NCBI GenBank assembly: GCA_002050275.1 | Contig: MWTB01000021.1 | Span: 62,001 to 126,000, forward strand | Reading direction: 5' to 3' | From: Anaerolineae bacterium UTCFX1 | Lineage (GTDB): Bacteria > Chloroflexota > Anaerolineae > Anaerolineales > Villigracilaceae | Length of the DNA stretch: 64,000 nucleotides | Shown here: positions 1 to 64,000 of the stretch, in pieces | How the letters are laid out: every line of letters begins with the position of its first letter | Position numbering within the stretch: position 1 is the first letter of the stretch | Notes under the pieces: model-generated | Database searches by the model: none | Told to the model about the DNA's origin: nothing | The model's input: the letters and a program-made list of their open reading frames with translations, nothing else | Made by a program: the position numbers and the translations under genes

Positions 1-147
1 CGTCTTCACGGCTTGCCGTTCGGAGAATCCCAATACATGCGCCACATGCGCCGCGCCCTTTTCAGTTTCAGGCGAAAAACTACGCGCCTCATAAGCGATG
101 CCGCGTTTGTCGAGGTATAGATGCGGGGGGAGTTTTATCATTTGCAT
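1..147 (-). CDS. YbaK/EbsC-type aminoacyl-tRNA deacylase, N-terminal fragment
   Basis: Only the first 49 codons lie in the window; the gene runs off the left edge. The visible start (Leu-Asp-Lys-Arg-Gly-Ile-Ala-Tyr-Glu, then Ala-Ala-His-Val-Ala-His-Val-Leu-Gly-Phe and a terminal Lys-Thr) fits the N-terminus of the YbaK/ProX family. These proteins hydrolyse mischarged aminoacyl-tRNAs such as Cys-tRNA(Pro) or Ala-tRNA(Pro). A second in-frame ATG sits two codons downstream of the first. It starts 5 bases after the stop of the EamA transporter gene, so the two are probably co-transcribed. The substrate cannot be told from this fragment. Confidence 0.6.
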   Translation of the reverse strand, partial: MQMIKLPPHLYLDKRGIAYEARSFSPETEKGAAHVAHVLGFSERQAVKT

Positions 148-151
148 TCTC

Positions 152-1048
152 TTATCTACTCTTCGCGGCAAGATAGATGCCCACGAGAATTAACGCGCCG
201 CCAAACAAGGTTGTTGACGAAGGCGTTTCTTGCAATATGAAGTAGGCTAAAAACGCCGAACCAATCGGTTCGCCCAGCGTAGTCGCCGCCACAAGCGCCG
301 CCGACAGGCGCTTCAGCGCCCAATTGTAAATAGAATGACCAACAACTTGCGGCAATGCCGCCAGTAGGAAGATCCACAGATAGGTTCGCGGCGCGAGACC
401 AAACGGCGAATCACCGGCGGCAGTCATCGTTAATAACAACATAACGGCGGCGGCTCCATACACAAGGAAAACGTATGGGATTAATGACATGCTTGCGCGA
501 AGCTTCCGCCCTAAGATCAAGTAACCGCTCACCGCCCACGCTCCCACAAGCGCGAGGAAATTCCCCCACATGGCGCGTCCGCTTAACCGAGCGCCGAGGC
601 TGCCGCGCGCGTCAAAAAGCGCGATGACAATTCCACCAGCCAACGCCAGCGCCAGCCCAGCCAGCGCGCTGCGAGATAGGCGTTCTTTTAATAACGCCGG
701 CGACAACAACGCCACCCAGAGCGGGCCCGTGCTGACAAATACGACCGAGCTGGCTACGCTCGTATATTCCAGCGACGTGATCCAAGCGGCAAAATGAACG
801 GCGAGAAAAGCGCCTGAGAAAACAGCGAGCAGAATTTCAGCCTGCGAGAGGCGCTTGAGTTCAATCCAGTGACGGGTAAGCGCGAGCGGAGCGATCAGCA
901 GCACAGCAAACGTCAGCCGCAACGCCGCGATCGTCAACGACGAAGCGCCGCCGTTCTGCGCGAATCGAATAAAAATACTTGCGGTCGAAACGGCAAGGAT
1001 CGCGGCGCTTAACGCGGCGGGGAGAAAAGACCGGCTGCGGGAATCCAT
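152..1048 (-). CDS. EamA/DMT-family transporter
   Basis: A 298-residue, almost wholly hydrophobic protein with about ten membrane segments arranged as two repeats of five (roughly residues 10-145 and 160-296). This is the layout of the drug/metabolite transporter (EamA, RhaT-like) superfamily. Typical family features are the Arg-Phe pair after the first helix, the Leu-Lys-Glu-Arg-Leu-Ser loop at the end of repeat 1 and the Thr-Leu-Gly-Glu-Pro segment in repeat 2. These proteins export or import small metabolites; the substrate cannot be deduced. No strong Shine-Dalgarno precedes the ATG. The YbaK-like gene follows within 5 bases. Confidence 0.85.
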   Translation of the reverse strand: MDSRSRSFLPAALSAAILAVSTASIFIRFAQNGGASSLTIAALRLTFAVLLIAPLALTRHWIELKRLSQAEILLAVFSGAFLAVHFAAWITSLEYTSVASSVVFVSTGPLWVALLSPALLKERLSRSALAGLALALAGGIVIALFDARGSLGARLSGRAMWGNFLALVGAWAVSGYLILGRKLRASMSLIPYVFLVYGAAAVMLLLTMTAAGDSPFGLAPRTYLWIFLLAALPQVVGHSIYNWALKRLSAALVAATTLGEPIGSAFLAYFILQETPSSTTLFGGALILVGIYLAAKSR

Positions 1049-1128
1049 CGCCGCCGAGTGTACCCCACTTTAAGAAGGTCGTCAGGCAAGCGCATGAGTT
1101 TCGTCGCCAACAACGATGAATATCTTTC

Positions 1129-1157
1129 TTGACACTCTCTACTCACAAGGCTACAAT
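1129..1157 (+). promoter_or_regulatory. sigma-70 type promoter of the superoxide dismutase gene
   Basis: TTGACA (1129-1134), a 17-base spacer and TACAAT (1152-1157): a near-consensus housekeeping promoter. It lies about 30 bases upstream of the chosen sod ATG. Confidence 0.8.
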
Positions 1158-1187
1158 TTCCGTAATCATTTTTACAAGGAGACGATC

Positions 1188-1796
1188 ATGGCATTTGAAC
1201 TTCCAAAACTGGCATATGCTTTCGACGCGCTTGAGCCTCACATTGACGCGCGCACGATGGAGATCCACTATGCAAAGCACCATCAGGCTTACATTACGAA
1301 TTTAAATAACGCGGTAGATAAAACTCCCGAACTTGCAGGCAAATCGCTCGTCGCGATGTTAAGCGATTTAAACGCTGTTCCCGAGTCTGTGCGCGGCGCT
1401 GTACGCAATCATGGCGGCGGAACGTACAACCATAATCTATTTTGGGAGATCATGGGTCCAAACGCCGGCGGAGCGCCAAAAGGCGAATTGGCTGAAGCGA
1501 TCAACTCAGCCTTTGGGTCGTTCGAAGCGTTCAAAGAGGAGTTCGCTAAATCTGCAGGCGCGCGCTTCGGCTCCGGCTGGGCGTGGCTCGTCAAGAAAAA
1601 CGGCGGCGGACTCGCAGTCGTTTCGACGGCAAATCAAGACAATCCGCTTTCAGACGGCGCAACCCCGATCCTCGGCATTGATGTATGGGAACACGCCTAC
1701 TACTTGAACTATCAAAACCGCCGCGCCGACTATGTAACAGCGTGGTGGAACACAGTCAATTGGGACGCGGTCGCCGCAAAGTTTGCTGCGAAGTAA
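1188..1796 (+). CDS. sodA: Fe/Mn-family superoxide dismutase
   Basis: A 202-residue cytosolic superoxide dismutase of the Fe/Mn family, which converts superoxide to oxygen and hydrogen peroxide. All four metal ligands are visible: His27 and His82 in the N-terminal helical domain, and Asp165 and His169 in the Asp-Val-Trp-Glu-His motif. Tyr35, the Gly-Gly-Gly-Thr-Tyr-Asn-His segment and Gln150 complete the active-site region. The Gly-Pro-Asn-Ala-Gly-Gly stretch resembles Mn-type enzymes, but the metal is not certain. An upstream in-frame ATG at 1116 is rejected because AAGGAG lies just before 1188 and the -35/-10 boxes lie between the two codons. Confidence 0.95.
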
Positions 1797-1847
1797 CATT
1801 TTTTATCTTGCAGAGTACGCGAAGACAGATATAATCAGGCGACTCTA

Positions 1848-1882
1848 AACCTTGCGAAGGATTCTCCAACCTTCGCAAGGTT
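1848..1882. repeat. perfect 13-bp inverted repeat between sod and ferredoxin genes
   Basis: AACCTTGCGAAGG (1848-1860) and its exact complement CCTTCGCAAGGTT (1870-1882) flank a 9-base loop. No T-run follows on either strand, so it is not a standard terminator. It could be an operator, an mRNA hairpin or a dispersed repeat. Confidence 0.65.
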
Positions 1883-1918
1883 GCGGACATCACTACTAAC
1901 TTCTCAAAGGAGTGTTTC

Positions 1919-2332
1919 ATGACCCACATCATCACAAGTTTATGCGTTCGAGATCGAGGCTGCATTGAAGTTTGCCCGGTAGAATGTATGTTGCCGGGCT
2001 TCCCGCTCGAAGAATGGCCCTGGATCTATATTGATCCAGACACCTGCATTGACTGCGGCGCCTGCGTGCCCGAATGCCCCTATATGGCGATCTTCCCCGA
2101 AGACGAAGTGCCCAGCGCCTATACCGCCAAAGGCGGCGAATATATCAGCCAAGTCGGGCTGACCGGCCACTTCGAAGGCACGAACCATCACGGCAATCCG
2201 ATTTCGATTGACACCGCCCGCCAACTCGAAGCCGGCGAAGTCCTCGACTTCACGCCCGACATCCAACCCCACTACGACTTCTTCAAAGACGGACCGGGCT
2301 ACGGCGTAAAAGACGTAGACGACGGACGATAG
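1919..2332 (+). CDS. 4Fe-4S dicluster (seven- or eight-iron type) ferredoxin
   Basis: A 137-residue ferredoxin with two Cys groups: Cys9, Cys15, Cys19-Pro and Cys23 in the first half, then the classical Cys43-x2-Cys46-x2-Cys49-x3-Cys53-Pro motif. The spacing of the first group resembles seven-iron ferredoxins, so one cluster may be 3Fe-4S. The C-terminal 75 residues are acidic with no further Cys; such extensions are usual in ferredoxins of this length. It is a cytosolic one-electron carrier whose partners are not visible here. AAAGGAG sits 7 bases before the ATG, and a strong terminator follows directly. Confidence 0.88.
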   Translation: MTHIITSLCVRDRGCIEVCPVECMLPGFPLEEWPWIYIDPDTCIDCGACVPECPYMAIFPEDEVPSAYTAKGGEYISQVGLTGHFEGTNHHGNPISIDTARQLEAGEVLDFTPDIQPHYDFFKDGPGYGVKDVDDGR

Positions 2333-2336
2333 AACT

Positions 2337-2364
2337 AAAAGCCGCGCGAATGCGCGGCTTTTTT
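2337..2364 (+). terminator. rho-independent terminator of the ferredoxin gene
   Basis: A GC-rich 7-bp stem (GCCGCGC/GCGCGGC) with a 4-base loop, flanked by AAAA and followed by TTTTTT. It starts 5 bases after the ferredoxin stop codon. Confidence 0.9.
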
Positions 2365-2406
2365 ATTGGGCGCTTCAATACTGTCAGAAGCCGGCACAGA
2401 GTAGAT

Positions 2407-3681
2407 TCATGTCTGCAAAATTTCTTTTACAGATTCAAAAACCGCTTCTCTCGTGACCTGAGCCTGCTCGCCCGTCGTCAGGTTTTTGACAACCACCAAG
2501 CCTTTCTCCGCTTCGTCGGGTCCCAACACCAGCGCGGCTTTCATCTTCATCTTGTCGGCGAATTTGAATTGCTTCGGCAGTTTCGTCGGCTCGGGGTAGA
2601 CCATCGCATTGAGTCCCGCGTTGCGCAACTCAGCCGCGAGCGCGTAAGATTGCGGCAGTAATTTTTCATCGAACACAGTGACCAACACCTGCGCGGGGCT
2701 AGGCTGAAACTCAGGAATGAGTCCCGCCTCTTGCAAGATGATCCCCACCACCACATCGCCCATAGCGAAGCCAACGCCAGATAATGGCTGTCCGCCGACA
2801 TCGGCAAGCAAATTGTCGTAGCGACCTCCGCCGAAGATGGCGCGTCGCACCGATCCGCTTGTATCGAACGCTTCGAAGACCGTGCCTGTGTAGTACAACA
2901 ATCCGCGCATGATGTTCGGATCGAACTTCACATATTCTTTGATGCCCAACGCTTCGAGCGCGGCGAAGGTACGAGTCAGTTCGTTGCTTTGCTTCCATAA
3001 GTCGAAATTACCGAGCAAGTCTTTCAAGCCATTGAGTTGTTTTTGATTCAACCCAAGTTCAAGCGCGTACGCATCCCACTTCGCGGATTCCATTTTCGCG
3101 CGGCGGTCAACGAGGTTCGACACATCCACGCGCTTGTCGGCTGGGATGTCGAGCGCGTCGAACTGCGATTCCATCAGGCGCCGATTATTCACACTAATTT
3201 GAGTCAGGCTGGGGCTGAGTCCGACCGAGCGCAGGAACGTCGCCCCCACCGCAATGAGCTCCGCATCCGCTTCGGGAGAGTCCACACCGAGCATATCAAT
3301 ATTCCATTGAAAGAATTCGCGCGTGCGTCCGCGTTGCGGCGACTCATATCTCCAAAACGGACCGAACGACCACCAGCGCACGGGGAAATTCAACTCGCCC
3401 TGCTTCGCCGCGATCATCCGCGCCAGCGACGGCGTGAGCTCGGGGCGCAGTGTCACCAAATCGCCGCCGCGATCTTCGAACGTGAACGACTGCTTCTTCA
3501 CGAGTTCTTCGCCCGATTTCGCCGCGTACAAGTCAATCGGCTCGATGAACGGGCCGTCCCACTCCTGATAGCCGAACATCTCAGACGCCGCGCGAACTTT
3601 TTCATAGATAAAGTTGCGCGCGAACATCTGCTCGGGGTAAAACTCGCGTGTGCCTTTGACGGAATTTATTTTGCTTGCCAT
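2407..3681 (-). CDS. hisS: histidyl-tRNA synthetase
   Basis: A 424-residue class II aminoacyl-tRNA synthetase that charges tRNA(His). Motif 2 is seen in the Arg-Tyr-Glu-Ser-Pro-Gln-Arg-Gly-Arg-Thr-Arg-Glu-Phe stretch. The histidine-binding region is seen as Gly-Leu-Leu-Tyr-Tyr-Thr-Gly-Thr-Val-Phe-Glu and Gly-Gly-Gly-Arg-Tyr-Asp. A C-terminal anticodon-binding domain begins near residue 330. The reading frame is open to 3882, but that part has no synthetase similarity and overlaps a small membrane-protein gene. The start at 3681 (Met-Ala-Ser-Lys) follows GGAG. It lies downstream of the lipoprotein island, and an extended -10-like TGATAAAAT overlaps the stop of the preceding small gene, which may give hisS its own promoter. 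Confidence 0.93.
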   Translation of the reverse strand: MASKINSVKGTREFYPEQMFARNFIYEKVRAASEMFGYQEWDGPFIEPIDLYAAKSGEELVKKQSFTFEDRGGDLVTLRPELTPSLARMIAAKQGELNFPVRWWSFGPFWRYESPQRGRTREFFQWNIDMLGVDSPEADAELIAVGATFLRSVGLSPSLTQISVNNRRLMESQFDALDIPADKRVDVSNLVDRRAKMESAKWDAYALELGLNQKQLNGLKDLLGNFDLWKQSNELTRTFAALEALGIKEYVKFDPNIMRGLLYYTGTVFEAFDTSGSVRRAIFGGGRYDNLLADVGGQPLSGVGFAMGDVVVGIILQEAGLIPEFQPSPAQVLVTVFDEKLLPQSYALAAELRNAGLNAMVYPEPTKLPKQFKFADKMKMKAALVLGPDEAEKGLVVVKNLTTGEQAQVTREAVFESVKEILQT

Positions 3682-3707
3682 GATGACTCCAATGTGCGGG
3701 AATTTTA

Positions 3708-3866
3708 TCATGCCTTCAAAATGCTTCTTGATAACACTGCCCCCTGCCTGCACTCGGGCGGGCAGGAGATCCAGATATAGTGCCGTCCCACCGTGATATG
3801 GCCAAGTGAATAGACCACGAGCCCAGTCACCACTACTCCTACACCTATCCACAACATCCGCCTCAT
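3708..3866 (-). CDS. small single-pass membrane protein, copy A
   Basis: A 52-codon ORF with one hydrophobic segment (about residues 5-22), then a short tail containing Tyr-Ile-Trp-Ile-Ser-Cys-Pro-Pro. It starts 52 bases after the lipoprotein gene at 3918. It is clearly related in position and sequence to the small ORF at 5110-5265: both begin Met-Arg, have a Val-rich helix, a Gly-(x)3-Val turn, and Trp-Ile-Ser-Cys before a Pro. The same GGTACGAATAA leader precedes both. No known family is recognised. The repeated pairing with a lipoprotein gene is the main reason to believe it is real. Confidence 0.55.
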   Translation of the reverse strand: MRRMLWIGVGVVVTGLVVYSLGHITVGRHYIWISCPPECRQGAVLSRSILKA

Positions 3867-3917
3867 TCTTTATTCGTACCACAAACAGTAGGGTGATAGC
3901 AACTAGTTCGGTGTGAA

Positions 3918-4967
3918 CTACTGACCAGCCCCAAAGAACTCCGTTCCCTCATGTAGCTCGACCATCTCGTCCCGACCCATCTTTATCTTTGGCTGCGCAA
4001 ACTCCATAAAGGCAGTACCTGAGCCGCTTTTCCATAGCGCCGTCTCGGGATTGGCCTCTGCCACCTGCTGGACATGTTGAATCCACCTCATCGCGTAGTT
4101 ATAAGCCGCGGCATTTTCACCAACCGAAAGAGTAGGGTCAGACATCAATATTCCGTAGGTACTCTCGTAATCTCCCTCATTAGGATCAGCCATTGCTTCC
4201 GTTTTGGTAAACATCCTTGCTATTCTCCACACCACCCTCCACACCCCTTCCTGGTCTTCGACTGGCTCTATTGCTTGTTTAATTCTTACATTACCCGTAA
4301 TCACAATCCAGCCACCCTCGTCTTTTACCTCGTGCCAGTCCTCGAGTCTTATCCCTACCTGGTTCGTGTCTATTAAGGCATCGTTCCCTATCCGCTCCCC
4401 GTCCACCTCCCACTCACTCGTCTTCTGCCACGCGCCTCCACTGTTGGATAGGCGGATATTGTCGGGATGCCACACCATTGCCATATCTTTGGCACTCTGG
4501 AGTGGTTGGGCAGCCAGCATCGCCTCATACTGGGCGAGTGTGCGGTACTTGCCCGGCTTATTGGGGTAAACACTCCAGGTATCAAGCCACGCGACCGTAT
4601 GGCTGAGTTTGGAGAAGATACTCTTAAGCTCTGGTACCGCCTCGGGGTTGAGGGTCAGGCACTGCACCGTTGCCCCCTCCGTCCCCTCCCAGAGACAAAG
4701 ATCTTCTGGTGCAACGCTGAGTCCATTCTTCTCCAGTGCGGCCGTCACCTCTGGCGAGAACGGCGGCGCGTTCACCTTAGCCGGTTCGGGCGTTGTAGTG
4801 CTTGTCGGCATTGATGTGGGAGCTTGGGTTGGTGTTGCGGTCATCAAGACTTCGGGAGTCTCGGAGGCTTCGGAAGTCTGAGGGATGACCGTCGCTTGTT
4901 GTGTGGGCGCGGCGCAGGAGGCTAAAAGAATCGTTGTAAGGAATAGGAATATTAATTTGCTTCGCAT
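3918..4967 (-). CDS. lipoprotein of unknown function, copy 1 (short form)
   Basis: A 349-residue predicted lipoprotein. Residues 1-18 are a signal peptide ending in the lipobox Leu-Ala-Ser-Cys (Cys18), followed by a Thr/Pro-rich linker to about residue 70. The rest is one domain of about 280 residues with a Cys pair near its start (Leu-Cys-Leu-Trp and Gln-Cys-Leu). I recognise no family. It is paralogous to the gene at 5308-7266: the signal peptide is identical at DNA level and the first 45 residues of the domain are nearly so, while the remainder is only about half identical. The start is fixed by GGAGAA 8 bases upstream. Base use is richer in C/T runs than in neighbouring genes, hinting at recent acquisition. 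Confidence 0.75.
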   Translation of the reverse strand: MRSKLIFLFLTTILLASCAAPTQQATVIPQTSEASETPEVLMTATPTQAPTSMPTSTTTPEPAKVNAPPFSPEVTAALEKNGLSVAPEDLCLWEGTEGATVQCLTLNPEAVPELKSIFSKLSHTVAWLDTWSVYPNKPGKYRTLAQYEAMLAAQPLQSAKDMAMVWHPDNIRLSNSGGAWQKTSEWEVDGERIGNDALIDTNQVGIRLEDWHEVKDEGGWIVITGNVRIKQAIEPVEDQEGVWRVVWRIARMFTKTEAMADPNEGDYESTYGILMSDPTLSVGENAAAYNYAMRWIQHVQQVAEANPETALWKSGSGTAFMEFAQPKIKMGRDEMVELHEGTEFFGAGQ

Positions 4968-4993
4968 GTTGTTCTCCATCAACAACGATTTTA
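4906..4993. repeat. 88-bp exact direct repeat, copy 1 (signal peptide and start region)
   Basis: This segment covers the ribosome-binding site, start codon, signal peptide and lipobox of the short lipoprotein gene. It is identical base for base to 7205-7292 in the long paralogue. Similarity drops immediately on both sides. Confidence 0.9.
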
Positions 4994-5020
4994 CCCGCCT
5001 CCTGCAAATAGATTAAAGAC

Positions 5021-5060
5021 AAAAGGATTCCGAAGTCTCTAACAACCTCGGAATCCTTTT
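5021..5060. terminator. bidirectional terminator between lipoprotein units
   Basis: Perfect 13-bp arms AAAAGGATTCCGA (5021-5033) and TCGGAATCCTTTT (5048-5060) around a 14-base loop. A T-run ends the hairpin on both strands. It directly follows the remnant reading frame at 5084-5161 and would insulate the short lipoprotein gene from the upstream unit. Confidence 0.75.
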
Positions 5061-5083
5061 ATTCCCTTCATACCGCCAAATTA

Positions 5084-5161
5084 CGCGGCGACTGTCTCAA
5101 ACGCCACGTTCAACCGCGCGGAAGCGGGCAGGCTGAGTTTATCTTCCACCGCCAACTGGGG
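5084..5161 (-). pseudogene. C-terminal remnant of an unidentified gene
   Basis: On the minus strand a 25-codon stretch ending Phe-Glu-Thr-Val-Ala-Ala-stop has the GCG/GCC-rich codon use of the host genes, unlike the lipoprotein genes on either side. It is closed upstream by a stop at 5168 and is followed by the terminator at 5021-5060, as a native gene end would be. I read it as the 3' end of a gene broken by the arrival or duplication of the lipoprotein island. The parent gene is not recognised. The call rests on codon use and position only. Confidence 0.35.
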
Positions 5162-5265
5162 TTACACGAGATCCAAACGAGTCTATTGCTTATCGCTACA
5201 CGCCCCCATGTGTACCAGACGACAATAATAAATATCAAGACAAGCGCTCCCCATATCCATCTCAT
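5110..5265 (-). CDS. small single-pass membrane protein, copy B (truncated or fused)
   Basis: A 51-codon ORF 42 bases after the long lipoprotein gene: Met-Arg-Trp-Ile-Trp, a hydrophobic helix to about residue 19, then Leu-Val-Trp-Ile-Ser-Cys-Asn-Pro. It matches copy A (3708-3866) through the Trp-Ile-Ser-Cys motif. Its last 13 or so codons read out of frame through the gene remnant at 5084-5161, so the native C-terminus appears to be replaced at the junction near 5160. Function unknown. Confidence 0.45.
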   Translation of the reverse strand: MRWIWGALVLIFIIVVWYTWGRVAISNRLVWISCNPSWRWKINSACPLPRG

Positions 5266-5307
5266 ACCTTATTCGTACCACATTTACACCCGCCTCTGCA
5301 ACTCCAC

Positions 5308-7266
5308 TTACTGTGGCTCTGCGTCAAAGAACTCTATCCCCTCTGCCATCTCATCCATGATCTCTTTATTGAGGATAACTTCCCCGCCTGCGGTAAACTC
5401 GAGGGTATCCCAATAGTTATCCACCACCGTAGTCTTGGGGTTCCTCCCAATACCATCTGCAACATCCCCTAGATAGTTCATTAGCTGATTCCACGCCCGA
5501 GCATTATCTGCGATAGGTAAAGATAAATCTGGAATTAAAATCCCATAATCGTTTACACCATCACCATCACCATCATATTTGATATTATCCGAAGCCACCG
5601 CAAGATCCGTAAACCTTAACACAACTCTAAACACCTGTTGTCCGTTGACTAATACCCCTTCCACAGGTACCAATTCCTGCTTAATACACAAACCAGCACC
5701 CAATCCAATATACCCGCCCTCTTGCTGTGCCTCTGTCCAGTCCACTATCTCCATCCCTATCTGGCTCGTATCTATGAGGGCGCCGTTGCCCACTCTCACG
5801 CCGTCTATCTCCCACTCACTCGCGGGCCTCATTACCCCCTCAGTCGGCAGTACCCCCTTGTTGTCAGGATGCCATACCATGCCTACATCCATGGCTAGTT
5901 GCATTGGCTTATTCTTGAGCATCGCCTCGTACGAGGCGAGCGTCGGGTACTTGCCTGGTTTCTTGTCCCTAACGCTCCAGGTACTAAGCCACCCAACTGT
6001 ATTATTAAGTTTTGATAGAGTCTGCTTGAGCTCTGGCACATTCTCGGGGTTGAGCGTCAGGCACTGCACCGTTGCCCCCTCCGTCCCCTCCCAGAGGCAG
6101 AAATCTTCTGGTGCAACGCTGAGCCCATTCTTCTCTAGTGCGGCGGTCACCTCTGGCGAGAACAGAGCCACATCTATCTTAACCTTGTACTTTTCCCACC
6201 CCGCTTGCCCCCACACCCACTGCTGTCCGTCCTCAGTTGTAACTACCTGCACTCCGCTACTGCCATCAATGCTTGAGACTGCAAGCCACGCCTCATCCGC
6301 AATAATCATCTGTTTATCCCCCACCGCCAACATCTGCGTACCCTGGTCTGCGAGCCTCGTCCACTCGTGAGTTGTTTGATCAAAAAGAAATATTCCGCTT
6401 TCGTTATCAATCCATAGCCTCTTATCCCGTGGCGAGTAGTGAATGTCTCTATCTTTTGCCTGATACTCACTCCCACCAGAGGCAAAAAATAAGATGTTCG
6501 TACTTTTATCCACACTTAGCTCATACGCTATACCGTACCCCTCTCCTGCCAAAAGAGCGGTTGGTCCCGAGAGACTACTTGTCCACTTCTCGCCCACTGG
6601 GAGCCACTCTCCTCGGCTACTTGGGTTATCAGTAAATGCCGACATGTAGCCAAGAAATTCACCCGTCTCTTTATCGAGTTGGACCCAGTACAGGGTAGCC
6701 AAATCCTCTGGGTTGTAGCTTACTACCTGCATACACACGGCATCTGTCGGGCAGGCTATCCCTGCGCGCACATACCGCACCACCTTACCATCAGGCGAGG
6801 CATACTCGATTATTGTCCCTCCTGGAGCAAGCGGTCCTTGGGGCGTGAGAACAGGCGCCTCTTCATCACCTATCTGCGCGGGCTGTGGGGCATATACAAT
6901 ACCGTTATCTTTAGCGTAATTTGCAACATTTCCGCCTTGTAAGACAGGTACAAGTCCATGCTGGCGCAAACTCGCGTATTTCTCTCCGTCCCAAGAAGCG
7001 GCTTGCAAGTCTTCAGGTAGACCCATCTCTTCAAAATTTCCAATGATCCATTGCGGGGGTGAATCAATCTCCGTTGACGAGGACAACTCCGCAATCGGAG
7101 CGCCCAGCGTGACGACGATCCGCGTCACCGGCGCGGGCTTTGATGTCGGCGTTGGAGTCAAGACTTCGGAAGTCTCCGAGACTTCCGAAGTCTGCGTCAC
7201 CGTCGGCGCGGCGCAGGAGGCTAAAAGAATCGTTGTAAGGAATAGGAATATTAATTTGCTTCGCAT
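5308..7266 (-). CDS. lipoprotein of unknown function, copy 2 (long form)
   Basis: A 652-residue predicted lipoprotein with the same 18-residue signal peptide and Leu-Ala-Ser-Cys lipobox as the copy at 3918, then a Thr/Pro linker. A middle region of about 290 residues is absent from the short paralogue. It is rich in short beta-type repeats with Trp and Gly (such as Lys-Arg-Leu-Trp-Ile-Asp and Gly-Ile-Phe-Leu-Phe-Asp), suggesting a propeller-like fold; this is an inference. The shared C-terminal domain starts near residue 365 and includes an acidic Asp-Gly-Asp-Gly-Asp-Gly segment that could bind calcium. The start has GGAGAA upstream. Probably cell-surface exposed; no family recognised. Confidence 0.75.
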   Translation of the reverse strand: MRSKLIFLFLTTILLASCAAPTVTQTSEVSETSEVLTPTPTSKPAPVTRIVVTLGAPIAELSSSTEIDSPPQWIIGNFEEMGLPEDLQAASWDGEKYASLRQHGLVPVLQGGNVANYAKDNGIVYAPQPAQIGDEEAPVLTPQGPLAPGGTIIEYASPDGKVVRYVRAGIACPTDAVCMQVVSYNPEDLATLYWVQLDKETGEFLGYMSAFTDNPSSRGEWLPVGEKWTSSLSGPTALLAGEGYGIAYELSVDKSTNILFFASGGSEYQAKDRDIHYSPRDKRLWIDNESGIFLFDQTTHEWTRLADQGTQMLAVGDKQMIIADEAWLAVSSIDGSSGVQVVTTEDGQQWVWGQAGWEKYKVKIDVALFSPEVTAALEKNGLSVAPEDFCLWEGTEGATVQCLTLNPENVPELKQTLSKLNNTVGWLSTWSVRDKKPGKYPTLASYEAMLKNKPMQLAMDVGMVWHPDNKGVLPTEGVMRPASEWEIDGVRVGNGALIDTSQIGMEIVDWTEAQQEGGYIGLGAGLCIKQELVPVEGVLVNGQQVFRVVLRFTDLAVASDNIKYDGDGDGVNDYGILIPDLSLPIADNARAWNQLMNYLGDVADGIGRNPKTTVVDNYWDTLEFTAGGEVILNKEIMDEMAEGIEFFDAEPQ

Positions 7267-7292
7267 GTTGTTCTCCATCAACAACGATTTTA
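7205..7292. repeat. 88-bp exact direct repeat, copy 2
   Basis: Identical to 4906-4993. It spans the ribosome-binding site, start codon and signal peptide of the long lipoprotein gene. Two protein-level paralogues that differ widely elsewhere share this block without a single change. Confidence 0.9.
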
Positions 7293-7318
7293 TCCGTCCT
7301 ACACAGGAATGAAGACCG

Positions 7319-7386
7319 TCCACGAATATGCACGAATAAACGAATTAGCGCGCCGACATTCGAGAATTCGTAGTCTTATTCGTGGA
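7319..7386. repeat. imperfect palindromic element with TCCACGAATA ends
   Basis: TCCACGAATA (7319-7328) and TATTCGTGGA (7377-7386) are perfect 10-bp complementary ends. The interior carries further CACGAATA, ATTCG and GAATTCG motifs. It lies between the divergent lipoprotein and methyltransferase genes and looks like a small palindromic dispersed element. Confidence 0.5.
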
Positions 7387-7402
7387 TGGTTCGCTGTCCA
7401 TT

Positions 7403-7443
7403 CAAAATTCAGCGGTTGAATTTTGGTTTATTTTTGGTATAAT
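7403..7443 (+). promoter_or_regulatory. methyltransferase promoter with overlapping palindrome
   Basis: TTGAAT (7416-7421), a 16-base spacer and a consensus TATAAT (7438-7443). A 9-bp inverted repeat, CAAAATTCA (7403-7411) and TGAATTTTG (7417-7425), overlaps the -35 box and is a candidate operator. The leader to the ATG is about 100 bases. Confidence 0.6.
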
Positions 7444-7463
7444 TTTTCTTGTCAGTTCGTACC

Positions 7464-7523
7464 GCAAGATTTATCTTGCACTTCGCTTGCTTTTACACCG
7501 CGCAAATGCAAAGTGAACTTTGC
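7464..7523 (+). repeat. twin 16-bp palindromes in the methyltransferase leader
   Basis: GCAAGATttATCTTGC (7464-7479) and GCAAAGTgaACTTTGC (7508-7523) are perfect 7-bp arms with 2-base centres, set 44 bases apart in the transcribed leader. They may be tandem protein-binding sites or remnants of a repeat. Confidence 0.5.
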
Positions 7524-7551
7524 GGCGCGAGGACCAACTCAGGAGAACCCA

Positions 7552-8352
7552 ATGGAAATCAACTACCAAGAAACTTCAAAAGACCTGCTCACCCGCATTG
7601 ACATCCACGAAACATACGGCTCCGCCAACATTGACGTGTGGACAAACGAATTGCTCCAGCCCAAAGCGGGCATGAACATTCTCGATGTCGGCTGCGGCGC
7701 GGGCAAACTGTCTTTTCTGTTCGACGATTATACTAAACGCGGCGCGAAAATCACGGGCGGAGATTTCTCGGAGGAACTGCTCGACAAAGCCCGCGCCAAG
7801 AACAAAGAACGCGGCTCGAACATTGACTTTGTCTTTTTGGATTTCAACAAGCCGTTCAACTTTGCGGATAACTCCTTCGACCTCTGCACAAGCGCCTTCG
7901 CCATCTACTACGCTTCAAACCTCGACTTTACATTTGGCGAGGCTCATCGGGTGCTTACATCTAGCGGACGGCTCTTCGTCTCAGGTCCGTTGCCCGAAAA
8001 TAAGCAGATGTTCTATGAGATCATCAAAGAAGCCACGAACGCGACCATCCCGCCGATGCCCGGATCGAGTCGCTTCAAAGGCGATATCTTCAACACCATT
8101 GACCGAATCTTCGCCAAGACTGAATTGCACAAATTCGAGAATCATCTCACCTTCCCAGAGGTCGCGCCGTTCATCGAATACGTCCGCGCTTCGTTGAGCG
8201 AAGACCGCAAACTGTGGACTTCCATGTTCAACGGTCACGATGAATACGAAGCGTTGATCGGCAAAATCACCGATGTGGCTACGCGATGGTTCAACCGCGA
8301 TGGCAAACTGGTGATGACGAAAGTCGTGGGCGGGATTCTCGCAACCAAATAG
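7552..8352 (+). CDS. class I SAM-dependent methyltransferase
   Basis: A 266-residue cytosolic protein with a Rossmann-type methyltransferase fold. Motif I (Ile-Leu-Asp-Val-Gly-Cys-Gly-Ala-Gly) lies near residues 41-49. An acidic motif II region (Gly-Gly-Asp-Phe-Ser) and the Asn-Ser-Phe-Asp-Leu motif before the fourth strand follow. It belongs to the broad Methyltransf_11 group, so the methyl acceptor cannot be assigned. The reading frame is open to 7423, but the ATG at 7552 has AGGAGA 8 bases upstream and begins at normal family length. The PIG-L deacetylase gene follows after a palindromic repeat. Confidence 0.85.
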   Translation: MEINYQETSKDLLTRIDIHETYGSANIDVWTNELLQPKAGMNILDVGCGAGKLSFLFDDYTKRGAKITGGDFSEELLDKARAKNKERGSNIDFVFLDFNKPFNFADNSFDLCTSAFAIYYASNLDFTFGEAHRVLTSSGRLFVSGPLPENKQMFYEIIKEATNATIPPMPGSSRFKGDIFNTIDRIFAKTELHKFENHLTFPEVAPFIEYVRASLSEDRKLWTSMFNGHDEYEALIGKITDVATRWFNRDGKLVMTKVVGGILATK

Positions 8353-8354
8353 AA

Positions 8355-8439
8355 ATGTCGTTGCGAGGAGGATGCTCTTTCCGACGAAATAATCTCTTCG
8401 CCAACCAGAAGGTTGCTTCACTATCGTTCGCAACGACAT
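8355..8439. repeat. 85-bp palindromic dispersed-type repeat
   Basis: Perfect 12-bp terminal arms ATGTCGTTGCGA (8355-8366) and TCGCAACGACAT (8428-8439) enclose imperfectly complementary sequence. This resembles GTCGTTGCGAGG...-type palindromic intergenic repeats found in many bacterial genomes. It fills almost the whole gap between the methyltransferase and PIG-L genes. Whether it is repeated elsewhere cannot be seen here. Confidence 0.65.
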
Positions 8440-8448
8440 GCAAACATC

Positions 8449-9081
8449 ATGAACTTCTCCGGCAAACGAGTCCTCTTCCTCGGCGCGCACCCTGACGATA
8501 TTGAGTTGGGATGCGGCGCGTTGCTCCACAGCATTTCACGCAAAACCGATGTGCTGTGCGTCACACTATCGGATAATCAAAAGAATCCCGATCTGCAGAA
8601 CGTGAAGAACGAACATTATGAAGCAATGACAGTGTTAGGCGTTCCGAAAGAAAAAATCGTATTGGGTCTTTTCACCACGCGCGTCTTTCCGAACTCACGG
8701 CAAGAAATCCTCGAATACTTTCTCAAACTGCGCAAAGACTTCAAGCCCGACCTGATCTTCATCCATTCCAAACAGGATGTGCATCAAGACCACAACACGA
8801 TGACCGACGAAGCCTTGCGCGCCTTTCGCGGAATCACCGTGCTGGGATTCGACGTTGTCCGCTCCTCGTATGGATTCTTCCCGCACTTCCTCGTCGAAGT
8901 CACCGAAGAGGATGTCAATAAAAAGATCGAAGCGTTATCCAAATACGAGACTTATCGCGATAGATATTACTTCAACAGCGAGTTGACTCGTTCCATCATG
9001 GTGCGACACGGCGCGCTGGCGGAGCGTCCGTTCGCGGAGGGGTTTGATATTTTGAGGATTGTAGGAGCGTTTGAGGGGTGA
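8449..9081 (+). CDS. PIG-L family N-acetylglucosaminyl deacetylase
   Basis: A 210-residue member of the PIG-L/LmbE family of zinc-dependent amidohydrolases, which remove N-acetyl groups from sugar conjugates. The hallmark Ala-His-Pro-Asp-Asp-Ile-Glu motif (zinc ligands His and Asp) lies near residues 12-18. A conserved His-Gln-Asp-His pair lies near residues 110-114 in the Lys-Gln-Asp-Val-His-Gln-Asp-His stretch. The start is placed at 8449 because the family begins just before the first beta strand; codons upstream lie in the palindromic repeat. No clear Shine-Dalgarno is seen. Typical roles are bacillithiol-like thiol, antibiotic or cell-surface glycan synthesis; none is indicated here. Confidence 0.85.
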   Translation: MNFSGKRVLFLGAHPDDIELGCGALLHSISRKTDVLCVTLSDNQKNPDLQNVKNEHYEAMTVLGVPKEKIVLGLFTTRVFPNSRQEILEYFLKLRKDFKPDLIFIHSKQDVHQDHNTMTDEALRAFRGITVLGFDVVRSSYGFFPHFLVEVTEEDVNKKIEALSKYETYRDRYYFNSELTRSIMVRHGALAERPFAEGFDILRIVGAFEG

Positions 9082-9176
9082 GAAAAAAGAGAATTGGAGA
9101 ATTGGCGGTGGTCGAGTAGCCTCGAAAATATTTTGGGGGCATATCGAGACCAGAGACTGGAGATTAGCAAACAAAA

Positions 9177-9207
9177 AAAGGGAAAGGACAATTCATCCTT
9201 TCCCTTT
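9177..9207. terminator. bidirectional terminator
   Basis: AAAGGGAAAGGA and TCCTTTCCCTTT form a perfect 12-bp stem with a 7-base loop, with an A-run on the left arm. It lies between the convergent PIG-L and Rieske genes and ends the leftward suf transcript. Confidence 0.8.
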
Positions 9208-9232
9208 CCACTATTTACTTTCTACGTTCGTT

Positions 9233-9580
9233 TTATCCCTTCGGCATACCGATGAAGATCGTTCCATCGCGCACCTGAACCGGATACGCGGCAACGTCTT
9301 CCACGGCAGGCAACTTCACCGCTTTACCGGTGCGCACATCAAACTCGGCGCCATGACGCGGACAAGTGACGTTAAATCCTTCTAGCTTCCCTTCGCCCAG
9401 CGGGCCGCCGTCATGCGTGCAAACGTCGTCAATTGCAAAAAACTTCCCTGCAATATTAAACACCACCACGGATTTATCGCCAATATCTACGAAGAAGCGT
9501 TCGCCATTCGACAGGTCATCGGCGGGCATCAACTCAAGATATTCAAGCTTTGATTCGTTAAACGTTGTGTAATTAAACAT
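9233..9580 (-). CDS. Rieske-type 2Fe-2S ferredoxin
   Basis: A 115-residue soluble Rieske protein. Ligands are seen in Cys-Thr-His-Asp-Gly-Gly and Cys-Pro-Arg-His-Gly-Ala-Glu-Phe, the Cys-x-His and Cys-x2-His boxes. There is no membrane segment or catalytic domain, so it is an electron-transfer ferredoxin of the NirD/biphenyl-ferredoxin type. It is the last gene of the suf operon, 24 bases after sufU. The ATG at 9580 is preferred; an upstream TTG sits almost on top of the AAGGAG. In this context it may serve as a test substrate or electron carrier for Fe-S assembly; that is inference. Confidence 0.88.
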   Translation of the reverse strand: MFNYTTFNESKLEYLELMPADDLSNGERFFVDIGDKSVVVFNIAGKFFAIDDVCTHDGGPLGEGKLEGFNVTCPRHGAEFDVRTGKAVKLPAVEDVAAYPVQVRDGTIFIGMPKG

Positions 9581-9604
9581 GCTCTTCAAGACTCCTTGAT
9601 GCAG

Positions 9605-10000
9605 CTATTCTACTAACTCATCGCTCGCTTCGCCAAGCCCGTAGGCTCCAGCTTTCAATACTTTCAGCGAAAGCAACGCACACTTCAGGCGTACCGGTCC
9701 CAATTCAATGCCGAGCAGATCGAGAACGTCCTGCTTATTCAAGCGCCTCACGTCTTCCAGCGATTTACCGATTACAGAATCGAGCAAAAGGTCGGCGGAG
9801 GCTTGCGAGATAGCGCAACCGTGTCCCTCAAAACGCGCGTCTTCGATCGTGCCGTCAGCGGCGGTTCTTAATGTAATCTCAATATGATCGCCGCATAACG
9901 GATTGTTATCCGCAAATTGAATATCATGCGGATCGAGCCGCCCGCGATGGGATGGGTTTTTATAGCGCTCGATGATAATTTCGCGATAGAGATCGTCCAT
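9605..10000 (-). CDS. sufU: SufU iron-sulfur assembly / sulfur-transfer protein
   Basis: A 131-residue SufU/NifU-N domain protein. The three conserved Cys are visible: Asn-Pro-Leu-Cys-Gly-Asp, Gly-His-Gly-Cys-Ala-Ile-Ser and Arg-Leu-Lys-Cys-Ala-Leu-Leu. With the Asp of the first motif they bind zinc in known SufU proteins and accept sulfur from SufS. The insertion between the second and third Cys marks SufU rather than IscU. The ATG at 10000 has AAGGA about 10 bases upstream; a TTG two codons earlier is less likely. It follows sufS by about 90 bases. Confidence 0.92.
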   Translation of the reverse strand: MDDLYREIIIERYKNPSHRGRLDPHDIQFADNNPLCGDHIEITLRTAADGTIEDARFEGHGCAISQASADLLLDSVIGKSLEDVRRLNKQDVLDLLGIELGPVRLKCALLSLKVLKAGAYGLGEASDELVE

Positions 10001-10006
10001 AGTCAA

Positions 10007-10083
10007 ATAGTCCTTGGTTTAATAGTCAGATAGTCGGATGATGGTCATGAAACTACGAGACCATTTGACTAACGGACTACGCG
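10007..10083. repeat. TAGTC-rich inverted low-complexity spacer
   Basis: The gap between sufS and sufU carries repeated TAGTC/GACTA and ATGGTC...GACCAT motifs on opposite arms that could fold into a hairpin. It resembles slippage-derived intergenic sequence. No gene is seen in it. Confidence 0.4.
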
Positions 10084-10089
10084 ACCAAC

Positions 10090-11316
10090 TTATCCAAACA
10101 ATTCCTTCACCTTATAGATCCCGTTCGCCAACAAGTCTACCTCTGCTTTCGTATTATACAAATAGAACGAAGCCCGGCTCGTGGCAGGGATGCCGAATTT
10201 CTCATGCAGAGGCTGAGCGCAGTGATGTCCCGCCCGAACGGCAATTCCGTCACGGTCAAGAATTTGCGCCACATCGTGCGGATGAACTCCCTCCAGCGTA
10301 AAGGCGGCGACTCCGCCCTTCTTATCGGCTGAAGGACCGAACAACTTCACGCCGGGAATTTCTTCCAAGCGCTCGAGAGCGTATTCAGTGATCTCGTGTT
10401 CATGCGCGGCAATGTGATCCATGCCGACTTCCGTCAAATAATCTACCGCTGCGCCTAAACCGACCGCCTCCGCGATAGCGGGCGTTCCCGCCTCGAATTT
10501 ATAGGGCAGCGAATTAGGCTTGAACGAGCGCAGCTTAACTTCTTTGATCATATCGCCGCCGCCTAAGAACGGCGGCATGGATTCAAGCAAATCTTCCTTG
10601 CCATATAACACGCCGACGCCTGTCGGTCCACACATTTTATGCGCCGAGAAGGCAAGGAAATCCGCGTCAAGAGCCTGGACGTCTACGCGGAAATGCGGAA
10701 CCGATTGCGCTCCATCTACGAGCGCGATCGCCCCAGCCTGATGCGCCAGCCGGATCATTTCGGCAGCGGGGTTAATCGTTCCCAGCACGTTAGACATCTG
10801 CGTAAAAGCAACCAACTTCGGAGTTCGCGCAAGAAGCGTTTTGTAGGCGTCTAAATCCAGCAAACCGTCTTCGGTGACGGGGATGAAATCCAGCTCAACG
10901 CCGCGCTCCGTCTGCAATATTTGCCAAGGCACAAGGTTGGAGTGATGCTCCATTTCGGTGAGAAGAATCCGCTCACCGGCTTTGAGGTTGGCGCGCGCCC
11001 AAGTGTGCGCCACGAGATTAATAGATTCGGTTGTGTTGCGCGTGTAAATAATTTGACGCGCCGAGGGAGCGTTGATGAATGCGGCAACTTTCTCGCGCGC
11101 CCCTTCGTAGAGGGCTGTCGCTTCCTCTGCGAGAGTGTGTACGCCGCGATGAATATTAGCATTCGAATGGCGATAAAAATCGTTCATCGCTCCGATAACC
11201 GCCAATGGCTTCTGCGATGTAGCGGTAGAGTCCAGATAGACCAGCGGAACGCCGGCGGATGTTTCGCGTTGCAGGGCGGGAAAATCTTTTCGGATGTTAT
11301 TCAGGTCGAGAGACAT
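10090..11316 (-). CDS. sufS: SufS group II cysteine desulfurase
   Basis: A 408-residue PLP enzyme that converts cysteine to alanine and a persulfide for Fe-S assembly. The PLP lysine is in Ser-Ala-His-Lys-Met-Cys-Gly-Pro-Thr-Gly, the catalytic Cys is in Gly-His-His-Cys-Ala-Gln-Pro near residue 360, and the N-terminal Tyr-Leu-Asp-Ser-Thr-Ala-Thr-Ser-Gln-Lys-Pro is typical of SufS/CsdA. The chosen ATG gives normal SufS length; the frame is open for another 16 codons. It sits with SufU, its usual sulfur-acceptor partner, in one transcription unit starting at sufC. Confidence 0.94.
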   Translation of the reverse strand: MSLDLNNIRKDFPALQRETSAGVPLVYLDSTATSQKPLAVIGAMNDFYRHSNANIHRGVHTLAEEATALYEGAREKVAAFINAPSARQIIYTRNTTESINLVAHTWARANLKAGERILLTEMEHHSNLVPWQILQTERGVELDFIPVTEDGLLDLDAYKTLLARTPKLVAFTQMSNVLGTINPAAEMIRLAHQAGAIALVDGAQSVPHFRVDVQALDADFLAFSAHKMCGPTGVGVLYGKEDLLESMPPFLGGGDMIKEVKLRSFKPNSLPYKFEAGTPAIAEAVGLGAAVDYLTEVGMDHIAAHEHEITEYALERLEEIPGVKLFGPSADKKGGVAAFTLEGVHPHDVAQILDRDGIAVRAGHHCAQPLHEKFGIPATSRASFYLYNTKAEVDLLANGIYKVKELFG

Positions 11317-11400
11317 AGCAACAGAGTCAAGCACGCGAGAAGACGGCTTATGAATCATTGGCAAATCAATCGCGCTCGTTTGCCCCGTCTTCCTGCCCGC

Positions 11401-11997
11401 TTAATAATCAGGGATTATTCTTTCTTCGCGTTGCGCCGGTCTCTTGCCCGGCGCCGCGCGCATGTGTTCTGAACTCAACGGATACCAGAGGATTCGGTCT
11501 GGCACCATCCAACCGTCGGTGAGATACACGTTTGAGCGAAATTGAACGGCGGCGAGTTTGTCGTCCACTTGTACAATAATGCCGCGAATCCAACCCCGCA
11601 CGCGATCACGATTCTTCTCGTGGTCGCAATATACTTCGACGGCGTCGCCGACTTGGAAATCGTGCGACAAGCCCGGCGGTCTCATGTAAGCGTATTGCAC
11701 GCTGCGCGAACTTCTCAGCGATCTGCGCACGCCCGACGACACAGGGCGTGAGGGACGAACCTTATCCGCCGCATGAGATTTGACAGGAGATTCCGCGAGG
11801 CGCGCCTTCTTCAAGGTCGGCTTATGAGGCGCAACCGGAGCAGACGCAACCTTTGCTTTTGAGCGAGGCGCCGCCTTTGTTTTCACGGTTGGCGCTTTCG
11901 TCTTCTTTGCGCGCGCAACAACCTTCTCGCTTTTCTTCGGCGTCGCTTTCGTCTTTACCTTTGCTGTTGATTTCTTTTTCGCTTCTGTCTTCGCCAT
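11401..11997 (-). CDS. Lys/Ala-rich tail protein with Tudor/SH3-like C-terminal domain
   Basis: A 198-residue protein in two parts. Residues 1 to about 75 are almost only Lys, Ala, Thr, Pro, Ser and Val, like the tail of histone H1 or of bacterial nucleoid proteins. Residues about 100-175 look like a small beta-barrel: Phe-Gln-Val-Gly-Asp-Ala-Val-Glu-Val-Tyr, then Gly-Trp-Ile-Arg-Gly-Ile-Ile-Val-Gln-Val, then Ala-Ala-Val-Gln-Phe, the pattern of Tudor/Agenet or SH3-like folds. It lies between sufD and sufS in the suf operon, 20 bases after sufD. GAAGG precedes the ATG. Nucleic-acid binding is an inference, and a link to Fe-S assembly is unknown. Confidence 0.7.
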   Translation of the reverse strand: MAKTEAKKKSTAKVKTKATPKKSEKVVARAKKTKAPTVKTKAAPRSKAKVASAPVAPHKPTLKKARLAESPVKSHAADKVRPSRPVSSGVRRSLRSSRSVQYAYMRPPGLSHDFQVGDAVEVYCDHEKNRDRVRGWIRGIIVQVDDKLAAVQFRSNVYLTDGWMVPDRILWYPLSSEHMRAAPGKRPAQREERIIPDY

Positions 11998-12017
11998 CAA
12001 AACCTTCTCGTTCTTTA

Positions 12018-13358
12018 TTAGGACATCTTATCGGCAATATACTCTTGGAAACGTTCGCGCACGCCTTCGAAAGGAATCCGCTGGAAAATAGGATCGAAGA
12101 AGCCTTCTACAACGATCTTCTCCGCCTCCGCCTGCGGGATGCCGCGCGATTTCAGATAGAAGAGCGGCTCTTGCTCCAGTTTACCAACGGTTGCGCCATG
12201 TGTACAGCGCACATCGTCGGCAAGAATCTCCAGGCCGGGGATCGAATCGGCACGCGCCTTATCGCTCAACACAAGGTTGCGATTCGCCTGATACCCATCG
12301 GTCTTCTGGGCGCCCGGCGCGACGTAGATCATCCCCTGCCACACCGAACGGCTGCTGCCCTTGAGCGCGCCTTTGAACAGTAAGTCGCTGGTGGTATGCG
12401 GCGCGAGATGATTTTGCTGCGTATCGTGGTCGAGATGTTGAGCGCCATCGGTAAAGTAAAAGCCGGACATGCGTCCCCACGCGCCATCGCCAGCCAGATC
12501 CAACTCAGAGAAATTCTTTGTCAAGCGCGAACCGATCGCGCCGAAAATCCAGTCGAGGTTGCCGCTCTTTTCGACGCGGGCGCGTTCATGGCTAAAATTC
12601 CAGACGTGCCGCCCCCATGATTGCAATTCGACAAATTTCAACGTCGCTCCTTCCATCACTTGCAATTCGACGATGCCCGCGTGCAGCGAGTTTGTCCCAG
12701 TTTCATCGGGAGACGCCGCCTCATGAACATACGTCGCCGAAGCGCCTTCGTCCACTAAAACGAGGATGTGGGAGACGTGCGCCAAATTTGCACCGGGTCC
12801 CCACAGCACAGAGTGTAGCGGTTCGTCCACCGTCACACCTTTGGGGACGTACAACACTACGCCATTTTGCGCGAACGCGCCAGCCAATGCAGAAAATTTG
12901 CCTTCTTCCACATTAACGGTTTTTCCCAGCATCTTCGCCAGCAATTCGGGATATTTCTCTTCGGCGGTCTTTAAATCGGTAAAGATCACGCCCTTCTTCG
13001 CAAGCGCCTCATCGAGCTCGATCGTCGCACCGCCCGGCAAAAGAACGATCTGTCCGCCGAGTTGGTTTGCGACCAGCGGACGAAGCAAATCTTCGCGCAC
13101 CGGGGGCAAATCGTTGAACGCGCCTTCCACGGGGAATCTGAACGCGTCTGCGGGAATAGCGTGAATGTCTGTGCGGCGCCAGGCTTCGAGAGAAGTATCG
13201 GGCATCGCATTCTTTTTATATGCCGACCAAGCCGCAGTTCGGTAAGAAGCGACAGCGCCTTGTCCGATCCGCACGTCTGATTCTGCAAAAGTGAAATCTG
13301 CGGCGGCGGAGGTCGCACGACGTGTTTTTGAAATGACTATTTTTGGTTTTTCCTGCAT
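12018..13358 (-). CDS. sufD: SufD Fe-S cluster assembly protein
   Basis: A 446-residue SufB/SufD-family protein with the right-handed beta-helix core rich in Gly, Asp and His. The C-terminal half carries the family signature (Leu-Ala-Pro-His-Thr-Thr-Ser-Asp, then Asp-Asp-Val-Arg-Cys-Thr-His-Gly-Ala-Thr-Val-Gly). SufD pairs with SufB and SufC in the SufBC2D scaffold that builds Fe-S clusters in the cytosol. It is the third gene of the operon, 45 bases after sufB. Confidence 0.93.
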   Translation of the reverse strand: MQEKPKIVISKTRRATSAAADFTFAESDVRIGQGAVASYRTAAWSAYKKNAMPDTSLEAWRRTDIHAIPADAFRFPVEGAFNDLPPVREDLLRPLVANQLGGQIVLLPGGATIELDEALAKKGVIFTDLKTAEEKYPELLAKMLGKTVNVEEGKFSALAGAFAQNGVVLYVPKGVTVDEPLHSVLWGPGANLAHVSHILVLVDEGASATYVHEAASPDETGTNSLHAGIVELQVMEGATLKFVELQSWGRHVWNFSHERARVEKSGNLDWIFGAIGSRLTKNFSELDLAGDGAWGRMSGFYFTDGAQHLDHDTQQNHLAPHTTSDLLFKGALKGSSRSVWQGMIYVAPGAQKTDGYQANRNLVLSDKARADSIPGLEILADDVRCTHGATVGKLEQEPLFYLKSRGIPQAEAEKIVVEGFFDPIFQRIPFEGVRERFQEYIADKMS

Positions 13359-13403
13359 GTTATATCCATTCGATTGAACGACTACGCGTCAAATGCCAAA
13401 CGC

Positions 13404-14813
13404 TTAGCCAACTGAACCTTCCATCTGCAACGCGATCAAGCGATTCATTTCGACCGCATATTCCATCGGCAGTTCTTTAACGAGCGGTTCGATGAAGCCA
13501 GAAACGACCATCGTCGTCGCTTCCTCTTCGCCCAACCCGCGCGACATCAAATAGAACAACTGCTCTTCGCCGACTTTCGAGACCGAGGCTTCGTGCCCGA
13601 TCGTCACGTCGTCTTCATCCACTTCGATGTACGGATAGGTATCCGAGCGCGAGTGCGGATCAAGCAGCAACGCGTCGCAAACCACATTGGATTTAACGTT
13701 CTTCGCGCCTTTATGAACCTTGAGCAGACCGCGATACGAAGCGCGCCCGCCCGCCTTGGAGATAGACTTCGATGTAATTTTGCTGGACGTGTTCGGCGCA
13801 AAATGCACCATCTTCGCGCCCGCGTCTTGAATTTGACCCGGCCCAGCAAACGCCATCGAGAGCATCTCTCCGCGTGCGCCCGGTTCCATCAGGTAACAAG
13901 AGGGGTATTTCATCGTAATCTTGCTGCCGATATTAGCGTCCACCCATTCGTGCGTGCCATTTTCATATACCATAGCGCGCTGCGTCACAAGGTTGTAGAC
14001 GTTCGTGGACCAGTTTTGCACTGTCGAATAACGCGAACGCGCGCCTTTCTTAACGACAATTTCGATCACGCCGGAGTGGAACGAATCGGACGTATACTGA
14101 GGCGCTGTGCAGCCTTCCACATAATGCACCGACGCGCCTTCGTCCACGATAATTAACGTGCGCTCAAACTGGCCAACGTTCGAGGAATTCAAGCGGAAGT
14201 AAGCCTGCAAAGGCAAATCTACTTTTGTATTCTTGGGAACATAGACGAACGATCCGCCCGACCACACCGCGGAATTCAGCGCGGCAAATTTATTGTCTTC
14301 AATCGGAACGACCGTGCTAAAGTATTGTCGGAACAAGTCGGGGTGTTGTCGCATTCCCTCTTCAATTGAGAGGAAAATTACGCCTTGTTTCTCAAGGTGT
14401 TCTTGAATGGAGTGATAAACCATCTCGCTTTCATACTGCGCGCCTAAGCCCGCCAGAAATTTCTGTTCGGCTTCCGGCACGCCTAATTTATCGAACGAAC
14501 GCTTGATGTCGTCTGGAATATCGTCCCAAGACTTCTCCATTTTATCGGTCGGCTTAACGTAATAGTAAATATCGTCGAGATCAAGCACGCTCAGGTCGGG
14601 TCCCCATTTCGGCATCGGCCGCGACATAAAATGCTCAAAAGCCTTCAGGCGGAAGTCGAGCATCCACTGCGGCTCTTGTTTCATGCGCGAGATTTGCTCC
14701 ACAACTTCGCGACTCAATCCTTTTTGCGACTTAAAAACATAGTTGTCATCCGGTTCGTGAAAACCGTATTTGTATTCGCTTAACTCTTCAAGAAGTTGCG
14801 CATCTTCAGACAT
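13404..14813 (-). CDS. sufB: SufB Fe-S cluster scaffold protein
   Basis: A 469-residue SufB, the scaffold subunit of the SufBC2D complex. The strongly conserved C-terminal region is visible ([15 protein letters not shown], then [12 protein letters not shown]). So is the N-terminal Gly-Leu-Ser-Arg-Glu-Val-Val stretch. Length matches the family. It follows sufC by 44 bases and precedes sufD, the standard Suf order. Confidence 0.95.
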
Positions 14814-14857
14814 GTATCATCTCCAATTTAATATATCAGCGTACGCTGGTCGCGTCG

Positions 14858-15631
14858 TTATGCCGCAACTTCCTCGTATTTTTCGCGCACCCAATCATAG
14901 CCCTGCTCTTCAAGATGCAAAGCCAAGTCTGCCCCGCCCGATTCAACAATGCGCCCGTCCAGCATAATATGAACGAAGTCGGGCTTAATGTAATTCAACA
15001 AACGTTGATAGTGCGTAATGACCAGCACGCCTAGTTCGGGACCGCTCAAGGCGTTCACGCCTTCGGCAACGATGCGCAACGCATCAATATCTAAGCCCGA
15101 ATCGGTTTCGTCCAAAATGGCGATCTCCGGCGTGAGAGTCGCCATCTGAAGGATTTCGGCGCGCTTCTTTTCGCCGCCAGAGAAACCGTCGTTAAGGTAA
15201 CGTCCAGCGAAGCTAGGGTCCATTTTCAGCATCGTCATCTTCTCTGTCAGCATTTTTCGGAAAGCCGCGATGGAAATCCCCTTGTCGTTCGGGTCGGCTA
15301 CGCGCCGGCGCGCATTGATCGCCGTCCGCAAGAAATTTGCAACCGTCACGCCGGGAATCGCGACCGGATATTGAAACGCAAGGAACATACCCAATTGCGA
15401 GCGTTCGTCGGGTTCAAGCTCTAAAACATTCTGTCCTTTGAATAGGATTTCACCCTGCGTGACCGTATAGTGAGGATGCCCCATCAACGTATATGCCAAC
15501 GTGGACTTCCCGGTTCCGTTCGGTCCCATAATAGCGTGAATTTCGCCCTGATTGACAGCGAGTGAGAGCCCCTTGAGAATCTCTTTCCCATCAATGGCAA
15601 CGTGCAAGTTTTTAATTTCAAGATGCGACAT
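14858..15631 (-). CDS. sufC: SufC Fe-S assembly ATPase
   Basis: A 257-residue ABC-type ATPase without membrane partners. Walker A is Gly-Pro-Asn-Gly-Thr-Gly-Lys-Ser-Thr near residues 36-44, the signature is Phe-Ser-Gly-Gly-Glu-Lys-Lys-Arg, and Walker B ends [10 protein letters not shown], the SufC-specific form. ATP hydrolysis drives conformational change of SufBD. It is the first gene of the leftward suf operon, with TAGGAG upstream and a leader of about 86 bases from the predicted start site. Confidence 0.96.
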
Positions 15632-15723
15632 GCGTAATCTGCTCCTAGCGTGATAAATCGCCCCACAGGTTAACTATACACCGCGGAAACCTGCGGAACG
15701 ACATAGGTTTTTAGAACGGGGGC

Positions 15724-15752
15724 ATTATAGCAGAGACGGGTAGAAAAGTCAA
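15724..15752 (-). promoter_or_regulatory. suf operon promoter
   Basis: On the minus strand TTGACT (15752-15747), a 17-base spacer and consensus TATAAT (15729-15724). The -35 lies inside ATATTGAC, which is repeated in mirror image at the divergent sufR promoter. Confidence 0.8.
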
Positions 15753-15786
15753 TATTTATGATATTTTTCTAGTATATTGACAATAT
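15748..15786. promoter_or_regulatory. candidate SufR operator between divergent promoters
   Basis: GTCAATAT (15748-15755) and ATATTGAC (15774-15781) form an 8-bp inverted repeat covering both -35 boxes. The right half extends into a perfect 13-base palindrome, ATATTG-A-CAATAT (15774-15786). Position between a SufR-like gene and the suf operon makes it the likely repressor site; binding is inference. Confidence 0.55.
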
Positions 15787-15805
15787 AAAGCCGGACGAGT
15801 ATACT
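15777..15805 (+). promoter_or_regulatory. promoter of the SufR-like regulator
   Basis: TTGACA (15777-15782), a 17-base spacer and TATACT (15800-15805). The ATG at 15812 falls where transcription should begin, so the mRNA may be leaderless. Confidence 0.75.
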
Positions 15806-15811
15806 GTTCGC

Positions 15812-16441
15812 ATGAAAAGCGTTAGAAGCACGAAGGATCGCATCCTTGACGCCCTCCATCGGCAGCCCAAGATCAGCATCAACGAACTCGCTGAAGCCGT
15901 AGGCATTAATGCAATTTCCGTTCGTCACCATCTCACTAACCTGACAGCGGAAGGGCTAATCACAGCGGAAGAAGAGCGTCATGGCGTCGGTCGTCCGCGT
16001 CTAATTTACTCACTCACGCAAGATGGGCTGGAGCGTTTCCCGACCAAGTATTTACGCCTCACCACTCGCCTGCTTGCTCAGATGAAAGAGACCTTGTCGG
16101 CGCCCGAGGTCTCCAAGCTGTTCAGCCTGATCGCTGAAGAGATCGCAGACGAGTATTCTGAGCAGATCAAAGACCTCGGCATCGAAGAACGCTTAGTCCT
16201 TATCCAAAAGCTTCTGGCTCAGGAAGGATTTACGGTAGAATGGGAGAAAAAGGGCGCCGAATATCAGATTCATGAAATTACATGCCCCTATTACCAGATC
16301 AGCGCCGCTCATCCAGAAGTTTGCATGGTAGACCAAACGCTCATCTCGAAAATGCTCGCATTACCAGCAAAAAGAACGCAATGCGTTCTCGACGGTAACA
16401 CGCATTGCACATACGTCGTCAGCGCGGGAAGCAGAAACTAA
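15812..16441 (+). CDS. sufR: SufR-like iron-sulfur transcriptional repressor
   Basis: A 209-residue DNA-binding regulator. A winged helix occupies residues about 8-75 (Ile-Asn-Glu-Leu-Ala-Glu-Ala-Val-Gly, then Gly-Val-Gly-Arg-Pro-Arg-Leu-Ile-Tyr, the SufR-type wing). A helical dimerisation region follows. The C-terminal domain carries four Cys: Cys-x12-Cys and, further on, Cys-x7-Cys, as in Fe-S-sensing SufR proteins, though the spacing of the last pair differs from the cyanobacterial form. It is transcribed away from sufC, sharing the operator region, which points to autoregulation and repression of suf when clusters are plentiful. No Shine-Dalgarno is present. Confidence 0.88.
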   Translation: MKSVRSTKDRILDALHRQPKISINELAEAVGINAISVRHHLTNLTAEGLITAEEERHGVGRPRLIYSLTQDGLERFPTKYLRLTTRLLAQMKETLSAPEVSKLFSLIAEEIADEYSEQIKDLGIEERLVLIQKLLAQEGFTVEWEKKGAEYQIHEITCPYYQISAAHPEVCMVDQTLISKMLALPAKRTQCVLDGNTHCTYVVSAGSRN

Positions 16442-16480
16442 CACCCCAGACTTCATACAAGTCTAACATAACGAGGAACA

Positions 16481-16825
16481 ATGACAGCAGAGTCAGTTAA
16501 TGAAATTCAATGGACTATTCACCAAACTCATCCCGAGATCGTTCAACAGGCGCGAGCCAGACTCTCCGAAGTAATCGATCCTGAGATCGGGCTAGACATC
16601 ATTCAACTTGGGCTAGTGCGCGATGTCTCTATTAATAACGGCGTCGCTACCGTCAGAATGATCCTCACTACCCCGTTTTGTCCGTACGGTCCCGCCATGG
16701 TCGAAATGACTAAAGCCAAGGCGTTGGAAGGTCTTGATATGCCCGTCACAATAGAAATGGGCATGGAAATGTGGGACTTCTCGATGATGGAAGACCCATC
16801 CGCGCTGGACTGGGGCATGTACTAG
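16481..16825 (+). CDS. SufT/MIP18-family (DUF59) protein
   Basis: A 114-residue MIP18/DUF59 domain protein. The family core is seen in Val-Ile-Asp-Pro-Glu-Ile-Gly-Leu-Asp-Ile-Ile-Gln-Leu-Gly-Leu-Val and in Thr-Thr-Pro-Phe-Cys-Pro-Tyr-Gly, where the Cys is the reactive residue. SufT-like proteins help mature Fe-S enzymes. It lies 39 bases after sufR, with GAGGAA before the ATG, so the two are probably co-transcribed and the protein belongs functionally with suf. PaaD-like roles are less likely, as no phenylacetate genes are near. Confidence 0.88.
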   Translation: MTAESVNEIQWTIHQTHPEIVQQARARLSEVIDPEIGLDIIQLGLVRDVSINNGVATVRMILTTPFCPYGPAMVEMTKAKALEGLDMPVTIEMGMEMWDFSMMEDPSALDWGMY

Positions 16826-16831
16826 ACGCGT

Positions 16832-16874
16832 GGAATGAAAAGAGCGGCTCGCTGTGAGCCGCTTTTTTCATTCC
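16832..16874. terminator. bidirectional terminator
   Basis: A long perfect stem (GGAATGAAAAGAGCGGCTC with its complement) and a 5-base loop, with a T6 run on the plus strand. It separates the convergent SufT-like and cyclophilin genes. Confidence 0.92.
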
Positions 16875-16887
16875 ATAATGTTGTCTT

Positions 16888-17610
16888 TTATTCTTCCACG
16901 ATCGTTATTGTTTCGATCACATCGCCGACAAAAGATGGGGATAATTCCGGATCGCGACGCGTGATACCATTGACTACATCCATCCCTTCGACGACCTGAC
17001 CAAAAATGGTGTAACCGCCATTCAGAAATTCTGCCGGCGCGAAGGTGATAAAGAATTGACTGCCGTTGGTATTTCGACCAGCGTTCGCCATAGCGACCAC
17101 GCCCGCCTTGTCGAACTTCAGATCGCTGTCTTCGTTGTCAAACGCGTATCCAGGATCGCCCATACCGGTGCCAGTCGGGTCGCCGCCTTGCGCCATAAAA
17201 CCATCAAGCACACGGTGAAATGTTACGCCGTCAAAATATCCGTCGCGCGCGAGAAAAACAAAACTATTCACCGCGAGGGGCGCTTTATCCGGGAAAAGCT
17301 GAATGGTAAACTCTCCGCCCTTCTCCATCTTGACCGTTGCAAAATATTTCTTTGCCAGGTCAATCGTCATAGGCGGATAGACTGAGTAACGCTTCACAGT
17401 ATTTCCCTCCTCCAACGACGCTTCCGTCGCGGCAGGAAGCGCGGAAGTTACAGGCTCAAGATTCGGCGAGCGTTCGCTATTGAGGAACATATACCCAAGC
17501 AACGCCAACGCGATCACAATAACTCCTCCGCCAAGCAGTCTAATTCGCCGCTGCGTCCTTTGCATTTGCAACTCTTGCAATCGTTCCTCGATCTTCTTCT
17601 TATTTGCCAT
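16888..17610 (-). CDS. membrane-anchored peptidyl-prolyl isomerase (cyclophilin)
   Basis: A 240-residue cyclophilin-type PPIase. A Lys/Glu-rich N-terminus is followed by one membrane segment (about residues 23-45), then a linker and a cyclophilin domain from about residue 90. Family motifs are Phe-His-Arg-Val, [13 protein letters not shown] and Asn-Gly-Ser-Gln-Phe-Phe-Ile-Thr. The domain should lie outside the membrane and help fold exported proteins. The start at 17610 follows GGAGA; the frame is open for 17 more codons. A soluble homologue is encoded at 61400. Confidence 0.9.
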   Translation of the reverse strand: MANKKKIEERLQELQMQRTQRRIRLLGGGVIVIALALLGYMFLNSERSPNLEPVTSALPAATEASLEEGNTVKRYSVYPPMTIDLAKKYFATVKMEKGGEFTIQLFPDKAPLAVNSFVFLARDGYFDGVTFHRVLDGFMAQGGDPTGTGMGDPGYAFDNEDSDLKFDKAGVVAMANAGRNTNGSQFFITFAPAEFLNGGYTIFGQVVEGMDVVNGITRRDPELSPSFVGDVIETITIVEE

Positions 17611-17702
17611 AGTTCTTTTCTCCATAGGTGAAATGATCGCACCGCTCAAAGGCGCAACCAATGCGACGATTCTAGCACATTCGTCAAGGAATATAATTGG
17701 GT

Positions 17703-17730
17703 TTGACCTTCAGCTTTTCCCTGCTACAAT
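17703..17730 (+). promoter_or_regulatory. promoter of the DUF2007/acyl-CoA dehydrogenase operon
   Basis: TTGACC (17703-17708), a 16-base spacer and TACAAT (17725-17730), about 50 bases before the first ATG. Confidence 0.7.
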
Positions 17731-17779
17731 GTAAGCGCGAGACAGAAGAAACATATTCACGTCAAACTGGAGGCAAACG

Positions 17780-18019
17780 ATGAGCGAAGAATTGAAATGG
17801 GAATTGCTTACCGAAATCCAAGGGCGCTGGGAAGCCGACATCGTCAAAGCCATGCTCGACAGCAACGGCATCGAATCGGAACTGTTTCAAGAATCGGTCG
17901 GCTCACTTTATCCCACATCGTTAGATATGCTGGGACGCGTGCAAATTTTCGTGGCGAAAACAGACGCGGAAGCCGCGCGCAAATTAATGGAAGAGTATAA
18001 CCATAACCTGGAGCGTTAA
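17780..18019 (+). CDS. DUF2007-family small protein
   Basis: A 79-residue cytosolic protein of the DUF2007 (putative signal-transducing) type. It has a Thr-Glu-Ile-Gln-Gly-Arg-Trp-Glu-Ala-Asp-Ile-Val-Lys-Ala-Met-Leu-Asp start, then Gly-Ile-Glu-Ser-Glu-Leu and a terminal Val-Ala-Lys-Thr-Asp-Ala-Glu-Ala-Ala-Arg helix. These small alpha-beta domains resemble the PII fold, but their role is unknown. GGAGG precedes the ATG. The acyl-CoA dehydrogenase ATG follows the stop with no gap, so the two are translationally coupled. Confidence 0.75.
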   Translation: MSEELKWELLTEIQGRWEADIVKAMLDSNGIESELFQESVGSLYPTSLDMLGRVQIFVAKTDAEAARKLMEEYNHNLER

Positions 18020-19171
18020 ATGGACTTCGATCTAACTCAAGAACAAAAAGCGTGGCAAAAGACCGTCCATGAATTCGTCGCCAAAGAAGTGCGTCCTAAA
18101 GCGCGCGAAGTGGACGCCGCCAGCGAGTTCAACTGGGACGCGACGCGCAAGATGGGTCCGCTTGGATTACTGGGACTCAATATCCCTGAAACTTACGGCG
18201 GCGCGGGAGTGGATTCGATCAGCGCGGCGATCGCGCTGGAAGAACTTGGCTGGGGCTGCGGCTCAACCGCGTTGGCAATTGCCGCACATAACGGGTTGGG
18301 CTCAACTCCGATCGTCCTCTACGGGAACGAATCTTTAAAGCAAACATGGCTTCCGCTTGTATCAAGCGGAAAGAATAAGCTCGCCGCATTGGCGCTCACC
18401 GAACCCGGCGCGGGGTCCGATCTGCAAGGCGGCGTAACCACGAGAGCGGTCAAAGACGGGAATGAGTGGGTCATCAACGGCGCGAAGATGTGGTGCACAA
18501 ACGCTTCCATTGCGGAGTACATCATCACGCTCGTCCGCACGGACCCACAAGGCGGTTCGCATTCGCTGAGTCAGATTCTCGCACCGACAAACTCCAAAGG
18601 ACTCAAGATCGGTCCCGCTGAAAAGAAAATGGGGTTACACGGCTCTCCTACCCACGCCGTCACTTATGAAGACGTGCGCGTGCCGCTTGACAACTTAATC
18701 GGCGAAGAGGGCAAAGGATTGCAACAAACGCTCGCTACGCTCGACGGCGGGCGCGTTGGAATTGCAGCGATCTCGATCGGCATGGCGCAAGCCGCCTTTG
18801 AATATGCGCTCGAGTATGCTCGCGAACGTAAAGCTTTCGGAAAGCCTATCGCCGAACAACAAGCTATTCAGTGGATGTTGGCGGACGCAGCAACCGAAAT
18901 CGAACTCGCGCGCACCATGCTGTATAAATCCGCATGGCTTAAAGAGCAAGGACGATCGTACGGCAAAGAAGCCGCCATGGCTAAGTTATTTGCCACCGAA
19001 ATGGCTGAGCGTGTTTGCCGCAACGCAATACAAATTCACGGCGGTTACGGCTACTCAAGCGAATATCCCATCGAGCGCATCTATCGCGACGTTCGGCTGA
19101 TGACAATCGGAGAAGGCACGAGTGAGATTCAGCGCATGGTCATTGCAAGGCGCTTACTGGCGGGAGAATAA
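18020..19171 (+). CDS. acyl-CoA dehydrogenase (short/branched-chain type)
   Basis: A 383-residue FAD enzyme that introduces the alpha-beta double bond in acyl-CoA esters. N-terminal helical, middle beta (Ala-Leu-Thr-Glu-Pro-Gly-Ala-Gly-Ser-Asp) and C-terminal helical domains are all present. FAD contacts are seen in Arg-Lys-Ala-Phe-Gly-Lys-Pro-Ile, and Gln-Ile-His-Gly-Gly-Tyr-Gly-Tyr precedes the Gly-Glu-Gly-Thr-Ser-Glu-Ile-Gln-Arg end motif that carries the usual catalytic Glu. No exact substrate can be given. It follows the DUF2007 gene directly. A second, distinct paralogue lies at 26470. Confidence 0.94.
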   Translation: MDFDLTQEQKAWQKTVHEFVAKEVRPKAREVDAASEFNWDATRKMGPLGLLGLNIPETYGGAGVDSISAAIALEELGWGCGSTALAIAAHNGLGSTPIVLYGNESLKQTWLPLVSSGKNKLAALALTEPGAGSDLQGGVTTRAVKDGNEWVINGAKMWCTNASIAEYIITLVRTDPQGGSHSLSQILAPTNSKGLKIGPAEKKMGLHGSPTHAVTYEDVRVPLDNLIGEEGKGLQQTLATLDGGRVGIAAISIGMAQAAFEYALEYARERKAFGKPIAEQQAIQWMLADAATEIELARTMLYKSAWLKEQGRSYGKEAAMAKLFATEMAERVCRNAIQIHGGYGYSSEYPIERIYRDVRLMTIGEGTSEIQRMVIARRLLAGE

Positions 19172-19203
19172 ATTCGCGCCCAACATTAAACGATGGAAAC
19201 TCC

Positions 19204-19235
19204 GAATAGGCGCAGTCTATAGACTGCGCCTATTC
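19204..19235. terminator. 32-bp perfect palindrome acting as a convergent terminator
   Basis: A 16-bp arm and its exact complement meet without a spacer. The comEA-like stop codon (19230-19232) lies inside the right arm and the acyl-CoA dehydrogenase gene ends 33 bases to the left. T-runs are weak, so termination is probable but not proven. Confidence 0.65.
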
Positions 19236-19796
19236 ATCTACCGTGATCAAATCTTCCAAGCGTTCGAACAGCGCGGGGCCAATTCCTGAAACGTCCATAA
19301 TTTCCGTAATATCTAAGAAATCCCCGTTCTCTTCTCTATAATCAATAATCCTTTGCGCTAACGCGGGTCCAATGCCGGGCAACGCATCCAGCTCAAACAA
19401 GGACGCTGTATTGATATTAACCAGGTCTGCGTTCGACGTATTCGCCGCGTCAGCTTCGTCGGTAGAAATTACCAACGACGCACCCTCGCCGAATGGTATT
19501 TCGATCCGCTCACCGTCTTCTACGCGGCGCGCCAGATTAACTTTCTCTTTATTCGCTTCAGCAAGGAAACCGCCAGCGGCAGAGACGGCGTCTTGCACGC
19601 GCGCGCCGCGCGGAAGCGCGTACACTCCAGGACGCGGCACTGCGCCGGCGATCTGCACAACGATCGGCGCCTCGGTGGGAACAGGACGCAACGTCACAGC
19701 CTGACCGCTCGGCGCGCGCGCCGACACCCAAATCAACGCGGCGACGAATAGCCCAAACAGTATTCCCGAAACGATATACAAAATGGATTTAAGCAT
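19230..19796 (-). CDS. ComEA-like helix-hairpin-helix protein
   Basis: A 188-residue protein with one N-terminal membrane segment (about residues 5-27). An SLBB domain follows (Val-Val-Val-Gln-Ile-Ala-Gly-Ala-Val-Pro-Arg-Pro-Gly-Val-Tyr, residues about 44-105). The C-terminal (HhH)2 domain (Val-Asn-Ile-Asn-Thr-Ala, Leu-Pro-Gly-Ile-Gly, Val-Ser-Gly-Ile-Gly) is the ComEA architecture, in which the extracellular HhH domain binds incoming DNA during competence. No comEC or comF is seen nearby, so a role in DNA uptake is likely from the family but not supported by context. The stop codon lies in the terminator palindrome. Confidence 0.88.
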   Translation of the reverse strand: MLKSILYIVSGILFGLFVAALIWVSARAPSGQAVTLRPVPTEAPIVVQIAGAVPRPGVYALPRGARVQDAVSAAGGFLAEANKEKVNLARRVEDGERIEIPFGEGASLVISTDEADAANTSNADLVNINTASLFELDALPGIGPALAQRIIDYREENGDFLDITEIMDVSGIGPALFERLEDLITVDE

Positions 19797-19844
19797 ACGC
19801 GCCGCCAGTTATTTTATTGTAACTTCTTCGCCTACAGACGAAAG

Positions 19845-20468
19845 TTAGATCGCGCCTGCCGCAACGACAATAATAAACGTCGCAATAAACCAATGGATCA
19901 GAAACGGATAGAGGAAGGATTTCGTCCTCCAAGCCACCCAGCCAAAAGCAAAACCGCCGAAGATCGTAGACAGCGTTTCTACTTCGGGTTTGCCGTTGTG
20001 CATCAGCGCAAAAGGGACTGCTTGCAACCACAACGCTTCCGCTCCGAATTTTCGGGCGTAGCCGAACAGAATCCAGCCGCGAAAGATAAACTCCCAGCCG
20101 AGCAGGTCAAGGAAAGTCGTCCACGGCAAGCCGCTTACATACGGTTGATAATACTTACGCATTGCCTCGGCGCCGCTTCCAAGAAAATAAATTACGGGGG
20201 TCATTATGGAAACGCCGATAACAACGATGAGCAATCCCGCCTTCCAGTCGCCTACTCCAAATCCGTATTCTTTCGGATCCTCGTGAAAAACGAGCACGAT
20301 GAAAATTAGCGGTGCGATTAAATAAAGAACGACGCGAAACCAATGCCCAAGTTGATTATACAAAAACTGACGGTGATAGAAATCCGCCATGAACAGGAGC
20401 GTCGAGACGACCGTTATTGTTACGATCTTCCAGTTAAATTTGAGGCGTTCGCCGAAGAGATAATTCAT
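19845..20468 (-). CDS. CPBP-family intramembrane metalloprotease
   Basis: A 207-residue polytopic membrane protein of the CPBP (Abi, Rce1-like) family. The conserved motifs are Gly-Trp-Glu-Phe-Ile-Phe-Arg-Gly, a His in Pro-Phe-Ala-Leu-Met-His-Asn, and the terminal Phe-Leu-Ile-His-Trp-Phe. The usual Glu-Glu pair of motif 1 is Trp-Glu here, as in some active members. Such proteins cleave prenylated or membrane substrates, or mediate bacteriocin immunity. The ATG at 20468 is preferred over a TTG three codons upstream; neither has a clear Shine-Dalgarno. It follows the GT-C gene by 9 bases and is likely co-transcribed. Confidence 0.85.
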   Translation of the reverse strand: MNYLFGERLKFNWKIVTITVVSTLLFMADFYHRQFLYNQLGHWFRVVLYLIAPLIFIVLVFHEDPKEYGFGVGDWKAGLLIVVIGVSIMTPVIYFLGSGAEAMRKYYQPYVSGLPWTTFLDLLGWEFIFRGWILFGYARKFGAEALWLQAVPFALMHNGKPEVETLSTIFGGFAFGWVAWRTKSFLYPFLIHWFIATFIIVVAAGAI

Positions 20469-20477
20469 AGTGGACAA

Positions 20478-21956
20478 TCAGTAGGGGAAATAAGATTGAT
20501 TTCCGTTCGGACCGAGCAGTTGTGTAATTTTATCCCAATCGCGGATGAGTTCGCCCCCCCAGTTAGCTGCCAGAAGAACAGCGCAAAGAATTGAAAGGAT
20601 TATAAGAATTTTTCCCGATCTCGCTTCGTTCCAACGATCAGACAATGCCTTGAAACCGTTCGTCCAGAATAGAACCGATAAAATAGCAAAGTATGGGACA
20701 AGCGCAAGATGGAAACGATCTTCCGCGAGAATAAATATATGAGGGAAGATGTAAAGAGCAAACAATAGAGCCAACAGGCAAGTTCGCAAATTCCAACGGA
20801 GGAGCGACAGCCCCAGCGCGGCGGAGATGGAAATGATCACAAACGGCAAAAGCAAAATCACAGCGATCGTCAATAAGAGCGGAAGAGGGATAAAACCAAG
20901 AAGATCGTTACCGTAAAAATATGCCAACGCTCGCTTTTCTAATCCAAAGAAGAAACCAAGCCGGCTGACTGCCAACGGAATAAACCTTTCAGGTTGCGCT
21001 TTTATAAATTCAATCGCTTTCTCCGTTCCGACTTTATCGCGTTCGGCGTCGTCAAGGATGGGAAGCAAATCCAGCGAGGGCCCGAATACAAACGAACCGT
21101 TGCCTTGCGGATGATAGCCGAGATACAAGTTGTATCCCATCGAAGTCTCAATTCCCGTCAATTTGCCGTGTAAAAGCGAATTACGAACAATCCATGGAAC
21201 GACGAGGAAGAAAAAAGCCAAGGCTGCTAGGATGGCTCGTCTGCCATGCACATAAATTAGCAGGCAAAAAGCGGCAAGAGCAAATACGAGAACAACCGAA
21301 CGCGTAAGGACAACAAGGGCAAGGAAGATTCCAGAGAGCAGAAAATGAAGAACAGAAGGAACTTCTAAAGAAGAAAGCAGCAGGAGGAAAGAGGCGAGTA
21401 GAAGGACAAAGAACAGATTCTCGGTTCCTAACCCAAGCGGATAGACGAGTAGAAGAGGATAAGCGGCGATAAGCCAAGCGGAAATCCTCGCTATTTTCTC
21501 CGCCGCCTTTCCTCTTCCGTCTTTTGCTGCAAAATAGAAAGAGGAGAGAGGGAAGAGCTTCTTCGCCGTCCAATACGTCAGCGGGGCAAGCGGCGCGCCT
21601 AAAAGAATCGCCTGCGCCAAACGAGCGGCGAAGAAACGCGAAGCGTCAATTCCATTGATAAAGTAAACAATTGCAAGAAAGGCAGGATACAACGGCGCAC
21701 GAAACGAAGTGCGAATGCCGAGGGTAGGATCATATTCTCGAGCGGTAGACAGGTCGAAGCTCACGAAAGGCGCGAGTTGAGCCAGATCCGCTTCGGCGTA
21801 CCAGCGAAATCCATGCCCTTGTGCGAGACTGCGCGCAAGCATGTCATATTGAAACATGTCGTCGAGCCCAATGCCCAACCCGTGCGCGGCGAAGACAGGA
21901 AGAATTCGCAAGATGAGGGCGATAAGATAGATTTTGAATGCGAAAGATTTAAACAT
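20478..21956 (-). CDS. GT-C type membrane glycosyltransferase-like protein
   Basis: A 492-residue protein with about eleven membrane helices. The first outer loop holds Gly-Leu-Asp-Asp-Met-Phe-Gln-Tyr-Asp-Met-Leu-Ala-Arg-Ser-Leu, the acidic motif expected of GT-C (ArnT/PMT-like) glycosyltransferases that use polyprenyl-phosphate sugars. Substrate and product are unknown. The ATG at 21956 comes straight after the inverted repeat at 21957-21992; a GTG nine codons upstream would start inside that hairpin. No Shine-Dalgarno is visible for either, so the start is uncertain. Confidence 0.8.
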   Translation of the reverse strand: MFKSFAFKIYLIALILRILPVFAAHGLGIGLDDMFQYDMLARSLAQGHGFRWYAEADLAQLAPFVSFDLSTAREYDPTLGIRTSFRAPLYPAFLAIVYFINGIDASRFFAARLAQAILLGAPLAPLTYWTAKKLFPLSSFYFAAKDGRGKAAEKIARISAWLIAAYPLLLVYPLGLGTENLFFVLLLASFLLLLSSLEVPSVLHFLLSGIFLALVVLTRSVVLVFALAAFCLLIYVHGRRAILAALAFFFLVVPWIVRNSLLHGKLTGIETSMGYNLYLGYHPQGNGSFVFGPSLDLLPILDDAERDKVGTEKAIEFIKAQPERFIPLAVSRLGFFFGLEKRALAYFYGNDLLGFIPLPLLLTIAVILLLPFVIISISAALGLSLLRWNLRTCLLALLFALYIFPHIFILAEDRFHLALVPYFAILSVLFWTNGFKALSDRWNEARSGKILIILSILCAVLLAANWGGELIRDWDKITQLLGPNGNQSYFPY

Positions 21957-21992
21957 AAACGGGTTGCGCAAATTGTATCGCACAACCCGTTT
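21957..21992 (-). terminator. hairpin between SET gene and GT-C gene
   Basis: AAACGGGTTG (21957-21966) and CAACCCGTTT (21983-21992) form the core of a stem with a further GC/GC extension. It follows the SET-gene stop by 5 bases and ends in TTT just before the next gene's ATG, so it probably ends or attenuates transcription at this junction. Confidence 0.65.
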
Positions 21993-21996
21993 TAAA

Positions 21997-22524
21997 CTAA
22001 GCGGCGACCGCTTTTAATATGAGCGCTTCGATGCGCCGTGCGAGATAGGGCATATAATAACCGCGATATTTTTCCCATAATTCAGGGATGGACCAATCTG
22101 TTCCTTTCACGATCCCGCGACAGTTTACGTCGCCGCAGCGACAGGCAAATTCATCATAGTCCGAGCCGTCGCACATGGCATAATCAAAATTGAGTTCTTC
22201 GCCCGCGCGGATGTCGCGCATAGCGACCAAGCCAATCTGCCCGGTGAAACCCACATTCGGCTCGCACGAATGATTGAAGCAATCGGTCGGTTCGAGCGGA
22301 AGCGGCGCTTCAAGATAGAAACCCTCCTCGATTTGAAGAATACGCTGCGTGAACGATTCCATCGTCGGGTCGAGTTCGGATTCCGCGACAATGCGCCCAC
22401 CCCACAAGCAGACTAATTCGCCTTTCTTGATCGGCTCGCGAGCGAACACGCCGTGTCCGCCTTTCTCTTCGAACGTTCCTGAGTCGCATTTGGGGTTGAG
22501 ATAAGAATAAAATTGTCCGGTCAT
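21997..22524 (-). CDS. SET-domain protein (putative lysine methyltransferase)
   Basis: A 175-residue SET-domain protein. The signature motifs are present: Gly-Gly-His-Gly-Val-Phe-Ala, Phe-Asn-His-Ser-Cys-Glu-Pro-Asn-Val for SAM binding, Gly-Glu-Glu-Leu-Asn-Phe-Asp-Tyr-Ala with the catalytic Tyr, and a post-SET-like Cys-Arg-Cys-Gly-x3-Cys-Arg-Gly zinc site. Bacterial SET proteins methylate lysines of ribosomal, nucleoid or effector targets. The target here is unknown; the Lys-rich protein at 11401 is a speculative candidate. AAAGGAAAG precedes the ATG. A promoter at 22798-22825 gives a leader of about 265 bases with strong predicted structure. Confidence 0.87.
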   Translation of the reverse strand: MTGQFYSYLNPKCDSGTFEEKGGHGVFAREPIKKGELVCLWGGRIVAESELDPTMESFTQRILQIEEGFYLEAPLPLEPTDCFNHSCEPNVGFTGQIGLVAMRDIRAGEELNFDYAMCDGSDYDEFACRCGDVNCRGIVKGTDWSIPELWEKYRGYYMPYLARRIEALILKAVAA

Positions 22525-22544
22525 TCTTTCCTTTCGTAACTAGA

Positions 22545-22688
22545 GGGCGTTTCGCCCAAGATGATGCTTTGACGCCGCGCGCCAAAGAAACAAAAACAGT
22601 CAAAGCACAACAGCTCCAAACCACTGTGTTGACTGCGATTGCCTTAAGCAGTCCCGCCGCCTCACCAATGGAAATCGGAGGGCGGCGG
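22545..22688 (-). ncRNA. candidate structured 5' leader of the SET-domain gene
   Basis: Consecutive complementary arms read along this stretch: GGGCG/CGCCC (22545-22557), TGCTTTGAC/GTCAAAGCA (22565-22573 with 22599-22607), CAACA/TGTTG (22608-22612 with 22627-22631), GACTGC/GCAGTC (22631-22636 with 22648-22653) and CCGCCGCC/GGCGGCGG (22654-22661 with 22681-22688). Five adjacent stems within 144 bases suggest a folded RNA. I placed it on the minus strand because a minus-strand promoter lies upstream and the SET gene starts 21 bases downstream. No known riboswitch or tmRNA was recognised. Confidence 0.4.
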
Positions 22689-22900
22689 AAGCCAGATTTT
22701 ATTCGTGGCGTAAGTTATAGAATTGGCACAAGTATCTCTTCATTCACACTCGTGCGAGTCGTTAGAATGTCAACGCTCCTTTTAGAATATCGGCGCAATT
22801 TTAATAGAGATTGGCGTATTGTCAATATTTTTAAGAAGGGAATTTCGCTGGATTCAAAATCGCTTCACGCTTACCGAGAAACCAATTTGCCCACGCAGAC
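22689..22900. other. intergenic stretch without a supported gene
   Basis: Apart from the minus-strand promoter at 22798-22825 and a second TTGACA at 22773-22768 without a good -10 partner, I see nothing here. A 111-codon plus-strand frame across 22569-22904 lacks a ribosome-binding site and any family features. Confidence 0.5.
22798..22825 (-). promoter_or_regulatory. predicted promoter upstream of the SET gene
   Basis: On the minus strand TTGACA (22825-22820), a 16-base spacer and TAAAAT (22803-22798). Confidence 0.55.
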
Positions 22901-23725
22901 TTAACCCGACGAAGCCAGCGTAACTGCCGCGCGGAAAGCGCGATAGGCGGCATCCATCGTTTGCCCAATCCATGAGACGCGAGTTCCTTCGCGTTGCGAG
23001 CCAGGCATCAGCGCAGCGCGATCCGCCATATCGGAAGTGAAGAATTCAACCGCGACGCAAATTGGCTTCTTCAATGCGAACGGCTTCGGCACATCGCCGT
23101 TCTTTAGCCGCGTCGTCGCTCGCATCGCAGCAGCAGAGATTAACTCGCGAGTCGTTTCTGGAGATAGGCATTCCGCGGCGTAACGCCCTGTCGCTTGCTT
23201 GACGATCGCGCACTCCATGGCGCCGAGCAAGTCCGTCACTTCCGCGCACGCCGTCTGATCGCCGCTGACCATAATGACCGGCGCGTTAAAATGACCGGCA
23301 AGCGCAGCGTTCAAGCCGTATTCGCCAGTAAGCGCATCGTTTAGCCAAACGTTCGCAACCGCCTTTGACGACCATGTGTGATCGAGTATCGCATTTTGCG
23401 AACCATTACGCGCGTGATAGCCGATGAAAAAAACGCCATTCACGTTCTCGCCAATGCCTTGCATCATTGAAAATGGAGAGGGCGAGCCGCTGTTCAATCT
23501 CGCGCGCGGATCAAGTTCTTCGATGAGGATATTCGATCCATTCCAATGCCCGTCGGCAACGATGACTTCGTCCGCTCCCGCGCCAAACGCGCCGCAAATG
23601 GCGGCATTAACATCTTGCGTCATTAGTCGCCGAAAGCGTGCGTATTCAGCATGCCCCGGCGTAACATGGTCCCATGTAGTAACGCCGGTGATTCCTTCCA
23701 TGTCTGTTGCAATGAGAATTTTCAT
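22901..23725 (-). CDS. M55-family D-aminopeptidase (DppA-like)
   Basis: A 274-residue cytosolic metallopeptidase of family M55. The start Lys-Ile-Leu-Ile-Ala-Thr-Asp-Met-Glu-Gly-Ile-Thr-Gly-Val (metal-binding Asp-x-Glu) is the family signature. Val-Ala-Asp-Gly-His-Trp, Gly-Tyr-His-Ala-Arg and the Met-Val-Ser-Gly-Asp segment complete the zinc site. DppA releases D-amino acids from peptides, probably from cell-wall turnover. The frame is open to 23818, but CAGGAG lies 6 bases before the ATG at 23725. It overlaps the end of the DUF4870-like gene by 4 bases. Confidence 0.9.
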   Translation of the reverse strand: MKILIATDMEGITGVTTWDHVTPGHAEYARFRRLMTQDVNAAICGAFGAGADEVIVADGHWNGSNILIEELDPRARLNSGSPSPFSMMQGIGENVNGVFFIGYHARNGSQNAILDHTWSSKAVANVWLNDALTGEYGLNAALAGHFNAPVIMVSGDQTACAEVTDLLGAMECAIVKQATGRYAAECLSPETTRELISAAAMRATTRLKNGDVPKPFALKKPICVAVEFFTSDMADRAALMPGSQREGTRVSWIGQTMDAAYRAFRAAVTLASSG

Positions 23726-24066
23726 AGAATCTCCTGTTTCAGAATGACGCGCGCGACCAACTTTCCAATAATCGGATAGCGATAGTCGTCGCCTTTGAGC
23801 GTGCGATAACCCGCCCATTGCCCCATAATATGAAAGAGCGGAATAACGAGAAACATCAATAGCGCGACAGCCATCGCGCCGAACGCGACGATAACTCCAA
23901 TCAGCCCCGCTGAAGAGTTCATCGATTCGTCGCTAAAGCCTGTAAGACCGATAAAAGCGACAAACCCAACAAGGTAGAGCGCGCCTGCGGCAAATCCAAA
24001 TAAAAGCGTGAAAGCATGAAGCGCTATCGCTTGCGCGGATTGAAATTTTAGCCATGCGCTGCGCAT
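23722..24066 (-). CDS. DUF4870/Tic20-like membrane protein, probably N-terminally truncated
   Basis: A 114-residue protein with three membrane segments. The middle and end match the DUF4870 pattern: Phe-Gln-Ser-Ala-Gln-Ala-Ile-Ala-Leu-His at the start and Gly-Tyr-Arg-Thr-Leu-Lys-Gly-Asp-Asp-Tyr-Arg-Tyr-Pro-Ile-Ile-Gly at the end. The usual first 30 or so residues (a hydrophobic segment and a Lys-Asp-Glu-Ser loop) are missing, and the frame is closed by a stop 7 codons upstream. The gap holds a fragment reading the other way (24052-24219), so a rearrangement may have cut this gene. Function unknown. Confidence 0.6.
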   Translation of the reverse strand: MRSAWLKFQSAQAIALHAFTLLFGFAAGALYLVGFVAFIGLTGFSDESMNSSAGLIGVIVAFGAMAVALLMFLVIPLFHIMGQWAGYRTLKGDDYRYPIIGKLVARVILKQEIL

Positions 24067-24219
24067 GGACGAGTCTCGCGCCGTTTAGCGAATCTTGCTA
24101 ATGCGCTCTGCGCGCTATCCGCGCCCGCCGATTTATTCGTCGCGTTTCAAGCCGCCGCCCAAGCGGGCCATTCTTCCGGCATGGATGCGATTATCGGCTT
24201 GCTGCTGGCGTTGAAGTAA
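24052..24219 (+). pseudogene. possible 3' remnant of an unidentified gene
   Basis: A 55-codon open stretch with host-like codon use ends Gly-Leu-Leu-Leu-Ala-Leu-Lys-stop. It contains Ala-Asp-Leu-Phe-Val-Ala-Phe-Gln-Ala-Ala-Ala-Gln-Ala-Gly-His, and looks like the C-terminal helices of a larger protein. No start codon with a ribosome-binding site precedes it. Its 5' side abuts the shortened 5' end of the DUF4870-like gene. I cannot name the parent; it could also be chance in GC-rich DNA. Confidence 0.3.
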
Positions 24220-24231
24220 GCGGCGTAAGGT

Positions 24232-25308
24232 CTACGGCGCGATCACATTGCTGATAATATTAATAAAAATTTCAAAAATAACGAGAAGGAAAGGCGAAAG
24301 AATTGTAATAATGAGGCGATAAAAAACGGTGCCGGCAAAGGGCCAATCGGGCGAGCCGTCAATGAGGTCTATCGTCTGCTTGATGGAAATCATGCTTGCC
24401 GTTTGTTTTAAATAAGAACTGTCTAAATCTCTTTTATGTTCCAGCGCTAGAGCGTCGTATAATTTTTCGGCTTCTTCTTGATAATCGCTGTAAAGTTTAT
24501 CTAGCATTTGGCTTTTTAATTTCACCATGCGGTGATGCACTTGCCAAAGCGGCAGAAAAAAAGTAACGGGTACGAGAATAAGATATGCCGCCACATAAAA
24601 ACTATATTCGACAATCGGCACTTCGATGACGAATGGTTGTAATCCTAAATTTAAGCCGATGATGGCGGCGACGCCGATAATTTCAAGCGAGAATCGTTTG
24701 ACCGCGCTAAACACTTCGACTCGATCTGTGTCTAACGCGAGCGGAAATTCCGTATGTTTGAAAAGTTTCGTCAAGACGATTGATGTGGCAATATGACGCA
24801 TGACTATGATGCCAATCATACTCATAGCAACGAAGCGCACGCCGAAGATGAGGAGCGTTTGCCCCCAATGGATGCCTTCCCATGCGTATTGAATCCCCTC
24901 AATTACTTTCGATACGCCGAAGCCGGCGCTGGTGGCGCCAATCGAAACCCCAACGATCCACCAGATGGGTTTGGCGTGCCATGCTTGAAGTTCGTCAAAA
25001 GGAATGGACGCCTCGTTTTCTTCTTTGAAATAGAGCATTATGCTTCGGTAAACTCGTAAAATGCTCTTGGGTTGATAATTGTAATAATATCCCGCCGTTG
25101 GAAAGACGAGAACAATGTTAATAATCGTAATCCAATCCGAGGCGGGAGAAACGTGGGAAAGAGCTGGAATTACATATCCGTAGGCTAAACCCGTGAATAT
25201 AAAAAATAGAGCGATGCTGTAATACTTAAAATGTAGAATATCAAAGAAGATACTCGCAAGCGGGTCTGTGCCTTGAATTTGCTTTTCGGTTATTGAATGA
25301 GTCGTCAT
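24232..25308 (-). CDS. polytopic membrane protein of unknown function
   Basis: A 358-residue protein with about seven membrane segments (near residues 30-50, 60-78, 115-133, 150-172, 208-228, 240-260, 328-352). A charged cytoplasmic helix around residues 262-305 (Lys-Leu-Lys-Ser-Gln-Met-Leu-Asp-Lys, Glu-Glu-Ala-Glu-Lys-Leu) separates the last helix from the rest. I recognise no family. The gene is more AT-rich than its neighbours and uses AAA/AAT-type codons more often. GGAG lies 8 bases before the ATG. The nitrilase gene ends 24 bases upstream, so they may share a transcript. Confidence 0.7.
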   Translation of the reverse strand: MTTHSITEKQIQGTDPLASIFFDILHFKYYSIALFFIFTGLAYGYVIPALSHVSPASDWITIINIVLVFPTAGYYYNYQPKSILRVYRSIMLYFKEENEASIPFDELQAWHAKPIWWIVGVSIGATSAGFGVSKVIEGIQYAWEGIHWGQTLLIFGVRFVAMSMIGIIVMRHIATSIVLTKLFKHTEFPLALDTDRVEVFSAVKRFSLEIIGVAAIIGLNLGLQPFVIEVPIVEYSFYVAAYLILVPVTFFLPLWQVHHRMVKLKSQMLDKLYSDYQEEAEKLYDALALEHKRDLDSSYLKQTASMISIKQTIDLIDGSPDWPFAGTVFYRLIITILSPFLLVIFEIFINIISNVIAP

Positions 25309-25332
25309 GGGTGCGCTCCAAGAGCGAGGCTT

Positions 25333-26298
25333 TTATTCATCAAACAAAATAGGGCTTTGACGTTGACGGTTGACGCGTAATTGTAATACATCCGGGCGAC
25401 TGTAATGTCCCGAAGGATCGAAGTTCTGGCGTTCTTCGCGCACGCGGCGATGATTGATTTCCGCCACAATTAATTTTTCTTCTCCTGTCAACGGTTCGAC
25501 AACCCATTGTCCGTCAGGTCCCGCAATGCAGGAGCCGCCGTTAGCAAGAAAACCTTTGCTATTTTCGAGGATGGCTGAAAGGTGCGGCGTGTCTTTCGGA
25601 AAATCGCTAGGACGCATCAAACCAGAAACAGACAACACATACGAACGCGATTCCAACGCCACAAAACGAGTATTATCTCGTGTATTGTGCGCGCCGCCGG
25701 GCCAAAGCGACACATGCAAATCTTCTCCCATGCCGTACAGCGCCGCCCGCGCCAATGGCATCCAATTTTCCCAACAGTTGAGCGCGCCAACCGTAAAAGC
25801 CCCTAACGAATGCACCCTCAATCCATGTCCGTCGCCCGGCGACCACGTCAGTCGTTCCTCGTATGTCGGCATTAACTTGCGGTGCACCGATTGAATCGCG
25901 CCGTTTGAATCAATATACACCAGACTCGCATACAGACTATGACCGCCGCGATCTAGCGGACGCTCAATGCAACCTAAAATAACGGCGACGCCAAATTCTT
26001 TTGCCGCCGAACAAAGCGGATCAAGATGCCCTGCTTCAATTTGCACGGCTTGATCCATATAATGCGCGTGAATTTCTTTTTGCATGGGCGAGTTGAACGT
26101 CGCGCCGTTCGTTCTTTCAATCCAAAATGGATAACCTGGAAGCAAGCCTTCGCCAAACGCGACGAGATGACACCCCGCCTCGCTCGCCGCCCGAACCTGA
26201 TCCAATATCTTTGACAGAGTCTCCGCCCGATTCAGCCAAACGGGAGCGATTTGTGCAAGCCCAACTACGAGCGAGTCTTTCGGATAAGAACGAGTCAT
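25333..26298 (-). CDS. nitrilase (carbon-nitrogen hydrolase family)
   Basis: A 321-residue member of the nitrilase superfamily with the full catalytic triad: Glu50 in Phe-Gly-Glu-Gly-Leu-Leu-Pro-Gly, Lys141 in His-Arg-Lys-Leu-Met-Pro-Thr, and Cys175 in Ala-Leu-Asn-Cys-Trp-Glu-Asn-Trp. The Cys-Trp-Glu-Asn-Trp-Met-Pro-Leu-Ala-Arg form is typical of true nitrilases, which turn nitriles into carboxylic acids and ammonia. The substrate is unknown. It is transcribed leftward toward the membrane-protein gene, with a promoter region shared with the divergent acyl-CoA dehydrogenase. Confidence 0.92.
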   Translation of the reverse strand: MTRSYPKDSLVVGLAQIAPVWLNRAETLSKILDQVRAASEAGCHLVAFGEGLLPGYPFWIERTNGATFNSPMQKEIHAHYMDQAVQIEAGHLDPLCSAAKEFGVAVILGCIERPLDRGGHSLYASLVYIDSNGAIQSVHRKLMPTYEERLTWSPGDGHGLRVHSLGAFTVGALNCWENWMPLARAALYGMGEDLHVSLWPGGAHNTRDNTRFVALESRSYVLSVSGLMRPSDFPKDTPHLSAILENSKGFLANGGSCIAGPDGQWVVEPLTGEEKLIVAEINHRRVREERQNFDPSGHYSRPDVLQLRVNRQRQSPILFDE

Positions 26299-26367
26299 AG
26301 TCTATTCCTTATGCCGTCTTAAGCGACGTTCAGTTTGCCTATTCTTCTTGATTGACGCAGACCAGAC

Positions 26368-26409
26368 ACGTTCTGCAGAAGTCAGTATAACGGTATTCTA
26401 TCAGAACGT
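26368..26409. repeat. 8-bp inverted repeat in the nitrilase/acyl-CoA dehydrogenase gap
   Basis: ACGTTCTG (26368-26375) and CAGAACGT (26402-26409) flank 26 bases between two divergent genes. It may be an operator. A TATAAT at 26437-26442 with a weak TTATTC 16 bases upstream may drive the rightward dehydrogenase. Confidence 0.4.
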
Positions 26410-26469
26410 CGTCGTTATTCGTCGTGTCGTAAAGGGTATAATCGAGGTAATTCATTTCTTGGAGGCTTT

Positions 26470-27639
26470 ATGACCGACCTTGCCATGTTCTCGCTCAACG
26501 ACGAACATAAGATGATTCAAAACGCGGCACGCGATTTCGCGCAAAAAGAAATACTCCCCATCGCAGCGGAGTTCGACGAAAGCGGGGAATTTCCATCCGC
26601 GACGATCAAAAAAATGGGAGCGCTGGGATTCATGGGCTTGGAAGTTCCCGAAGCGTATGGCGGTGCGGGCATGGACACGCTCACCTACGTCCTCGCCCTC
26701 GAAGAAATTTGCAAAGTAGATGCGTCACATGGCGTGATCATGTCGGTTAATAATTCGTTGTATTGTCACGGCATCATGAAGTTCGGAACGGAGGAGCAGA
26801 AGAAAAAATTCGTGACGCCCATCGCGTCGGGAAAAGCCATCGGCGCGTATTCCCTCACCGAACCTCAAAGCGGCTCGGACGCCGGGACGATGAAATCGCG
26901 CGCGGTGCGCGACGGCGACCACTTCATCCTGAACGGTCGCAAGTCGTGGGTCACGAGCGGACCGGTCGCCGATTATTTCGTCGTGTTCATGATGACCGAC
27001 CCCGCGAAGAAACAAAAAGGCGTGAGCGCGTTTCTCGTGGAAGGCAACACGCTCGGACTGACGCGCGGGAAGAAGGAACCGAAACTCGGCATCCGCGCCT
27101 CCGCAACGAGCGAGTTGATCTTTGAAGACTGCCGCGTCCCTGCGGAGAATATGTTGGGCAAAGAAGGCGAGGGATTCAAGATCGCTATGACCGTGCTGGA
27201 CGCGGGCCGCATCGGGATCGCGACACAAGCGCTGGGGATTGCAGAAGCGGCTTACGAAGCGGCGCGCAAGTATGCGGTCGAGAGAGAAGCGTTCGGTCAG
27301 CCGATCGGTCAATTCCAAGGGACGGGATTCAAGATCGCGGACATGAAGACGCGCATCGAAGCGTCTCGTTTGTTGATCTACAACGCGGCAATGGCAAAGG
27401 AAATATCCAAGAAAGACGAAAGCCGTTACTCGCTCGAAGCCTCGATGGCAAAATTGTTCGCAAGCGAAACCGCGATGTATGTGACGCATCAAGCCGTGCA
27501 AATTCACGGCGGCATGGGCTACAGCAAAGAACTGCCCGTCGAACGATATTTCCGCGATGCGAAGATCACCGAAATTTACGAAGGCACCAGCGAGATCCAA
27601 CGGTATGTGATTTCACGCAGTGAGATGGGATTTAAATAA
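26470..27639 (+). CDS. acyl-CoA dehydrogenase
   Basis: A 389-residue FAD-dependent acyl-CoA dehydrogenase, distinct from that at 18020. Middle-domain Tyr-Ser-Leu-Thr-Glu-Pro-Gln-Ser-Gly-Ser-Asp-Ala-Gly, the Arg-Glu-Ala-Phe-Gly-Gln-Pro-Ile motif and the ending Ile-Tyr-Glu-Gly-Thr-Ser-Glu-Ile-Gln-Arg with the catalytic Glu are clear. The form resembles butyryl-CoA/short-chain enzymes. GGAGG lies 7 bases before the ATG. The zinc-lobe reductase starts 5 bases after the stop, so the two likely act on the same acyl-CoA pathway. Confidence 0.95.
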   Translation: MTDLAMFSLNDEHKMIQNAARDFAQKEILPIAAEFDESGEFPSATIKKMGALGFMGLEVPEAYGGAGMDTLTYVLALEEICKVDASHGVIMSVNNSLYCHGIMKFGTEEQKKKFVTPIASGKAIGAYSLTEPQSGSDAGTMKSRAVRDGDHFILNGRKSWVTSGPVADYFVVFMMTDPAKKQKGVSAFLVEGNTLGLTRGKKEPKLGIRASATSELIFEDCRVPAENMLGKEGEGFKIAMTVLDAGRIGIATQALGIAEAAYEAARKYAVEREAFGQPIGQFQGTGFKIADMKTRIEASRLLIYNAAMAKEISKKDESRYSLEASMAKLFASETAMYVTHQAVQIHGGMGYSKELPVERYFRDAKITEIYEGTSEIQRYVISRSEMGFK

Positions 27640-27644
27640 CGCGC

Positions 27645-28679
27645 ATGAAGGCTATGCTATTTCGCCAACATGGGGGACCTGATGTTTTGGAATACACCGA
27701 TTTCCCCACGCCTAAGCCAAAAGCAGGCGAAGCGTTGATTCGTCTTCGCGCCGCCGCGCTCAACCGCATGGACGTGATGGTACGCAATGGCTGGCAGGGT
27801 CTCAAGCTCGAACTGCCTCACATCAACGGCGCAGATGGCGCGGGAGAAATACAGGAGATTAGAGAATTAGAGACTGGAGAATTAGAGATTGGGGATTCTG
27901 TTGTCATCAACGCAAATCGCGGATGCGGGCAATGCGAGTTTTGTTTGGCGGGCAAAGATAACATGTGCTTGAATTGGCATTTGCTCGGCGAGACCATGCG
28001 GGGCACATACGCGGAATTTATCTGCCTGCCGCTCAAACAACTTTATAAACTTCCAAAAGGATTTGATCCTCATCAAGCCGCCGCAGCCGCATTGGTGTAT
28101 CAAACCGCGTGGCATTCATTGACCACGCGCGGAAAAATTCAAAGCGGCGAAACGGTTCTCGTCATCGGCGCGGGAGGCGGAGTGAACACGGCGAGCGTTC
28201 AAATCGCAAAGTATCTCGGCGCGAAAGTCATTGTCATTGGTTCCAATTCGAAAAAGTTGAAGATGGCCGAATCCATCGGCGCGGACGTGTTGATTGACCG
28301 CTCTAAAGAAGAAGATTGGTCGAAGGCGGTCTTCCTCGCTACGAACAAACGCGGCGTGGACGCCGTTGTAGACAACGTTGGCACAACCTTCATGATGAGC
28401 CTCCGCGCGCTTCGCAAAGGCGGACGACTACTCACCGTCGGCAACAGCGCCTCGCCCAAATTTGAAATTGACAACCGCTATATCTTCGCCAAACATTTGA
28501 GCATCCTCGGTTCGACGATGAGCACAATACAAGAATTCAACGACGTGATGGATCTGATTGTCGCGAGAAAACTCAAACCTGTGATGGACAAAACCTTTCC
28601 ACTTAAAGACGCCGCCATCGCGCAAGAACGATTATGGAAAAATGAAAACTTCGGAAAGATCACGCTAGACATCCCATGA
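27645..28679 (+). CDS. zinc-containing MDR reductase/alcohol dehydrogenase
   Basis: A 344-residue medium-chain dehydrogenase/reductase. The structural zinc lobe is intact (Cys-Gly-Gln-Cys-Glu-Phe-Cys-x7-Cys, near residues 93-107). The NAD(P) site is Gly-Ala-Gly-Gly-Gly-Val near residue 176. The usual catalytic-zinc Cys near residue 40 is replaced (Ala-Leu-Asn-Arg-Met-Asp-Val), so it may be a quinone- or enoyl-type reductase rather than an alcohol dehydrogenase. Coupled to an acyl-CoA dehydrogenase, an acryloyl/crotonyl-CoA reductase-like role is plausible. Codons for residues about 69-83 consist of a GAGATTAGAGAATTAG-like low-complexity DNA. Confidence 0.85.
   Translation: MKAMLFRQHGGPDVLEYTDFPTPKPKAGEALIRLRAAALNRMDVMVRNGWQGLKLELPHINGADGAGEIQEIRELETGELEIGDSVVINANRGCGQCEFCLAGKDNMCLNWHLLGETMRGTYAEFICLPLKQLYKLPKGFDPHQAAAAALVYQTAWHSLTTRGKIQSGETVLVIGAGGGVNTASVQIAKYLGAKVIVIGSNSKKLKMAESIGADVLIDRSKEEDWSKAVFLATNKRGVDAVVDNVGTTFMMSLRALRKGGRLLTVGNSASPKFEIDNRYIFAKHLSILGSTMSTIQEFNDVMDLIVARKLKPVMDKTFPLKDAAIAQERLWKNENFGKITLDIP
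27854..27895 (+). repeat. GAGATTAGAG-type low-complexity repeat inside a coding sequence
   Basis: Repeats of GAGATT/AGAGAATTAG/AGACTGGAG fill 42 bases of the reductase gene without shifting the frame or changing the expected loop length. The 12-base AGAGACTGGAGA also occurs in the intergenic stretch at 9152-9163. Confidence 0.6.
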
Positions 28680-28767
28680 CTCCACCTTTACAGAATCCCT
28701 TCGTGGCATTTCGGCTTTGCTCAATACAAGCCTTCGCGTTTAAAAAATTTTTCAGCGAACTCCGATA

Positions 28768-30828
28768 ATGATAAAACGCCACTGGTTCGAGATCATCCTC
28801 GTCATCATCGTCATGTCTATCAGCGCCTATGCTGCGCTCTCCGACGCGCAGAATTTCTCGTTGCGCTGGTTTACTCGCGACGATGCTTATTACTACTTTA
28901 AAGTCGCGCAAAACGTCAGTGAGGGGCACGGCTTCACGTTCGACGGCATCAACTTAACCAACGGTTATCATCCGCTCTGGGTTTTGCTCTGCGCGCCTAT
29001 CTTCGCGCTGGCTCGATTCGATCTCGTTCTCCCATTGCGCATTCTGTTGCTCGTTATGAGCGCGCTTCAAGTCTCGACGGCGATTCTGCTCTATCGGTTG
29101 ATCGGAAAGGTTTTTATTCCAGCCATCGGCGCCATGGCGGCGCTCTATTGGGCGTTTAGCTTCGACATCCTTGGCAATCTGTACATGATGGGGCTTGAAT
29201 CCGGTGTTGCCGCATTTTTCATTGTATTTCTTCTCTATAAGCTCCAGCTATATGAAACCGATCCGCCTGACGCGCAAAAGAGGATGAAACGCCTCGCTAC
29301 GCTCGGGTTGATCGGCGCATTAACCATTTTCAGCCGGCTCGATCTGGTCTTCTTCGTTGCGCTGGTCGGCGTTGGAGTCATCTTCCGCGGGCGCCCGCTC
29401 CGCGATTTTCTTCCGCTCGACAGCGCCGCGATCGTTGGTTCCGTCTTCCTTTCGTTCATTCTACGACTCGGCTTACCGGAATATTACAGCTATTCAAACG
29501 CCGCGCTTCTTATGGCGGTTCTCGGGCTGGTTGCAAAAATTTCCTTGCTGTTCCTTCTGGGCTTATACCAACGTTTTACATTAATGGATTTTCGCAAGTG
29601 GGCGCCGCGCCTCCTTTGTGCAACAGCGGGCGGTTCCGCACTTGTGGGCGTTCTTATGCTCGCGGCTTCCGCCAGCGGCGACAACGCTCTTCGTTTCCCT
29701 CGCTCCGTCGTTTTGCTCGATTTCGCATTCACACTCCTAACTCTCGGTTCTCTACGACTCGCCTATACGTTTCTCCACGCTAAAAACGTCGCGCTCAACA
29801 ACGATGAAACCAGCCCGTTGCTCGACCTTAAGCAAAATTGGAAAACATGGCTGCGAGACGGCTTTTCCTACTTTGGCGTTGCATTCGGATTGCTGGGCGC
29901 ATACATGCTCTGGAGCAAACTCACTTTCGACTCATTCTCGCCCGTCAGCGGACAGATTAAACGCTGGTGGGGTTCGTTCCCTTCCCGCGTCTACGGCGGG
30001 GCAACGCGCAGCCCATTCGACTTCTTCGGCGTCAACTTTCAAGGCGAAGGCGTTGCATGGGTTCCCATCACAGACAGGCTCGGAAATTACATCAGCCAGT
30101 TTTCAAATCGCACCGCCGAACTGACGTCATATTATTGGTTCGCATTAATCGGCGCGTCCATATTCTTTTTCCTGCTTTTGCTTCTTAATAAAGACAAAAG
30201 TAGAGCGGCGCTAAAACGCTGGAGTCTTATCCCGCTTGTATGCGGGTCCATCCTGCAAACTCTCTATTATCACTCCAGCGGTTACTCTGCCTTCAAAGAA
30301 TGGTACTGGATTACGCAACGCGTCGGCGCGATCTTGCTCTTAAGCCTCGCTTTGGGCGCGCTCTTTACGCTTGTCAAAAACATTAAACATATGGATCGAA
30401 CCGCTTGGGTCGTCGCCGCGATCGTTGGATATATAATGGGGCAAGCCTACTGGACGGGCATTCGCAACAGCATGCGCTACGATCGCTGGGAAGCGGATAC
30501 GCCCATGATGGAAATTGCAACGTTCCTTGAAGCCAACACCGAGCCGGGCAGTCTTATCGGTCTGACCGGCGGCGGCAATGTCGGCTACTTCATCCGCGAT
30601 CGCGCCGTCCTCAACATGGATGGGTTGATCAATAGTGTTTCATATTTTGAGCATTTACAGAACGGAACAGCTGGCGATTATCTCGCAAGCATCGGCTTGG
30701 ATTATGTTTTAGCCAATCCCTACATTCTCGATCACCGTCCCTACGATGGTCAATTCGACAAATACATGATCCCTACCGACATATTCTACGGCGGCAAGCA
30801 ATTGCTGATCTACAAAAGCGATAAGTAA
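28768..30828 (+). CDS. large GT-C type membrane protein
   Basis: A 686-residue membrane protein with about twelve to thirteen helices. The first periplasmic/extracellular loop has Thr-Arg-Asp-Asp-Ala-Tyr-Tyr-Tyr-Phe-Lys-Val-Ala-Gln-Asn, the acidic motif of GT-C glycosyltransferases. A soluble C-terminal part (from about residue 590) has Glu-Ala-Asp-Thr-Pro-Met-Met-Glu-Ile-Ala and Gly-Leu-Thr-Gly-Gly-Gly-Asn-Val-Gly-Tyr. It probably transfers a lipid-linked sugar to surface glycans or proteins; donor and acceptor are unknown. No strong Shine-Dalgarno precedes the ATG. A 137-residue membrane protein gene follows by 39 bases. Confidence 0.8.
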   Translation: MIKRHWFEIILVIIVMSISAYAALSDAQNFSLRWFTRDDAYYYFKVAQNVSEGHGFTFDGINLTNGYHPLWVLLCAPIFALARFDLVLPLRILLLVMSALQVSTAILLYRLIGKVFIPAIGAMAALYWAFSFDILGNLYMMGLESGVAAFFIVFLLYKLQLYETDPPDAQKRMKRLATLGLIGALTIFSRLDLVFFVALVGVGVIFRGRPLRDFLPLDSAAIVGSVFLSFILRLGLPEYYSYSNAALLMAVLGLVAKISLLFLLGLYQRFTLMDFRKWAPRLLCATAGGSALVGVLMLAASASGDNALRFPRSVVLLDFAFTLLTLGSLRLAYTFLHAKNVALNNDETSPLLDLKQNWKTWLRDGFSYFGVAFGLLGAYMLWSKLTFDSFSPVSGQIKRWWGSFPSRVYGGATRSPFDFFGVNFQGEGVAWVPITDRLGNYISQFSNRTAELTSYYWFALIGASIFFFLLLLLNKDKSRAALKRWSLIPLVCGSILQTLYYHSSGYSAFKEWYWITQRVGAILLLSLALGALFTLVKNIKHMDRTAWVVAAIVGYIMGQAYWTGIRNSMRYDRWEADTPMMEIATFLEANTEPGSLIGLTGGGNVGYFIRDRAVLNMDGLINSVSYFEHLQNGTAGDYLASIGLDYVLANPYILDHRPYDGQFDKYMIPTDIFYGGKQLLIYKSDK

Positions 30829-30867
30829 CGCACTGCTTGTTTCTAACCCATAAAGTGATTTTTTCTT

Positions 30868-31281
30868 ATGTCCTTGCCCAGACCCATTAGCGTAACTCTG
30901 CTCTCATGGACGGCGTTATTGCTGTTAGCGTACGGCGCAACTCGGCTTGTCGGCGCATTACAATGGCAAAGTGTCTTAGCAGAGTTCAAGTCCGTTCTCA
31001 GCCCGCTATATTTAGCGATTAGCGGCGGCGCTTGGATCGTTTTAAGCGGCGCGCTGCTCTGGGGCACTATCCAGCGGCGGCGCTGGGCAAGATTCGCCCT
31101 GCTCGCTTCAGCCGTCTTGTGGTATGTTCAGTATTGGATCGAACAATTACAGTTTGAAGTCGAGCGAAACAACGTCAACTTTGCGCTGACGGTCACAACG
31201 GCGGCTCTGGCAATCGTCATGACAACCGCATTCCTACCCAGCGCAAAGAACTACTTTTCAGAAGAGTTAAGGCATGGATAA
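30868..31281 (+). CDS. small four-helix membrane protein of unknown function
   Basis: A 137-residue protein with four hydrophobic segments (about residues 9-28, 48-66, 74-90 and 103-122) and no recognised family. Its last 8 bases overlap the start of the acyl-CoA carboxylase gene (ATG at 31274), so its translation is coupled to that operon. The overlap makes it likely real, but its role is unknown. Confidence 0.65.
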
Positions 31282-32824
31282 GTCAATCAATATTCAAAAA
31301 TTGCACGACCTCAAAACAAAATCACGGATGGGCGGCGGAGAAGAGCGCATCAAGGCGCAGCACGCCAAGGGACGGTTGACTGCGCGCGAACGCATTGACC
31401 TGTTGCTCGATAAAGGTTCTTTCCGTGAAATGGATGCGTTCGTTCAACATCGCACGAACGATTTCGCGCTCGATAAGCAAAAATTTATCGGTGATTCAGT
31501 CGTTACCGGTTGGGGGACTATCGAGGGCAAACTCGTATATGTTTTCTCACAAGATTTCACGGTGTTTGGCGGAAGCCTTGGCGAAGTGCATGCCGAAAAA
31601 ATCTGCAAGATCATGGATCTGGCGATGAGGAACGGAGCTCCTATCATCGGTCTAAACGACTCGGGCGGCGCGCGTATTCAAGAAGGCGTTGTTTCACTGG
31701 CGGGCTATGCCGATATCTTCCTGCGAAACACACTGGCATCCGGCGTCATCCCGCAAATTTCAGCCATTATGGGTCCGTGCGCCGGCGGCGCAGTCTATTC
31801 GCCAGCGCTGACTGATTTCATTTTTATGACGCGCAACACCTCATACATGTTTGTCACCGGTCCCGACGTCGTCAAAGCGGTCACGCATGAAGATGTGACG
31901 CAGGAAGAATTAGGCGGCGCAAGCGTTCATTCCGAGAAGTCCGGCGTGTGCCACGTCGCCGCGGAAAACGAAGCGGACACGCTCTTCCTAATTCGCAAAT
32001 TGCTCAGCTATCTGCCGCAAAACAACATGGAAGATCCGCCGTTTGTAGAGACCGGCGACAACCCATTGCGCATGGACGAAGCGCTCGACAGCATTATCCC
32101 CGATGACGCCAATAAACCCTACGACATCAAAGAGGTGATTCGCCTAATTATGGATAACGGTCAGTTCTTCGAAATTCATGAGAACTACGCCGCTAACATC
32201 GTAGTCGGTTTTGCGCGCCTCGGCGGGCATTCAGTTGGGATTGTAGCAAACCAACCCGCCGTGTTGGCGGGCGTGCTGGATATTGACGCGAGCGAAAAAG
32301 CCGCGCGCTTTGTCCGTATCTGCGACTCGTTTAACATCCCGATCATCACATTTGAAGATGTGCCGGGCTTCCTGCCGGGCACTAACCAAGAGCATCATGG
32401 CATCATCCGTTCCGGCGCAAAATTGCTATACGCATATTGCGAGGCGACTGTTCCAAAACTTACTGTCGTCACTCGCAAAGCCTATGGCGGCGCTTACTGC
32501 GTCATGTCATCCAAACACATTCGCGGCGACGTAAATCTCGCTTGGCCCAGCGCCGAGATCGCCGTAATGGGACCCGATGGCGCAGTCAACATCATTTTTC
32601 GCAAGGAATTAGAAAAAGCGGAAGACCCGCTCAAACGGAAGGCGGAATTGGTCGCCGAATATCGCGAGAAGTTCGCCAGTCCATACGTTGCGGCGGAACG
32701 CGGCTATATTGACGATGTGATCGAGCCGAAAGAGACTCGTCCGCGCTTGATCAACGCGCTTGAAATGCTGGAAAATAAGCGCGACTCGAATCCGCCTAAA
32801 AAGCACGGGAATATTCCTCTTTAA
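31274..32824 (+). CDS. acyl-CoA carboxylase carboxyltransferase (PccB/AccD5-like)
   Basis: A 516-residue carboxyltransferase that moves CO2 from carboxybiotin to acyl-CoA, typically propionyl-CoA to methylmalonyl-CoA. Both crotonase-like halves are present, with [11 protein letters not shown] and Gly-Pro-Cys-Ala-Gly-Gly-Ala in the first half. The substrate-specificity segment reads Ala-Tyr-Gly-Gly-Ala-Tyr-Cys-Val-Met; a Cys at this position is also known from propionyl-CoA-type AccD5. The enzyme should form a cytosolic complex with the biotin carboxylase and carrier encoded next. It starts within the end of the small membrane-protein gene. Confidence 0.94.
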
Positions 32825-32913
32825 GAAGCGCCAAGTTCCAAGTATCATGCATCACGTTTCAAGGTCGAGGACGTGGGACATGAAACCTGAAACACAGCGC
32901 ATACGGAGCATAT
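32825..32913 (+). other. GTTTCAAG/TGAAAC-rich spacer in the carboxylase operon
   Basis: The gap before the biotin carboxylase gene carries CACGTTTCAAGG, ATGAAACCTGAAAC and AAGTTCCAAGTATC motifs, partly complementary. This looks like slippage-derived low-complexity sequence. No gene is seen. Confidence 0.4.
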
Positions 32914-34422
32914 ATGTTCAATAAAGTCTTAGTGGCAAACCGAGGCGAGATCGCCGTCCGAGTTATCCGCGCATGCCGAGAGTTGGGAATCGAGACCGTC
33001 GCCGTTTACTCCGAGGCGGATCGCAGCGCCTTACACGTCCGCTTTGCAGATGAGGCATATTTACTGGGACCTTCTCCTTCGCGTGAATCGTATTTGCGCG
33101 CCGACAAGATCATTGACATTGCGCGAAAGACCGGCGCCAGCGCGATCCATCCGGGTTATGGCTTCCTCGCCGAACGCGAAGACTTCGCCGCCGCCTGCGC
33201 CGACGCGGGCATTACATTCATCGGACCCAAACCCGCTTCCATCGCCGCAATGGGAGATAAAGCCGTCGCGCGTGCGACCGTTCTTAAAGCAGGCGTGCCA
33301 GTTGTACCGGGCATTGAGGGCGTCGGCAATCGGACCGACGACGAATTGCTCGCAATGGCTCCGGGCATCGGCTTCCCATTGCTGATCAAAGCCTCCGCCG
33401 GCGGAGGCGGAAAAGGTATGCGTGAGGCGACCAGCCTCGAAGAAATGCCCGCCCTTCTCCAATCCGCGCGGCGCGAAGCCGAATCAGCCTTCGGCGACGG
33501 CGATGTATATCTCGAAAAACTGATCACTGCCGCCAGACATATCGAATTCCAAATTCTCGCAGACGCGCATGGAAACACGATCTATCTCGGCGAACGGGAA
33601 TGTTCGCTGCAACGACGCCACCAAAAATTACTCGAGGAAGCGCCGTCATCCGCGGTCAGCAAGGAATTACGCGCCAAAATGGGCGGGGTTGCCGTACGAG
33701 CCGCGCAAGCCGTTGATTATGTTAACGCCGGCACAATCGAATTTCTGTTGGACAAGGACGAGAACTTCTATTTCCTCGAAATGAATACGCGCCTGCAAGT
33801 GGAACATCCGATCACTGAATTAATCACCGGCGTAGACATTGTCAAAGAACAGATTCGCATCGCGCGCGGCAGACCGTTGAGTTACACGCAAGACGAAATC
33901 AAGGTCAACGGACACGCTATCGAATGCCGCATCAATGCCGAAGATCCGTACAACAACTTCCTGCCATCTACCGGGCGAATTACGCACAGCCTGATTCCCA
34001 CCGGACCAGGCGTGCGCGTGGATACCGGCGTATACCCCGGCTTCGAGATCACACCGTTCTACGACTCGATGATCGCAAAACTGATCGTGTGGGGCGAGAC
34101 GCGCGCCCAAGCCATCTTACGCATGCGGCGCGCACTGGAAGAGTACCGCGTCGTCGGCGTACGGACGAACATTCCCTTCCACCAAGTGATGATGGATTCG
34201 CATCGCTTCATGGGCGGTCAATACGATACGCGCTTCATCGAAGAACGCTTCTCTATGGAAGACGCGGAAGAATACGTCGAAGATTATTCCGAAGCAGCAG
34301 CGATCCTCGCCACGCTGGTTGCTCATCGAGAAACTGAAAAAGCCGCTCAATTCGTGCAACGCAACGAGAGAGATACAAGCAACTGGAAATGGGTCAGCCG
34401 CTGGGAAAGGATGCGACGATGA
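32914..34422 (+). CDS. accC: biotin carboxylase subunit of acyl-CoA carboxylase
   Basis: A 502-residue ATP-grasp enzyme that carboxylates biotin using bicarbonate. It has the Asn-Arg-Gly-Glu-Ile-Ala-Val-Arg start, the Gly-rich ATP loop [11 protein letters not shown] near residue 160, and Glu-Arg-Glu-Cys-Ser-Leu-Gln-Arg-Arg and [10 protein letters not shown] motifs. About 50 residues beyond the core are basic and Trp-rich. Its stop overlaps the carrier-protein start (ATGA), so translation is coupled. Confidence 0.95.
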
Positions 34423-34916
34423 AATACATCGCGACCATAGAAGGCAAGGATTTTGTAGTGGACGTTATCGACGAAAAACAAGTGGTCGTCAACGGCAAGC
34501 CCTATCACATTGACTTCGAGTCGGTCAGCGGGCAGCCCGTCTATTCATTGATCGCCGAAGGCAAATCGCACGAAGCCTATATCGCGCAAGCCGACGAGGG
34601 CTGGCAGGTTCTCTTGCGCGGACGGTCGTATTCAGTTGCCGTAGAGGACGAGCGCGAGAAGCGTCTACGCGTCGCGGCAGGCGGAAGCGCGGCGGAAAGC
34701 GGCGAATTTACGCTTAAAGCGCCGATGCCGGGACTCGTTGTCGCCATATCAGTGGAAGATGGGCAAACCGTGGAAAAGGGGCAGGTTCTCGCCATCCTCG
34801 AATCGATGAAGATGCAAAATGAATTAAAATCTCCGCGCGCCGGCAAGGTTGCCCGCATCAAAGTGAAACCGGGCGATAGCGTAGAACAGAAACAAGCGCT
34901 ATTAAGCATAACTTAA
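34419..34916 (+). CDS. biotin carboxyl carrier protein
   Basis: A 165-residue carrier protein. The C-terminal 75 residues form a biotinyl domain with the lysine in Leu-Glu-Ser-Met-Lys-Met-Gln-Asn-Glu. The N-terminal 90 residues are a beta-rich region of the type that contacts the other subunits in acyl-CoA carboxylases. The ATG overlaps the biotin carboxylase stop; a start 10 codons earlier in the same frame is less likely. It completes a three-subunit carboxylase operon (carboxyltransferase, carboxylase, carrier). Confidence 0.92.
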
Positions 34917-34967
34917 AAGCATTCCTATACCAATTAACGACTCGCTCTTATGCGAAAGGAGATTCGT

Positions 34968-36113
34968 ATGCGTCCTTGTTTCCACCCGGTCGAATGTGTC
35001 ATCCCCGAACATATGTTGGAAAGCATTGCCACTCATGGCACGTCTGCGCAAAGACAGGCGGCGCTGAACAACATCAGGGTCGTCTATCAACTGCGCGCAG
35101 AGCGAGCAATGCGTGCCAGTTTCAAAGGACTGTTCGACTCGGCGATTCCACGCGCGATCAACAATGAAAAGGAGCGCGTCATTTACGACGCGATGCGCCG
35201 CGACGTCCTGCCGGGGACGGTTGCCCGTCGCGAAGGCGATGCGCCCTCCTCCGACCCGGCGGTTAACGAAGCCTATGACGGCGGCGGAACGACATACGAT
35301 CTGTTCACGAAAGAATTTGGGCGGAATTCTATTGACAACCGCGCTATGCGCCTCGATGCCAGCGTTCACTACCGAACCGGCTACGACAACGCGTTTTGGG
35401 ACGGAGCGCAAATGGTTTACGGCGACGGCGACGAAGACCTTCCAGCCGACGAACGTCTCTTCAACCGCTTCACCATCGCCATTGACATTATCGGTCACGA
35501 GCTCACGCACGGCGTCACGCAATTTGAAGCCAAGCTCGTTTACTCGCAACAATCGGGCGCGCTAAACGAGCACATGTCCGACGTGTTCGGCTCGCTAGTG
35601 AAGCAGTATCAACTCCAACAGTCCGCCTCCGAAGCAGATTGGATCATCGGCGCGGGCTTGCTCACCGGCAACGTGAACGGCGTCGGCGTCCGCAGCATGA
35701 AAACGCCCGGCGCTGCATACGACGATCCTGTGCTGGGCAAAGATCCCCAACCTGCACACATGCGCGCTTACGTCAACACTGTCAGCGATAACGGCGGCGT
35801 ACACATTAACTCAGGCATTCCGAATCATGCGTTTTATCTAACGGCGTTGGAAATGGGCGGCTATGCGTGGAAAAAAGCCGGGCAAATCTGGTATACCGCT
35901 CTGCGCGACAAACTGAGCGAAAACTCAAGCTTCCAACAGTGCGCCGACCTCACGCATCAGACGGCGGGAGAACTGTTCGGCGCCGGCAGTCTCGAACAGC
36001 AGGCGGTTCAACACGGCTGGGCGGCGGTCGGTTTAACCGTCAGCGAGAGCGGCGGCAAACCCAAACCGAGTGGCTGCCTTGAGGCAACCTTGCGTTTCAT
36101 CGGCGCAGCATAA
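34968..36113 (+). CDS. protealysin-like M4 neutral metalloprotease
   Basis: A 381-residue thermolysin-family protease. Zinc ligands are in Gly-His-Glu-Leu-Thr-His (near residues 174-179) and Asn-Glu-His-Met-Ser-Asp. The catalytic His is in Ile-Asn-Ser-Gly-Ile-Pro-Asn-His-Ala-Phe-Tyr. There is no signal peptide; a short N-terminal propeptide-like stretch (Cys-Phe-His-Pro-Val-Glu-Cys-Val-Ile-Pro-Glu-His-Met-Leu) is the mark of the protealysin group. AAGGAG precedes the ATG at 34968. The inhibitor-like gene follows 11 bases later. Intracellular action or non-classical release is likely. Confidence 0.92.
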   Translation: MRPCFHPVECVIPEHMLESIATHGTSAQRQAALNNIRVVYQLRAERAMRASFKGLFDSAIPRAINNEKERVIYDAMRRDVLPGTVARREGDAPSSDPAVNEAYDGGGTTYDLFTKEFGRNSIDNRAMRLDASVHYRTGYDNAFWDGAQMVYGDGDEDLPADERLFNRFTIAIDIIGHELTHGVTQFEAKLVYSQQSGALNEHMSDVFGSLVKQYQLQQSASEADWIIGAGLLTGNVNGVGVRSMKTPGAAYDDPVLGKDPQPAHMRAYVNTVSDNGGVHINSGIPNHAFYLTALEMGGYAWKKAGQIWYTALRDKLSENSSFQQCADLTHQTAGELFGAGSLEQQAVQHGWAAVGLTVSESGGKPKPSGCLEATLRFIGAA

Positions 36114-36124
36114 CAGAGATCATT

Positions 36125-36445
36125 ATGGAATTCACACAAATTAAATTCGAGCGCAGCGGCGGATTCGCCAACATTCGCATCACGGCAGAGCTCAATCCAC
36201 GCGATCTATCCGGCGAGCAAGCGATTGCGCTGAAAGAATTATTAGACGAATTAGATTTCCCCAAACTGCCCACAAAACTGACAAGCGGCGAGACCATTCC
36301 GGACGAATTTATCTATACGATCACCGTCGAAGCAGAGAAATGGCAACACACCATTATCGCCGACGGCGCTCCTAAAGACGCAAAGATACAAGAATTGTTA
36401 GAATTGCTCAACCGGCTTGCGCGTAAAAAAATGAGAAATTCATAG
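36125..36445 (+). CDS. emfourin-like inhibitor of M4 protease
   Basis: A 106-residue cytosolic protein. The start Ile-Lys-Phe-Glu-Arg-Ser-Gly-Gly-Phe-Ala-Asn-Ile-Arg, the central Leu-Asp-Phe-Pro-Lys-Leu-Pro and the Phe-Ile-Tyr-Thr-Ile-Thr-Val-Glu strand fit the emfourin family, proteinaceous inhibitors encoded next to protealysin-like proteases. It follows the protease gene by 11 bases, the arrangement known for the family. It probably holds the signal-less protease inactive in the cytoplasm. Inhibition is inferred from family and position. Confidence 0.82.
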   Translation: MEFTQIKFERSGGFANIRITAELNPRDLSGEQAIALKELLDELDFPKLPTKLTSGETIPDEFIYTITVEAEKWQHTIIADGAPKDAKIQELLELLNRLARKKMRNS

Positions 36446-36478
36446 AAACGCTGGACGCTTAACAAAACGGCAGCTAAA

Positions 36479-36508
36479 AAAAGGAGCCGAATTCGCTCGA
36501 CTCCTTTT
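36479..36508. terminator. bidirectional terminator
   Basis: AAAAGGAG and CTCCTTTT with an inner CGA/TCG pair form a stem around ATTCGC, with A- and T-runs at both ends. It separates the convergent emfourin-like and pckA genes. Confidence 0.8.
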
Positions 36509-36532
36509 CGTCTTATCCTCGCATGCAGCGGT

Positions 36533-38176
36533 TCACACCGTGGGTCCAGCTTCAGCCACTTCTTTCGACGTTTGATCTGCATATTTGGCGAAATTATCAA
36601 TAAATTTCTGCGCTAATTGTTTATATTTCTGCTCGTGTTCCGATCTATCTTTCCACGAAGAGGCGGGGTCGAGAACCTCGGCGGGAACTTCGGGGCATGA
36701 GGTGGGAACTTCATATCCGAAGACCGGGTCGCGGCGATATTCCACGTTGTCGAGTTTGCCGGTCAACGCGGCATTCAACAACGCGCGCGTATACTTGATC
36801 GAAATGCGCTTGCCGACGCTTGGCGGTCCGCCCACCCAGCCGGTGTTGACCAGCCAGCATCTCACATTATGTTGCTCGATCTTCCGTCGCAATAACTCCG
36901 CGTATTTCGATGGATGAAGCGGCAAAAATGGCGCGGCAAAACAGGCGGAGAACGTCGCCACCGGCTCTTTCCCCAGCCCCGCTTCGGTTCCTGCCAATTT
37001 AGCGGTGTAGCCCGAGATAAATTGATACAACGCCTGATCCACAGACAAACGCGCGATCGGCGGCATAACACCGGTTGCATCCGCCGTCAAGAAGATGATG
37101 TTTTTGGGGTGGCCGGCTTTCTTCTCCGACACCGAATTGTCAATAAAAGACAAAGGATAGGAAGAACGCGTATTTTCAGTGAGCGCAGCATCGTCGAGGT
37201 CAATAGCGCGCGTAGCAGGGTCAAAGACCACATTTTCAAGAACCGTTCCAAAGGTATGCGTTGTGGCGTAAATTTCAGGCTCCGCTTCTTGCGAAAGACC
37301 GATCACTTTGGCGTAACATCCGCCTTCATAATTGAAGACGCCGTCGTCGCTCCAGCCATGCTCATCATCGCCAATAAGGCTGCGGGTCGGGTCGGCGGAG
37401 AGGGTCGTCTTGCCGGTGCCGCTCAACCCAAAGAACAGCGCCACATCGTCTCGATCCGCCGGGTTGACGTTCGCCGAACAGTGCATAGACATCACGCCGC
37501 GCAACGGCAGCAGATAGTTCAACAGCGTGAAGATTGATTTTTTCATTTCGCCGGCATAGCGCGTATTTCCGACAATGCCAAGTTTACGCTCCAAATTTAG
37601 GATCACGAACGTTTCAGAACGCGTCTCGTCTCTGGCTGGATCCGCCTTAAAGCTGGGCAGGTCAACAATAGTGAAGTCGGGCGTAAAGCTCTTAATCTCT
37701 TCGAGCGTTTCCGGCGCGATGAACATATTGCGGACAAACATGCTATGCCAAGCCTCTTCGGTTACAAAGCGAACTTTCAGGCGATAGTTCGGATCGGCGC
37801 CGGCGTACACATCTTGGACGAACACATCACTCCCTTGGATGCTCGTCTTCATGCGATCATATAACGCATCGAACTTCGCAGCGTCAAACGAACGGTTTCC
37901 GCCCCACCAAAGCGCTTGTTTCGATTCAGCGTTCTTGACGAAGAACTTATCGTTCGCCGACCGGCCGGTATGCTTGCCGGTATGCGCGACAAAAGGTCCG
38001 CCTTTTGTGACTGCGCCTTCTCCACGATACGCCGCCTCTTCGTAGAGGGCTTCCGTGGGCAAATTCCAATATACGACGCGCGCGCCGGCGATTCCGTGGT
38101 TCAAAAGGTCGTATTCTGCGCGAAGCGTCTGCGCGGCGCTCTCCGCCGGCGTATTTCTATTTTTATCTATATTCAT
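36533..38176 (-). CDS. pckA: ATP-dependent phosphoenolpyruvate carboxykinase
   Basis: A 547-residue PEP carboxykinase (ATP type), which converts oxaloacetate and ATP to PEP, CO2 and ADP in gluconeogenesis. The kinase loop Gly-Leu-Ser-Gly-Thr-Gly-Lys-Thr-Thr-Leu-Ser, the Asp-Asp-Glu-His-Gly-Trp metal motif, Phe-Asn-Tyr-Glu-Gly-Gly-Cys-Tyr-Ala-Lys and the Arg-Ser-Ala-Asn-Asp-Lys-Phe N-terminal substrate loop are all present. Length is usual. GAGGTG lies 5 bases before the ATG. A hairpin, TTGGGG/CCCCAA at 38210-38227, lies in the leader. Confidence 0.96.
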   Translation of the reverse strand: MNIDKNRNTPAESAAQTLRAEYDLLNHGIAGARVVYWNLPTEALYEEAAYRGEGAVTKGGPFVAHTGKHTGRSANDKFFVKNAESKQALWWGGNRSFDAAKFDALYDRMKTSIQGSDVFVQDVYAGADPNYRLKVRFVTEEAWHSMFVRNMFIAPETLEEIKSFTPDFTIVDLPSFKADPARDETRSETFVILNLERKLGIVGNTRYAGEMKKSIFTLLNYLLPLRGVMSMHCSANVNPADRDDVALFFGLSGTGKTTLSADPTRSLIGDDEHGWSDDGVFNYEGGCYAKVIGLSQEAEPEIYATTHTFGTVLENVVFDPATRAIDLDDAALTENTRSSYPLSFIDNSVSEKKAGHPKNIIFLTADATGVMPPIARLSVDQALYQFISGYTAKLAGTEAGLGKEPVATFSACFAAPFLPLHPSKYAELLRRKIEQHNVRCWLVNTGWVGGPPSVGKRISIKYTRALLNAALTGKLDNVEYRRDPVFGYEVPTSCPEVPAEVLDPASSWKDRSEHEQKYKQLAQKFIDNFAKYADQTSKEVAEAGPTV

Positions 38177-38277
38177 TTATCACCTCGAAATAGTTTGAGT
38201 AGGGTTTTCTTGGGGCTAACTCCCCAATTATATTAACACATTTCAGTTGCGCTCGGGCTGTCATTCATCCCGCCCGC

Positions 38278-39477
38278 TTACTGACAAACGACAGAACCGG
38301 CTTCCGGATCCGCCGCTTGCGACCAGATCTTCTCGAACTCCTGCAAGTACAGTTGTGCGATCTCGGCGTTGTCTAGCACGATCACATTTTCATCATTGCT
38401 TCGCTCTGCGCTCGTCGAGTAATTCAACGAGCCGGTGACCACATAACGCCGATCCACAACGATCGTCTTATTATGCATAAAATTCGGATTCCCATCCCGC
38501 CGCACCGGAACGCCAGCGCAATACAGCGTGGAGAACTCCGCGGCATCTGTATCGCTGCCGACGCGCTCATATACGCCAGCAACGCTGACGCCTGCATGAA
38601 ACCGGTCAATCATCGCCTTTGCCAGTGGATAATCGGTGAAACTAAACGCGAGAAAACGGACCTCGAACTGCGCCGCATTGACCAATGGGATGATCGCCTG
38701 CTCAAGCGCGCCATCTTCAGGAGTAAAGACTATCCAAACTTTAGAACCGTTCACCGACGCCGATTGTTCCGACAGCCGCGAGGGCGATTTCGGACCAAAC
38801 TGCCCGTTCCACATCTCTTGAAACTCCGCTTCATAGATCGCCGCAACGGCTATTGAGCGGATCACGAGCGCGTTGTTCTCTTGTTTAAAGACAGCGCTCC
38901 TCGTGAGATTCGTCGAACCGCTCCACACGACCTGACTATCGAAGACAATAAATTTGTTGTGCATCAACGCGGAACGATCGTCCGCGCGAACCTCGATGCC
39001 CGCTTCTTTCAACATCGCAAATTGACCGCGTCCCGGGTCTTCGTCCGCCTCCAGCCCATACTCGTTATCCGTCACCCAACGCACGTCAACGCCCCGTTGC
39101 CGCGCCGCGATCAACGCCTCGGCAACGGGTGTAAGGTCAAATTCAAACGCCGCGATATGAATGCTGTTTTGCGCGGCATTAATCTTTTCGATCAATTTCC
39201 CTTCGACGGAGTTTTGCCACTGCGCAGGATCGCTAACGTTTATACGATCGGTAAAATAGACCTCGATCCACTCATCGTCCGCCGGCGCAAGAGTCGGCAG
39301 AACAACTTCCGTAGCCGAAGCGGGCGCAATCGTCCAGGTCGCCGTCGCCTCAGTGGAACTCTTAGCGCCCGGCCCTCCCTTTGTAAACAGCGCGATCGCG
39401 CTCAATGCACAGACGAAGATCAATCCGATGATCGTATTCAGTGCGCCCGCGCGCGAAATTTCTCGCCGCCTTGACAT
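38278..39477 (-). CDS. membrane-anchored phospholipase D-like protein
   Basis: A 399-residue protein with one N-terminal membrane segment (about residues 13-32) and two PLD domains. Both HxK(x)4D motifs are intact: Met-His-Asn-Lys-Phe-Ile-Val-Phe-Asp followed by Gly-Ser-Thr-Asn, and Met-His-Asn-Lys-Thr-Ile-Val-Val-Asp followed by Gly-Ser-Leu-Asn. The catalytic part should face outside. Members cleave phosphodiesters in lipids or nucleic acids; the substrate is open. It starts 2 bases after the stop of the helical-protein gene, so they are co-transcribed. Confidence 0.88.
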   Translation of the reverse strand: MSRRREISRAGALNTIIGLIFVCALSAIALFTKGGPGAKSSTEATATWTIAPASATEVVLPTLAPADDEWIEVYFTDRINVSDPAQWQNSVEGKLIEKINAAQNSIHIAAFEFDLTPVAEALIAARQRGVDVRWVTDNEYGLEADEDPGRGQFAMLKEAGIEVRADDRSALMHNKFIVFDSQVVWSGSTNLTRSAVFKQENNALVIRSIAVAAIYEAEFQEMWNGQFGPKSPSRLSEQSASVNGSKVWIVFTPEDGALEQAIIPLVNAAQFEVRFLAFSFTDYPLAKAMIDRFHAGVSVAGVYERVGSDTDAAEFSTLYCAGVPVRRDGNPNFMHNKTIVVDRRYVVTGSLNYSTSAERSNDENVIVLDNAEIAQLYLQEFEKIWSQAADPEAGSVVCQ

Positions 39478-39478
39478 T

Positions 39479-39907
39479 TTAGCCCGATTTTTCCAACAAT
39501 TCTTTCAACTTCAGAACAGATTGCTCCTGCGTCGCGCCACGCGCGCTCAACAGGCAAGCGCTCAATTCATCCGCAGCCGGCAGGCTCGCACTCGCGCCGC
39601 GCATGCTCTTCAACTGTTGAAGTAATTTATCTTGCAACTGCAACTGGCTTTCGGAATCGACATACAGACCAGCCGCCCAATTTCCCACGGATCGCATAAA
39701 TTGTCGCAACGCTTTAAGTCGCGGCTCTAGATCCCGCTCGGCAGACGCATCGTCCATACCGTCGGCCGCTTGCGCAATCTCGCCCGCCAATTTCAAGCCC
39801 CAGTGCAACACAAGAGTCGCAGCATCGGCGTCGAGCGCCTCAAGCAAAGACTCGTTGCCTAGAATTACTTTTTTTGCATTCTCGATTCGATTTTCTGTGT
39901 TTGTCAT
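39479..39907 (-). CDS. helical protein of unknown function
   Basis: A 142-residue soluble protein, predicted almost all helix. It is rich in Leu, Ala and Gln, with a charged Glu-Arg-Asp-Leu-Glu-Pro-Arg-Leu-Lys segment near the middle and Gln-Leu-Gln-Leu-Gln-Asp-Lys-Leu-Leu-Gln-Gln-Leu later. No family is recognised. It lies between fabD (46 bases upstream) and the PLD gene (2 bases downstream). No Shine-Dalgarno is evident. Confidence 0.65.
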   Translation of the reverse strand: MTNTENRIENAKKVILGNESLLEALDADAATLVLHWGLKLAGEIAQAADGMDDASAERDLEPRLKALRQFMRSVGNWAAGLYVDSESQLQLQDKLLQQLKSMRGASASLPAADELSACLLSARGATQEQSVLKLKELLEKSG

Positions 39908-39952
39908 AATGATTTAAGATAGCTATTCAAACGCGCCGCAGGAGGTCAGCGT

Positions 39953-40903
39953 CTACGCTTCCAACGCCGCGAAATCATCCGGCGTACCCAGCGGGAATCG
40001 GGCGGCGGACGCGTCAATTCGCTTGACCAGCCCCAACAACACCTCGCCGCTTCCCGCCTCAACGTACGCTTTGACGCCCATTGCGCGCATCGTTTCTATA
40101 GATTCGACCCAGCGCACGCGCGATTGCATCTGCGCTTTGAGGTCGGCGCGCAATTCCTCCGCCGTCGTCAGCGCGTTCGCATAAACATTGCCAATGACGG
40201 GAATTTTCGGCGCGCTTATCACACAGGCATCCACCGCCGCGTTCCATTCCGCTTGAATCGAATCCATCAGCGGCGAATGCGCCGCAATGCTGACCGCAAG
40301 CGCCATCGCTCGTCTCGCGCCAGCGGCTTGAGCGCCCGCCAGCGCGCGTTCAAGCGCAGACCTGTGCCCCGAGATCACTACCTGCCCCGGGCAATTATCG
40401 TTCGCCACTTGCACGAGTTCGCCTTCGGCGCTCGCTTCCGCGCAGACCTTCTCCAGCGTCGGAATATCCACGCCGAGGATCGCCGCCATGCCGCCGGGAT
40501 TTAATTCGCCGGCGCGCTTCATCAGCTCGCCGCGCATACGGACAAGTGTGAGTCCAGCGGCAAACGACAGCGCGCCCGCCGCTGTCAACGCGGATAATTC
40601 ACCGAGCGAATGTCCCGCAAATGCGGCTGACTCAAAATTTGGGTATAGGCGCTTAAACGTCTGCCATGCCGCCATAGAATGAATATATAACGCCGGCTGC
40701 GTATTAACGGTTTCGTTGAGTTGAGAATCAGGTCCCTCCCACATCATATGCGAGAAAGGAAAGCCGAGGACTGCATCCGCCTCGTCAAAAAGCGCTTTCG
40801 CATGGGCATAATTCGCGGCAAGGTCCATCCCCATGCCCACTCTTTGCGACCCTTGACCGGGAAAGAGAAATGCTGTAGGTTGTGAAGTAAGTTTCATAAT
40901 CAT
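39953..40903 (-). CDS. fabD: malonyl-CoA:ACP transacylase
   Basis: A 316-residue FabD, which loads malonate onto acyl carrier protein for fatty-acid synthesis. The start motif Phe-Leu-Phe-Pro-Gly-Gln-Gly-Ser-Gln and the nucleophile motif Gly-His-Ser-Leu-Gly-Glu (Ser near residue 98) are clear. The catalytic His is in Ala-Ala-His-Ser-Pro-Leu-Met, and Gly-Asn-Val-Tyr-Ala is also seen. A second ATG two codons in (40897) is an equal start candidate; no Shine-Dalgarno helps to choose. It lies after rpmF, a common association, but a terminator separates them. Confidence 0.93.
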   Translation of the reverse strand: MIMKLTSQPTAFLFPGQGSQRVGMGMDLAANYAHAKALFDEADAVLGFPFSHMMWEGPDSQLNETVNTQPALYIHSMAAWQTFKRLYPNFESAAFAGHSLGELSALTAAGALSFAAGLTLVRMRGELMKRAGELNPGGMAAILGVDIPTLEKVCAEASAEGELVQVANDNCPGQVVISGHRSALERALAGAQAAGARRAMALAVSIAAHSPLMDSIQAEWNAAVDACVISAPKIPVIGNVYANALTTAEELRADLKAQMQSRVRWVESIETMRAMGVKAYVEAGSGEVLLGLVKRIDASAARFPLGTPDDFAALEA

Positions 40904-40912
40904 TTAAAACAC

Positions 40913-40941
40913 AAACGGGTCGTGTTCGTCACGACCCGTTT
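40913..40941 (-). terminator. terminator after rpmF
   Basis: A perfect 12-bp stem (AAACGGGTCGTG with its complement) and a 5-base loop. It ends in TTT on both strands. It follows the rpmF stop by 21 bases and ends just upstream of fabD. Confidence 0.8.
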
Positions 40942-40961
40942 CAGGCGAGGAAACCCCGCCT

Positions 40962-41162
40962 TTATTCCGATTTCTTCTTATCTTTTTTGATCGCAATAAC
41001 TTCGCGACCTTCGTAGAAGCCGCAGTTCGGGCAGACCGTATGCGGAAGGCGCATAGAACCGCAGTTCGAACAAGCGATCAGATTGCGAGGTTGCAAGGCA
41101 TCGTGAGCGCGGCGGCTGTCTCGTCGGCTTCTCGAGTGCTTGCGTTTTGGATGTGGGGGCAT
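40962..41162 (-). CDS. rpmF: 50S ribosomal protein L32
   Basis: A 66-residue basic ribosomal protein. The N-terminus Met-Pro-Pro-His-Pro-Lys-Arg-Lys-His-Ser-Arg-Ser-Arg-Arg matches L32. Four Cys in Cys-Ser-Asn-Cys and Cys-Pro-Asn-Cys form the zinc ribbon, so this is the zinc-binding form. AAGGAG lies 8 bases before the ATG and a strong promoter lies about 70 bases upstream. Confidence 0.96.
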   Translation of the reverse strand: MPPHPKRKHSRSRRDSRRAHDALQPRNLIACSNCGSMRLPHTVCPNCGFYEGREVIAIKKDKKKSE

Positions 41163-41230
41163 TATCTTTCTCCTTATAAATAGCGCTGGCAGGGGTTATC
41201 GCCCCGCAAATTTTTGCTTGAAGCGGGTGG

Positions 41231-41259
41231 ATTATAGCGGCAGGACACTAGAACGTCAA
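41231..41259 (-). promoter_or_regulatory. rpmF promoter
   Basis: On the minus strand TTGACG (41259-41254), a 17-base spacer and TATAAT (41236-41231). Confidence 0.8.
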
Positions 41260-41309
41260 GGAGGAGGTTTAAGGATGTTAGCGCGTCTCTCATAGTGTAA
41301 AATCAGGGT

Positions 41310-42014
41310 ATGGAACTACAAATTGCGGTAGCAAAGGTTAATAAGTATGCCGTGTCTGAAAGCGGCGACACACTCGAAGTCGTCGAACGTCCAAACGGCG
41401 GACTCTCGGTCGTCCTCGCCGACGGGCAAACTTCTGGGCGCGGCGCGAAAGCCGTTTCACAGATGGTCGTCCGCAAAGTGATCGGGTTGCTCGCCGAAGG
41501 CGTCCGCGATGGAGCCGCGGCGCGCGCCGCTTCCGACGCGCTCTACACCGACAAACACGGCAAGGTCATTTGCACGCTAAATATCGTCTCCCTCGATCTG
41601 CAAAGCCGTACAATCGTTCTCACGCGCAACAACCCATCTCCGCTATATATTTGTCAGGGCGAACAAATTGACAAACTGGATATAGAAAGCGTTCCATTGG
41701 GCGTCTCGCGCGATGTGCGTCCGCTCATTACCGAACTTCCAATTCAGCCTGAGCTGATCGTCGTCATCTATACTGACGGATTGGTGCACGCCGGCGAACG
41801 ACGCGGGACGCCGGTGAACGTCGGCGAAATCCTCCGCGCCACACTTGAAGATCAGGCGCCGAGTCCGCAAACGCTGGCAGACACGCTTCTCGCACAAGCC
41901 GTCAGACTCGACGACAATCGCCCGGCGGACGACGTCAGCGTGGTCGTCTTAAAGGTCGCGCCTAACGAAGGCGACGCCGTCCGCCGCATGACCGTCAGTC
42001 TGCCCGTCCCTTAA
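41310..42014 (+). CDS. SpoIIE/PP2C-type protein phosphatase
   Basis: A 234-residue PP2C-like Ser/Thr phosphatase of the SpoIIE group without sensor domains. Metal-binding motifs are Leu-Ala-Asp-Gly-Gln-Thr-Ser-Gly near residue 40, Tyr-Thr-Asp-Gly-Leu near 150, and Ala-Asp-Asp-Val-Ser-Val-Val near 210. Such proteins usually dephosphorylate anti-sigma-factor antagonists; no partner genes lie nearby. A TAAAAT ends 6 bases before the ATG and no Shine-Dalgarno is present, suggesting a leaderless mRNA. A small P-loop protein follows after 15 bases. Confidence 0.85.
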   Translation: MELQIAVAKVNKYAVSESGDTLEVVERPNGGLSVVLADGQTSGRGAKAVSQMVVRKVIGLLAEGVRDGAAARAASDALYTDKHGKVICTLNIVSLDLQSRTIVLTRNNPSPLYICQGEQIDKLDIESVPLGVSRDVRPLITELPIQPELIVVIYTDGLVHAGERRGTPVNVGEILRATLEDQAPSPQTLADTLLAQAVRLDDNRPADDVSVVVLKVAPNEGDAVRRMTVSLPVP

Positions 42015-42029
42015 CAGACCGGTAAGATA

Positions 42030-42404
42030 ATGGAACATCCGTATACAAAGAAATGGATCGGTATTGTCGGTCCGTGCGGATCGGGAAAGTCAACCTTAAT
42101 GGAAAAGCTGGAAGCGCTTGGCTATCGCTGCCGGCATATCGCGCAAGAACATTCCTTCGCGCCAACGATGTGGCGTGTCATCGCCAACCCTGATGCACTC
42201 ATCTATCTCAACGCATCCTTCCACAGCATCGTTGCCCGCAAGAAATTCAACTGGCAGGCGGCGGATTACGAAGAGCAGTTGCGCCGTCTGACGCACGCGC
42301 GCGAACAGGCAGACTTGATCATCGAAACGGACTCATTGACTCCCAACGAAATCCTCCAAATCGCGCTCAATTTCATCTCCACACTCGACCGTAAAAAAGT
42401 TTAA
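42030..42404 (+). CDS. small P-loop NTPase
   Basis: A 124-residue protein with Walker A Gly-Pro-Cys-Gly-Ser-Gly-Lys-Ser-Thr at residues 14-22. The fold resembles small nucleoside/nucleotide kinases: an Asp-Ala-Leu-Ile-Tyr-Leu-Asn strand, then an Arg-Lys-Lys-Phe lid-like region and an Asp-Leu-Ile-Ile-Glu-Thr-Asp terminal strand. At this length it is a minimal AAA_18-type kinase; its substrate is unknown. It lies in one run with the SpoIIE-type phosphatase and precedes secD. Confidence 0.72.
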   Translation: MEHPYTKKWIGIVGPCGSGKSTLMEKLEALGYRCRHIAQEHSFAPTMWRVIANPDALIYLNASFHSIVARKKFNWQAADYEEQLRRLTHAREQADLIIETDSLTPNEILQIALNFISTLDRKKV

Positions 42405-42427
42405 AATCAGAGTATAATCATCGCCGC

Positions 42428-42453
42428 GTGGCGCCACAGCGCCACATTTTTTT
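42428..42453 (+). terminator. hairpin plus T-run upstream of secD
   Basis: GTGGCGC (42428-42434) and GCGCCAC (42439-42445) with a 4-base loop are followed by A and eight T. It looks like a terminator for the upstream pair. A TATAAT at 42413-42418 would place the transcript start just before it, so it could also act as a 5' hairpin or attenuator of secDF. Confidence 0.7.
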
Positions 42454-42467
42454 GGATGGAGATGGAT

Positions 42468-43841
42468 ATGTATCGAAACAAAACTCTTTGGCTCTCGATT
42501 ATCGCCGCGCTCGTTATTTTCGCCCTTTGGGTGGACTTAAGCAAAACCCTATACGTTCCCAGCCCATTTAGCGACAAGCCGCTTGTAAATCGCAACGTGG
42601 AAGTCAAGCTCGGGCTTGACCTGCGCGGCGGGCTGCAAACCCTGCTTGAGGCTGACGTTCCCGCCGACCGCGTAGTTAAGGCGGAAGACATGACCAACGC
42701 TAAGAATATTTTGGAAAACCGCGCAAACGGACTAGGAGTCAGCGAAGTGGTTATGCAAGTAGCTGGCGATCGCCGCATTGTGGCGGAATTCCCCGGCGCG
42801 ACCAACTCCGACGAGGTCGTCGCCTCGCTCAAGAAAACCGCCTCACTCGAATTCGTAGATATGGGAAATACGCCGGTCCCTGAGGGCACAATCATCCAGA
42901 CCGACTTCGGAGCAAGCGAGCCAACCAGCGTATCTCCCGACTCAGAGACGCCTCCCGACGCCAACGCTATCGTTTACCATACCGTCATGACCGGCGCCGA
43001 TTTAGACTCGGCTACGGTAGGACAAGATAACTCGGGGCAATACGTCATCAACTTCACGCTGACCCAAAAAGGTTCGACCATTTTCGGCGACTATACCTCG
43101 AAGAACGTCGGTAAGTATCTCGCCATCACGCTCGATAAGCAAGTTATTTCGGCGCCTGTGATCAACCAACCCATTCTCGGCGGACAAGGCAGCATCTCCG
43201 GCAGCTTTACGCTTGAGTCGGCAAACGCGCTGGCGGTTCAATTGCGCTCAGGCGCGCTGCCTATTCCGATCAAGATCGTCGAAAGCCGCACAGTGGGACC
43301 AACACTCGGCGAAGAATCGGTTCGCAAAAGCGTGCAAGCGGGAGTCCTCGGATTAATCGTCGTCATCTTGTTCATGACGCTATACTACCGCATGCCGGGC
43401 GCGCTCGCGGCATTGGCGCTGATTGTCTACTCGTTGCTCTCGCTGATGTTGTTCAAACTAATTCCTGTTGTGTTAACACTGCCCGGCATCGCAGGCTTCA
43501 TCTTAAGTATCGGTATGGCAGTTGACGCAAACGTATTGATCTTTGAACGGCTCAAAGAGGAACTGCGCGCCGGCAAGAACCTGCGTCAATCTATTGACAT
43601 CGCCTGGAGTCGCGCCTGGCCCTCCATTCGCGACTCGAACAGTTCCACGCTGATCACTTGTTTGATCCTCTTTATTTTCGGAAACACATTCGGAGCCAGC
43701 ATGGTGAAAGGTTTCTCCGTCACCCTTGCACTCGGCGTGCTCGTCTCATTATTTACGGCAATCCTCGTCACCCGAACCTTCTTACACACCGCGCTCGATA
43801 ATTTGAAATTCAGCGAACACCCCAGTTGGTTTGGGCTATAG
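42468..43841 (+). CDS. secD: protein translocase subunit SecD
   Basis: A 457-residue SecD. One N-terminal helix is followed by the P1 head domain beginning Lys-Leu-Gly-Leu-Asp-Leu-Arg-Gly-Gly-Leu-Gln and by five C-terminal helices from about residue 290. These carry the RND motif Gly-Met-Ala-Val-Asp-Ala-Asn-Val-Leu-Ile-Phe-Glu-Arg. SecD works with SecF to pull exported proteins out of the SecYEG channel using the proton gradient. GGAG sits 6 bases before the third of three nearby ATGs, so 42468 is chosen. Confidence 0.95.
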   Translation: MYRNKTLWLSIIAALVIFALWVDLSKTLYVPSPFSDKPLVNRNVEVKLGLDLRGGLQTLLEADVPADRVVKAEDMTNAKNILENRANGLGVSEVVMQVAGDRRIVAEFPGATNSDEVVASLKKTASLEFVDMGNTPVPEGTIIQTDFGASEPTSVSPDSETPPDANAIVYHTVMTGADLDSATVGQDNSGQYVINFTLTQKGSTIFGDYTSKNVGKYLAITLDKQVISAPVINQPILGGQGSISGSFTLESANALAVQLRSGALPIPIKIVESRTVGPTLGEESVRKSVQAGVLGLIVVILFMTLYYRMPGALAALALIVYSLLSLMLFKLIPVVLTLPGIAGFILSIGMAVDANVLIFERLKEELRAGKNLRQSIDIAWSRAWPSIRDSNSSTLITCLILFIFGNTFGASMVKGFSVTLALGVLVSLFTAILVTRTFLHTALDNLKFSEHPSWFGL

Positions 43842-43850
43842 GAATCTGAC

Positions 43851-44798
43851 ATGAACATCATCAAAAATCGCTACATTTTCTTTCTCATTTCTTTGATCGT
43901 GATCATCCCGGGGCTCGTTTTCTTAGGTCTCAACTGGAAGCAAGACCCGGTCGAAGGTCCGATACGTCTCGGTATTGATTTCCGCGGCGGCTCTCTATTG
44001 GAAATCGAATTCAACGGCGCGCGCCCTAACGCAAGCGAAGTTACAGCGATCTACAACGAAGTCTCTACCGAAGCAGAGTCGGTTAAAGATCCGATCATTC
44101 AGCCGCTTGGAGACAACGCTTATGCAATCCGTTCACGCGCCATGAACGATGAGACCAAAAGCGTTATCATTTCTAAAGTCGAAGCGCTCGCGGGTCCCGT
44201 AACAGTCCTAAACTTCACGTCGGTCAGCGCCTCCGTCGGCGCCGAAGTGACTCGCGCCGCCGGCGTCGCCATCTTTATGGCAGCTGCCGCTATTTTGCTA
44301 TACATTTGGTGGGCGTTCCGCGGCGTAGAGCATCCCATGCGTTACGGCGCAGCGGCTGTTCTTGCCATGCTTCACGATGTGCTTGTGGTGCTCGGCGTGG
44401 AAGCCATGTTCGGCTACTTCCTCGGCTGGGAGGCGGACGCTCTCTTTCTGACCGCTATGTTGACCATTATCGGCTTCTCGGTGCACGATACCATCGTAGT
44501 GTTCGACCGCGTCCGAGAAAATTCACGCGTATACCGCCGGCTGGACTATGAAACGCTAGTTAATCATTCCATTGTTCAAACGCTCGACCGCTCGCTCGTC
44601 ACGCAGCTGACGGTCATCTTCACGCTGGTAGCGCTCGTTCTCTTCGGCGGCGATACGATCCGCCACTTTGTGATCATCCTGCTGATCGGTATCTTCAGCG
44701 GCACATACTCCTCCATTTTCAACGCCGCGCCTTTCCTCGTCGTTTGGGAAAACCGCGAATGGGAAAATTGGTTCAAACGCAAAAAGGCTGCCGCCTAA
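43851..44798 (+). CDS. secF: protein translocase subunit SecF
   Basis: A 315-residue SecF with six membrane helices. The conserved start Gly-Ile-Asp-Phe-Arg-Gly-Gly-Ser-Leu-Leu lies near residue 44. The Gly-Phe-Ser-Val-His-Asp-Thr-Ile-Val-Val-Phe-Asp-Arg motif and the Ser-Leu-Val-Thr-Gln-Leu-Thr stretch match the family. It follows secD by 9 bases and forms the SecDF complex with it. Confidence 0.95.
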   Translation: MNIIKNRYIFFLISLIVIIPGLVFLGLNWKQDPVEGPIRLGIDFRGGSLLEIEFNGARPNASEVTAIYNEVSTEAESVKDPIIQPLGDNAYAIRSRAMNDETKSVIISKVEALAGPVTVLNFTSVSASVGAEVTRAAGVAIFMAAAAILLYIWWAFRGVEHPMRYGAAAVLAMLHDVLVVLGVEAMFGYFLGWEADALFLTAMLTIIGFSVHDTIVVFDRVRENSRVYRRLDYETLVNHSIVQTLDRSLVTQLTVIFTLVALVLFGGDTIRHFVIILLIGIFSGTYSSIFNAAPFLVVWENREWENWFKRKKAAA

Positions 44799-44806
44799 TT
44801 CGACAA

Positions 44807-44836
44807 AAAAAGGACGCGTTGCAAGCGTCCTTTTTT
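44807..44836. terminator. bidirectional terminator after secF
   Basis: AAAAAGGACGC and GCGTCCTTTTT form a perfect stem with a 7-base loop and T6 on the plus strand. It separates secF from the convergent FabH-like gene. Confidence 0.9.
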
Positions 44837-44863
44837 ATTGCCATTACCGCGCTGACAATCGGG

Positions 44864-46123
44864 CTATCCGCCTACTTCGATCGCCAGCGCGTCGAAGTAC
44901 GTTCCAGCGCCGAAACCGTCAATCAGAACGTGATCGAGCGGCTTAAGATTCGGCAATTCGCGCAGAAACGCGATCATATTTGAAGCCGCGCTCACATTGC
45001 CAAATTCTGTCAACAGCCACGGCATCGGTATGACAATGCCATCATTTTGCAAATGTTTCGCCTTAAGCCTGTTGATCTTATAATTCGCATGATGGACGAT
45101 CGCTACAGTGAACGACTTCCCCGTCGTACCTAATTCCTTCAATTTCATCTGATAAGCCTCATACACGTCGCGCACTACCTGCACGCCCGTTCGCACAAAC
45201 AGTTTGACCATCCCCATCGGTCCTGCCATCGCTATAGACGACCCATCCTGCGGCTCGTGCATTAAACCCGCTATGCGAATATTATTGGTGCGCGGCTGCG
45301 TCACCTCGACATTCGTTCCTTTATTATAGTGCGAATGAGGGTAATACATTTGAATTTGCAAAACACCGTCAACATCGAATTCTTCGTGCGATTTTCCCGC
45401 CAAGAATTTCACCGTTTTACCCGGAATAACTCCGATAATTCCAGCCGCATTGCCGAATAACTGGAGCGCGCTTGCATCGTGCGAAGAGCCCACAAAGCGG
45501 CTTAAACCTTCAATTCCACCCACGAGGACTTTCTTTCCATACAGTACTTCGGCGATATTGATATCTAGTTGGCGATTCTCAGGCATCGCGGGATTTAACG
45601 CCAAATGCAGGCTGCTGGTCGAGCCATCGCAGGCTTTATGAGTGGCTACCTTAAGCGCGCTATCGGGGATCCCTGCTGCTTTCGAGATTTGGTCAAGGTA
45701 ACGATCTGAAAGGGGCGCGCTCATACCGATCAACACACCCTCGACTTCAGATGGATGCCAACCGCAAGATTGTGCGGCTTCCACTAGAAGCCGCGCACCC
45801 ACTTCAGTCTCAAGACGAGCGTGTTCTTCAGGGGTCAAGTCCACGGGAATATGATGGCGGCTGAGGAATCCTAAATCGGCAAGATTTAATTTCTGATCCG
45901 CTGAAAGCGGTCGCTCAAGCCGGGCTTCGACGAACGAACTCAACTCATCATTATTGAAGCTTCTTCCCCACGCCCCATATACGCCGCCAATCCCCAAATT
46001 TGGATTGCTAATTCTCTCAAAACCAAATGGAACTCCCGCTCCTACTTGAATAGTTTCTTTTTTAACGCCTACGCGCTCAAAAAAGGACGTGGCGGTTGTC
46101 TGGTTAACTTTATTGTTCGACAT
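44864..46123 (-). CDS. 3-oxoacyl-ACP synthase III-like (FabH family) protein
   Basis: A 419-residue thiolase-fold condensing enzyme. The triad is visible: Cys in His-Lys-Ala-Cys-Asp-Gly-Ser-Thr-Ser (near residue 164), His in Ile-Val-His-His-Ala-Asn-Tyr-Lys and Asn in Phe-Gly-Asn-Val-Ser-Ala-Ala-Ser. It is about 90 residues longer than housekeeping FabH (about 330), with extra N-terminal and central segments, so it likely makes a specialised beta-keto product rather than starting bulk fatty-acid synthesis. AAGGAG precedes the ATG at 46123; the frame is open to 46225 through the tRNA terminator. Confidence 0.82.
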   Translation of the reverse strand: MSNNKVNQTTATSFFERVGVKKETIQVGAGVPFGFERISNPNLGIGGVYGAWGRSFNNDELSSFVEARLERPLSADQKLNLADLGFLSRHHIPVDLTPEEHARLETEVGARLLVEAAQSCGWHPSEVEGVLIGMSAPLSDRYLDQISKAAGIPDSALKVATHKACDGSTSSLHLALNPAMPENRQLDINIAEVLYGKKVLVGGIEGLSRFVGSSHDASALQLFGNAAGIIGVIPGKTVKFLAGKSHEEFDVDGVLQIQMYYPHSHYNKGTNVEVTQPRTNNIRIAGLMHEPQDGSSIAMAGPMGMVKLFVRTGVQVVRDVYEAYQMKLKELGTTGKSFTVAIVHHANYKINRLKAKHLQNDGIVIPMPWLLTEFGNVSAASNMIAFLRELPNLKPLDHVLIDGFGAGTYFDALAIEVGG

Positions 46124-46186
46124 AATTATTCTCCTTATATTTAAGTATAAACCCTCGCCATGCGCGGAAGTTTCCGAGACAAACGA

Positions 46187-46212
46187 AAAGACCCTCGCTC
46201 GAAAGGGTCTTT
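46187..46212 (-). terminator. terminator of tRNA-Gln
   Basis: AAAGACCCT and AGGGTCTTT form a stem 4 bases beyond the tRNA 3' end, followed on the minus strand by TTTTCGTTT. Confidence 0.82.
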
Positions 46213-46215
46213 GTG

Positions 46216-46286
46216 CTGGGGGCAAAGGATTCGAACCTCTACTAGCTGATCCAGAGTCAGCTGTCCTGCCATTAGACGAGCCCCCA
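46216..46286 (-). tRNA. tRNA-Gln (anticodon CUG)
   Basis: On the minus strand a full cloverleaf folds. The acceptor stem is TGGGGGC/GCCCCCA with the unusual U1-A72 pair of bacterial tRNA-Gln and discriminator G73. The anticodon stem is GCTGA/TCAGC with loop CTCTGGA, giving anticodon CTG, and the T arm contains GTTCGAATC. The D arm carries AATGGCAGG. The CCA end is not encoded. It is divergent from glnS. Confidence 0.93.
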
Positions 46287-46306
46287 CTAAATTTCCAACG
46301 GGCGGT

Positions 46307-46335
46307 ATTGTAGCATGGCAGAAGCGTTCGGGCAA
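46307..46335 (-). promoter_or_regulatory. tRNA-Gln promoter
   Basis: On the minus strand TTGCCC (46335-46330), a 17-base spacer and TACAAT (46312-46307), 21 bases before the tRNA 5' end. Confidence 0.72.
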
Positions 46336-46372
46336 GCCTTTTGCACGTTTAGCGAAATCACACTCGCTCATT

Positions 46373-46381
46373 TGTTATAAT
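46373..46381 (+). promoter_or_regulatory. glnS extended -10 promoter element
   Basis: TGTTATAAT, an extended -10 with consensus TATAAT (46376-46381) and no good -35. It lies 33 bases before the glnS ATG and back to back with the tRNA-Gln promoter. Confidence 0.55.
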
Positions 46382-46413
46382 GGCGGCATCTAAAGTTTAC
46401 GCCTGAGGATCGC

Positions 46414-48081
46414 ATGCTTACAGAAAATAAACCCAATGATTTCATCCGCGAAGCCGTCGCCGAAGATTTAAGAAACGGACGCTTCGACTATGTTCGTACC
46501 CGCCTGCCGCCCGAGCCAAACGGTTATTTGCATATCGGGCATGTCAAAGCGTTCATGATCGATTATCTCGTAGCGAAAGAAAACAACGGCGAGTTGATTT
46601 TACGCTTCGACGACACCAACCCAACCAAAGAAGAAGTCGAGTTTGTAGAAGCCATCAAAGACGACGCCAGTTGGTTCGGCATTGTTTGGGTTAAAGAAAC
46701 ATATGCATCAGATTATTTCGATCTACTGTACGACTGGGCAAAGCGGCTCGTTTCGATGGGCAAAGCCTATGTAGACGACCAGACTCCGGAAGAGGTGAGC
46801 AAGAATCGCGGGACGCTAACCGAACCGGGGAAAAACTCTCCGTTTCGCGAACGCAGCGTAGAAGAAAATCTAGAACTGCTTGAGCGCATGAAAAACGGCG
46901 AATTTTCAGACGGCTCGCGCATCCTGCGCGCCAAGATTGACATGGCGCACTCGAATATCAACATGCGCGATCCTGCCATGTATCGCATCTTGCATACGCC
47001 GCATCATCGCACCGGCGACGCGTGGAAGATCTATCCGCTTTACGATTGGTCGCATGGGCAGAATGACTCGATGGAAGGCATAACTCATTCATTGTGTTCG
47101 CTTGAATACGAAGATCATCGTCCGTTATATGAATGGTTTCTGGAACAGCTCGATGTATTCAAGCCGCGTCAGATCGAATTTGCGCGACTCAACATGAATT
47201 ACACTGTGATGAGCAAACGCAAACTCCGCCGGCTGGTGGAAGAAAACCACGTCAACGGCTGGGATGACCCGCGCATGCCTACGCTGCGCGCTATGCGGCG
47301 GCGCGGGTACACCGCCGAAGCAATTCTCGATTTCATTCGCCGCGTAGGCATAGCGAAGAACTACAGCGTTACCGACGTTGCCCTACTCGAAGCGTGCGTG
47401 CGCGAAGACCTCAACAAAACATCGTTGCGGCGGATGGCGGTAATTCGCCCGCTGAAAGTGATAATTGATAACTATCCCGACGATTTGGTCGAGGAGATGG
47501 ATGCAATTAATAATCCCGAAGATGCGGACGCGGGCGCGCGTAAAGTTCCATTTTCAAAAGTTATTTACATCGAGCAAGACGACTTCCGCGAGACTCCGCC
47601 GCCAAAGTACCACCGCTTATATCCGGGCAACGAAGTGCGATTGCGCTACGCTTATTTCGTCAAATGCACACATATCGTAAAGGACGACGCGGGCAACATA
47701 GTTGAAATCCACGTGGAATACGACCCGTCCACGCGCGGCGGCGACGCGCCCGATGGGCGCAAGGTGAAATCAACTATCCACTGGGTATCAGCCGCCCACG
47801 CGATAGAAGCGGAAATTCGTATGTACGACCGCCTATTTTCAAAAGAGAACCCCGAAGAAGGCGAGGAAGGTTTCCTCAACTGTCTAAACGCAGGTTCACT
47901 GGAAATTCTTGCGGGGCGCGTCGAACCGTCGCTCACAACGCCGGAGGTCGGCGCACGCTATCAATTCGAGCGACTCGGCTATTTCTGCGTAGACAAGGAC
48001 TCGACCGCCGAAAAACCCGTGTTTAATTTAACGGTCAACCTCAAAGACGCGTGGGCAAAAGCCGAAAAAAGGTCGAAATAG
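46414..48081 (+). CDS. glnS: glutaminyl-tRNA synthetase
   Basis: A 555-residue class I synthetase that charges tRNA(Gln) directly. The HIGH motif is in [11 protein letters not shown] near residue 38, and the KMSKS motif appears as Val-Met-Ser-Lys-Arg. GlnRS-specific segments such as Arg-Phe-Asp-Asp-Thr-Asn-Pro and [10 protein letters not shown] are seen, as is the C-terminal beta-barrel anticodon domain. Bacterial GlnRS is a transferred enzyme; many relatives use GluRS plus GatCAB instead. Its cognate tRNA gene lies just upstream on the other strand. Confidence 0.95.
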
Positions 48082-48576
48082 ATGAAGTCCCGATTCTTAA
48101 ACGCGATCATCTGTATAATCGTTCTTACGGCTTGCGCGCCGCAGGAACAAGCTGCGCCGACCATAGATATTGCCGGCACAATGGCGGTTGAGATCGCTCA
48201 GATCATGCAAACGCAGACAGCAGAAGCGCCAACGGCAACGCCTCCGCCGCCCACAGAGACCTTCACGCCAGCGTTCACCAATACCCCGTCCGAGCCGCCG
48301 ACCGAAACACCAAAGCCACAACCGCCTGTTGTCGTCAAGTTTGCCGGCTGCTATAAAGGTCCCGGCGAAAATTACGGGTTGATCAGCAACATTGATCCGA
48401 GTATACGCAAATCGGGCAAACAACTCGTAAACATACTCGGCGTAGGCAGCGAACCTGGCTGGATCGTTATTGAAAATCCATATTTTCATAATCCCTGCTG
48501 GATACGCATCGAAAACATGGAAATCGGGCGCCAAATAGATCTGTCAAAATATAAGATCTTAACGCCTCCGCCATAG
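48082..48576 (+). CDS. lipoprotein with SH3-like C-terminal domain
   Basis: A 164-residue predicted lipoprotein. The signal peptide ends at Leu-Thr-Ala-Cys (Cys18). A Thr/Pro-rich linker runs to about residue 82, then a domain with Cys-Tyr-Lys-Gly-Pro-Gly-Glu-Asn-Tyr-Gly and Trp-Ile-Val-Ile-Glu, the pattern of bacterial SH3 domains that bind cell-wall peptides. Two Cys in the domain could pair. It begins directly after the glnS stop, so it may be read through from glnS. Surface anchoring is inferred. Confidence 0.75.
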   Translation: MKSRFLNAIICIIVLTACAPQEQAAPTIDIAGTMAVEIAQIMQTQTAEAPTATPPPPTETFTPAFTNTPSEPPTETPKPQPPVVVKFAGCYKGPGENYGLISNIDPSIRKSGKQLVNILGVGSEPGWIVIENPYFHNPCWIRIENMEIGRQIDLSKYKILTPPP

Positions 48577-48586
48577 CGAGATAAAG

Positions 48587-49207
48587 ATGTGCGCAACGCC
48601 CTCTACGCGATTTCAAGACTTGCTTCTCGAGTTTTCGCAAACCGAAAATATCGCTAAGCGCAAAACGCTCGAGCAAAAACTGTGGGGCGAATACGGCAGG
48701 AAATTTGCGGTGTTCGTGCTGGATATGTCTGGTTTCTCGTTGCTCACGCGCAAATACGGGATCGTGCATTATCTTTCGCTAGTGCAGCGAATGCAGTTGA
48801 TCACGCACCCCATCATCAAGTCGCTCGGCGGGATAATTATTAAATACGAAGCAGATAATTGCATCGCGGTCTTCCCAGACTCGCTGGCGGCGGTCAACGC
48901 AGCGGAAGCCATTCATCGCGCGTTCGCAGCGTCAAACATATTAACGCCCGACGATCTTGATATTCATATCTCTTGCGGAATCGACTATGGAGAGATTCTC
49001 ATCGTTGGAAACAACGATTGCTTCGGCGACCCCGTTAACCGCGCCTTCAAATTAGGAGAAGATATCGCTGGCTCGGAAGAGACGTTGATCACCAAAGAAG
49101 CGTTCGATTTATTGCCTGCCGATGCAAACGTCAGAGGGTCTGAATTAAAAGTTTCAATTTCAGGGATTGAAATCTCCGCGTTTGTGATAGAACGCGCAAG
49201 GAAATAA
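48587..49207 (+). CDS. degenerate class III nucleotide cyclase-like protein
   Basis: A 206-residue protein with a class III adenylate/guanylate cyclase fold from about residue 40. The first metal Asp is in Val-Leu-Asp-Met-Ser-Gly-Phe-Ser. The second metal site reads Lys-Tyr-Glu-Ala-Asp-Asn-Cys-Ile-Ala-Val-Phe instead of the usual Gly-Asp-Gly. In the late motif Asp-Pro-Val-Asn-Arg-Ala-Phe-Lys-Leu the transition-state Asn is present, but Lys stands where Arg is normal. It may be a weak or non-cyclic enzyme, or a nucleotide sensor. It lies 10 bases after the SH3-like lipoprotein gene. Confidence 0.72.
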   Translation: MCATPSTRFQDLLLEFSQTENIAKRKTLEQKLWGEYGRKFAVFVLDMSGFSLLTRKYGIVHYLSLVQRMQLITHPIIKSLGGIIIKYEADNCIAVFPDSLAAVNAAEAIHRAFAASNILTPDDLDIHISCGIDYGEILIVGNNDCFGDPVNRAFKLGEDIAGSEETLITKEAFDLLPADANVRGSELKVSISGIEISAFVIERARK

Positions 49208-49278
49208 TCGGCGCTTTTCAAGCGTATATAAGAACAGAAGTAAAACATAAGCGTACAACCAATCTTCATTGAGAAAAC

Positions 49279-50601
49279 ATGAAAAATCACTCCCGTTCCA
49301 TTTCGGCTATTCTATGCTTATTAGCTGCCTCAATTGCTTGCCGCCTACCAGCGCAAAATACTGTTGCTTCACAAACAAGCGCGCCTCCCCTCTCAACCGC
49401 AACCGCACTCATCGCGCCGACCGACACGCCAGCGCCCACTCCTGACAATCCTTCGCTCTTGCCCAACAGCGCCCCCTCGCAGGCGCTAACAGGTTTGTCG
49501 ATCCCGCATCTTGCCGCTGGGACTTCGATAAATATTACAAATATCCACATGATTTCCGCTTCAGATGGTTGGGCGATCGGCGGTCAAGCCGCGGCTAGCG
49601 ATCATATTTTTCGCACGCAAGACGGCGGCGCAACCTGGCGCGACGTCACCCCGCCTCAACCAATGCTCGACACAGACGGCGCTCTTAACGCTTTAGGATT
49701 CTTCATGGACGCCGCCACAGCCTGGGTCGTCTATGGCGGATCCTATGGAACCGCGTTGCCAACCGACGAGGCTGTCTTTTGGCGCACATCAGACGCGGGC
49801 GCGACTTGGCAATACAGCACAGCGCCGCAACCATCGCCATCCGAAGCTTTCTCTCCTGCGCTATTCGCCTTCACAGATGCGCAACACGGCTGGCTGATGG
49901 TCGTCATCGGCGGCGGCATGATGCACCAATACGTCGCCCTCTATTCCACAAACGACAGCGGCGTAAATTGGAACATGATCTTGGATCCGTCATCAGAAGC
50001 GCCGATTCAGTCCTTTCCGAAAACCGCCATGGCATTCGCCGACGCGCAAATCGGTTGGCTAACGCGCGACGCGCAAGGCGTATCAGATACGCCGCATTTA
50101 TTCCGCACACAAGACAGCGGCATTAATTGGCGGCAAATTAATCTACCCGCGCCGTCAAACTCTTCCAATTTGTTCAATGAGTATAGCTGCGGAACGTACG
50201 CGCTTTCACTGTTCGCGCCAGACAGTGTTATCGTAGCATTGAAGTGCTTAAGTAAAGCGGATTATCAGACGCAATCGAATTTCCAGTACGCTTCCACAGA
50301 CGACGGTCAAACGTGGACAAGCCTGCCTTTGCCAAGCGATTATTCGATGAACGATGGAGACAGCCTCTATTACTTCGACGCGAACAACGGCTTTGCGTTC
50401 GGGCGCAACATTTACCGAACCTCCGATGGCGGCAAAACCTGGGCGTCTGTCAACAGAGTCAATTGGGACGGTCAATTTAATTTCGTTAATCTAATGACCG
50501 GCTGGGCGGTAGCGCGCGCCGATGCGGATATCGCGTTAGTTGTCACAAATGACGGCGGAGCGCGCTGGAGCATCGTCAAACCGACGCTAGTCGCGCCGTA
50601 G
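49279..50601 (+). CDS. YCF48-like beta-propeller lipoprotein
   Basis: A 440-residue predicted lipoprotein. The signal peptide ends near Ala-Ser-Ile-Ala-Cys, followed by a Thr/Pro/Ala-rich linker to about residue 75. The rest holds at least five BNR/YCF48-type repeats with Thr-x-Asp-Gly-Gly-x-Thr-Trp motifs (Arg-Thr-Gln-Asp-Gly-Gly-Ala-Thr-Trp, Arg-Thr-Ser-Asp-Gly-Gly-Lys-Thr-Trp and others), giving a beta-propeller. No catalytic sialidase residues are evident, so a binding or scaffolding role on the cell surface is more likely. Confidence 0.82.
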   Translation: MKNHSRSISAILCLLAASIACRLPAQNTVASQTSAPPLSTATALIAPTDTPAPTPDNPSLLPNSAPSQALTGLSIPHLAAGTSINITNIHMISASDGWAIGGQAAASDHIFRTQDGGATWRDVTPPQPMLDTDGALNALGFFMDAATAWVVYGGSYGTALPTDEAVFWRTSDAGATWQYSTAPQPSPSEAFSPALFAFTDAQHGWLMVVIGGGMMHQYVALYSTNDSGVNWNMILDPSSEAPIQSFPKTAMAFADAQIGWLTRDAQGVSDTPHLFRTQDSGINWRQINLPAPSNSSNLFNEYSCGTYALSLFAPDSVIVALKCLSKADYQTQSNFQYASTDDGQTWTSLPLPSDYSMNDGDSLYYFDANNGFAFGRNIYRTSDGGKTWASVNRVNWDGQFNFVNLMTGWAVARADADIALVVTNDGGARWSIVKPTLVAP

Positions 50602-50614
50602 TTCGCAACAAAAA

Positions 50615-50647
50615 AGCCTCCATTTGCCCGATAGACAAATGGAGGCT
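50615..50647 (-). terminator. terminator of the leftward gltX/mre transcript
   Basis: A perfect 12-bp stem (AGCCTCCATTTG with its complement) and a 9-base loop, followed on the minus strand by T6. It ends the DhaL-like gene and may also stop the convergent lipoprotein gene. Confidence 0.88.
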
Positions 50648-50662
50648 CGTTCTAACTTAATA

Positions 50663-51313
50663 TTATTTTTTCGCTGCCATCGCAGAAATTACCTGCAAGA
50701 GAGCGCTGCCCACCACTTGGCCCGATTGCTGTCGGTACGAGCTCTGCCCAAATGGCCCAGCCGCCATCAACGCGCTCAAACCCGCCTGCAAATTATCCTG
50801 TCCTTGATTTTTCGCGTTCATAAATGCCATACCGGCGTTGAGCAAGTCGCCTACGTCGAAGCCAGCGCTTTGCTGCGTTTGCTGCTGAGGCTGTTGCGCC
50901 TGCGTCACCGCGCCGAGAAGCGAGCCGAGCAGGTCCGCACCCCCGGGCTGTTTTTGCGGCGGCTGGCTTCCGCCAAGCAACGCCTGCACAAGCGTCATCG
51001 CATTATCCGCATTGAGAGATTTCTGCCCTTGCAATTCCTGGGCGGCTAACGAAAGTCCCTGCGCATATACGCGCGATGAACCGCTGGTAGCGCGTTGCGA
51101 GAGCAGTTGACTGGCATGATCTAATTGTTGCGAAGGCGTCGCGTTTTTCTTCTCCGACACCGCCTGCGTGATCAAATTGAACAACTGCACCATGTTATCG
51201 CCATGATCGCCGTTGTTCGTATCCGCCTTGTTCAATGTCTGTTGTTGCGCCGCAAGCGCTTGCGCCGCCGCGCCAAACAATGTCGTTAAGTCCATTCCTG
51301 TTTTTGAAGCCAT
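50663..51313 (-). CDS. DhaL/DAK2-like protein with Gln-rich segment
   Basis: A 216-residue helical protein. Near its start Asp-Thr-Asn-Asn-Gly-Asp-His-Gly-Asp-Asn-Met resembles the metal-binding Asp-Gly-Asp-x-Gly-x-Asn-Met loop of DAK2/DhaL phosphatase or kinase domains. The usual further ligands are not obvious. A Gln-rich stretch (about residues 118-150, Gln-Ala-Gln-Gln-Pro-Gln-Gln-Gln) links two helical parts. GGAA precedes the ATG. It is the last gene before the terminator, after gltX. Function unknown; the DhaL link is tentative. Confidence 0.55.
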   Translation of the reverse strand: MASKTGMDLTTLFGAAAQALAAQQQTLNKADTNNGDHGDNMVQLFNLITQAVSEKKNATPSQQLDHASQLLSQRATSGSSRVYAQGLSLAAQELQGQKSLNADNAMTLVQALLGGSQPPQKQPGGADLLGSLLGAVTQAQQPQQQTQQSAGFDVGDLLNAGMAFMNAKNQGQDNLQAGLSALMAAGPFGQSSYRQQSGQVVGSALLQVISAMAAKK

Positions 51314-51378
51314 GTGAAAAAATTCCTTTCAAAATTATATATAGAGTGTGCGCTGACAGTATATCAGGAAACGCCTAA

Positions 51379-52857
51379 TTATAAATGTTTCAAAATTTCA
51401 ATTGCATTTCGCAATCGCTTCAAGGATTTCTCGCGTCCTATGATCTCCATGCTCTCAAAGAGCGGCGGGCTGACCTTCTGCCCGGTCACCGCCACGCGCA
51501 ACACACCGAAGATCTGATTCGCGCCTAGCCCGGACGATTCCACATAGGCGCGCATCGGCGCTTCAACGTTTTGGTGCGATAGATCGGGCAATGCGGATAG
51601 AATCTCTATGCATTTTCGGGCAATCTCAGCCGACTGTTTCGCATCGAGGCCTTTTGCGATCAAATCCATCGGATTCGGCAACGCGTCTTCTTTGAAGAAA
51701 AAGCCGGCAAACGCCAGACAATCATCCAGTGTGACGAGACGTTCGCGAATCAGCGGCGCAATTTTAAGCAGCATTCCATCTTCAACGGGCAAGCCCGCCG
51801 CGACGAAAAACGGCTTAATGCGCGCCGCAAGATCGGCGTTCGACAACAAACGGATATGCGCTCCATTGAAATAATCCAGACGCTGAAAGTTGATCGCCGC
51901 CGGTGAAGGAGTCAAAGTGTCAACATTAAAACGCCCGATCATTTGATCGAGAGACATCACATCGTCTTCAGCGACGCCCCAGCCCATCAACGCGATCCAA
52001 TTCAACGCGCCTTCAGGCGTATATCCCAAATCTTTTAGATCATCCACAAAAATGGAATGCCCATCCTTCAATGCCTGTGCCGACTCGCGTTTGCTCATCT
52101 TGCCTTTCCCGCTCGGCTTGAGGAACACCGAAAGATGCGCCCACACAGGCTCGTTCCACCCGAAGGCGCGAACGATATTCACATGCAATGGAAAGGTCGC
52201 CAGCCATTCCGAGCCGCGCAACACATGCGTGATCTCCATTTCATGATCATCCACCATTGCGGCAAGATGGTATGTAGGAAGCCCGTCCGACTTCATGATG
52301 ATCCAATCGTCAAGATACTTATTCTCGGTAACGATATCTCCCCGCAAATGATCGCGGGCGACGGTCGCGCCTTCTTGCGGCATCTTAAATCGAATCACAT
52401 ATTTCTCTCCGCTCGCAACTCGCCTCGCTGCTTCATCGGGATCAAGCGCACGGCATAAACCGTCGTAGCGGATGCGATCCACTTTTCGCGCTTCTTGTTC
52501 TTTACGCGATCGTTCGAGTCTTTCAGGCGAGCAGAAACACGGATAAGCGCATCCTTTTTGAACCAGCTCGTTCGCGCGCTGATGATACAGTTCGCGCCTT
52601 TCTGTCTGACGATAAGGTCCGAATTTTCCGCCGCGCATCGGGCTTTCATCGGGCGCAATTCCCAGCCAGTCGAGGCTGCGCACAATCTCCTCTTCCGAGC
52701 CGGGTACGAATCGTTTTCGATCCGTATCTTCAAGACGCAAGATAAACTGCCCGCCAGTTTGCCGCGCAAGTAAATAATCAAAGAGCGCCGTGCGGGCGCT
52801 CCCCAAGTGGAATCGTCCTGTTGGCGATGGCGCCATTCGCGTGCGTGCTGGTTTCAA
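51379..52857 (-). CDS. gltX: glutamyl-tRNA synthetase
   Basis: A 492-residue class I synthetase that charges tRNA(Glu). It has Arg-Met-Ala-Pro-Ser-Pro-Thr-Gly-Arg-Phe-His-Leu-Gly-Ser (HIGH-type) at residues 6-19, Arg-Leu-Glu-Asp-Thr-Asp, and Lys-Met-Ser-Lys-Arg near residue 250, with a helical anticodon-binding C-terminus. A zinc-type Cys group appears near residue 107 in Cys-Phe-Cys-Ser. It follows rodA by 19 bases in the mre-min run. With glnS in the same window, this GluRS may be discriminating for tRNA(Glu) only. Confidence 0.94.
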   Translation of the reverse strand: MKPARTRMAPSPTGRFHLGSARTALFDYLLARQTGGQFILRLEDTDRKRFVPGSEEEIVRSLDWLGIAPDESPMRGGKFGPYRQTERRELYHQRANELVQKGCAYPCFCSPERLERSRKEQEARKVDRIRYDGLCRALDPDEAARRVASGEKYVIRFKMPQEGATVARDHLRGDIVTENKYLDDWIIMKSDGLPTYHLAAMVDDHEMEITHVLRGSEWLATFPLHVNIVRAFGWNEPVWAHLSVFLKPSGKGKMSKRESAQALKDGHSIFVDDLKDLGYTPEGALNWIALMGWGVAEDDVMSLDQMIGRFNVDTLTPSPAAINFQRLDYFNGAHIRLLSNADLAARIKPFFVAAGLPVEDGMLLKIAPLIRERLVTLDDCLAFAGFFFKEDALPNPMDLIAKGLDAKQSAEIARKCIEILSALPDLSHQNVEAPMRAYVESSGLGANQIFGVLRVAVTGQKVSPPLFESMEIIGREKSLKRLRNAIEILKHL

Positions 52858-52876
52858 ATAAAATCTCCCGATATTC

Positions 52877-54004
52877 TTAAAATTCCAACTGTCGGACCCG
52901 CATAGCGACGCTCTCTACGAGTCCGACGCTTAACATCAACGAAGTCAACCCACTCCCTCCGTAACTAAAGAAAGGCAACGGTAACCCAGAGACCGGCACA
53001 ATATTCAAGTTTACTCCAATATTGACCATGCCTTGAAAGAAAATCAGCGTTGCAACGCCATATGCAATCGTCATCCCAGCGACATCGCGCGCTTTTTGCG
53101 CCGCGCGCATACAACGCCAAGCGATGACTACGATGATTATAAGCGCCAGCGCGGCGCCAGCAAAGCCAAATTCCTCCGAAATCGCCGAAAAAATAAAGTC
53201 GGTATGGCGGACTTTGAGAAAACGCAATTGCGTCTGCGTACCGTGACCGTATCCCTGTCCAAGGGCTCCGCCGGAGCCGATCGCGATCAATGCCTGTTGA
53301 ACATTATACGTCGCGCCAAAAGTCGCGTTAGGATCGGGCAAAATAAAGTTCGCAATGCGATCTTGCTGGTATTCTTGCATGAATGGAATGCGAATGTTGT
53401 AATAGGTTAATGCCACGACGCTTGAAAACACAAGAGAGCCGATTACGCCAAAAATAAGCACATGCTTGACCTGCAGCCCATTGAACCACAACAATGCGCC
53501 TAAGATTACGCTCAGCACCACTACGTTGCTCAAATTCGGTTGAAGCAAGATCAACAAGATAATTCCAGACGCCCACGCCCCCGCGCCAATTAACCAACGT
53601 AGATCGCGCGGTCTGTCTTGCGTGAATTGAAAATAACGCGCTAAAACGAGGATGGCGACGATCTTTGCGAATTCCGTCGGTTGAAGAAACAGCACGCCGA
53701 CCTGAAACCAACGTTGCGCGCCGAACGCCGTCTGACCGAAGCCCGTCAGCGTCAACAAGGCGATAAGGATCGCAATATACATCGGACGGTGGAGAGCCAT
53801 CCAGTAGCGATAGTCAATCGCTCCGACGATAAAGATCAATACAATGCCTGCCAACGCAAAGTAGATTTGCCGATTAACCAGCGGGAGTAAAACCTCGTTG
53901 CCCGCCACCGCGGAACGAATCATCGTCGTGCCGAAAGCCACGGCAAACACAACCGCGCCCAGCAACCAGAAGTCGAAGTATCGCCATGAAATGTTGCGTA
54001 ACAT
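52877..54004 (-). CDS. rodA: rod-shape glycosyltransferase RodA (SEDS family)
   Basis: A 375-residue SEDS protein with about ten membrane helices, the peptidoglycan polymerase of the elongation machinery. Family hallmarks are Gln-Pro-Thr-Glu-Phe-Ala-Lys, Leu-Leu-Gln-Pro-Asn-Leu-Ser, His-Thr-Asp-Phe-Ile-Phe-Ser-Ala-Ile-Ser-Glu-Glu-Phe-Gly, and Pro-Leu-Pro-Phe-Phe-Ser-Tyr-Gly-Gly-Ser. It works with PBP2, encoded four genes upstream. The order mreBCD-pbp2-minCDE-rodA places it in one leftward transcript. Confidence 0.95.
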   Translation of the reverse strand: MLRNISWRYFDFWLLGAVVFAVAFGTTMIRSAVAGNEVLLPLVNRQIYFALAGIVLIFIVGAIDYRYWMALHRPMYIAILIALLTLTGFGQTAFGAQRWFQVGVLFLQPTEFAKIVAILVLARYFQFTQDRPRDLRWLIGAGAWASGIILLILLQPNLSNVVVLSVILGALLWFNGLQVKHVLIFGVIGSLVFSSVVALTYYNIRIPFMQEYQQDRIANFILPDPNATFGATYNVQQALIAIGSGGALGQGYGHGTQTQLRFLKVRHTDFIFSAISEEFGFAGAALALIIIVVIAWRCMRAAQKARDVAGMTIAYGVATLIFFQGMVNIGVNLNIVPVSGLPLPFFSYGGSGLTSLMLSVGLVESVAMRVRQLEF

Positions 54005-54055
54005 ACGTGGGAATCTTGCGAAGCGCGCCCGCTCTACACGCTCAAAAACAATAAA

Positions 54056-54328
54056 CTACCTTGTCTTGCGCGTCTTCTTCCGTCGCGTAGACTTTAACGG
54101 AATATCCGCCACCAGTCGTTGCGAGCGTCCATCGTGTTCGACGCCGATCTGTATGGCTTGCTCATCCACCTCAACATGACGACTAATGACAGCAATAAGA
54201 TCGTCTCGAAGCGAATCGAACTCCGCCGGGGTCAAGTCGGTGCGATCGTGCACCAGCACAAGCTGCAAGCGTTCTTTGGCGCTGTTGGCGCTGGCTTTAT
54301 TTCCAAACAAGCGATCAAAGAGGTTCAT
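54056..54328 (-). CDS. minE: cell division topological specificity factor MinE
   Basis: A 90-residue MinE, which stimulates MinD ATPase and restricts MinCD to places away from the division site. The N-terminal amphipathic start Met-Asn-Leu-Phe-Asp-Arg-Leu-Phe-Gly and the MinD-contact segment Ala-Lys-Glu-Arg-Leu-Gln-Leu-Val-Leu-Val-His-Asp-Arg are canonical. The C-terminus is very basic (Arg-Arg-Lys-Lys-Thr-Arg-Lys). It begins 1 base after the minD stop. Confidence 0.93.
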   Translation of the reverse strand: MNLFDRLFGNKASANSAKERLQLVLVHDRTDLTPAEFDSLRDDLIAVISRHVEVDEQAIQIGVEHDGRSQRLVADIPLKSTRRKKTRKTR

Positions 54329-54329
54329 A

Positions 54330-55127
54330 TTACTTCCTCCCCGTCAAACGCTGCAAACGATTCCACAAGCCGCTTTGCGCATCAAGGTCAAGGAAGGGAA
54401 CAGTCTCTCCTCGCAGGCGTTTAGCGATATTGCGGAACGCCTGCCCCGCCCTGCTCTTCGGTTCATACGCCACTGGCGCGCCGCGATTCGAAGCGATGAT
54501 CACATTCTCATCTTCAGGCACAATGCCGATCAATTCAATCGCGAGCAAATCAAGCACATCTTCGGGCGAAAGCATATCTTTGCTTTTGACTAACGCCGGG
54601 TTTAATCGGTTGAGGATCAACGCCGCGGGTCCCTTTTCTTCCGATTCGAGAATGCCGATGACGCGATCTGCGTCGCGCACTGCGCTGATTTCTGGGTTGG
54701 TCACCACAAGCACGCGATCCGCCCCCGCGATCGCATTGCGGAATCCGCGCTCAATGCCAGCCGGCGAATCGATCAACACGAAATCGCACTCCGAGCGCAA
54801 ATCTTTTACCAAGCGGATCATTTCGCTGGCAGAGATCGCATTTTTATCGCGCGTTTGCGCGGCGGGGATTAAATACAACTCAGGGAGTTTCTTATCGCGA
54901 ATCATTGCTTGCTTTAAGCGACAGCGTCCTTCAATCACATCAACGATGTCGTACACGATTCGATTCTCGAGCCCCAAGATAACATCGAGATTTCGCAAGC
55001 CAATATCGCCGTCAATGCAAACGACTTTTGAGCCTTCCAACGCAAGCGCAACGGCAAGATTAGCGACGGCGGTCGTCTTTCCAACTCCGCCTTTCCCCGA
55101 TGTAATTGTGATAACTTTAGCGGTCAT
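54330..55127 (-). CDS. minD: septum-site determining ATPase MinD
   Basis: A 265-residue deviant Walker ATPase with Ser-Gly-Lys-Gly-Gly-Val-Gly-Lys-Thr-Thr at residues 9-18. Further motifs are Cys-Ile-Asp-Gly-Asp-Ile-Gly-Leu-Arg-Asn-Leu-Asp and Leu-Ile-Asp-Ser-Pro-Ala-Gly-Ile. MinD binds the membrane and recruits MinC and MinE. The usual C-terminal membrane helix is weakly marked by Leu-Trp-Asn-Arg-Leu-Gln-Arg-Leu. It lies between minC and minE with short gaps. Confidence 0.96.
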   Translation of the reverse strand: MTAKVITITSGKGGVGKTTAVANLAVALALEGSKVVCIDGDIGLRNLDVILGLENRIVYDIVDVIEGRCRLKQAMIRDKKLPELYLIPAAQTRDKNAISASEMIRLVKDLRSECDFVLIDSPAGIERGFRNAIAGADRVLVVTNPEISAVRDADRVIGILESEEKGPAALILNRLNPALVKSKDMLSPEDVLDLLAIELIGIVPEDENVIIASNRGAPVAYEPKSRAGQAFRNIAKRLRGETVPFLDLDAQSGLWNRLQRLTGRK

Positions 55128-55146
55128 TCAATAGTCCTGATATAGA

Positions 55147-55836
55147 TTAGCGGTCAGGAGACCAGATCTCAAACTGTAATTTTCCGTGTTCGTTAATGCG
55201 CGCCGTCTCAGGGTTGGACGTTCGCTGCGGGTCAAGCGAGAGTGTTGTCGTCTCGCCGGCAATTTGCAACCGCGTGGGCAATAGATCAAGCGCGCAAACG
55301 ACGGCTGTTATATCGCCGTTCGAGCCGGCGTGAACCGCTCCGCGCAATTTGCCCCAGACAAGGACATTTCCCTCCGCAACGATCTCTGCGCCCGGGTTGA
55401 CGTCGCCTAAAACGATCACATGCCCCGAAAATTCGACTCGCGTGCCTGAGCGCAACGTCCGATTTAAGAGTAGCGCAGTTTCTTCGCCTAGGTCTTCCAC
55501 GCGAACTTGCCGTATTTCTTCAGGTCGCGGCTTCGAGATCCGCGTGGCAAGCCCCAGTAGTTGCGCTGTCTGCTCGGTGGTCGGCGATTCACCGATCACC
55601 GCCCAGAGGAAGATATTGCGCTCAGACAGTTGGTCGCGCAGTTCCACTAACTCATTAACGTGTAGGATTTGCGAAGCAACTTCGAGTGCAAGGCGCGCGC
55701 CATGAAAGAAGGCTGGGTTGTCGTCCACCTGAGCAAGCAAGGCGGCACGCTGTTCTTCCCACGAAGCGTCGTCGAGCGAAGCCAGCAAGCCGTCGCGCAA
55801 ACCTTTAATCTGAACTAACGCTCTTGTCTCTTCCAT
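55147..55836 (-). CDS. minC: septum-site determining protein MinC
   Basis: A 229-residue MinC, the FtsZ-ring inhibitor recruited by MinD. The C-terminal beta-helix domain is clear (Arg-Ser-Gly-Thr-Arg-Val-Glu-Phe-Ser-Gly-His-Val-Ile-Val-Leu-Gly-Asp-Val-Asn-Pro-Gly, near residues 130-150, then Gly-Lys-Leu-Arg-Gly-Ala-Val-His-Ala-Gly). The N-terminal domain is more divergent. It starts the minCDE block, 44 bases after pbp2. Confidence 0.9.
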   Translation of the reverse strand: MEETRALVQIKGLRDGLLASLDDASWEEQRAALLAQVDDNPAFFHGARLALEVASQILHVNELVELRDQLSERNIFLWAVIGESPTTEQTAQLLGLATRISKPRPEEIRQVRVEDLGEETALLLNRTLRSGTRVEFSGHVIVLGDVNPGAEIVAEGNVLVWGKLRGAVHAGSNGDITAVVCALDLLPTRLQIAGETTTLSLDPQRTSNPETARINEHGKLQFEIWSPDR

Positions 55837-55880
55837 GCATACAACTGGCGCGATTATAGCATGAAGTTCTCAGCGACTCT

Positions 55881-58157
55881 CTATTCGCCGCCCTGCGCTA
55901 AATCAATAGCTTTTAGTTCAAAGTACGCCTGCATCACGCGCGCCACGATCGGAGCGGCAACAGAACCGCCTTCGCCGCCGTTATAAGCAAAAGCCAGCAC
56001 GGCGATCTCCGGGTCTTCAAAGGGCGCGTACGCCAGCGTCCATGCGTGCGTGGGCCATTTGCCAAAATCGCACTTTAGCAAGGCGCGCGCCACATCGTCG
56101 CAGTATTCGGCTGTGCCAGTCTTGCCGGCCGCCGCCACCGGCAACGGAAAGAGTTCGTTAAAAACTCTATACAATGTGCCCAGCGGATTCGAGGTCACAG
56201 CCAGCCGCGTGCCATTCCGCACTGCCTCGATCGAAGACGGCTGAATCGTCTTGACGTTGCCGGTCAGGTCGCAATAGCCTGCATCGCAACTCCATTCTCG
56301 AATCAACGGTTCGACGGTCGCGTCCCATTTCATCGTAGGCGTGAACGGCGATATCTGATAACTGTCTGGCGGCGGCAAAGAATAGGTTTCAGTCTCATCA
56401 GCCAGATTGACCCAAATGCGCCCCATTCTTCCGTCTTCGCCGGCTAGATCGTAAGCTCTATACAGGCTGAATGTATTCGGATCGAACCAGACGGGAATAA
56501 CGCGTCCTTCGTCGTCTTGTATTTCACGAATTACGGTCGGTTGCATTAATTTCCCATAATTAGCGACCATCGCTCCAGACATCAACACCTGCAAGGGAGT
56601 GCTGAGCACATAGCCCTGCCCCACGCTGGCAATATACGTGTCGCCGGTAGACCAATTCTCTCCTGTGCTAATCCGTTTCCATTGCGGAGAAGGCACCAAG
56701 CCGTCTTCCTCGCCCGGAAGTTGAATACCGGAACGCGCTCCGTACCCAAGCGCGCGCGCATATTCGCCCAAGCGGAAGATGCCCAGTCCTTCGACGATTT
56801 CATCTTTATAGCCGCCGCCCAATTTGTAAAAGCATACGTTGCTCGAATAGGCGATACAGTGCAAAAAATCCAGCGAGCCGAAGCCGGCTTCATTGATAAC
56901 GCCATCGCGTTCGTACACCCAATCTACAAATGGACGCATATTTCGCCCTTCGATGCACGGATCGTTTGGCGAGAACTGCTCGCACAGCAACAGACGTCCG
57001 GGCGTCTGCACAATTTGGCCCAGCTTGATCACGCCTTCGTTGATCGCGCCGGTTGCCGTCGAAAGTTTAAATGTCGAACCGGGCTCCAACTCCGCCGAGA
57101 TCGCGTTGTTCATAAGCGGATGGCGCGGGTCTTGCGCCAACTGATCGTAGTAATAACTAGGGATAAGGCGGGCGAAACGGTTATTTTCATACGACGGGTA
57201 AGAGACCATCGCCAGCACTTCGCCCGTCTTAGGATTCATAGCGATCACAACCCCGCTCGAAATACGAAGTTCATTAAACCAATCGTTCCAAATATCAATC
57301 TCGTCCTTAAGCGTGGCTTCAGTCACTTGTTGCAGTCGCGTATCTATCGTGGTTACGACGTTAAGTCCCGAACGAGGTTCAAGCGGCGGCTCAAGGTTGC
57401 GCAACTCTTCGCCCGCCACATCCACTTGAACGACGCGCAAACCATTGCGCCCCATCAAAACATCGTCCATCGAAGTTTCGATGCCGGCATAGCCGATCTT
57501 ATCGCGGTTAGCGATATATCCCTTCTCCTCATACACATCTTTCAGCGAAGCGGGGATCGGACCCAGAAAACCGACAACATTCGCCGTCAGCGAGCCAGTG
57601 GGATAGTCGCGCACCGGCTCGATCTCCACCGCCACGCCTGGCCAATCCGCCGATCGCTCGCGAATTGCGCGCGCCAGTTCCGCGTCAATGTTACAAACGA
57701 TCTTCACCGGAGTAAACGGAGCCAGCGAATCGCCAAGCGCAACCATATCTGCGATGCTCGGGCCGGGCGCGCAAGCCGCAAATAGTTTCGCATTTTCAAG
57801 CGACTCTTCAGTTACCGGTCCGCCGGCGGGTGTCCCGGTCAATTGCGAGATCTCGCGGTAGATATGCTGAATATCAGCATCGTCATCCGGCAGATATGCG
57901 GGCGTGATCACGATGTTGTACGATGCAATATTACGCGCCAAAATGTATCCATTGCGATCGTAGATAATTCCGCGCGGCGCAGGCTCGCTAATCTCGGATC
58001 GGTAGTTCTCTACCGCCTGCGCGACCCAACTCGGGCTTTCGACAAGCTGCAGAGAGCCCAAGCGGAACAGCATACTACCAGCCACAGCGACAACTACGAC
58101 ATAGACCAGCCATGTACGCCATCGCCCTGTTTGATGTTTCTGATTTGGAACGCTCAT
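55881..58157 (-). CDS. mrdA: penicillin-binding protein 2
   Basis: A 758-residue class B penicillin-binding protein, the transpeptidase of the elongation complex. It has an N-terminal membrane helix (about residues 13-33), a pedestal domain and a transpeptidase domain. Active-site motifs are Gly-Ser-Thr-Phe-Lys (SxxK), Tyr-Ser-Ser-Asn-Val (SxN) and Gly-Lys-Thr-Gly-Thr. It is longer than the E. coli protein (about 630) because of extra segments, including an Asp/Thr-rich stretch of about 80 residues before the KTG motif. It overlaps the mreD stop by 4 bases. Confidence 0.95.
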   Translation of the reverse strand: MSVPNQKHQTGRWRTWLVYVVVVAVAGSMLFRLGSLQLVESPSWVAQAVENYRSEISEPAPRGIIYDRNGYILARNIASYNIVITPAYLPDDDADIQHIYREISQLTGTPAGGPVTEESLENAKLFAACAPGPSIADMVALGDSLAPFTPVKIVCNIDAELARAIRERSADWPGVAVEIEPVRDYPTGSLTANVVGFLGPIPASLKDVYEEKGYIANRDKIGYAGIETSMDDVLMGRNGLRVVQVDVAGEELRNLEPPLEPRSGLNVVTTIDTRLQQVTEATLKDEIDIWNDWFNELRISSGVVIAMNPKTGEVLAMVSYPSYENNRFARLIPSYYYDQLAQDPRHPLMNNAISAELEPGSTFKLSTATGAINEGVIKLGQIVQTPGRLLLCEQFSPNDPCIEGRNMRPFVDWVYERDGVINEAGFGSLDFLHCIAYSSNVCFYKLGGGYKDEIVEGLGIFRLGEYARALGYGARSGIQLPGEEDGLVPSPQWKRISTGENWSTGDTYIASVGQGYVLSTPLQVLMSGAMVANYGKLMQPTVIREIQDDEGRVIPVWFDPNTFSLYRAYDLAGEDGRMGRIWVNLADETETYSLPPPDSYQISPFTPTMKWDATVEPLIREWSCDAGYCDLTGNVKTIQPSSIEAVRNGTRLAVTSNPLGTLYRVFNELFPLPVAAAGKTGTAEYCDDVARALLKCDFGKWPTHAWTLAYAPFEDPEIAVLAFAYNGGEGGSVAAPIVARVMQAYFELKAIDLAQGGE

Positions 58158-58654
58158 TCAGACTCCAACGGCGGATACACCCAGCGCGCCAGATCGCGCA
58201 TCATAGTAAAAACTGGAATAGCGAGAAGAGAGTTCAACAACATACTCGGCAGCGTAATCCATCCTAAAGCGTTAGAAATCTCCAGAGAAGCGCCTAGGAT
58301 TTTTAATGCGCCTAATGAAATTGCATGAAAGAACGCCGTTCCGATTAAACATACCGACAACATCGCAAGCAATGGAATCTGCCAGACACGCGCCTGAAGC
58401 CCGCGCGCAAGCAGTGCAATGAAGAGATAACCGACCACAGGAACGAAAAAGGGAAGCGCCGAGACAAACCCGACCAGCAACCCGAACGCCAGCGCCCAGT
58501 GCCACGCCGTCTCCACGCCATCCTGCAAAGTCCATGCCGCCAGAACGACCAACGACAAATCGGCCGAGCCAGCCAGCAACGGCAACCGGCTCACAATAGC
58601 AGACTGCAATATTACAGTCAAAATAATGATCGGGATCGCGACAAGATTACGCAT
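58154..58654 (-). CDS. mreD: rod shape-determining protein MreD
   Basis: A 166-residue membrane protein with five to six helices. The fit to MreD rests on size, hydrophobic pattern and position between mreC and pbp2. It helps link cytoplasmic MreB to the external synthesis machinery. Its stop overlaps the pbp2 start. Confidence 0.85.
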   Translation of the reverse strand: MRNLVAIPIIILTVILQSAIVSRLPLLAGSADLSLVVLAAWTLQDGVETAWHWALAFGLLVGFVSALPFFVPVVGYLFIALLARGLQARVWQIPLLAMLSVCLIGTAFFHAISLGALKILGASLEISNALGWITLPSMLLNSLLAIPVFTMMRDLARWVYPPLESE

Positions 58655-58660
58655 TTTGAA

Positions 58661-59500
58661 TCAGGGAGCGGGAATCAAAGGGCTAATATCCACCGGCGTG
58701 AAATCCACAATAACCAGAACGATCTGAAGGCGATTAAAATCTACCACCGGTTGGATGGAAGCTTGTTGAAACAAATCCGATTCGCGCGCGCGGATGTTGA
58801 CCACCTGCCCCACAATTAAGTCGGGAGGGTAACCGCCTCCCAGCCCAGAGGTCAACACAAGATCGCCGCGCTCGATCGCCACATTCTGCTGAATCAGTTC
58901 AAGCGTTAAGTCGCCGGTCAACGACCCGACGAGAGACGATTCCGTTTTCGCATTCTGTAGGCGAACGTTCACATTTGAAGCGGGATCGGTAATCAGTTGC
59001 ACGCGCGCCGCATCGGCAATAACCGCGGTAACGCGCCCCACCAAACCTTGATTTGTCACGACTGGCATGCCTTTGCGTACGCCGTCATTGGAGCCGCGAT
59101 TGATGATCACATAATGCAAGAATGGGCTGGGATCTTTACCGATAACCTCTGCCGCCAAAAATGTATCTTCCGAATGCGTACGAGAGAAATCCACCAACGC
59201 CGCAAGGATCTCTCGCTCAGCCGCTTGTTGTTGCAGTTGAATGACTTGCGCCTGCAATTCTGCAACCTCAGCCTGCAAGCGGATATTCTGCTCGCGCATC
59301 GCGGCGACGTCGCGCGACGAGGTCAACAGATATTGTAATGCGACGAAGCGAGAGGAAAACCATGTCTGCGCGCCAACCAGCGACCGCGTCACCGCGTTCG
59401 ACACGGGTCCGAAGAATCCTCCCAATGCAAGCGCCAAAATACCCGCTACGACTAGGAATACGATCGTGATCTGAAGCGTGCGCGAAAATAAATTTTTCAT
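58661..59500 (-). CDS. mreC: rod shape-determining protein MreC
   Basis: A 279-residue MreC with one N-terminal membrane helix (about residues 10-32), a coiled coil with Gln/Ala/Leu heptads (about 70-100), and a beta domain containing Pro-Val-Val-Thr-Asn-Gln-Gly-Leu-Val-Gly-Arg-Val and Thr-Ser-Gly-Leu-Gly-Gly-Gly-Tyr-Pro-Pro. It scaffolds the elongation complex outside the membrane. It lies 42 bases after mreB. Confidence 0.94.
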   Translation of the reverse strand: MKNLFSRTLQITIVFLVVAGILALALGGFFGPVSNAVTRSLVGAQTWFSSRFVALQYLLTSSRDVAAMREQNIRLQAEVAELQAQVIQLQQQAAEREILAALVDFSRTHSEDTFLAAEVIGKDPSPFLHYVIINRGSNDGVRKGMPVVTNQGLVGRVTAVIADAARVQLITDPASNVNVRLQNAKTESSLVGSLTGDLTLELIQQNVAIERGDLVLTSGLGGGYPPDLIVGQVVNIRARESDLFQQASIQPVVDFNRLQIVLVIVDFTPVDISPLIPAP

Positions 59501-59542
59501 GTCGCTTGGGCTGACTTAACGCGCGCTGCAGCGCACCAATAA

Positions 59543-60613
59543 CTACACGCTATGCCGTGTGCTTCCACGTTCAAGCCCAATAAAATAACGACTCAAATTA
59601 TCAAAGTCGTCGAACACCATGCCTGCGCCGCGCGCCACGCACGTCAGCGGGTCTTCCGCCACCCACACGCGCAACTTCACTTCGTCTGAAAGCCGCTCAG
59701 CCAGTCCTTGCAACAAGCCCCCTCCGCCAGCAAGGCAGATGCCCGTTTCCATCAAGTCGGCAATGATCTCCGGCGGGATCTCATCCAACGTATCGCGCAC
59801 CGTATCTACAATGACCTGCACTGAACTCGCCAACGCTTCGCGGATCTCAACAGACGACACTTCCACGCTCTCTGGCAAACCCGTCACAAGATTGCGCCCG
59901 CGCACTTCCATTGTCTTTTCCGGTTGAAGTGGATACGCCGACCCAATCGTCCACTTAATCTGCTCCGAAATGCCTTCGCCAATGAGCAGGTTGTATTTGT
60001 TTCGTAAATATTGCACGATATCCTGATCCATTTCATCGCCTGCAACGCGCAACGAGCGCGAGACTACTACGCCGCTCATAGACAAGACCGCCATTTCTGT
60101 CGTACCGCCGCCGATGTCAATCATCATACTGCCGCGAATATCGCCAATGGGCAGTCCTGCCCCCAGAGCCGCAGCGATCGGCTCTTCGATCATATACGCG
60201 GCGCGCGCGCCAGCCGCCATAACGGCGTCGTGCACGGCGCGCTTTTCCACCTCGGTAACCCCGGTCGGGATTCCTACGATGACGCGCGGGCGCGGAAGCG
60301 GAACAACGCTATGTTCATGGACTCGATCAATAAAATATTGCAACATCACCTGCGTAATATCAAACTCCGAGATTACGCCATCGCGCAAAGGGCGCACAAC
60401 CGCAACGTTGCCCGGCGTTCGTCCGATCATCTCCTTAGCCTCCAAGCCGATTGCAAGAGGCTGGCGCAAACGCTTATCAATCGTCACCCACGACGGCTCG
60501 TTAATTACAATGCCTTTGCCGCGCACGTTTACCAGCGTATTTGCAGTGCCCAGATCGATCGCAATATCTAAAGATAGAAAGCCCAATAACCAATTAATTG
60601 GATTAAATGCCAA
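59543..60613 (-). CDS. mreB: actin-like rod shape protein MreB
   Basis: A 356-residue bacterial actin. Nucleotide-site motifs are Asp-Leu-Gly-Thr-Ala-Asn-Thr-Leu-Val near residue 19, Asp-Ile-Gly-Gly-Gly-Thr-Thr-Glu-Met near residue 167, and Ala-Gly-Gly-Gly-Gly-Leu-Leu-Gln-Gly-Leu. The filament guides peptidoglycan insertion in the cylindrical wall. It is the first gene of the leftward run; a TATAAT on the minus strand (60658-60653) lies 40 bases upstream. The divergent gene is udk. Confidence 0.96.
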   Translation of the reverse strand: MAFNPINWLLGFLSLDIAIDLGTANTLVNVRGKGIVINEPSWVTIDKRLRQPLAIGLEAKEMIGRTPGNVAVVRPLRDGVISEFDITQVMLQYFIDRVHEHSVVPLPRPRVIVGIPTGVTEVEKRAVHDAVMAAGARAAYMIEEPIAAALGAGLPIGDIRGSMMIDIGGGTTEMAVLSMSGVVVSRSLRVAGDEMDQDIVQYLRNKYNLLIGEGISEQIKWTIGSAYPLQPEKTMEVRGRNLVTGLPESVEVSSVEIREALASSVQVIVDTVRDTLDEIPPEIIADLMETGICLAGGGGLLQGLAERLSDEVKLRVWVAEDPLTCVARGAGMVFDDFDNLSRYFIGLERGSTRHSV

Positions 60614-60652
60614 AGCAGGCTCCTCAAGATTTCCTTATCTAACTAACGTAAT

Positions 60653-60694
60653 ATTATACCTAACAATCGGTTGCCTCGTGAAATCGCGTATAAT
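60653..60694. promoter_or_regulatory. divergent mreB/udk promoter region
   Basis: A minus-strand TATAAT (60658-60653) faces mreB and a plus-strand TATAAT (60689-60694) faces udk. Neither has a convincing -35. The udk ATG begins 7 bases after its -10 box. Confidence 0.55.
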
Positions 60695-60701
60695 CAACCT
60701 G

Positions 60702-61325
60702 ATGAAACGCCCGGATCCCCTCGTTATCGGCATCGCCGGCGGCTCAGGCTCCGGAAAGACAACTGTCGCTCAGACGATCCTGTCGCGAGTAGGTCGCAAC
60801 CGCATCGCCTTCCTCCAACACGATTCGTACTATAAAGACCTGAGCGGGTTGCCCCCCGCACAGCAGTCGGAAATCAACTTCGATCATCCCGACTCGCTCG
60901 AATCGGACTTATTAGCCCAGCACATCGCTTCGCTTCGCAGCGGGACTTCGGTCTGGGTTCCCATCTACGACTTCTCCGCCAACCGGCGTACCGGCGACGT
61001 CTTCGTCGTAGAGCCGCGCAGCGTTATTCTTGTGGAAGGAATCTTAATCTTCACCGAACCGAAATTAAGGGGCATGTTCGACGTCAAGATCTTCGTAGAC
61101 ACCGATGCAGACTTACGCTTCATCCGCCGTCTCAAACGCGACATCGCCGAACGAGGCCGCACGACCGAATCGGTCATTCAACAATATCAAGCCACTGTGC
61201 GCCCTATGCATCTCGAATTCGTCGAGCCTTCAAAACGCTATGCCGACGTGATCATCCCTGAAGGCGGACACAACGCCGCCGCGCTCGACATGGTCGTCGC
61301 TCGCATTGAAGCGTTATTAAAGTAA
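60702..61325 (+). CDS. udk: uridine kinase
   Basis: A 207-residue uridine/cytidine kinase for pyrimidine salvage. Walker A is Gly-Gly-Ser-Gly-Ser-Gly-Lys-Thr-Thr near residues 13-21. Family motifs are His-Asp-Ser-Tyr-Tyr-Lys-Asp, Asn-Phe-Asp-His-Pro-Asp-Ser and Tyr-Asp-Phe-Ser-Ala-Asn-Arg-Arg. The reading frame stays open far upstream, opposite mreB, but the family begins at 60702, right after a TATAAT. There is no Shine-Dalgarno, so a leaderless mRNA is likely. Confidence 0.93.
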
Positions 61326-61399
61326 AGTGGTCTCTCTCCCTTTTCTCGTCAAAGAAAGTGGAGGAGGGCTTATCAAATCATACTCAAACAGGAGAAGAA

Positions 61400-61912
61400 A
61401 TGCCAAAACAATGGAAATCTGCCCCGCAGATGCAAATTGATCCGAAGAAAAAATATAAGGCGCGCATGGAGACCGACAACGGCGTTATGGTCATAGAGTT
61501 GTTCGTCGATAAAACGCCGAAGACCGTCAACAATTTCATTTTCCTCTCCCGCGAGGGATTCTATGACGGCGTGATCTTTCATCGCGTTATCAATAATTTC
61601 ATGGCGCAGGGAGGCGATCCTACCGGCACCGGCATGGGCGGACCCGGCTATAAATTCGAAGACGAGTTCCACCCCAGTTTAAAACACGATAAACAAGGCG
61701 TGCTTTCTATGGCAAACGCCGGACCCGGCACAAACGGTTCACAGTTCTTCATTACCCATACTCCCACCCCGCATTTGGATAATCGCCATAGCGTTTTTGG
61801 ACAAGTCGTAGAAGGTTTGGATGTATTGATGTCCATTCCGGCGCGCGATCCTAACAATAGAAACGCTCCAGCCGTCAAGATTCTTAGCGTCGTCATTGAA
61901 GAAAGCGAATAG
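61400..61912 (+). CDS. cytosolic peptidyl-prolyl isomerase (cyclophilin)
   Basis: A 170-residue cyclophilin without signal peptide or membrane helix. The motifs Phe-His-Arg-Val-Ile, [14 protein letters not shown] and Asn-Gly-Ser-Gln-Phe-Phe-Ile-Thr match the active site. It speeds cis-trans isomerisation at proline in the cytosol. GGAGAAGAA precedes the ATG at 61400. It is the soluble counterpart of the anchored enzyme at 16888. The VTT membrane-protein gene follows by 10 bases. Confidence 0.94.
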
Positions 61913-61922
61913 GAACAGTTCG

Positions 61923-62504
61923 ATGAAGACGACGCAAACGCAGCCTTCTGCATCGTCTTCGCGCGCAAGTATGCGAACTATTCTACGGGCGGCGGCGTTT
62001 GTCGCGGTCATCGCCATCACACTCTATGTGTTCAGCATCCGCGAGCGCGTGCAAGAATTCGCTGAGTTCGGTTATCCGGGCGTTTTTCTCATCGCCCTGA
62101 TCGCTAACGCGACGATTCTGCTCCCCGCGCCGGGCGTGGCGATCGTTTATGCGATGGGCGCGGTCTTTCATCCTCTCGGCGTGGGAATCGCAGCCGGGAC
62201 CGGCGGCGCGCTCGGCGAACTCTCCGGTTATCTCGCCGGCTTCAGCGGACAAGCTGTCATTGAAAACACGCAACTTTATGAACGGATAAAGCCGTTCGTA
62301 AAGAAATACGGCGGCTGGGCGATACTCTTCTTATCGGCGATTCCCAATCCTTTCTTTGATGCGGCGGGCATCGCGGCGGGCGTTGTGAAAATTCCGCTAA
62401 AAACATTCTTGTTTTTTGTATGGATCGGTCAATTGATCAAGATGACCGTATTTGCCTACGCGGGCAACTATTCCTTAGAGTGGATCGCGCAATTTATACA
62501 TTAA
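61923..62504 (+). CDS. VTT/DedA-like membrane protein
   Basis: A 193-residue membrane protein with about five helices, of the VTT (SNARE-associated, YqaA/DedA-like) type. The typical loop Gly-Gly-Ala-Leu-Gly-Glu-Leu-Ser-Gly-Tyr-Leu-Ala-Gly, then Lys-Lys-Tyr-Gly-Gly-Trp-Ala and Ser-Ala-Ile-Pro-Asn-Pro-Phe-Phe-Asp are visible. Family members are linked to lipid scrambling or undecaprenyl-phosphate recycling. The ATG at 61923 follows TAGGAA; an earlier in-frame start would overlap the cyclophilin gene. Confidence 0.82.
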   Translation: MKTTQTQPSASSSRASMRTILRAAAFVAVIAITLYVFSIRERVQEFAEFGYPGVFLIALIANATILLPAPGVAIVYAMGAVFHPLGVGIAAGTGGALGELSGYLAGFSGQAVIENTQLYERIKPFVKKYGGWAILFLSAIPNPFFDAAGIAAGVVKIPLKTFLFFVWIGQLIKMTVFAYAGNYSLEWIAQFIH

Positions 62505-62522
62505 TATCTATAGGAGTTTGTC

Positions 62523-63884
62523 ATGAACGCTTACAGCACGATTGATGCATATCTTGAAAAGAATATGGATAAAAGCATCGCCGAACTCTCCACGCTTGTT
62601 GCGCAACCGAGCATCAGCGCGCAAGGAGTGGGATTGAAAGAATGCGCGGCGCTAGTTGCGGATATGTTGCGGGCGCGCGGTTTCGCCGCCGAAGTCATGG
62701 ACACCGAGGGCGCGCCCGTCGTCTTCGGCGAGCGAAAAGGCAAATCGGACAAAACGTTGCTGTTCTACAACCATTACGACGTTCAGCCGCCCGAGCCATT
62801 GGAATTATGGGAAACGCCTCCGTTCGAACCGTCGTTGCGCGCGGGCAAACTGTACGGTCGCGGCGTGAGCGACGATAAGTCGCACATCACTTCGCGCCTA
62901 TTTGCCATTGACGCGTTGCTTGACGCCGACGGCGAACTTCCGTGCAACGTCAAATTCATCATCGAAGGCGAAGAAGAAACGACCAGCGTTCACTTACACA
63001 AATTCATCCTTGCGCACAAAGACAAATTAAAAGCCGATGCGTGTATCTGGGAGTTCGGCGGCGTAGATCACCGCGAAATTCCAATGCAATCTCTTGGCTT
63101 GCGCGGAATTTGTTATGTAGAACTCTCGGTGGAACGGCTCAACACCGATGTACATTCCGGCGTGGGCGGTTCAATCATGGAAAACGCGGCATGGCGGCTG
63201 GTCTGGGCGCTCTCTACGCTCAAAGGACCCGACGAAAAGATTCTCATCCCCGGCTTCTACGACGACGTTAAGCCGCCCTCTGCGCGCGACCGCGAACTAA
63301 TGGCGGCGCTACCCGACGTTGCCGAAGAGTACAAGAAGCGTTTCGGCGTACAAAAATTCATCAAAGATCTCACCGGCGGAACCGATCTCAAAATGGAAGA
63401 GGTCTTCGTCCCCACTTGCACCATCTGCGGGCTTACCAGCGGCTACCAAGGACCAGGCGCGAAGACAGTCTTACCCGCTAAAGCCTCCGCCAAAGTAGAT
63501 TTTCGCCTCGTGCCAGATCAGAAGCCTGAAGACATCCTTCGCAAACTTCGCGCGCATCTTGACGCGCAAGGGTTTGACGATGTGCAGATTAATTTCCTCG
63601 GCGGCGAACCTGCAGCGCGCACCGACCCAGACGATCCGTTCGTACAAACTGTCATACAGGCTGCCGAAGAGGTATATGAATTCCCTATGGAGATCGTCCC
63701 CATGGTCGGCGGTTCGGGACCCAATTATCCGTTCGTGCACGATCTTGGGCTGCCGGTCGCGACCGCTGGGCTTGGTCATCCAGATTCACGCGCGCACGCA
63801 CCCAACGAGAACATTCGCCTCGATTTATATCTCAAACACGCGCGGCACATGGCGCGATTGATGAAAGAGTTCGCGCACTCATAA
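62523..63884 (+). CDS. M20-family metallodipeptidase
   Basis: A 453-residue zinc peptidase of family M20. Metal and catalytic residues are seen in Asn-His-Tyr-Asp-Val-Gln-Pro-Pro, Gly-Arg-Gly-Val-Ser-Asp-Asp-Lys and Glu-Gly-Glu-Glu-Glu-Thr. The lid domain occupies about residues 195-320. The C-terminal Leu-Gly-His-Pro-Asp-Ser-Arg-Ala-His-Ala-Pro-Asn-Glu carries the last His ligand. Typical substrates are dipeptides or N-acyl amino acids. GGAG lies about 8 bases before the ATG. It follows the VTT gene by 18 bases. Confidence 0.92.
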   Translation: MNAYSTIDAYLEKNMDKSIAELSTLVAQPSISAQGVGLKECAALVADMLRARGFAAEVMDTEGAPVVFGERKGKSDKTLLFYNHYDVQPPEPLELWETPPFEPSLRAGKLYGRGVSDDKSHITSRLFAIDALLDADGELPCNVKFIIEGEEETTSVHLHKFILAHKDKLKADACIWEFGGVDHREIPMQSLGLRGICYVELSVERLNTDVHSGVGGSIMENAAWRLVWALSTLKGPDEKILIPGFYDDVKPPSARDRELMAALPDVAEEYKKRFGVQKFIKDLTGGTDLKMEEVFVPTCTICGLTSGYQGPGAKTVLPAKASAKVDFRLVPDQKPEDILRKLRAHLDAQGFDDVQINFLGGEPAARTDPDDPFVQTVIQAAEEVYEFPMEIVPMVGGSGPNYPFVHDLGLPVATAGLGHPDSRAHAPNENIRLDLYLKHARHMARLMKEFAHS

Positions 63885-63988
63885 CCAGCCTATCTATCAG
63901 CACACGACCAAGATCGCTCTAGTCTCGTTACGTCTCTTCCGTCAAGAGAGACTATACTGTATCCATCATCGTCGTTACGGAGGTTTTT

Positions 63989-64000
63989 ATGCTCGTTAGT
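63989..64000 (+). CDS. first codons of a gene cut by the window edge
   Basis: GGAGG stands 6 bases before an ATG that reads Met-Leu-Val-Ser to the window end. A TATACT at 63953-63958 lies just upstream, and GTCTCT/AGAGAC arms flank the spacer before it. The product cannot be known. Confidence 0.45.

Follow-up and report, generated by a model that had tools for sequence, protein, structure and literature searches.

Tandem, partly broken recombining lipoprotein modules beside hisS in an Anaerolineae genome, and their putative role in a variable surface complex

Two tandem, partly broken copies of a recombining module make up the minus-strand locus described here, and such modules most likely serve a variable recognition or adhesion complex at the cell surface. 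The locus lies in a stretch of 64,000 nt (the window; contig MWTB01000021.1, positions 62,001 to 126,000) of Anaerolineae bacterium UTCFX1, whose genome (G000) is 2.78 Mb in 34 contigs. An intact module comprises a lipoprotein (gene 1), in which a shared promoter/signal-peptide/stalk leader precedes a lineage-specific mature domain, a single-pass membrane protein of approximately 161 aa (gene 2) and, in one sister species, a Cys-rich exported protein (gene 3).

Layout of the hisS locus

As originally predicted, each unit consists of a lipoprotein gene followed by a small ORF, after 51 nt for lipo1 and 42 nt for lipo2 (Table 1). The description of the small ORFs as single-pass, of about 50 codons, with a WISC motif and a common GGTACGAATAA leader also holds for both window copies; each has one hydrophobic segment (17-residue Kyte-Doolittle mean of 2.1-2.2). 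Upstream of lipo2, in the opposite orientation, is a methyltransferase gene with its ATG at about 7553.

Table 1. Features of the hisS locus in window coordinates
Feature	Position	Strand	Remarks
lipo2 (type A, subtype A1)	5308-7266	minus	652 aa; lipobox signal peptide, TSEVSETSEV/T-P stalk, ~310-aa extra region, ~290-aa C-terminal domain
lipo2 extra region	6184..7122	minus	residues about 49-361
type-II leader cassette of lipo2	7202..7420	minus	dispersed TTCGTGGATGG-type repeat, RBS, signal peptide
smORF2	5110-5265	minus	51 aa
GGTACGAATAA leader of smORF2	5269..5279	minus	upstream region of membrane-protein gene; complement TTATTCGTACC read at 5269-5279
smORF2, homologous part	5131..5265	minus	codons 1-45 of ~161-aa membrane-protein gene
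smORF2 tail CPLPRG and stop	5110..5130	minus	encoded by unrelated passenger DNA
type-I leader cassette	4903..5130	minus	passenger, terminator-like hairpin 5021-5060, RBS, signal peptide
lipo1 (type A, subtype A3)	3918-4967	minus	349 aa
GGTACGAATAA leader of smORF1	3870..3880	minus	complement TTATTCGTACC read at 3870-3880
smORF1	3708-3866	minus	52 aa
smORF1, homologous part	3762..3866	minus	codons 1-35 of membrane-protein gene
26-nt remnant of third gene inside smORF1	3742..3767	minus	Cys-rich exported protein, CPPECRQG
smORF1 tail	3708..3741	minus	from DNA just upstream of hisS
hisS	2407-3684	minus	
whole inserted block	about 3663..7400		relative to the empty hisS-methyltransferase site of G018

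The common signal peptide and C-terminal domain reported for the two lipoproteins are borne out at the DNA level. Both lipoproteins start MRSKLIFLFLTTILLASCAAPT; their genes are 98% identical over 95 nt that include the 5' leader and RBS, and two blocks of the C-terminal domain show 80% and 70% identity, far beyond chance. The extra region of lipo2 is indeed present between the stalk and the shared domain, with a size of approximately 310 residues rather than the approximately 290 claimed. With a lipobox (LLASC or LLTSC) in the N-terminal signal of their translations, the lipoproteins are probably lipidated and displayed on a Thr/Pro stalk.

That the lipoproteins belong to no recognised family is consistent with our searches, as no Pfam or NCBIfam match reached the cut-off. 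Pfam, NCBIfam, PADLOC, PHROGs and PDB-sequence searches of the module proteins gave no significant family, defence-gene or phage-protein match. For the lipo2 extra region, the PDB sequence search returned weak matches only, Kelch-like ones among them (E of at least 0.085), and on the question of a beta-propeller the lipo2 model reached a pLDDT of 53-68 at best over residues 280-360. The AlphaFold2 models as a whole were too poor to use (pLDDT 36.5 for lipo2 and 44.4 for the 161-aa partner, from alignments of 7 and 2 rows, respectively). No relatives were found in plasmids, phages or viral contigs, and no description of these genes in open-access papers.

Small ORFs and the longer membrane-protein gene

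Judged by sequence comparison, the tiny ORFs of the window are broken-off 5' stubs of a longer gene for a membrane protein, of which they keep no more than the first third. The type-A lipoproteins of the sister genome G013 (MAG H5_CFX6, JABTUU01) are followed by a single-pass protein of 161-162 aa and then by a Cys-rich exported protein. Full-length gene 2 stands beside type-A lipoproteins twice in G013 and twice in a second sister genome, G018; for type A, gene 3 directly follows gene 2 only in G013. Two lipoprotein contigs of G018 run out within the first part of gene 2, where two other contigs begin, and the overlapping sequence was used to join them; the joined copies have full-length partners of approximately 160 aa behind an GGTACGAATGA leader.

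Both smORF2 and the small ORF on G000 contig C15 comprise the first 45-46 codons of gene 2, followed by an identical passenger that supplies CPLPRG and the stop codon. Because they have this one passenger-made C-terminus in common, they count as a single truncation event. The gene-2 part of smORF2 in turn combines two alleles, spliced at about codon 15-16: informative sites match the A1-linked allele at 22/22 positions and then at 1/40, where the A2-linked allele is matched instead (chi2 58; 0/2000 permutations). smORF1 is a separate deletion fusion, in which the first 35 codons of gene 2 run into the CPPECRQG part of the Cys-rich gene (a match at 23 of 26 nt, against at most 19 in shuffles); the deletion is roughly 0.75 kb relative to G013, and the ORF ends in hisS upstream DNA.

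The original prediction was of a conserved unit of lipoprotein and microprotein of about 50 residues. The order of lipoprotein and single-pass membrane-protein gene does recur, with the same leader, in the two sister genomes, but the tiny size does not, as the intact partners in G013 and G018 are 160-162 aa in length. At the hisS site of G013, the orthologous gene 2 stops after 8 codons behind one lipoprotein and keeps approximately 63 behind the other, and one of the four type-A units of G000, that of the second C15 lipoprotein, lacks a small ORF altogether. By the original prediction's own standard, these observations count as a refutation. Since the break points differ among copies (codons 8, 35, 45/46 or 63, or gene absent) and intact relatives are three times as long or more, a length of about 50 residues is not a conserved property. 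Spacing and leader are nevertheless conserved, and open frames, the transmembrane segment and WISC are kept in three G000 copies, as would be expected of functional microproteins. The C15 stub has a dN/dS of 0.26 relative to intact gene 2 over 46 codons, a value that mixes time before and after truncation; with this mixture and the open frames, the stubs may retain some residual function.

An assembly artefact is unlikely as a general explanation, because the same architecture is present in G013, an independent genome in two contigs; the individual stub junctions, though, are each seen in a single assembly. Insertion of a mobile element with fixed ends was also considered; a non-exhaustive comparison by eye of filled and empty flanks revealed neither shared termini nor duplicated target sequence.

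Lipoprotein mosaics, leader cassettes and chromosomal sites

G000 carries further copies that the original prediction overlooked: another tandem pair of type-A lipoproteins on contig C15, ahead of tsaD, and a second kind of lipoprotein, type B, with three copies between ribF and a sulfotransferase gene (contig C26) and one, lacking the leader, beside folC (contig C17). The type-B mature domain is unrelated to that of type A, and its genes 2 and 3 are fused into one protein; two of the three C26 copies have the leader and signal peptide of the two lipoprotein genes in the window.

The type-A mature domain occurs as subtypes A1, A2 and A3, and mosaics between subtypes are observed. The second C15 lipoprotein is 93-97% identical to the first over approximately the initial 240 columns and 35-75% identical thereafter (60-column windows), where it is a better match to a G013 A1 gene (L042); the maximum chi-square for this switch of parent is 114, with 0/2000 permutations as large. 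The extra region of lipo2 is also found in two G013 lipoproteins at approximately 85% DNA identity, once joined to a subtype A2 C-terminus. The dN/dS ratios of lipoprotein pairs (0.17-0.38; 0.26-0.38 for lipo2 and its relatives) indicate purifying selection and thus real, constrained proteins. Subtype and gene-2 allele mostly travel together (A1 in L042 and L043, A2 in L044 and C15, A3 in lipo1), a pairing that fits either co-functioning or simple linkage.

A DNA search of G000 identified exactly six leader cassettes, in two versions that differ upstream, on the two unrelated lipoprotein types; leader, RBS and signal peptide are intact in all six. Copies of the type-I cassette are near-identical (99% on C15, 89-90% on C26), and its passenger is possibly the 3' end of some gene. 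Copies of the type-II cassette are found on C15 and C26. In antisense orientation, the C26 copy retains the 5' portion of the methyltransferase gene adjoining the window locus (84% over 127 nt), which makes a locus of the hisS-methyltransferase type the probable source of this cassette; we infer the direction of copying from this remnant. Short palindrome pairs, AGACTTCCGAAGTCTCnnAGACTTCGGAAGTCT, are scattered through the genome, mostly in intergenic regions, and resemble dispersed palindromic repeats of the REP/BIME kind. Unlike those repeats, a pair of this type is also read in frame here as the lipoprotein stalk TSEVSETSEV, and also occurs within an undecaprenyl-diphosphatase-like gene.

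From one species to another, a given chromosomal site can hold unrelated types of lipoprotein, often behind a common promoter/signal-peptide leader (Table 2).

Table 2. Occupancy of chromosomal sites (neighbour names read from translations, not from family searches)
Site	G000	G013	G018	G020	G024
folC	type B	type A			
PSP1-like	unrelated SnoaL-like gene	type A		type B	unrelated SnoaL-like gene
ribF-sulfotransferase	type B	type B	type-A partner gene next to sulfotransferase	type B	
hisS-methyltransferase	type A	type A	empty	type-B partner remnant	
tsaD	type A	toxin-antitoxin-like pair	empty		

The family has a narrow range. For a sample of 396 genomes of the class, no type-A mature domain outside G000 was among the matches listed, and neither G013 nor G018 appeared in that list; in a family search that included the leader, mature-domain matches were confined to G000, G013 and G018. 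Among 400 genomes of the order, gene 2 was found in these same three, with one additional weak, broken match, and type B is present in G000, G013 and G020. Mature domains were seen in only 3-4 species, all with small genomes and all from a single Anaerolineales genus. Pairs of lipoprotein and membrane protein with unrelated sequences were also noted in G024 (L051) and G018 (L079, with three genes), an impression from few loci that suggests a three-part plan wider than any one sequence family.

Proposed function and comparison with known systems

The sequence mosaics demonstrate that modules have been copied, spliced and swapped between fixed intergenic sites by homologous recombination in shared blocks (the leader and stalk, the first ~85 codons of the mature domain and the first codons of gene 2), and the tiny ORFs are gene-2 5' stubs that such events left behind. 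On sequence features, the lipobox, the Thr/Pro stalk, the single N-terminal membrane segment with its ectodomain, and the Cys-rich exported protein argue for a complex outside the cell, with lipoprotein and membrane protein as a plausible surface pair. The gene-2 ectodomain would stand beside the stalk-displayed lipoprotein, and together with the Cys-rich protein the two may form a variable surface recognition or adhesion complex. Shuffling would diversify its exposed domains, and stubs that lack the ectodomain would no longer contribute to it.

We favour this putative complex over two other readings of the family. In the first, the modules spread by means of repeats and are now eroding, and have no present function in G000. 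Both lipoproteins at the hisS site of G013 are frameshifted (one match has 10 internal stops) and most partner genes are cut, as decay would predict, but all lipoprotein frames in G000 are open, with the low dN/dS ratios and six intact cassettes described above, and we consider this reading rather unlikely. In the second, the locus is a row of polymorphic genes for immunity (or for toxin and immunity), in which every lipoprotein guards against its own variant of a secreted antagonist, much like the tandem esaG arrays. Type swaps at fixed sites would suit such genes, as would tandem non-identical paralogues that recombine through blocks of high similarity, the pattern described for esaG and tipC (PMC9484751). 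However, none of the members matches a toxin or defence model, no gene adjoining the arrays was identified as a toxin gene, and membrane and Cys-rich partners of their own would be unusual for simple immunity genes; this reading appears improbable. That the window encodes two functional membrane microproteins of about 50 residues, one per lipoprotein, is very unlikely given the truncations described above.

With the intact parent gene now identified, a tempting microprotein call is corrected, and an orphan family of mosaic surface proteins comes to light, confined to a few species within a single genus and swapped from one fixed site to another. More tentatively, this free-living, sludge-associated Chloroflexota genus might practise surface variation at multiple sites, in which modules of lipoprotein, membrane protein and Cys-rich protein of unrelated types are exchanged between fixed sites via a promoter/signal-peptide/stalk "adapter". 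If so, diversity resembling antigenic variation would exist without an animal host, where it might serve, for instance, in defence against phages or predators or in the recognition of partners within flocs. Should this variation be functional in an environmental bacterium, it would point to strong pressure on the surface (phages, predators, competitors), and the comparison of filled, swapped and empty sites makes this idea directly testable in wastewater time series.

The closest parallels are esaG and tipC, two families of tandem, recombining immunity genes that belong to type VII secretion systems (Garrett et al. 2022, PMC9484751), in which near-identical blocks between tandem, non-identical paralogues let homologous recombination splice, expand and delete copies. 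Here, too, tandem paralogues have homology blocks in common and form crossover mosaics. Unlike esaG and tipC, the units of the present family are exported lipoproteins with membrane and Cys-rich partner genes of their own, located at several scattered sites, and no secretion-system toxin was found among the module proteins or the genes next to the arrays. The likeness to vlsE of the vls antigenic variation system of Borrelia (PMC11499132) is looser: in both, paralogous surface-lipoprotein sequences are diversified by segmental recombination. The vls system has a single expression site and silent, promoterless cassettes, whereas here every type-A copy and every leader-bearing type-B copy comes with a leader, start codon and signal peptide of its own, and the organism is free-living.

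Palindromes encoding the lipoprotein stalk

The TSEVSETSEV stalk of the window's lipoproteins is the translation of a palindrome pair, AGACTTCCGAAGTCT, which is dispersed across the genus and is for the most part intergenic. Pattern matching to this pair gave 14 forward and 12 reverse matches in the window's own genome (G000), with 0 for the reversed control pattern; within the window, 5 strand-matches were found versus 0 expected. On C26, a G000 contig, a gene resembling undecaprenyl-diphosphatase carries the same pair within its open reading frame.

Partner proteins, their junctions and a recurrent tail

A leader cassette on C26 includes, in antisense orientation, a copy of the window methyltransferase gene's 5' region; the truncated partner protein at this locus has its C-terminal end within that copy. 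What appears to be a further junction between a broken partner and a neighbouring gene occurs in G020, where a type-B partner protein continues as a partial PIN domain (Pfam E 2.8e-4, narrowly missing the cut-off). A Cys-rich tail of no known family, GGGG-CP[PAG]ECRQGSxCGxGYSxAxGCSxxGPGGGCKxNQxCCSANxCGGG, recurs on differing types of partner protein, with examples in G024, G020 and G013.

A different three-gene module

G018 carries a different module close to the empty hisS-methyltransferase site: its genes encode a lipoprotein (353 aa), a single-pass protein (225 aa) and a Cys-rich protein (239 aa).

Coordinates of the features described (L-numbers, loci with their own coordinates)
Feature	Genome	Locus	Position
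Stalk-coding palindrome pair	G000	window	7161-7193
Stalk-coding palindrome pair	G000	window	4848-4880
Palindrome pair in undecaprenyl-diphosphatase-like gene	G000 (C26)	L102	1436-1466
Leader cassette	G000 (C26)	L011	4372-4504
Type-B partner/PIN-domain fragment	G020	L050	2186-3337
Cys-rich tail	G024	L099	3745-4368
Cys-rich tail	G020	L049	5760-5912
Cys-rich tail	G013	L098	3522-4526
Different three-gene module	G018	L079	405-2838

Follow-up and report, generated by a model that had tools for sequence, protein, structure and literature searches.

The window, a stretch of 64,000 nucleotides, contains two lipoprotein genes, A and B, that begin with the same head block (Table 1). The array lies on contig C12 of the 34 contigs of its host genome (G000), that of an uncultured Anaerolineales bacterium. 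As the initial annotation had reported, the two heads share 88 identical bases; the match is exactly that long and breaks off at both edges. Numbered on the coding strand from the ATG of MRSK, the block spans -26 to +62; it covers the leader and a Shine-Dalgarno-like GGAG, followed by the signal peptide up to and including the lipobox cysteine, with 26 of its 88 bases non-coding. The signal peptide, read by eye, closes in the cysteine of MRSKLIFLFLTTILLASC, which we take to be a lipobox from the motif as it is generally known; the Pfam model LPAM_1 was listed for a single gene, on contig C26, where it scored below the cut-off. The products of A and B are probably lipid-anchored outside the cell membrane, and the constant head may be a common export and expression module in front of a body that varies. 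Scanning for sigma-70 promoters returned none at the heads; calling the TAAAAT at the block edge a -10-like element is therefore only a guess.

Table 1. Features of the lipoprotein array and its flanks (window positions)
Feature	Position	Strand	Description
Lipoprotein gene A	3918..4970	-	350 aa: signal peptide, Thr/Pro linker, C-terminal domain without recognised family
Lipoprotein gene B	5308..7269	-	653 aa: head of A, extra insert of ~310 aa, C-terminal domain of the type in A
Head block of A	4906..4993	-	leader, RBS-like GGAG, signal peptide, lipobox; -26 to +62
Head block of B	7205..7292	-	identical to heads of A and of the second C15 gene
First 129 nt of shared domain, A	4632..4760	-	91.5% identical to B
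First 129 nt of shared domain, B	6034..6162	-	counterpart of 4632..4760 in A
Diverged remainder of domain, A	3921..4631	-	43% protein identity to B
Diverged remainder of domain, B	5311..6033	-	from sequence comparison with A
B-specific insert	6163..7130	-	between linker and shared domain; absent from A
Degenerate copy of genus-wide palindrome, linker of A	4847..4879	.	codes for QTSEASETPEV
Near-perfect palindrome, linker of B	7161..7193	.	codes for QTSEVSETSEV; strong hairpin
Downstream accessory gene 2, remnant joined to piece of gene 3	3747..3866	-	MRRMLWIG...YIWISC, then PPECRQG
Truncated accessory gene 2, after B	5131..5265	-	MRWIWGALVLI...
Locus-native DNA	5012..5135	-	end of a small DUF2283-like gene (16 codons) with the sequence after it; 88% identical to cassette-free G012
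Terminator-like hairpin between B and A	5019..5062	-	copied with the block to C15 and C26
Locus-native methyltransferase gene leader	7401..7551	-	85% identity with G012; a further copy went to C26
Locus-native HisRS leader, 3' edge of array	3684..3718	-	from comparison with native flanks

Body and accessory families are unnamed in the libraries searched: Pfam, NCBIfam, PADLOC and PHROGs gave nothing above curated cut-offs or otherwise credible for A, B, the C26 gene or the accessory proteins. A profile search of the PDB with A returned 0 matches, a plasmid search found no match to A, and AlphaFold2 models of A and B failed (mean pLDDT 34.4 and 34.7, from five sequences each).

Beyond the head, divergence between A and B is uneven. 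The first 129 nucleotides of the shared C-terminal domain are identical at 118 positions (91.5%; 41 of 43 residues in the protein), as against about 90% over some 130 bases estimated initially, and the remainder is identical at 387 of 705 positions in DNA (54.9%) and 102 of 235 in protein (43%), where about half had been claimed. Synonymous distance starts at 0.28 for the first 43 codons and climbs through 1.36 and 1.87 to saturation, versus 0 differences in the 88 bases of the head; the pattern is therefore neither chance nor uniform decay, and the earlier objection to uniform divergence after a duplication stands. The B-specific insert is 86% identical in DNA to two genes of the relative G015, and at the protein level the entire domain of B shares 75% identity with its counterpart in the second C15 gene (C15_2).

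The same head precedes six genes at three loci of G000, in front of two bodies without detected similarity to each other, and one of these bodies (YGVIDPN...) is also found behind a different signal peptide. The further cassettes that the initial annotation had proposed to look for thus exist; the many unrelated lipoproteins with the same 88 bases that it had named as evidence to the contrary do not, as the block occurs at no further place in the genome. C15_2 is a clear chimera: it is identical to A, on a different contig, at 113 of 113 upstream and 88 of 88 head positions, its next 230 bases, to about codon 77, are like those of its tandem neighbour C15_1, and the remainder is B-like.

Tests for recombination agree with an origin by segmental gene conversion or module shuffling, as first suggested. 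PHI gave a strong signal in each of the two body families (z of -8.4, with 0 of 2000 permutations reaching the observed value, and -7.5, with 0 of 1000) and none in the single-copy control gene PSP1 (z about 0; gene found in 9 of 10 loci requested, with 7 in a second control run); the seven-sequence alignments omit G15S1A, the frame of which is truncated. Maximum chi-square located breakpoints, one of them at about codon 77-80 of C15_2; the signal of one triplet among the six tried was weak (19 of 2000 permutations). Matches of the ends of G15S1A, G15S5 and C26_2 to the neighbouring segment are partly overlaps of the same excised DNA or copy and were left unused. AU test results were mixed: for segment 1, all trees from other segments are rejected (p of 3e-7 or less), segment 2 keeps tree 1 (p of 0.058), and segment 4 rejects no tree.

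Exchange extends to distant loci and to intergenic DNA. DNA native to the window locus (the tail of the small gene with the hairpin, and the methyltransferase leader) turns up in G000 at the C15 site, the C26 site or both, and every other fetched version of these two sites lacks it; window-locus DNA has been copied into two other loci. Orthologous sites in sister species hold swapped bodies or swapped heads. At site S4, G015 and G002 are 96% identical upstream and have bodies of different type; at site S3, upstream sequences are 92-94% identical and the heads just 58-59%. Despite having the head of A, B departs at 15 of the 88 head positions from the B-type gene that occupies its site in a sister species.

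The most probable explanation (probability roughly 0.88) is that A and B belong to one modular lipoprotein gene family, the pieces of which are exchanged between non-allelic copies, most likely by gene conversion, with occasional copying of blocks. The exchangeable pieces would be the head (leader, signal peptide and lipobox), the linker of palindrome and Thr/Pro sequence, the body and the downstream accessory genes. Piecewise exchange would most likely be non-crossover ectopic homologous recombination of the RecA type, and occasionally a whole block with its flanks would be copied into another locus. The head may have passed from A to B or the reverse, either gene being a possible donor, so recently that no base differs. 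Turnover would reflect recombination together with tolerance or diversifying pressure (from phages, predators or neighbours), rather than a programmed switch.

A mobile unit, MITE-like or served by its own dedicated recombinase, with the mosaicism secondary, would account for the fact that relatives have the same sites empty or with other contents, for the dispersed repeat upstream of B that recurs at C18:84925, and for the dispersed linker palindrome. It is unlikely, however: no integrase or transposase was recognised by eye among the open reading frames beside the sites, consistent ends were not found, and the moved blocks are of many lengths. Programmed antigenic or phase variation, in which silent copies recombine into an expressed one, would fit the constant head with its variable body. 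At the G015 site orthologous to that of A and B, the three reading frames are fragments of one A-type and one B-type gene, of which close copies at sites S5 and S4 are intact, although the broken frames could be sequencing errors. Such a programme is quite improbable here, with no single expression locus fed by silent cassettes among the C12 (A and B), C15 (1 and 2) and C26 (1-3) genes, all of which are intact frames with their own starts, and with dN below dS wherever dS is unsaturated and positive selection not seen. Plain duplication, with selection preserving the head and the domain start, could draw on the low dN of 0.04 in the first 43 codons of the shared domain, as in a constrained protein segment, but it is very improbable: in six further genes with a head of this type, 8, 9, 9, 10, 15 and 22 of the 88 positions are different, so that the head is free to vary, and neither its 26 non-coding bases, the rise of synonymous distance to saturation within one gene nor the PHI signals are in keeping with it. 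An assembly or binning artefact, the other refutation initially foreseen, is equally remote, since, fragmented though G000 is and even though two contigs of the relative G017 break off within one and the same accessory gene, with 127 bases identical, the array edges match native flanks in G012 and an independent relative of two contigs (JABTUU01, H5_CFX6) has the same family, mosaic there as well, and the same site in rearranged form.

The linker palindrome of 31 bases is dispersed in 16 of the 18 genomes that represent the genus, versus 0 occurrences of the backward control in all 18. Among the matches listed, 53 loci with 58 palindromes were classified, exclusive of the lipoprotein copies of G000, G015, G002 and G013. 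Some lie inside genes (uppP, B12-dependent methionine synthase, HcyMT-MTHFR and a PLP enzyme), sometimes apparently in frame inside core enzymes. A single occupied gene was compared with its unoccupied counterpart: uppP of G000 exceeds that of G015 by 6 aa. Neither uppP nor the PLP enzyme showed a clean 11-residue insertion when aligned with PDB entries. That the palindrome drives exchange is weakly supported, because three members of the shuffled set (C26_1, G15S3 and G15S6) have either none of it or one half, and the breakpoint in C15_2 lies well away from it. It is doubtful that a genus-wide selfish coding palindrome of 31 bp at the seam of head and body, with hairpins that would help genes to break and rejoin, serves as a joint for new surface proteins. 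In the cited passages, inverted repeats are reported near recombination sites in relapsing-fever Borrelia (PMC4534519), PARCEL (palindromic amphipathic repeat coding elements) is coding DNA with dyad symmetry in surface lipoproteins that is thought to be shuffled within genomes (PMC2996958), and Rickettsia palindromic elements are dispersed palindromes of about 150 bp in frame inside conserved genes (PMC10969869). As so described, PARCEL consists of tandem motifs of 25 residues, whereas the linker palindrome is a single unit of 31 bp; the Rickettsia elements are likewise dispersed and near-perfect, but the linker palindrome is shorter and, among the matches listed, more often intergenic. With it, a coding palindrome becomes open to testing beyond Rickettsia and Mollicutes, and it may outweigh the lipoprotein mosaic in importance.

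Recombination-built lipoproteins of this kind have been best studied in pathogens. The variable lipoproteins of Mollicutes (Vsp/Vpma type) combine a conserved 5' end and signal peptide with variable bodies, and the constant leader and signal peptide of the present family are similar; unlike those systems, no site-specific recombinase was seen here, and tract lengths are many. Borrelia vlsE and Anaplasma msp2 are mosaic surface-protein genes that arise by segmental conversion (PMC4534519), and the likeness to the vlsE type lies in segmental recombination mosaics between paralogues, as evidenced by PHI, shared runs and maximum chi-square. In that source, as far as the cited passages go, these genes of animal pathogens have an expression site and silent donors, whereas the environmental Anaerolineales have several intact copies at separate chromosomal loci, and the exchanged bodies can be without detected similarity. 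Mosaic lipoprotein paralogues are already known; the present arrangement in Chloroflexota is a new form of them. The locus-native DNA provides a tracer of direction, from the window locus to two others, that is rarely available, and the modular building of lipoproteins through recombination between distant loci is evident in uncultured environmental Chloroflexota.

The neighbouring lipoprotein genes of the window, A and B, form an array between divergent HisRS and methyltransferase genes (flank gene names assigned by eye). The block shared by both extends from -26 to +62, counted from the ATG that begins MRSK, and contains the leader, GGAG, the signal peptide and the lipobox Cys (together, the head); it is identical at 88/88 bases, and the match stops exactly at its ends. 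The domain common to A and B is identical at 118 of its first 129 nt and at 387 of the remaining 705, with a synonymous distance of 0.28 over codons 0-43, followed by 1.36, 1.87 and saturation further on. These values bear out the mosaic divergence described in the initial annotation, an 88-bp identity beside approximately 50% identical sequence.

Features of the A/B array, with related copies elsewhere (window coordinates unless a contig or locus is named)
Feature	Coordinates	Strand	Remark
Gene B	7269-5308	minus	653 aa; precedes gene A on the coding strand
Gene A	4970-3918	minus	350 aa; comes after gene B
Small-gene tail and following DNA	5012-5135		between B and A; 109/124 identical to relative G012
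Methyltransferase leader	7401-7551		ahead of B; 129/151 identical to relative G012
Linker palindrome copies	4847-4879 (A), 7161-7193 (B)
Palindrome copies beyond the A and B linkers	G000 C26:2635, C12:246, C12:18867; loci L161-L213

Further cassettes, which the initial annotation had suggested looking for across strains, exist in the same genome (G000; 34 contigs, 92% complete): a genome-wide search placed the head on six genes, two each on C12 (the window's contig), C15 and C26, with no other match better than E 0.0025. Both C15 genes have A-type bodies; the C26 genes have a different body (YGVIDPN...) in three tandem copies, the third with a different signal peptide, MRKTISFALALAMILAGC. Similarity between A-type and C26-type bodies was not found in any search made. 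Thus, one head is joined to two bodies, and one body to two heads.

The head of B has no differences from those of A and C15_2, and of its 88 bases 8 differ in C15_1, 9 in C26_1 and 10 in C26_2, compared with 9, 15 and 22 in genes S1A, S1B and S4 of the relative G015; the yardstick for recency is the dS of flanking genes between G000 and G015 (0.06 to 0.62). Because the region upstream of B resembles that of C15_1 (77/86) and not that of A (38/66), while the head is identical to that of A, a short tract was evidently pasted at the head.

Recombination was also detected within the bodies. An alignment of seven complete A-type domains (G000 and G015) had a PHI statistic of 0.320, which 0/2000 permutations reached (permuted mean 0.373; again 0/2000 at window sizes 50 and 150), and seven C26-type bodies gave z -7.5 (0/1000); the control, a single-copy PSP1-like gene, gave z -0.0 (489/1000) with nine genomes and -0.1 (442/1000) with seven. 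Maximum chi-square values of six triplets were reached in 0/2000 permutations in five and 19/2000 in one. C15_2 has a breakpoint at alignment nt 230-239, before which it agrees with C15_1 at 37/45 discriminating sites and after which it agrees with B at 213/249; still further 5', its head (88/88) and the aligned bases upstream of the head (113/113, with 2 gap columns) are identical to those of A. AU tests rejected the other three trees for segment 1 (3e-7 or less), trees 3 and 4 for segment 2 (0.001; tree 1 not rejected, 0.058), trees 1 and 2 for segment 3 (0.0019, 0.029), and none for segment 4.

The HisRS-methyltransferase interval of G012 is without a lipoprotein cassette and holds just a small gene (translation end LPASARLNVAFETVTA), which from its sequence we take to be DUF2283-like. 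In G000 its tail recurs on both C15 and C26, and the methyltransferase leader recurs on C26; neither is present in the other fetched versions of these two sites, S2 (G015, G010, G011, G017) and S3 (G015, G002, G010, G013, G011), which identifies the window locus as a source for C15 and C26. A TTCGTG-rich dispersed intergenic repeat lies upstream of B (7310-7390) and at G000 C18:84925-85002, where no lipoprotein of the A/B family was seen.

The family occurs in 5 of 101 genomes searched (G000 counted), all of one genus. G012, G017 and G011 lack a cassette at the window's site; in G015 (L071:3923-7438) this site carries pieces of A- and B-type genes, their order reversed and their frames broken, either a decayed archive or sequencing errors, and intact close copies of these broken genes are present at S5 (95%) and S4 (97% across head and insert). 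S4, adjoining the PSP1-like gene, is occupied in G015 by a gene of B type and in G002 by one of YGEIDPT type, behind upstream DNA identical at 110/114 positions; G000 has neither type there. At S3, adjoining ribF, the upstream DNA of G002 is 105/114 identical to G000 and 107/114 to G015, and its head 52/88 and 51/88, respectively. Two G017 contigs (L074, L075) end in the same accessory-gene sequence (first ~127 bases), that is, assembly was interrupted at a further pair of cassettes that share one body type and differ in signal peptide.

Complete G015 cassettes include two downstream genes, for a membrane-type protein (161-162 aa) and a Cys-rich protein, to which no library searched gave a family name. 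Only fragments of the two are left in the window: B is followed by a gene 2 that is cut short, and A by a gene 2 joined to part of gene 3. The Cys-rich proteins look modular too (L067:9099-10096, L069:8908-9926, L018:9354-10136, L076:4930-5910); that of G002 S4 starts like the C26-type accessory and has a Cys-rich end like that of A-type cassettes.

The linker contains GACTTCSGAAGTCTCNGAGACTTCSGAAGTC, a 31-bp palindrome, whose half-site GACTTCSGAAGTC, with up to one mismatch, occurs 4 times in the window versus 0.09 expected, always within the two linkers. The whole palindrome (two mismatches allowed) occurs in 16/18 genomes of the genus, and its backward control in none of the 18. The copy of B folds strongly (-24.1 kcal/mol, z -4.4); that of A is degenerate (z -0.9). 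Among the matches listed, 58 copies were classified: 24 fall within ORFs of 90 aa or more, and 18 are situated well within ORFs of 150 aa or more. Given that 87% of the classified loci is ORF sequence, the palindrome is commoner between genes than expected, and it often adjoins gene ends. Genes that carry it in their coding sequence include those for an Eco57I-type methylase and for several core enzymes (uppP, B12-dependent methionine synthase, a fusion of homocysteine methyltransferase with MTHFR, a PLP enzyme), inside which it is sometimes in frame; the uppP of G015 is without it and 6 aa shorter. In G013 (L078:5361-6410), a third, different-looking body follows the same lipobox and palindrome linker.

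Among the open-licence PMC papers listed on lipoprotein gene conversion in Chloroflexi, on mosaic lipoproteins, on palindromic repeats and lipoproteins in Anaerolineae and on coding palindromes, none described the family or the 31-bp element, and the listed titles and abstract starts on antigenic variation in Chloroflexi yielded nothing on them either, which is weak evidence of absence. The initial annotation's reading, segmental conversion or module shuffling between lipoprotein cassettes, proved right on the evidence of PHI, maximum chi-square, the further cassettes and the tracer DNA: gene conversion together with block copying is well supported as the history of A, B and the related cassettes.
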